Shown here: positions 1 through 11,883 of the stretch, piece by piece
Layout: the number at the start of each line of letters is the position of its first letter
Position numbering within the stretch: the first letter of the stretch is position 1
NCBI GenBank assembly: GCA_016188575.1
Contig: JACPHN010000253.1
Span: forward strand, 1 to 11,883
From: Candidatus Schekmanbacteria bacterium
GTDB taxonomy: Bacteria; CSSED10-310; JACPHN01
Length of the DNA stretch: 11,883 nucleotides
Reading direction: 5' to 3'
Program-made: the position numbers and the translations under genes
Notes under the pieces: generated by a model
Told to the model about the DNA's origin: nothing
Databases searched by the model: none
The model's input: the letters and a program-made list of their open reading frames with translations, nothing else

Positions 1-1453
1 CGTCGGCGTGCTGACACAGCGCGGATTCGGAGGCCCTGAACGCGTCGGCCGCCTCAACCAACACGGGACGGAGCTCCACGAGCGGCGCCGCAACCCCATC
101 GAGCCGCTCACGCACCTGGTCTCCTGCCCCGGCAACCCCGCCGGCGGCTTCCTTGACCTCGATCAGGATGCTACCCAGCGCAATCACGGTGTCGCGAAGG
201 CTGTGCGACACCTGGCCGAGCTCGGCCGCCGCCCCGTTCACGGTGCTGCCGGCGGTGTCCATCGCCCGCCCGACGCCCTGCGAAACCTCCGACATGCGCG
301 CCTGGTAATCGCTCGGGAGGCCACGGAGCGTGACGACGATCTCGCCGAGCGCGTGCTTCAGACCGGCGACCTCCGCATCCGCCTGAGCGAACACGGCGTC
401 GCTGATCTGCCGGCCGGCGCCTTCCCTGAGCCGCTTCATCTCCTCGACGAGCGTGGCAAAATGCGGGGCCATCATCCTGAGCAGCGGTTCGCTCGTGCTC
501 GAGCCGATTTTCGTTGGCAGCGACTCGGCGAGCTGCTGCAGCGTGGCTCCGAGCTCTTCGACCTTCCGGCGGACGTCTTCGGCCAGCGCGGACACGCGCT
601 GCTCCAGCTTTTCCGCGCGCGCCTCCGCGCGTTTGCTTTCGCTGCCGGCGAGCTCGCCGACGAGGGAAATCAGGTGCAGGTGCGCGTGTCGTTCGGTGAG
701 CAGCGGAAAGCGGCTATCCAGCATTCGCGCCCAGGCCGCCAGACGCTCGCCGCGCCGCGCTTCCGCGCTCCGCAGGCGGAGCGCCCACAGCATCGCGAAC
801 AGGATTCCTGCGAGCGACTTGGCGAACGCCAGGCGTGCACCGCCAAGCAGATCCGTCATGCCTTCCTGCATCCCCTCGATGGTCCCGGCGTCGTCGCTCT
901 GGGGATCACCCGACGCCGGTGCCGGCACCCCGGCGGCGACAATCGCCGAGGAGCCCGCGACGTGCTCGGCCCCGGTGAGCTTCGGCACGGCCTGCATCAG
1001 CCCGATGGTCAGGCCCAGAAACGTCCCCATCAACCCCAGCGAAATCAGCACCGTCTGGCCCGTGCCGAGCAGCTCCGGCAGCGCCAGATCGGCAGCGCCG
1101 CGCCGACCCGTGGCCAGCGCTTCGGCAGCCGACGTGATGCGCCAGGTGCGGCCACCGAGCTCGACGGGCGAGGCGGAGACCGCGTCGGCGACGTGGCTCA
1201 GCTCCTGAGGTACGCCTCCGGCTGAGTCGGGCTCGCGCTCGAGCCAGTCACGACCGGCATTCCACCAACGGCGAAGCGCCCACCAGTAGAGAAACCAGGC
1301 GACGGTCACCACGCTGATCATGATCGCGGTCAGCGGGTCGCGGTGCGCGCCGGGCAAAGCAAACCTCACGACCCAGTAGACCGCGCCGGCACAGGCAAGT
1401 AACTCCAGCACGCCGAGCCAGCTTTCCCCTGCCCACTTCAAGAACCTCAGCAT
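1..1453 (-). CDS. MotA/TolQ/ExbB-type proton-channel protein, ZorA-like (partial, 3' end off window)
   Basis: The frame is open from ATG at 1453 to the window edge (484 codons, no stop). Predicted membrane segments lie near residues 13-33, 41-60, 132-155 and 207-226. Segment 3 carries GTFLGLTIGL (143-152) and segment 4 follows LGGARLAFAKSLAG (203-216), the two signatures of the MotA/TolQ/ExbB fold; T144 and S213 are candidate ion-path residues. From about 228 to the edge the protein is charged, helical and Met-poor, with Glu/Lys/Arg/Ala heptad-like stretches, so a long cytoplasmic coiled-coil tail is likely. Known family: proton- or sodium-driven stators, including ZorA of the Zorya anti-phage system, which has such a tail. 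ZorA is an inference, because its partner ZorB would lie outside the window. The ATG was chosen because copies B and C conserve MLRF at the same point; a GGGGG-type ribosome site is weak. A sigma70-like promoter lies about 70 bp upstream. Confidence 0.72.
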   Translation of the reverse strand, partial: MLRFLKWAGESWLGVLELLACAGAVYWVVRFALPGAHRDPLTAIMISVVTVAWFLYWWALRRWWNAGRDWLEREPDSAGGVPQELSHVADAVSASPVELGGRTWRITSAAEALATGRRGAADLALPELLGTGQTVLISLGLMGTFLGLTIGLMQAVPKLTGAEHVAGSSAIVAAGVPAPASGDPQSDDAGTIEGMQEGMTDLLGGARLAFAKSLAGILFAMLWALRLRSAEARRGERLAAWARMLDSRFPLLTERHAHLHLISLVGELAGSESKRAEARAEKLEQRVSALAEDVRRKVEELGATLQQLAESLPTKIGSSTSEPLLRMMAPHFATLVEEMKRLREGAGRQISDAVFAQADAEVAGLKHALGEIVVTLRGLPSDYQARMSEVSQGVGRAMDTAGSTVNGAAAELGQVSHSLRDTVIALGSILIEVKEAAGGVAGAGDQVRERLDGVAAPLVELRPVLVEAADAFRASESALCQHAD

Positions 1454-1518
1454 CCCCCGCTCACCGACATCCAACCATGTTTGTTTCTCGTGTGCTCGTC
1501 CCCTGTTGACCGAGTCCA

Positions 1519-1546
1519 ATAGTACATGATTCGACTCCGGTGTCAA
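1519..1546 (-). promoter_or_regulatory. sigma70-like promoter of copy A (TTGACA-16-TACTAT)
   Basis: On the minus strand a consensus -35 box TTGACA (1546-1541) is followed by a 16-bp spacer and TACTAT (1524-1519), 65-95 bp before the ATG at 1453. The same arrangement is kept in copies B and C. In copy C the -10 box is degraded to TATTGA. The match is by eye and no transcription start is known. Confidence 0.6.
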
Positions 1547-1547
1547 G

Positions 1548-1573
1548 ATGCAAGCATTTGAAGCCATGCAAGC
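1548..1573 (-). promoter_or_regulatory. paired direct repeat GCTTGCAT upstream of the -35 box
   Basis: Two copies of GCTTGCAT lie 18 bp apart (1573-1566 and 1555-1548), directly upstream of the -35 box. The spacing is just under two helical turns. The pair is present in all three promoter copies; in copy B the outermost base of the distal half-site is changed. This suggests an activator binding site, but the regulator is unknown. Homology between the three copies stops at the outer edge of this repeat. Confidence 0.45.
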
Positions 1574-1615
1574 CTGAATTCACCGCCCATACGATTGCCA
1601 GCGGCGAGCCCCACT

Positions 1616-1645
1616 TCACCTCCCCCCACTTGCGGGCGGAGGTGA
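1616..1645. other. hairpin in the A-B spacer
   Basis: TCACCTCC (1616-1623) pairs with GGAGGTGA (1638-1645) around a 14-base loop that has some further C/G pairing. No T-tract follows on either strand, so it is not a standard intrinsic terminator. The rest of 1575-1705 shows no recognisable gene. Confidence 0.3.
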
Positions 1646-1705
1646 GGCGGAGGGTCCTCGCGATGCGCTTTCCGCGCAGCTTGCAGCCTGACGGGCGGGG
1701 GATTC

Positions 1706-1831
1706 ATGGACCGTTCACGAGTTGCGAAATTGCCCGCTACGCGCGGCATGGACCGTTCACGAGTTGCCAAGTTGCCCGCGACGCGCGGTATGGACCGTTC
1801 ACGAGTTGCGAAATCGCCCGCGCCGAGCGCG
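1706..1831. repeat. 42-bp tandem repeat, three units
   Basis: Three contiguous 42-bp units start at 1706, 1748 and 1790. Each begins ATGGACCGTTCACGAGTTGC; units 1 and 2 are nearly identical and unit 3 diverges in its last third. The period is a multiple of 3, so the array is open in several frames (MDRSRVAK... on the plus strand), but no start signal or family supports a gene. The array abuts the broken end of copy B at about 1829. Confidence 0.9.
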
Positions 1832-2018
1832 CCGGCAACCGCAAGAGACTCCAATACGCCGAGCCAGCTTTCCCCTGCCCACTTCGAGAACCTCAGCATC
1901 CCGCGCTCACCGACGTCCAACGATGTTTGTTTCTCGTGTGCTCGTCCCCTGTGGACTGAGCCCAATAGTACATGATTCGACCCCGGCGTCAAGATGCAAG
2001 CAATTGAAGCCATGCAAG
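1829..2018 (-). pseudogene. copy B: promoter plus first ~23 codons of the ZorA-like gene
   Basis: This 190-bp segment aligns without gaps to 1383-1572 of the main gene. It contains the upstream repeats, the promoter and the coding start (ATG at 1899, MLRFSKWAGESWLGVLES...). Similarity stops inside the first membrane segment, where the sequence runs into the 42-bp tandem array. The frame continues as low-complexity repeat translation to a stop at 1543, so any product would be nonfunctional. Substitutions relative to copy A are scattered, so the duplication is not recent. Confidence 0.85.
1965..1992 (-). promoter_or_regulatory. promoter of copy B (TTGACG-16-TACTAT)
   Basis: The -35 box TTGACG (1992-1987), a 16-bp spacer and TACTAT (1970-1965) match copy A except for one base of the -35 box. 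If active, it would read leftward through the tandem repeat and towards copy A. Confidence 0.5.
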
Positions 2019-2090
2019 TGGACGCGATCAGGTTGGCGAACCGCGAGGGCGTTTGTGGAGCTTCGCATACTGCGTTCTCCAAAATCCAAG

Positions 2091-3557
2091 CTAAAGGTCG
2101 CTCGTAAGGTCGTGGAGATCCTGCGCTCGATAGCCAGCCTTTGTGATGGCCTGACGCTGGTCTGCCGACAAGATCGGGGCGATGGCCACCCGTTCGATTT
2201 TCCAACCGGCCAATTCGGGGTGCCGCAGGAGGAGCCGGTCGGCGTGTGCGTTGAACCGCGACAGGTCAGCGACGAGCTTGTCAGCAGAGCGCTTGCACGA
2301 ACCGATGCGGAGCCGGCGGCTGTGCGCATCCTGAGCCACGAGGTCGACCTCGGCGCCCGTCCGATCCCACCAGCTTGCAACCGGCGCCGTAAGCGGGAAA
2401 TCGCCCTTCCCCAGGCGGCTCCGTTCCTGGTAAAGCCACGCTGCCAGGCGTTCCAGCACCCCACCCTCCACTGCAGCCAGGCGCTCGTCGGCGATAGACA
2501 CGAGGTCTGCGACGGGCCGTATACCCACCAGTGCGAGCGGGTCAGCCAGGGCGCCGAGCCAGGACTGAAGGAAATTGTCGGAGATGCCGTAGCGCCCCTG
2601 GCGGCTTCCCGGAGCAGCAAAGGCGGCACGGCGACGTTCGATGAGGCCGAAGCGCTCCTCCAAGGCGCGAAGATAAAAGCCGGGTTGCCCATCGCCGTAT
2701 CCCTTTACCTGGTTGGCATGAGCGACGATGTCGGCATGGCTGCACCCGGGGTGCTCGGCGATGTAGCGAAGAAACAGGTCGTAACGACCGCGCAGCTCCT
2801 CGAGCAGCCAAGTGTGGCCTTCTTCGCGCAGCGGTGCCGGCCCGTCGAAGAAAAGCGCGCGCAGTACTTCGGAACGATCCGAGGGCAAGATCCCGAGCTC
2901 CCAGGCGTCTTGCCAGTACTTCGGGACGCCCTGGAACAACCCCCACAGAAACAAGAGCCGAGAGGGTTCACGGTCAGCGTGCTGGTCGCAGATCTGGAGA
3001 ATCGCTTGGGCGTCGAGATGGCCAAGCGTGAAGCCGCCGCTGAGCCGGCCAAACAATGGGGCGCGGCGATCTTCAAGCAGCGCCATCATCTCCGTATGGA
3101 GAGAGCCCAGTAGAACAATGCCACCGCGGGCAGCTCGTTCGCCCAGACGGAAGCGGTCCACCTCGAACTGGAGCATCGAGTTGAAGGGGAAAAGGGATTT
3201 CTTGGAGAAGTACTGGAACTCGTCCAGGACGACGATCCAACCGTCGGCAGCGAGGTCAGCAAGGCGGGCCGCGAGGGTTTGCAGGTCGGTAGGCAGCAGT
3301 GCCTCGGGGACGCCACTCAGGGCAAGGTGCCGGCGTGCAGTAGCGACGACCCCAGCGGGTTCGCCATCGTCGACCTGGAGGAAAGCGACGCGTTCGCGTT
3401 GGGCAACGCGCAAAGCCTGGCGAACGAGCGCTGTCTTGCCGATGCGCCGGCGGCCGGTAACCCGCACGAAGAACCACCGATTGCGTTGTAGCAGGTCGGC
3501 AAAGGCGCGCACTTCTGCTTCGCGCCCGTAGAAGGTCCAACCGGAAAGCGCGTTCAC
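2091..3557 (-). CDS. archaeal-type P-loop ATPase with DUF234-like C-terminal domain
   Basis: This 488-residue protein starts at GTG (3557) and stops at TAG (2091). It begins with FYGREAEV, followed by Walker A TGRRRIGKT (34-42) and Walker B IVVLDEFQYF (108-117). GSLHTEMM (151-158) occupies a sensor-like position. A winged-helix-like region follows at about 255-310. The C-terminal part has GAEVDLVA (401-408) and RLRIGSCKRS (415-424), the layout of the PD-(D/E)XK-like DUF234 domain, but the usual Glu of the ExK pair is Ser420. The family (ATPase_2, PF01637, with PF03008) is widespread in archaea and mobile bacterial regions and its role is poorly defined. No Shine-Dalgarno motif separates the GTG from the upstream palindrome. 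The gene stands alone between direct-repeat copies B and C, with no operon partner. Confidence 0.88.
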   Translation of the reverse strand: MNALSGWTFYGREAEVRAFADLLQRNRWFFVRVTGRRRIGKTALVRQALRVAQRERVAFLQVDDGEPAGVVATARRHLALSGVPEALLPTDLQTLAARLADLAADGWIVVLDEFQYFSKKSLFPFNSMLQFEVDRFRLGERAARGGIVLLGSLHTEMMALLEDRRAPLFGRLSGGFTLGHLDAQAILQICDQHADREPSRLLFLWGLFQGVPKYWQDAWELGILPSDRSEVLRALFFDGPAPLREEGHTWLLEELRGRYDLFLRYIAEHPGCSHADIVAHANQVKGYGDGQPGFYLRALEERFGLIERRRAAFAAPGSRQGRYGISDNFLQSWLGALADPLALVGIRPVADLVSIADERLAAVEGGVLERLAAWLYQERSRLGKGDFPLTAPVASWWDRTGAEVDLVAQDAHSRRLRIGSCKRSADKLVADLSRFNAHADRLLLRHPELAGWKIERVAIAPILSADQRQAITKAGYRAQDLHDLTSDL

Positions 3558-3570
3558 GGGGCGTTTCGGG

Positions 3571-3594
3571 GTAAGGTAGAAATTTCTACCTTAC
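3571..3594. promoter_or_regulatory. perfect 24-bp palindrome before the ATPase gene
   Basis: The 12-base arm GTAAGGTAGAAA is followed immediately by its exact reverse complement, giving a 24-bp palindrome with no spacer. It ends 13 bp before the GTG of the ATPase and replaces the expected ribosome-site region. Likely roles are an operator for a dimeric regulator (possibly autoregulation), or a recognition site for the ATPase/nuclease-fold protein itself. In RNA it could form a hairpin next to the start codon. Confidence 0.85.
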
Positions 3595-3691
3595 GCCGCG
3601 ACCAGCTCGTTGCATCGTCACCCAGCTTCCGTTGCACCATCCGGCAGCGCCCAGTCCAGACCCCAAAGCCTCGCTGCGCCTGCCCCGGGCT

Positions 3692-3922
3692 GGCCTTGAT
3701 CCTCGTTTCGGCCAGGCGATGAAGGCGTGTAGCCATGACGGAGCTGACGAGAGCACGGTTCGGCTTCCGTAACGAACTTCCAATCCGGGGGGTCCCCCGA
3801 AAGTGTCGAACCGTGCCTGCTTAATATCCCTGCTCATCGGTTCCTGCAAGCGCGTCGCCCCGCTGGGACGGCATCACCAGAAGCGATTCTTGACCCACTT
3901 GGCCGAAACGAGGATCAAGGCC
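3692..3922. repeat. 231-bp element bounded by perfect 23-bp inverted repeats
   Basis: The sequence starting TGGCCGAAACGAGGATCAAG occurs at 3900-3922 and, inverted, at 3714-3692, identical over 23 bases. Between the arms there is no supported gene. A second inverted repeat (3753-3816) is nested inside, so the segment is palindromic at two scales. No transposase and no clear target duplication are visible. It may be a MITE-like or REP-like non-autonomous element, or the remains of a larger one. It fills the space between the ATPase palindrome and copy C. Confidence 0.7.
3753..3816. repeat. nested hairpin inside the inverted-repeat element
   Basis: GCACGGTTCG (3753-3762) is matched by CGAACCGTGC (3807-3816). 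Inside lies a G/C palindrome, CGGGGGGTCCCCCG (near 3786-3799). The single strand could fold into a long imperfect hairpin. No T-tract follows, which argues against a simple terminator. Confidence 0.6.
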
Positions 3923-4264
3923 GGTGTGCGCGGCCGCAGCCGAGGTGATGCGCCAGGTGCGGCCGCCGAGCTCGACAGTCGAGGCGGAGACCGCGTCGGC
4001 GACGTGGGTCAGTTCCTGAGGAACTCCTCTGGTCGGGTCGGGCTCGCGCTCGAGCCAGTCTCGACCCGCCTTCCACCAGCGGCGAAGCTTCCACCAGTAG
4101 AGAAACCAGGCGCCGGTCACCAAGCTGATCATGATCGCGGTCAGCGGGTCGCGGTGCGCGCCGGGCACCAAGAACCACATGATCCAACAGACCGCGCCGG
4201 CAGAGGCAAGAAACTCCAGCCCACCGAGCCAGCTTTCCCGTGCCCACTTCGAGAACCTCAGCAT
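3821..4264 (-). pseudogene. copy C: truncated N-terminal part of the ZorA-like gene
   Basis: From ATG 4264 this copy encodes MLRFSKWARESWLGGLEF... and keeps both N-terminal membrane segments and the GGRTWRITSAA motif. It is a gapless homologue of A over 3936-4384 versus 1125-1573 (449 bp, promoter included). Similarity ends at about codon 110, before the segments that form the ion channel. The frame then runs through unrelated sequence to a stop at 3821 (147 codons). A stable two-helix protein could be made but would lack the MotA/ExbB core. The -10 box is weaker than in A, so expression is doubtful. An upstream ATG at 4378 lies before the promoter and is not a credible start. Confidence 0.85.
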
Positions 4265-4329
4265 CCCGCGCTCACCGATGTCCAACCATGCCTGTTTGTG
4301 GTGTGCTCGTCCCACGTGGATAGACTCCA

Positions 4330-4357
4330 TCAATACATGGTTCGACGCCGGCGTCAA
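4330..4357 (-). promoter_or_regulatory. decayed promoter of copy C (TTGACG-16-TATTGA)
   Basis: This sits in the same position as the promoters of copies A and B: -35 TTGACG at 4357-4352 and a 16-bp spacer. The -10 element has changed to TATTGA and lost its final T. The paired upstream repeat (4384-4377 and 4366-4359) is intact. Confidence 0.4.
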
Positions 4358-4384
4358 GATGCAAGCATTTGAAGCCATGCAAGC

Positions 4385-4885
4385 GAATTTGCTTGCGCCT
4401 GGGCGCCCCTACCGTCCAGCCCGCATTTCCACTAGTTGCTTGCCGAACCACCAGACCGGTATTATCTTGTGCGTGCACGAGGGCGGAACGCTACGATCAC
4501 AATGGGCGGATCAGGTCTCATATCGGCGTTGGACAGGCGCCCTGGATGCGCGTCGATCTGCTATCGCGTTCCGGAGAAATACGCACGGCGCGGTGCGCTT
4601 CGGCCAGAGGCGAGTTTGGCGCGGGAGATTGGAGCGCGGGCGTTGCGTTGGCGTGAATCTTGCTTGGGCGACTGCATGCACAAGAACCGAGCACAGCGAG
4701 GAACAGGACAGCAACCGTCGTCGGCCGATCGTGGCACGTGCCATCGGCGCGGGGCTTTCGTGCAGGCGCAGCCGGAAGACCATTCAGGCCATGAAATCGC
4801 CTCGGACCTTATTGTTTTTACGCCGGCCTGGCAAGCTCCCGGCTCGCCAACGCCGCACCCATAACCCAACTGGGAGATCTGCCGC
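4385..4885. other. about 500 bp without a recognisable gene
   Basis: Several short frames are open here, but none has a recognisable motif, a convincing ribosome site or a codon pattern that stands out. The only clear structure is the 12-bp palindrome TGGCACGTGCCA (4732-4743), partly extended by CCGA/TCGG flanks, which could be an operator. Regulatory DNA for the gene starting at 4886 presumably lies here, but no good promoter is seen by eye. Confidence 0.5.
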
Positions 4886-5865
4886 ATGAACCGTCTGTTC
4901 GCCTTGTTGCGGTCGCCGCCCTCACCTGGCCGAGCTCGGCCAGCGCCTTCACCGAAGAAAAAATCCGCCAGGTGCAAGGTGGTAATCAGAAGCTCGGAGC
5001 GTCTTTCGTGACGGCCACGCCGACCTTCACCGTGAGCGGGTCGCTGAAAGTCTGGGAAACCTACGACGGGGTGAAGACCTACTCAGGCACGAGCATACAA
5101 GCCTGGTGTCGCAACCAGGGTGGTTGCCTGGTTGGCGCCTACAACGCGAGCACTGGCGCCGCGGTCCAACCCATCGTCACCACGAGCGGAAAGACAGACG
5201 CCTTCAACCTGACCTTGCCCGGCGCGGGAACGTACCTGATCGTGGCAGGAGCAATTAGCTGGCAGAACGTGACCTGCCGCTCGGCCGTCCTCGGCACCGC
5301 TGTCGTCAAGGTGACGTCCACTGCACCGAGCTTGTCCGGCGTCACTGTGAATGTGTATCCCAATCAGGGAATGGGGGAATATCCGTACGAAAACTGGGAA
5401 CCCGATACCAATTCTCACAAAACGGATGGCATGGACGATAGCTATGTCTGGTGCCGTGATGGAGGAAAGAACTGCTTCGAGCACAGCCACCGCATGAACG
5501 ACTTCTTGAGCTCAGCGGAGGGCAGCTTGATGACACTTGTCCTCGATGAAGTCACAGCGTTGCCATTTCCTCTGACACGAGCCTACGGGGCGACATACGG
5601 GATAAACGCAAACATTTTGCCAAACTACAATCAAAACTATAATATCTTCATCTACAACGGGGCCTCGCGCGATCTCGTAGATGCGATTTGGATCACTTTC
5701 GACAAGTCGACCGGATACAGCCGCATCGACTACGCATTTAAAGATGCCTGTCAAGTATCGGATCTGACAAACAAATGCGCGGAATGGGGCATTTCGTCGG
5801 GTGAGGAAGATCGTTGCCCGCCGCTCAGGGATACGGCAACGGTCGGGCGCGTCTCCAATAAATGA
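4886..5865 (+). CDS. secreted cysteine-containing hypothetical protein, frameshifted in its signal peptide
   Basis: ATG at 4886 follows GGGAG (4872-4876) at 9-bp spacing and begins MNRLFAL, a typical signal-peptide start, but that frame stops soon after. One frame over, from 4906, the sequence continues VAVAALTWPSSASA, a hydrophobic core and an Ala-X-Ala cleavage site, then FTEEKIRQVQ and a long open frame to TGA at 5865. One missing base near 4907 explains the break. In the present sequence the only start for the long frame is a GTG at 4972 with no signal peptide (297 residues). The mature part is rich in Thr, Val, Gly and Tyr, looks beta-rich, and has about eight Cys, including WCRNQGGC, WCRDGGKNC and DACQ...NKC, suggesting disulfides in an exported protein. 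No family is recognised. It converges on the subtilase-like gene with a 41-bp overlap. Confidence 0.7.
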
Positions 5866-7255
5866 AGACAGAAAGCGCGCATGCCAGACCTGCGCCAGCC
5901 GGCCCGGCCATGGTCGGTACATGATTCTCCCCCCGATAGGCTGCCCAGATGTTAATTTGCCCGTAGCCGGTGCGGAAGTCATAGCCGATACCGGTCGAGG
6001 TGATGTCCGCGGCGCTGTAGCTGAGGATGTCCTGGAGATCGCTCGGGCGCGCTAGCTGATAATGCTCCTGCAGGAGCGCCGCCGCGCCCGCAACCACCGC
6101 CGCGCTCGCCCAGGAGCCGCACTGATGGCCTGGAGCGGTGTAGGTCGATTGGCAGTCGGTCGCCGACACGTGCGGCGTGATTCGTTCGATCGGGTCCGAC
6201 ATCAAGACGCGGGCGGGACCCTCCGCGCTGGTCTCCCGCACACCAAATAACTGCCCACGCCCCGCCGGATGAGGTGTGGTCACCGTGCGATCGAGCGCCG
6301 CGACGGCGAGCACGCCCGGAATCGCGGCGATACCGCCGATCGTATTCGCCGTGCGCCCCGCACTGATGAGCGTTGGGTAACCGTTCTCAGCGTCGTCGCT
6401 AACTTCACACGGCGCCAAGACGAGCCCGAAGTCGCGCACCTCCGCCGCAGGGTCTTTCCATACGGAGAAATGGTATGTTCCGGCGGGAGCGCTCGATACA
6501 CCGGCCCAAGTACGTGGACCGCCATTGCAACAATCATTGGCGGACAGGACATTCATATCCTTGTCAAGTAAATACAAACCGTAGTTTTGGTAATCATAAG
6601 ATTCATAGTTGTCAGTCCAGTTGATTGACGCTCCGACATCACATGTTTCCGTTGTCTCTACCGTCCACACCGTGTTTCCACTACCGAAGTCGTGAAGGTC
6701 GTTTCCAGCATTTTTGAAAGTCCCTAAATAGTATGAAAGACGATGACCTCCTGCTGATGTGATGACCAAACTTCCTTGAGAGATGATTTGACTAATGGTA
6801 TTTGCATATTCTGTATCATCATCGAGCCAAACATTTTGTTCAAAATTGTCCGTAAATACTGCAATTTTAGCGTTTCCGTCCCAACTACCAGGGAGCATGG
6901 AGTCTACATCTTTCACATTTATCATATCGTAAATCTGTATAGCAGCTCCCGGAGCAATGTCGTGAATGATCTCGATGACCCGAGTCCCGATATTTCCCTG
7001 CAGAACTGGGGCGCCGTACATGAATGTAACTTCAGGCAAATCTCCTGATGCCTGCGCCGCCTCGTAGTTGTAATAGAGGTTTGCAAACACCGCCACCGTG
7101 ACCCCGCTCCCCGTCAACCCCGTCTGGGCGCGGAAGTCGGCGAAGCCGAGCTCGCTATCGGCCTCGGCGGTCACCTGCCCGACGGCGAACGCGGCCGACC
7201 CCGCCCCCAGAAACGCGACCACCATTATCCCCACGATCACCGCCGCGCGTGCCAT
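5825..7255 (-). CDS. exported subtilisin-fold (S8) pseudopeptidase with C-terminal membrane anchor
   Basis: This is a 476-residue protein from ATG 7255. A signal segment (residues 6-24) ends SAAFA. S8 landmarks follow in order: GSGVTVAVFANLYYN (49-63), GNIGTRVIEIIHDIAPGA (87-104), LVITSAGGHR (163-172), a PPC-like insert with a YGLYLLD strand (about 195-285), QCGSWASAAVVAGAAALL (378-395) and the late GYGQINIWAAY (430-440). At the expected catalytic positions the Asp, His, oxyanion Asn and Ser are replaced by Ala/Asn, Ile, Gly and Trp, so proteolysis is unlikely; a binding or sensing role is inferred. The tail has VPTM (446-449), a short hydrophobic helix and WRRAR, resembling IPTL-CTERM-type sorting signals. 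Its start overlaps the kinase gene by 19 bp. Upstream ATGs at 7339 and 7273 are less likely, since the signal peptide follows directly from 7255. Confidence 0.82.
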   Translation of the reverse strand: MARAAVIVGIMVVAFLGAGSAAFAVGQVTAEADSELGFADFRAQTGLTGSGVTVAVFANLYYNYEAAQASGDLPEVTFMYGAPVLQGNIGTRVIEIIHDIAPGAAIQIYDMINVKDVDSMLPGSWDGNAKIAVFTDNFEQNVWLDDDTEYANTISQIISQGSLVITSAGGHRLSYYLGTFKNAGNDLHDFGSGNTVWTVETTETCDVGASINWTDNYESYDYQNYGLYLLDKDMNVLSANDCCNGGPRTWAGVSSAPAGTYHFSVWKDPAAEVRDFGLVLAPCEVSDDAENGYPTLISAGRTANTIGGIAAIPGVLAVAALDRTVTTPHPAGRGQLFGVRETSAEGPARVLMSDPIERITPHVSATDCQSTYTAPGHQCGSWASAAVVAGAAALLQEHYQLARPSDLQDILSYSAADITSTGIGYDFRTGYGQINIWAAYRGENHVPTMAGPAGAGLACALSVFIYWRRARPLPYP

Positions 7256-10179
7256 TCCAGCTCCCTCCGCCATTTTTTCTCCCAACTTTCCGCGAGCTCG
7301 AGCGGCAACCCGATCGCGCATTCGCCCACGAGCTTCCAAAACCTCTTTTCCAAATGTTTATGGTTATAACGGCCAATTAATAAGCATATCGTGTCGAGCT
7401 CAATGGGCGTCAAGTCCATATCGACGAGTCGTTTTAGACATTCCAATAAGGCGCTTTCATCGTCGTCAATGGCGGCGATCAAGGCAACCGCTTCAACTTT
7501 CCTCCGTGTCGTAATATGTGTATTCATTTGCGCCATGATGTAACGGGCTAATCTCTTATCCTCTTGCATTACGGCACAGCGCAATAGAAGCATTGACGTC
7601 GTAAGAGCCTCTTCGCTATTCGGATTGGTGGCAAGGGACATGGCATGGTCGAGCACCGCGCGCGCGCCATCCAGCTCGCGTCTGGCCAAATAGTCGCGGG
7701 CGCGCGTGCAGGCGAGAAAGATCTGGTCCAAAAGGTCGTCCCCGTCAAGCTCGGGAAGGCTCGCAACCTCGAGACCTGGCCCGAGATCGATGTAAAGATC
7801 ACATCTTGTCAATGCTATCGTGCTACTGACGACTGCGCTCACCTGGGCGATCAATTGTTCTGCCTGCTTGATCGTGCTGTACGCCGTCCCCATCATCCCG
7901 GCGAGTCGCGCAAGCTCGGCCTGCTGATTGGTGAGCGACACATACTGGCTCAGGTCCATTGCATGTTCCCGTGCCCGCGCCGCGTGCCGATAGGCCCGCC
8001 GCATCAGCCCGAGCTCGCCGGCGGAGACGAGCACTCGCGTCGCCAGCGGCAGGTAGAAGCGGTGCTCCCTGTTTGGCCAGCTCGCCAACGCATCCTCCCC
8101 TGCCGCCAGCGCCCCGGCGAAGTCCCCTTCCAGACGTTTTTGCTGCACCCGGGTGGTGATCGCATACAGTCGCAAGGCCGCCCGCGGCCGGTCCTCGCAA
8201 CGCCGCAGGGAGTCCTCCACGTATCCGTCCACTTGCCGTATCCTGTCGACTGCGCTCCCCGGGGTGCTATTGATCAGCACCGCGAGCAGGTTACAGCGCG
8301 TGGATTCCTCCAGCCCCTCCCACCGCACTTCCTGCAGCCGATCGAGCAACGCCTCGCCTCTCGGCAGGGCGTTGCCTCCCAGACCCAGCGTGGCGACCGC
8401 GTGGCAAGCGAGCGCATAGGCGTCCCCGCGGTCTCCGGTGGCTTCCGCGAGCGCGAGCGCCTGTTCCGCCGCGGCGCACCGCTCCTCGATCGGGAAGAGC
8501 CGCGTCGCGCCCCAGGCCGCCAGCGCTCTGGCCTGGAGCAACGGATCGCCCATCTCCGCCGCCAGCGCTACCGCCTCGTCGGCGACCACCCGCAGCCGCG
8601 CCACATCGATCTCGACGTCCGGGAGCCCGCGCCGTGCCGCCACCTCGAACGCCCGCAGCCGCACCCAGACACGCGCCCCACAGACGCTTGCCCCGCCAAG
8701 CTCCTGGAGCACCTCCAAGATCTCGATCACGTCGCGATGGGCGTCCTCGAGCACCAGCTCTTCCACCAGTGCGATCCCGTAGCGCGCCGTTTCCGCGGCG
8801 TCGCCCGCCGCGCGCAGCAGGCGAAACGCCCGCAGGCGGTCCTGCTCGCGCACGATCCGCGCCAGGCGCTCGACCTGGAGGTCCGCGGGCACCGGCGCCT
8901 GCACGCAGACGCTCGCTTTCCGGATCCGTTCCCCGTCGCGGAGGATCAGCAGCGTCCCCTGCTCGCCGCTGTCTAGCCCGGTGAGCGCCTGGTCGACCGC
9001 GGCCTGCTCCCACCCGAGCACCTCGGCGATTTCTTCGGCGCGCAACCAGACGCCGGCGACCGCGAGGGCGCCGAGCACGCGGCGCGGCTCATCCGCGAGC
9101 CCCGCCATCACCCGCGCTACCTCCGCCCGCATTCCGGCGAACGCCTTCCCGGCCGCGATTTCTTCGATCCGCCGCGTGGCGATCACCCAGGACAGGGTGG
9201 CGTGGGCAATCGCCGCACCGCTCTCCACGAGCCCGCGGATCAGCGCCACAACCAGCTTGGGCAGGCCACCGGTGGCCTCCCAAATCGCCGTGGCGGCCTC
9301 GTCGGCGTGGGCCAGCACCCGAAACAGGCGCTCGAGCAGCTCCCGGATCGCGGCGACATCAAGCGGTGCCAGGGCATGGCGCTCCGTGACCTGTTCCGAC
9401 GGCGCCGCTCCGACCAGGTGGACAGCGCCCGCCGCGGTGGCCGGCAACCCGTCGAGCCGCTCGGCAACCGCCATCCGCGCCGCTTCCTCCCCGTGATGGA
9501 TCGCGAGCCACGCTCTAATCTCTGCAAGGAACCGCATGCGGCCAATGCCGCCCGGGCCGTCCACCAGGACCACGCGCGGCCGCCCGTCCGCGGATGCGGC
9601 GCGGCCGAGCTCAACGAGATGCGCGCAACAGGCGTCCCGCGCCAGCGAGCGCTCGACGTAGGGCGGCCGGGCCAGGCGCAGCAGGATCTCCTCGCCGTCG
9701 GGATAGCGCGCCTCGGGATTCCAGTCGGCGCAGACCTCGGCCATCGACTTCGGGCGCGCGCCCGGATCGCGGTTGAGCATCTGGCGCACGAGCGCCCGCA
9801 GGTGCCCGGGGATCGCCATCGGCATCACTGCTGGCGCCTCCGCAAGGCGGCGGTCCAGGTCGGCGTCCGTCGTCACTGGGAATGGCGTCTCGCCGCTCAG
9901 CAACTCGTACGCGAGCCACCCGAACGAATAGATGTCCGCGCGCGGATCGACGACGGCGGGCCGCGACGGATCGCGCAGCGCCGGCGGCGATGGCCAGCCC
10001 GAAGTCCGCGACTTTCGCCACCGCTTGGCCGTCTCGCTCCGCGATGAGGATGTTACCCGGCTTGATGTCCAGGTGGGCGATCCCGAGCGCATCGTGGGCG
10101 TAGGCGAGACCTTTGGCGATCTGCCAGAGCAGCGCGAGCGCCTGGTCACGATCGAGAGCGCCGCGACCCTGCCGTGCAA
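7237..10179 (-). CDS. kinase 2 C-lobe + degenerate ATPase 2 + TPR-like helical region (3' part of the split kinase gene)
   Basis: The open frame runs from 10179 to TGA at 7237, but its first ~63 residues are out-of-frame translation of the kinase 2 N-lobe. Genuine homology begins near 9990 with PPALRDPSRPAVVDPRADIYSFGWLAYEL, the kinase C-lobe after the activation segment. Next comes an AAA/STAND-like domain with GPGGIGRMRF (208-217), a P-loop whose Lys and Ser/Thr are replaced, so ATP hydrolysis is doubtful. EATGGLPKLVVALI and a winged-helix-like part follow. From about residue 430 to the end there are repeated Ala/Leu/Glu-rich helix pairs typical of TPR or MalT-like C-termini. This appears to be one gene with the frame at 9611-11883, separated by a frameshift. 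The last ~100 codons are much more AT-rich than the rest. It ends WHARR, overlapping the next gene by 19 bp. Confidence 0.8.
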   Translation of the reverse strand: MHGRVAALSIVTRRSRCSGRSPKVSPTPTMRSGSPTWTSSRVTSSSRSETAKRWRKSRTSGWPSPPALRDPSRPAVVDPRADIYSFGWLAYELLSGETPFPVTTDADLDRRLAEAPAVMPMAIPGHLRALVRQMLNRDPGARPKSMAEVCADWNPEARYPDGEEILLRLARPPYVERSLARDACCAHLVELGRAASADGRPRVVLVDGPGGIGRMRFLAEIRAWLAIHHGEEAARMAVAERLDGLPATAAGAVHLVGAAPSEQVTERHALAPLDVAAIRELLERLFRVLAHADEAATAIWEATGGLPKLVVALIRGLVESGAAIAHATLSWVIATRRIEEIAAGKAFAGMRAEVARVMAGLADEPRRVLGALAVAGVWLRAEEIAEVLGWEQAAVDQALTGLDSGEQGTLLILRDGERIRKASVCVQAPVPADLQVERLARIVREQDRLRAFRLLRAAGDAAETARYGIALVEELVLEDAHRDVIEILEVLQELGGASVCGARVWVRLRAFEVAARRGLPDVEIDVARLRVVADEAVALAAEMGDPLLQARALAAWGATRLFPIEERCAAAEQALALAEATGDRGDAYALACHAVATLGLGGNALPRGEALLDRLQEVRWEGLEESTRCNLLAVLINSTPGSAVDRIRQVDGYVEDSLRRCEDRPRAALRLYAITTRVQQKRLEGDFAGALAAGEDALASWPNREHRFYLPLATRVLVSAGELGLMRRAYRHAARAREHAMDLSQYVSLTNQQAELARLAGMMGTAYSTIKQAEQLIAQVSAVVSSTIALTRCDLYIDLGPGLEVASLPELDGDDLLDQIFLACTRARDYLARRELDGARAVLDHAMSLATNPNSEEALTTSMLLLRCAVMQEDKRLARYIMAQMNTHITTRRKVEAVALIAAIDDDESALLECLKRLVDMDLTPIELDTICLLIGRYNHKHLEKRFWKLVGECAIGLPLELAESWEKKWRRELEWHARR
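7263..7268 (-). promoter_or_regulatory. ribosome binding site of the pseudo-subtilase gene
   Basis: GGAGGG lies 7 bases before ATG 7255, inside the last codons of the kinase gene. It decides the start and allows translational coupling to the upstream kinase frame. Confidence 0.7.
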
Positions 10180-11883
10180 TGCGGTCCCGCAAGCTATCCG
10201 GCAAATATTCCATCACCAGCCCGACGGCGCCGAGCTCCTGGTCGTGGACGACATCGAGCATGGGCGCGATGTGCGGGTGCACGAGCGCCGCGAGCGTCCG
10301 CATCTCCTCGCGGAACCGACCCGCCGCCCGCTCATCCGCCATGCGCGTCACCTTCACGGCGACTTCGGAATGATGAGTTGCGAATGATGAGTGAGGAATG
10401 GGAGACGGCGCCTGCAGCGTTGCCGGCAGATCTCCGCCCTCTGCTCTCGGCATTCCGCATTCCGCATTCATCACTCCGCATTCATCATTCATCATTCCCC
10501 GAAACACCATCCCCATGCCGCCCTGGCCAATGAAGGACAGCAGTCTACAGGAACCGATGTGGCCGCGGGCGAGAAGCTCGTCGGGGGAGAGGGAGCTTCG
10601 AGTTTCGGGTTGCGGGTTTCGGGTTTTGGGTTGCGCGTTCCGCTCGGGGTCTTCCTGCGTTCGCGCGGAGAGGTGAAAAGGGGGGCCAACAGGCGGTGTG
10701 CTCAGGGTCTCCAGGGTCACCTCGGAACCGGAAGCCGGGAGATCGGCGCACGGAGCCGACGACGGGCCGCCCGAGACTTCGAGCGCGAAACGCGAAACCT
10801 CAAACTGGGAACCGACCTCCCACGTCCCATCGTAACCCCGCCGCAGCCGGCCCGCCGCGACCTGTTCCCCGAGCCAGTCGATCAGCGTCCCCGGCAAGCG
10901 CGGTGCCGCCGACAGGAGCTCCGCCGCACCCGCCGCGAGCGGCCCGCCGAGCACGGCGCGGCTCAGCTCCGCCGCCAGCCCCGCTGCCAGCGCTTCGAGC
11001 CGTCGCACCGGCGCGCCCAGACCCACCAGCGCGTCTTCCGTGTCCGCGGTCACCAGTGCCACGCCCGCGAACCGCGCCAACAGCGCCGCGACGAAGGCGC
11101 GGGTGGCGTCCGACGCCGCGTCGAGCCGCTCGAGAATCAGCGCCGACGCGCTCTCCCAGGTCGGCGCCAACGCCCGCGCCACCGTCTCGGCCGCCCCGGT
11201 GTCGAGCGCCCCGATCCCTGCGGCCGCGAGCTCCGCGCCGGGATGTGTCCGCCGCACCCGCGCCACCAGCTCCTCGGCAACCGCGCCAGCCGCGATCTGG
11301 TCGAATCGCAGCCGCACCACCAGGAGTGACGCGCGCTCCCACGCCACGCGCGCCTCCGTTGCCAGGCGGTGCTTGCCGCTGCCCGCCGGGCCGACCAGGC
11401 CCAGGCGCGGCCCCGCGTTCCCCGGCCGACAAACAGCCCAGGCGGCCTTCGTGATCTCGGCCAGCTCATCCTCCCGCCCGACAAGCCGCGTCGCGGGCAA
11501 GTCCAGGTAGCTGATCGCCGCCGGCGCGAGCAAGCGATCCCGCTCCGCGCCCAGCTCCGCCCACGCCGCGAGCCGCGCGCCCAGCACCCCCGGAAACGGC
11601 CGCGCCTCCGGTGCCAGCGCGAAGCACTCGCGCAGCACCACTTCGAGCTCCGCGGGAAACGGCGCCACGATCTCGCTCGGCCAGCGCGCCGGCTGGGACT
11701 GCTCGGCGCGGCCGGAGGCGTCGAACGTGCGCACGGGAAACGCCGCCGCACCGCACCACAGCTCGTACAGGACGCAGCCGAGCGCGAAGATGTCGCTCCG
11801 CGGAACCACGTCGATCGCCCGGCGCGACTGCTCGACCGGCATCGCCCCCGGCGTCCCGAACATCTCGCTCTTGCCAGTCTGCC
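9611..11883 (-). CDS. tandem Ser/Thr kinase: kinase 1 C-lobe, ATPase 1, kinase 2 N-lobe (partial; frameshifted at its 3' end)
   Basis: The frame is open to the right edge; QTGKSE precedes the first internal ATG (11863), so the true start is outside. Numbering from 11863: FGTPGAMPVEQ (2-12) is the end of a kinase 1 activation segment and SDIFALGCVLYEL (23-35) its C-lobe. LVGREDEL (127-134) and GPAGSGKH (158-165) open ATPase 1. A repeat-filled linker leads to kinase 2: GQGGMGMVFRG glycine loop, EVAVK (Lys504), HLDIKPGN catalytic loop (Leu in place of Arg of HRD) and DFG (620-622). After DFGLAIA the frame is lost: translation continues as Arg/Ala-rich nonsense to a stop at 9611, while the kinase C-lobe continues in the frame ending at 7237. 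The role is cytoplasmic protein phosphorylation coupled to a signalling ATPase; the substrate is unknown. Confidence 0.82.
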   Translation of the reverse strand, partial: QTGKSEMFGTPGAMPVEQSRRAIDVVPRSDIFALGCVLYELWCGAAAFPVRTFDASGRAEQSQPARWPSEIVAPFPAELEVVLRECFALAPEARPFPGVLGARLAAWAELGAERDRLLAPAAISYLDLPATRLVGREDELAEITKAAWAVCRPGNAGPRLGLVGPAGSGKHRLATEARVAWERASLLVVRLRFDQIAAGAVAEELVARVRRTHPGAELAAAGIGALDTGAAETVARALAPTWESASALILERLDAASDATRAFVAALLARFAGVALVTADTEDALVGLGAPVRRLEALAAGLAAELSRAVLGGPLAAGAAELLSAAPRLPGTLIDWLGEQVAAGRLRRGYDGTWEVGSQFEVSRFALEVSGGPSSAPCADLPASGSEVTLETLSTPPVGPPFHLSARTQEDPERNAQPKTRNPQPETRSSLSPDELLARGHIGSCRLLSFIGQGGMGMVFRGMMNDECGVMNAECGMPRAEGGDLPATLQAPSPIPHSSFATHHSEVAVKVTRMADERAAGRFREEMRTLAALVHPHIAPMLDVVHDQELGAVGLVMEYLPDSLRDRIARQGRGALDRDQALALLWQIAKGLAYAHDALGIAHLDIKPGNILIAERDGQAVAKVADFGLAIAAGAARSVAARRRRSARGHLFVRVARVRVAERRDAIPSDDGRRPGPPPCGGASSDADGDPRAPAGARAPDAQPRSGRAPEVDGRGLRRLESRGALSRRRGDPAAPGPAALRRALAGAGRLLRASR
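10367..10498. repeat. 132-bp hairpin-type repeat element inside kinase 2
   Basis: The ends are GGAATGATGA (10367-10376) and its exact complement TCATCATTCC (10489-10498). The arms consist of short ATTC/ATC-type repeats (CATTCCGCATTCATCA...) in inverted orientation around a unique core of about 50 bp. The element is 132 bp, exactly 44 codons and codon-aligned, and encodes MMNDECGVMNAECG... to ...SFATHHS between the glycine loop and VAVK of kinase 2. Similar low-complexity translations are, to my knowledge, scattered in large bacterial genomes; this is recollection, not a search. No transposase gene is present. Confidence 0.75.
10597..10815. repeat. second repeat element with GGGTTTCGGG-type arms in the kinase linker
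   Basis: The left arm (10597-10641) repeats GGGTTTCGGGTT-like units. The right arm (about 10771-10815) holds GCGAAACGCGAAACCTCAAAC, of opposite polarity. The arms are imperfectly complementary and enclose a ~130-bp core. In the kinase frame they encode KTRNPQPETR and QFEVSRFALEVSG. The element fills the linker between ATPase 1 and kinase 2 and keeps the frame open. Exact ends are uncertain. Confidence 0.5.

What the first reader, a model, noticed from the sequence alone, without database searches (positions are those of the whole stretch)
1125..4384. Three same-orientation copies of one gene's promoter and 5' end, two of them truncated at different points
Segments 1125-1573, 1829-2018 and 3936-4384 align without gaps. 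All share the same outer edge, at the distal GCTTGCAT repeat, but stop at different places in the coding sequence (codon >484, ~23, ~110). A common upstream edge and variable downstream edge suggest repeated duplication from a fixed point, or repeated replacement of the gene body behind a kept promoter. The copies could recombine to delete the DNA between them, or swap N-termini.
Basis: seen in the sequence. Interest (0 to 1): 0.75.

Follow-up and report, generated by a model that had tools for sequence, protein, structure and literature searches.

The report
Broken partial copies of a zorA-like gene
Next to one zorA-like gene (a motor-type membrane protein of the kind used in phage defence) lie two older, incomplete copies of its start, left by local rearrangement beside dispersed repeat elements; the copies are real, but they look like genome debris rather than a working gene-switching system.

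Summary
Three same-strand copies of one promoter and 5' gene end lie at 1572->1117 and beyond, 2018->1825 (91% identical) and 4383->~3930 (87%). They align without gaps, and all similarity starts at the same base (CTTGCATGG). The gene is a divergent ZorA-like MotA/ExbB protein cut by the contig end. Between copies 3 and 2 sits an intact ATPase of candidate defence family PDC-S27.

New facts change the reading. (1) The upstream edge of copy 1 is exactly the end of a 136-bp inverted-repeat element (1573-1708) of a family with at least 40 copies in this genome. (2) The downstream edge of copy 2 runs into a 42-bp x3 tandem array that abuts this element. (3) The downstream edge of copy 3 lies about 10 bp from a 231-bp stretch bounded by a perfect 23-bp inverted repeat. 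(4) The edge motif occurs only at these three places in 9.2 Mb, so there is no genome-wide "same edge, other gene body" system.

Most likely these are decayed 5'-partial duplicates of one gene with breakpoints at repeat elements. A fixed breakpoint at the foot of the hairpin-forming element is a plausible but unproven cause of the common edge. Low to moderate interest.

The parts
2..1453 (-). Copy 1 coding part: zorA-like MotA/ExbB-type gene, >=484 codons, runs off the contig
   Evidence: ORF; NCBIfam ZorA_2 3e-8, below cutoff; PADLOC ZorA1 3e-14; 22% identity to a plasmid ZorA across the LGTFLGL motor segment
1454..1572 (-). Copy 1 leader: direct repeat GCTTGCAT-N10-GCTTGCAT (its first G is base 1573), promoter-like TTGACA-16-TACTAT (1546-1519), Shine-Dalgarno-like GGTGAG before ATG 1453
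1573..1708 (-). Dispersed ~136-140-bp inverted-repeat element (ends CCTGAATCCACCGCC / GGCGGTGGATTCAGG); its end is the upstream edge of copy 1
   Evidence: folds at -37.9 kcal/mol as DNA, z -3.7
1705..1830 (-). 42-bp x3 tandem repeat into which copy 2 runs
1825..2018 (-). Copy 2: leader plus ~23 codons, 91% to copy 1
2091..3557 (-). Intact ATPase, candidate defence family PDC-S27, between copies 3 and 2
   Evidence: PADLOC PDC-S27 4e-174 over the full length; AAA_16 1e-7
3692..3922 (.). 231-bp stretch bounded by a perfect 23-bp inverted repeat; its ~160-bp core recurs at two other places in the genome; lies ~10 bp after the end of copy 3
3930..4383 (-). Copy 3: leader plus ~110 codons, 87% to copy 1; promoter consensus lost

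Best explanation
Copy 1 is the working (or last working) gene: a zorA-like membrane motor gene with its own promoter. Copies 2 and 3 are older, non-functional partial duplicates of its promoter and 5' end, made by local rearrangement in a stretch full of dispersed repeat elements. Shown: one common upstream base, variable downstream ends, all in one 3-kb stretch, and three of the breakpoints at or within ~10 bp of repeat elements. Inferred: the common edge is fixed because rearrangements start or stop at the foot of the hairpin-forming element that abuts copy 1. A fork or repair polymerase copying the gene's 5' end towards the element stops there and continues elsewhere, giving pieces with one fixed and one variable end. 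No function is inferred for the partial copies. The confidence given is for non-functional partial duplicates; the hairpin-foot step alone is about 0.2 to 0.3.
For: The edge of copy 1 coincides to the base with the end of the 136-bp element, which folds strongly as single-stranded DNA. The flanks of copies 2 and 3 carry no trace of that element (anchored scores no better than random). The downstream ends of copies 2 and 3 adjoin repeats. The edge motif is unique to these three places. Copy 1 to copy 3 dN/dS is about 0.44 (0.107/0.244), near what one constrained and one free copy would give. In the shared 184 bp copy 1 has the fewest private changes (6, against 9 and 16). Copy 3 has lost the -10 consensus.
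Against: No indels or stops in copy 3 over ~450 bp at 13% divergence, fewer than expected of a long-dead copy; it may have been kept as a full gene for a while. The hairpin-foot step is inference from one coincidence. Private-change counts are unrooted and small. No relative shows an intermediate state.
Confidence: 0.6

Rival explanations
1. Decay of an ordinary tandem array. Three full-length paralogues arose by tandem duplication, so every unit begins at the same base; insertions and deletions later removed the 3' parts of two, and the dispersed element happened to insert at one unit border.
For: Gap-free, stop-free homology in copy 3 despite 13% divergence suggests it stayed coding for a time; tandem same-strand order.
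Against: Copies 1 and 2 should share the 3' end of the unit just upstream, and they do not. It needs the element to land exactly on the border, yet its other insertion sites show no shared flank. No 3' fragments of the gene were found in the genome, though the true 3' end lies beyond the contig.
Confidence: 0.3
2. A maintained recombination cassette system: the 5' copies are silent donors that swap promoter or N-terminus with the full gene, or recombine to delete the ATPase between them.
For: Direct repeats of 190-450 bp at 87-91% identity could recombine; differences between copies 1 and 3 are patchy (variance/mean 1.6, p 0.006), which gene conversion could cause, but so could uneven constraint.
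Against: No recombinase among the window's genes; divergence of 9-13% argues against frequent exchange; copy 3 has a weakened promoter; no other donors in the genome.
Confidence: 0.05
3. One-ended transposition: the dispersed element's machinery mobilised the DNA next to it, giving copies with one fixed end.
For: Fixed end exactly at the element's terminus.
Against: Copies are only local and in one orientation; no transposase was identified; whether other copies of the element have such neighbours was not examined.
Confidence: 0.05

Closest known systems
Truncated tandem paralogues / 5'-partial gene duplicates in repeat-rich bacterial regions
   Same: Same-strand partial copies, diverged, beside repeats
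   Different: All three share one upstream base, and one edge is exactly a dispersed-element end
Prokaryotic MITE / REP-like elements (review PMC10969869)
   Same: About 140 bp, terminal inverted repeats, strong fold, at least 40 copies
   Different: G+C-rich, no target-site duplication seen, no parent transposon identified
Zorya ZorA
   Same: MotA/ExbB motor segment, long coiled tail, next to a candidate defence ATPase
   Different: Scores below the curated family cutoff; ZorB and the other partners not seen

Membership tests
Zorya ZorA (NCBIfam NF033915, PADLOC ZorA) | Score above the curated family cutoff | tested here: not met
   33.2 bits against a cutoff of 100; the gene is cut by the contig end
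Zorya ZorA (NCBIfam NF033915, PADLOC ZorA) | MotA/ExbB motor transmembrane segment (GTFLGL, then AF..S..G) and long coiled tail | tested here: met
   Alignment with a plasmid ZorA, E 4e-12
Zorya ZorA (NCBIfam NF033915, PADLOC ZorA) | zorB next to zorA | not testable with these tools
   Contig ends inside the gene; one distant ZorB query gave no clear match in the genome
PDC-S27 candidate defence ATPase | Full-length profile match | tested here: met
   4e-174, residues 6-487 of 488
MITE | Under 500 bp, terminal inverted repeats, many copies | tested here: met
   Mostly 136-142 bp, paired ends in 20 genome copies and the window copy, at least 40 places
MITE | Flanking target-site duplication | tested here: inconclusive
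   None visible by eye in 21 flank pairs; the review says these fade with age
MITE | Mobilised by the transposase of a related full-length transposon | not tested
   No parent transposon was sought beyond the window
Decayed tandem paralogue array | Unit 3' ends between the copies, or an intact array in relatives | tested here: inconclusive
   None seen between the copies; no relatives hold the gene and the gene's true 3' end is off the contig

The most novel reading that the evidence does not exclude
The foot of a dispersed hairpin element acts as a fixed breakpoint from which the neighbouring gene start is copied repeatedly into nearby sites, giving pieces with one constant and one variable end.
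Probability: 0.2. Interest if true: 0.45.

Novelty: new member of a known kind. Interest (0 to 1): 0.25.

Why it matters
If the hairpin-foot reading holds, a family of dispersed elements in a large, poorly sampled genome would be a source of fixed-end partial duplications that could be surveyed across its many copies. As it stands, it is a tidy example of how repeat elements break up a defence-type gene neighbourhood.

Tried and rejected
Shared regulatory site or attachment site used genome-wide: rejected, motif only at three places. Remnants of the same element upstream of copies 2 and 3: none. The leader as coding sequence from the ATG at 1567: open in all three copies, but GC3 is far below that of the gene body, so promoter is preferred. 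Known RNA family: no match. Relatives of the gene in GTDB contigs: none. The leader pattern in viral contigs: none. ZorB and ZorC in the genome by distant queries: none clear, not conclusive. PDC-S27 in a Myxococcales bin (L030, 51% identity): no zorA-like gene was noticed among its listed reading frames (read by eye only).

Full report
The window is a complete 11,883-bp contig of a 9.2-Mb, 275-contig draft genome; only seven other genomes of its phylum are held here.

Observation. The three segments are real. Repeat search finds a 194-nt family at 1379-1572, 1825-2018 and 4190-4383 and a 300-nt pair at 1117-1416 and 3928-4227. Aligned in gene orientation from the shared base CTTGCATGG they need no gap; identity is at background just upstream in each case and falls to background after about 190 bases (copy 2) and 450 bases (copy 3). 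Nothing else in the genome matches them, and the 26-base edge motif with up to three mismatches occurs only at these three places.

What the gene is. Copy 1 is an open frame of at least 484 codons from the ATG at 1453. Its profile matches are to ZorA, the MotA/ExbB-type motor protein of Zorya phage defence, but below the curated cutoff and partly over the coiled tail. A plasmid ZorA aligns across the motor segment LGTFLGLTIGL and the following AF..S..G helix. It is a divergent ZorA-like protein; membership of Zorya is not established, since the contig ends before any zorB and distant ZorB and ZorC queries gave no clear match. The ATPase between copies 3 and 2 is a full-length match to the candidate defence family PDC-S27; for most such candidates experimental validation is pending (PMC12988326).

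The leader. The 120 bases before ATG 1453 are AT-richer than the gene, with GC3 of 55% against 84%, and hold TTGACA-16-TACTAT in copy 1 and a near match in copy 2; copy 3 has lost it.

The edges. The base before CTTGCATGG in copy 1 is the last base of a 136-bp element with inverted ends, related to at least 40 others in the genome, mostly about 140 bp long. It folds strongly as single-stranded DNA. The flanks of copies 2 and 3 hold no trace of it and no other dispersed repeat right at the edge. Copy 2 ends in a 42-bp x3 tandem array that adjoins the element. Copy 3 ends about 10 bp from a stretch bounded by a perfect 23-bp inverted repeat, whose core recurs at two other places.

Interpretation. 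Simple decay of a tandem array explains a common upstream border, but it predicts unit 3' ends between the copies, which are not seen, and it leaves the exact abutment of the element as a coincidence; the element's other insertion sites show no shared flank sequence. A fixed breakpoint at the foot of the hairpin explains one fixed and one variable end with a single cause, and hairpin-induced template switching is a recognised process (reviewed, mainly for eukaryotes, in PMC7999016). This remains inference. The substitution pattern (dN/dS about 0.44; fewest private changes in copy 1) fits one constrained gene and relaxed copies, whereas the lack of indels in copy 3 hints that it was maintained for some time. 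I therefore favour non-functional partial duplicates (0.6), with array decay as the main rival (0.3).

Verdict. Confirmed observation, partly supported interpretation, low to moderate interest.

Noticed in passing
1573-1708 and at least 40 places in the genome: Family of ~140-bp G+C-rich inverted-repeat elements (CCTGAATCCACCGCC...GGCGGTGGATTCAGG) without visible target-site duplication; parent transposon not identified.
   Followed up: partly
3699-3867; L009 and L010 near 1501-1669: A ~160-bp element (GCTTGCAGGAACGGATGAGCAGGG...CTGGCCGAAACGAGGAT) at three places; in L009 and L010 an ATG follows within about 25-65 bases, in the window the ATPase start is ~140 bases on. Could be a leader or small RNA element; no Rfam match.
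   Followed up: partly
3567-3598: Near-perfect palindrome GTAAGGTAGAAATTTCTACCTTAC just upstream of the PDC-S27 ATPase start; looks like an operator.
   Followed up: no
9611-10179: Protein kinase/AAA gene appears split by a frameshift: the kinase domain starts in one frame (9611-11881) and its C-terminal part continues in another (7237-10179).
   Followed up: no
10367-10640: Low-complexity repeats (GAATGATGAGT/CATTCATCATTCC and TTCGGGT) inside the kinase reading frame.
   Followed up: no
4419-4568; L036 1501-1650: A 150-bp stretch upstream of copy 3 recurs at 77% identity at one other place in the genome.
   Followed up: partly
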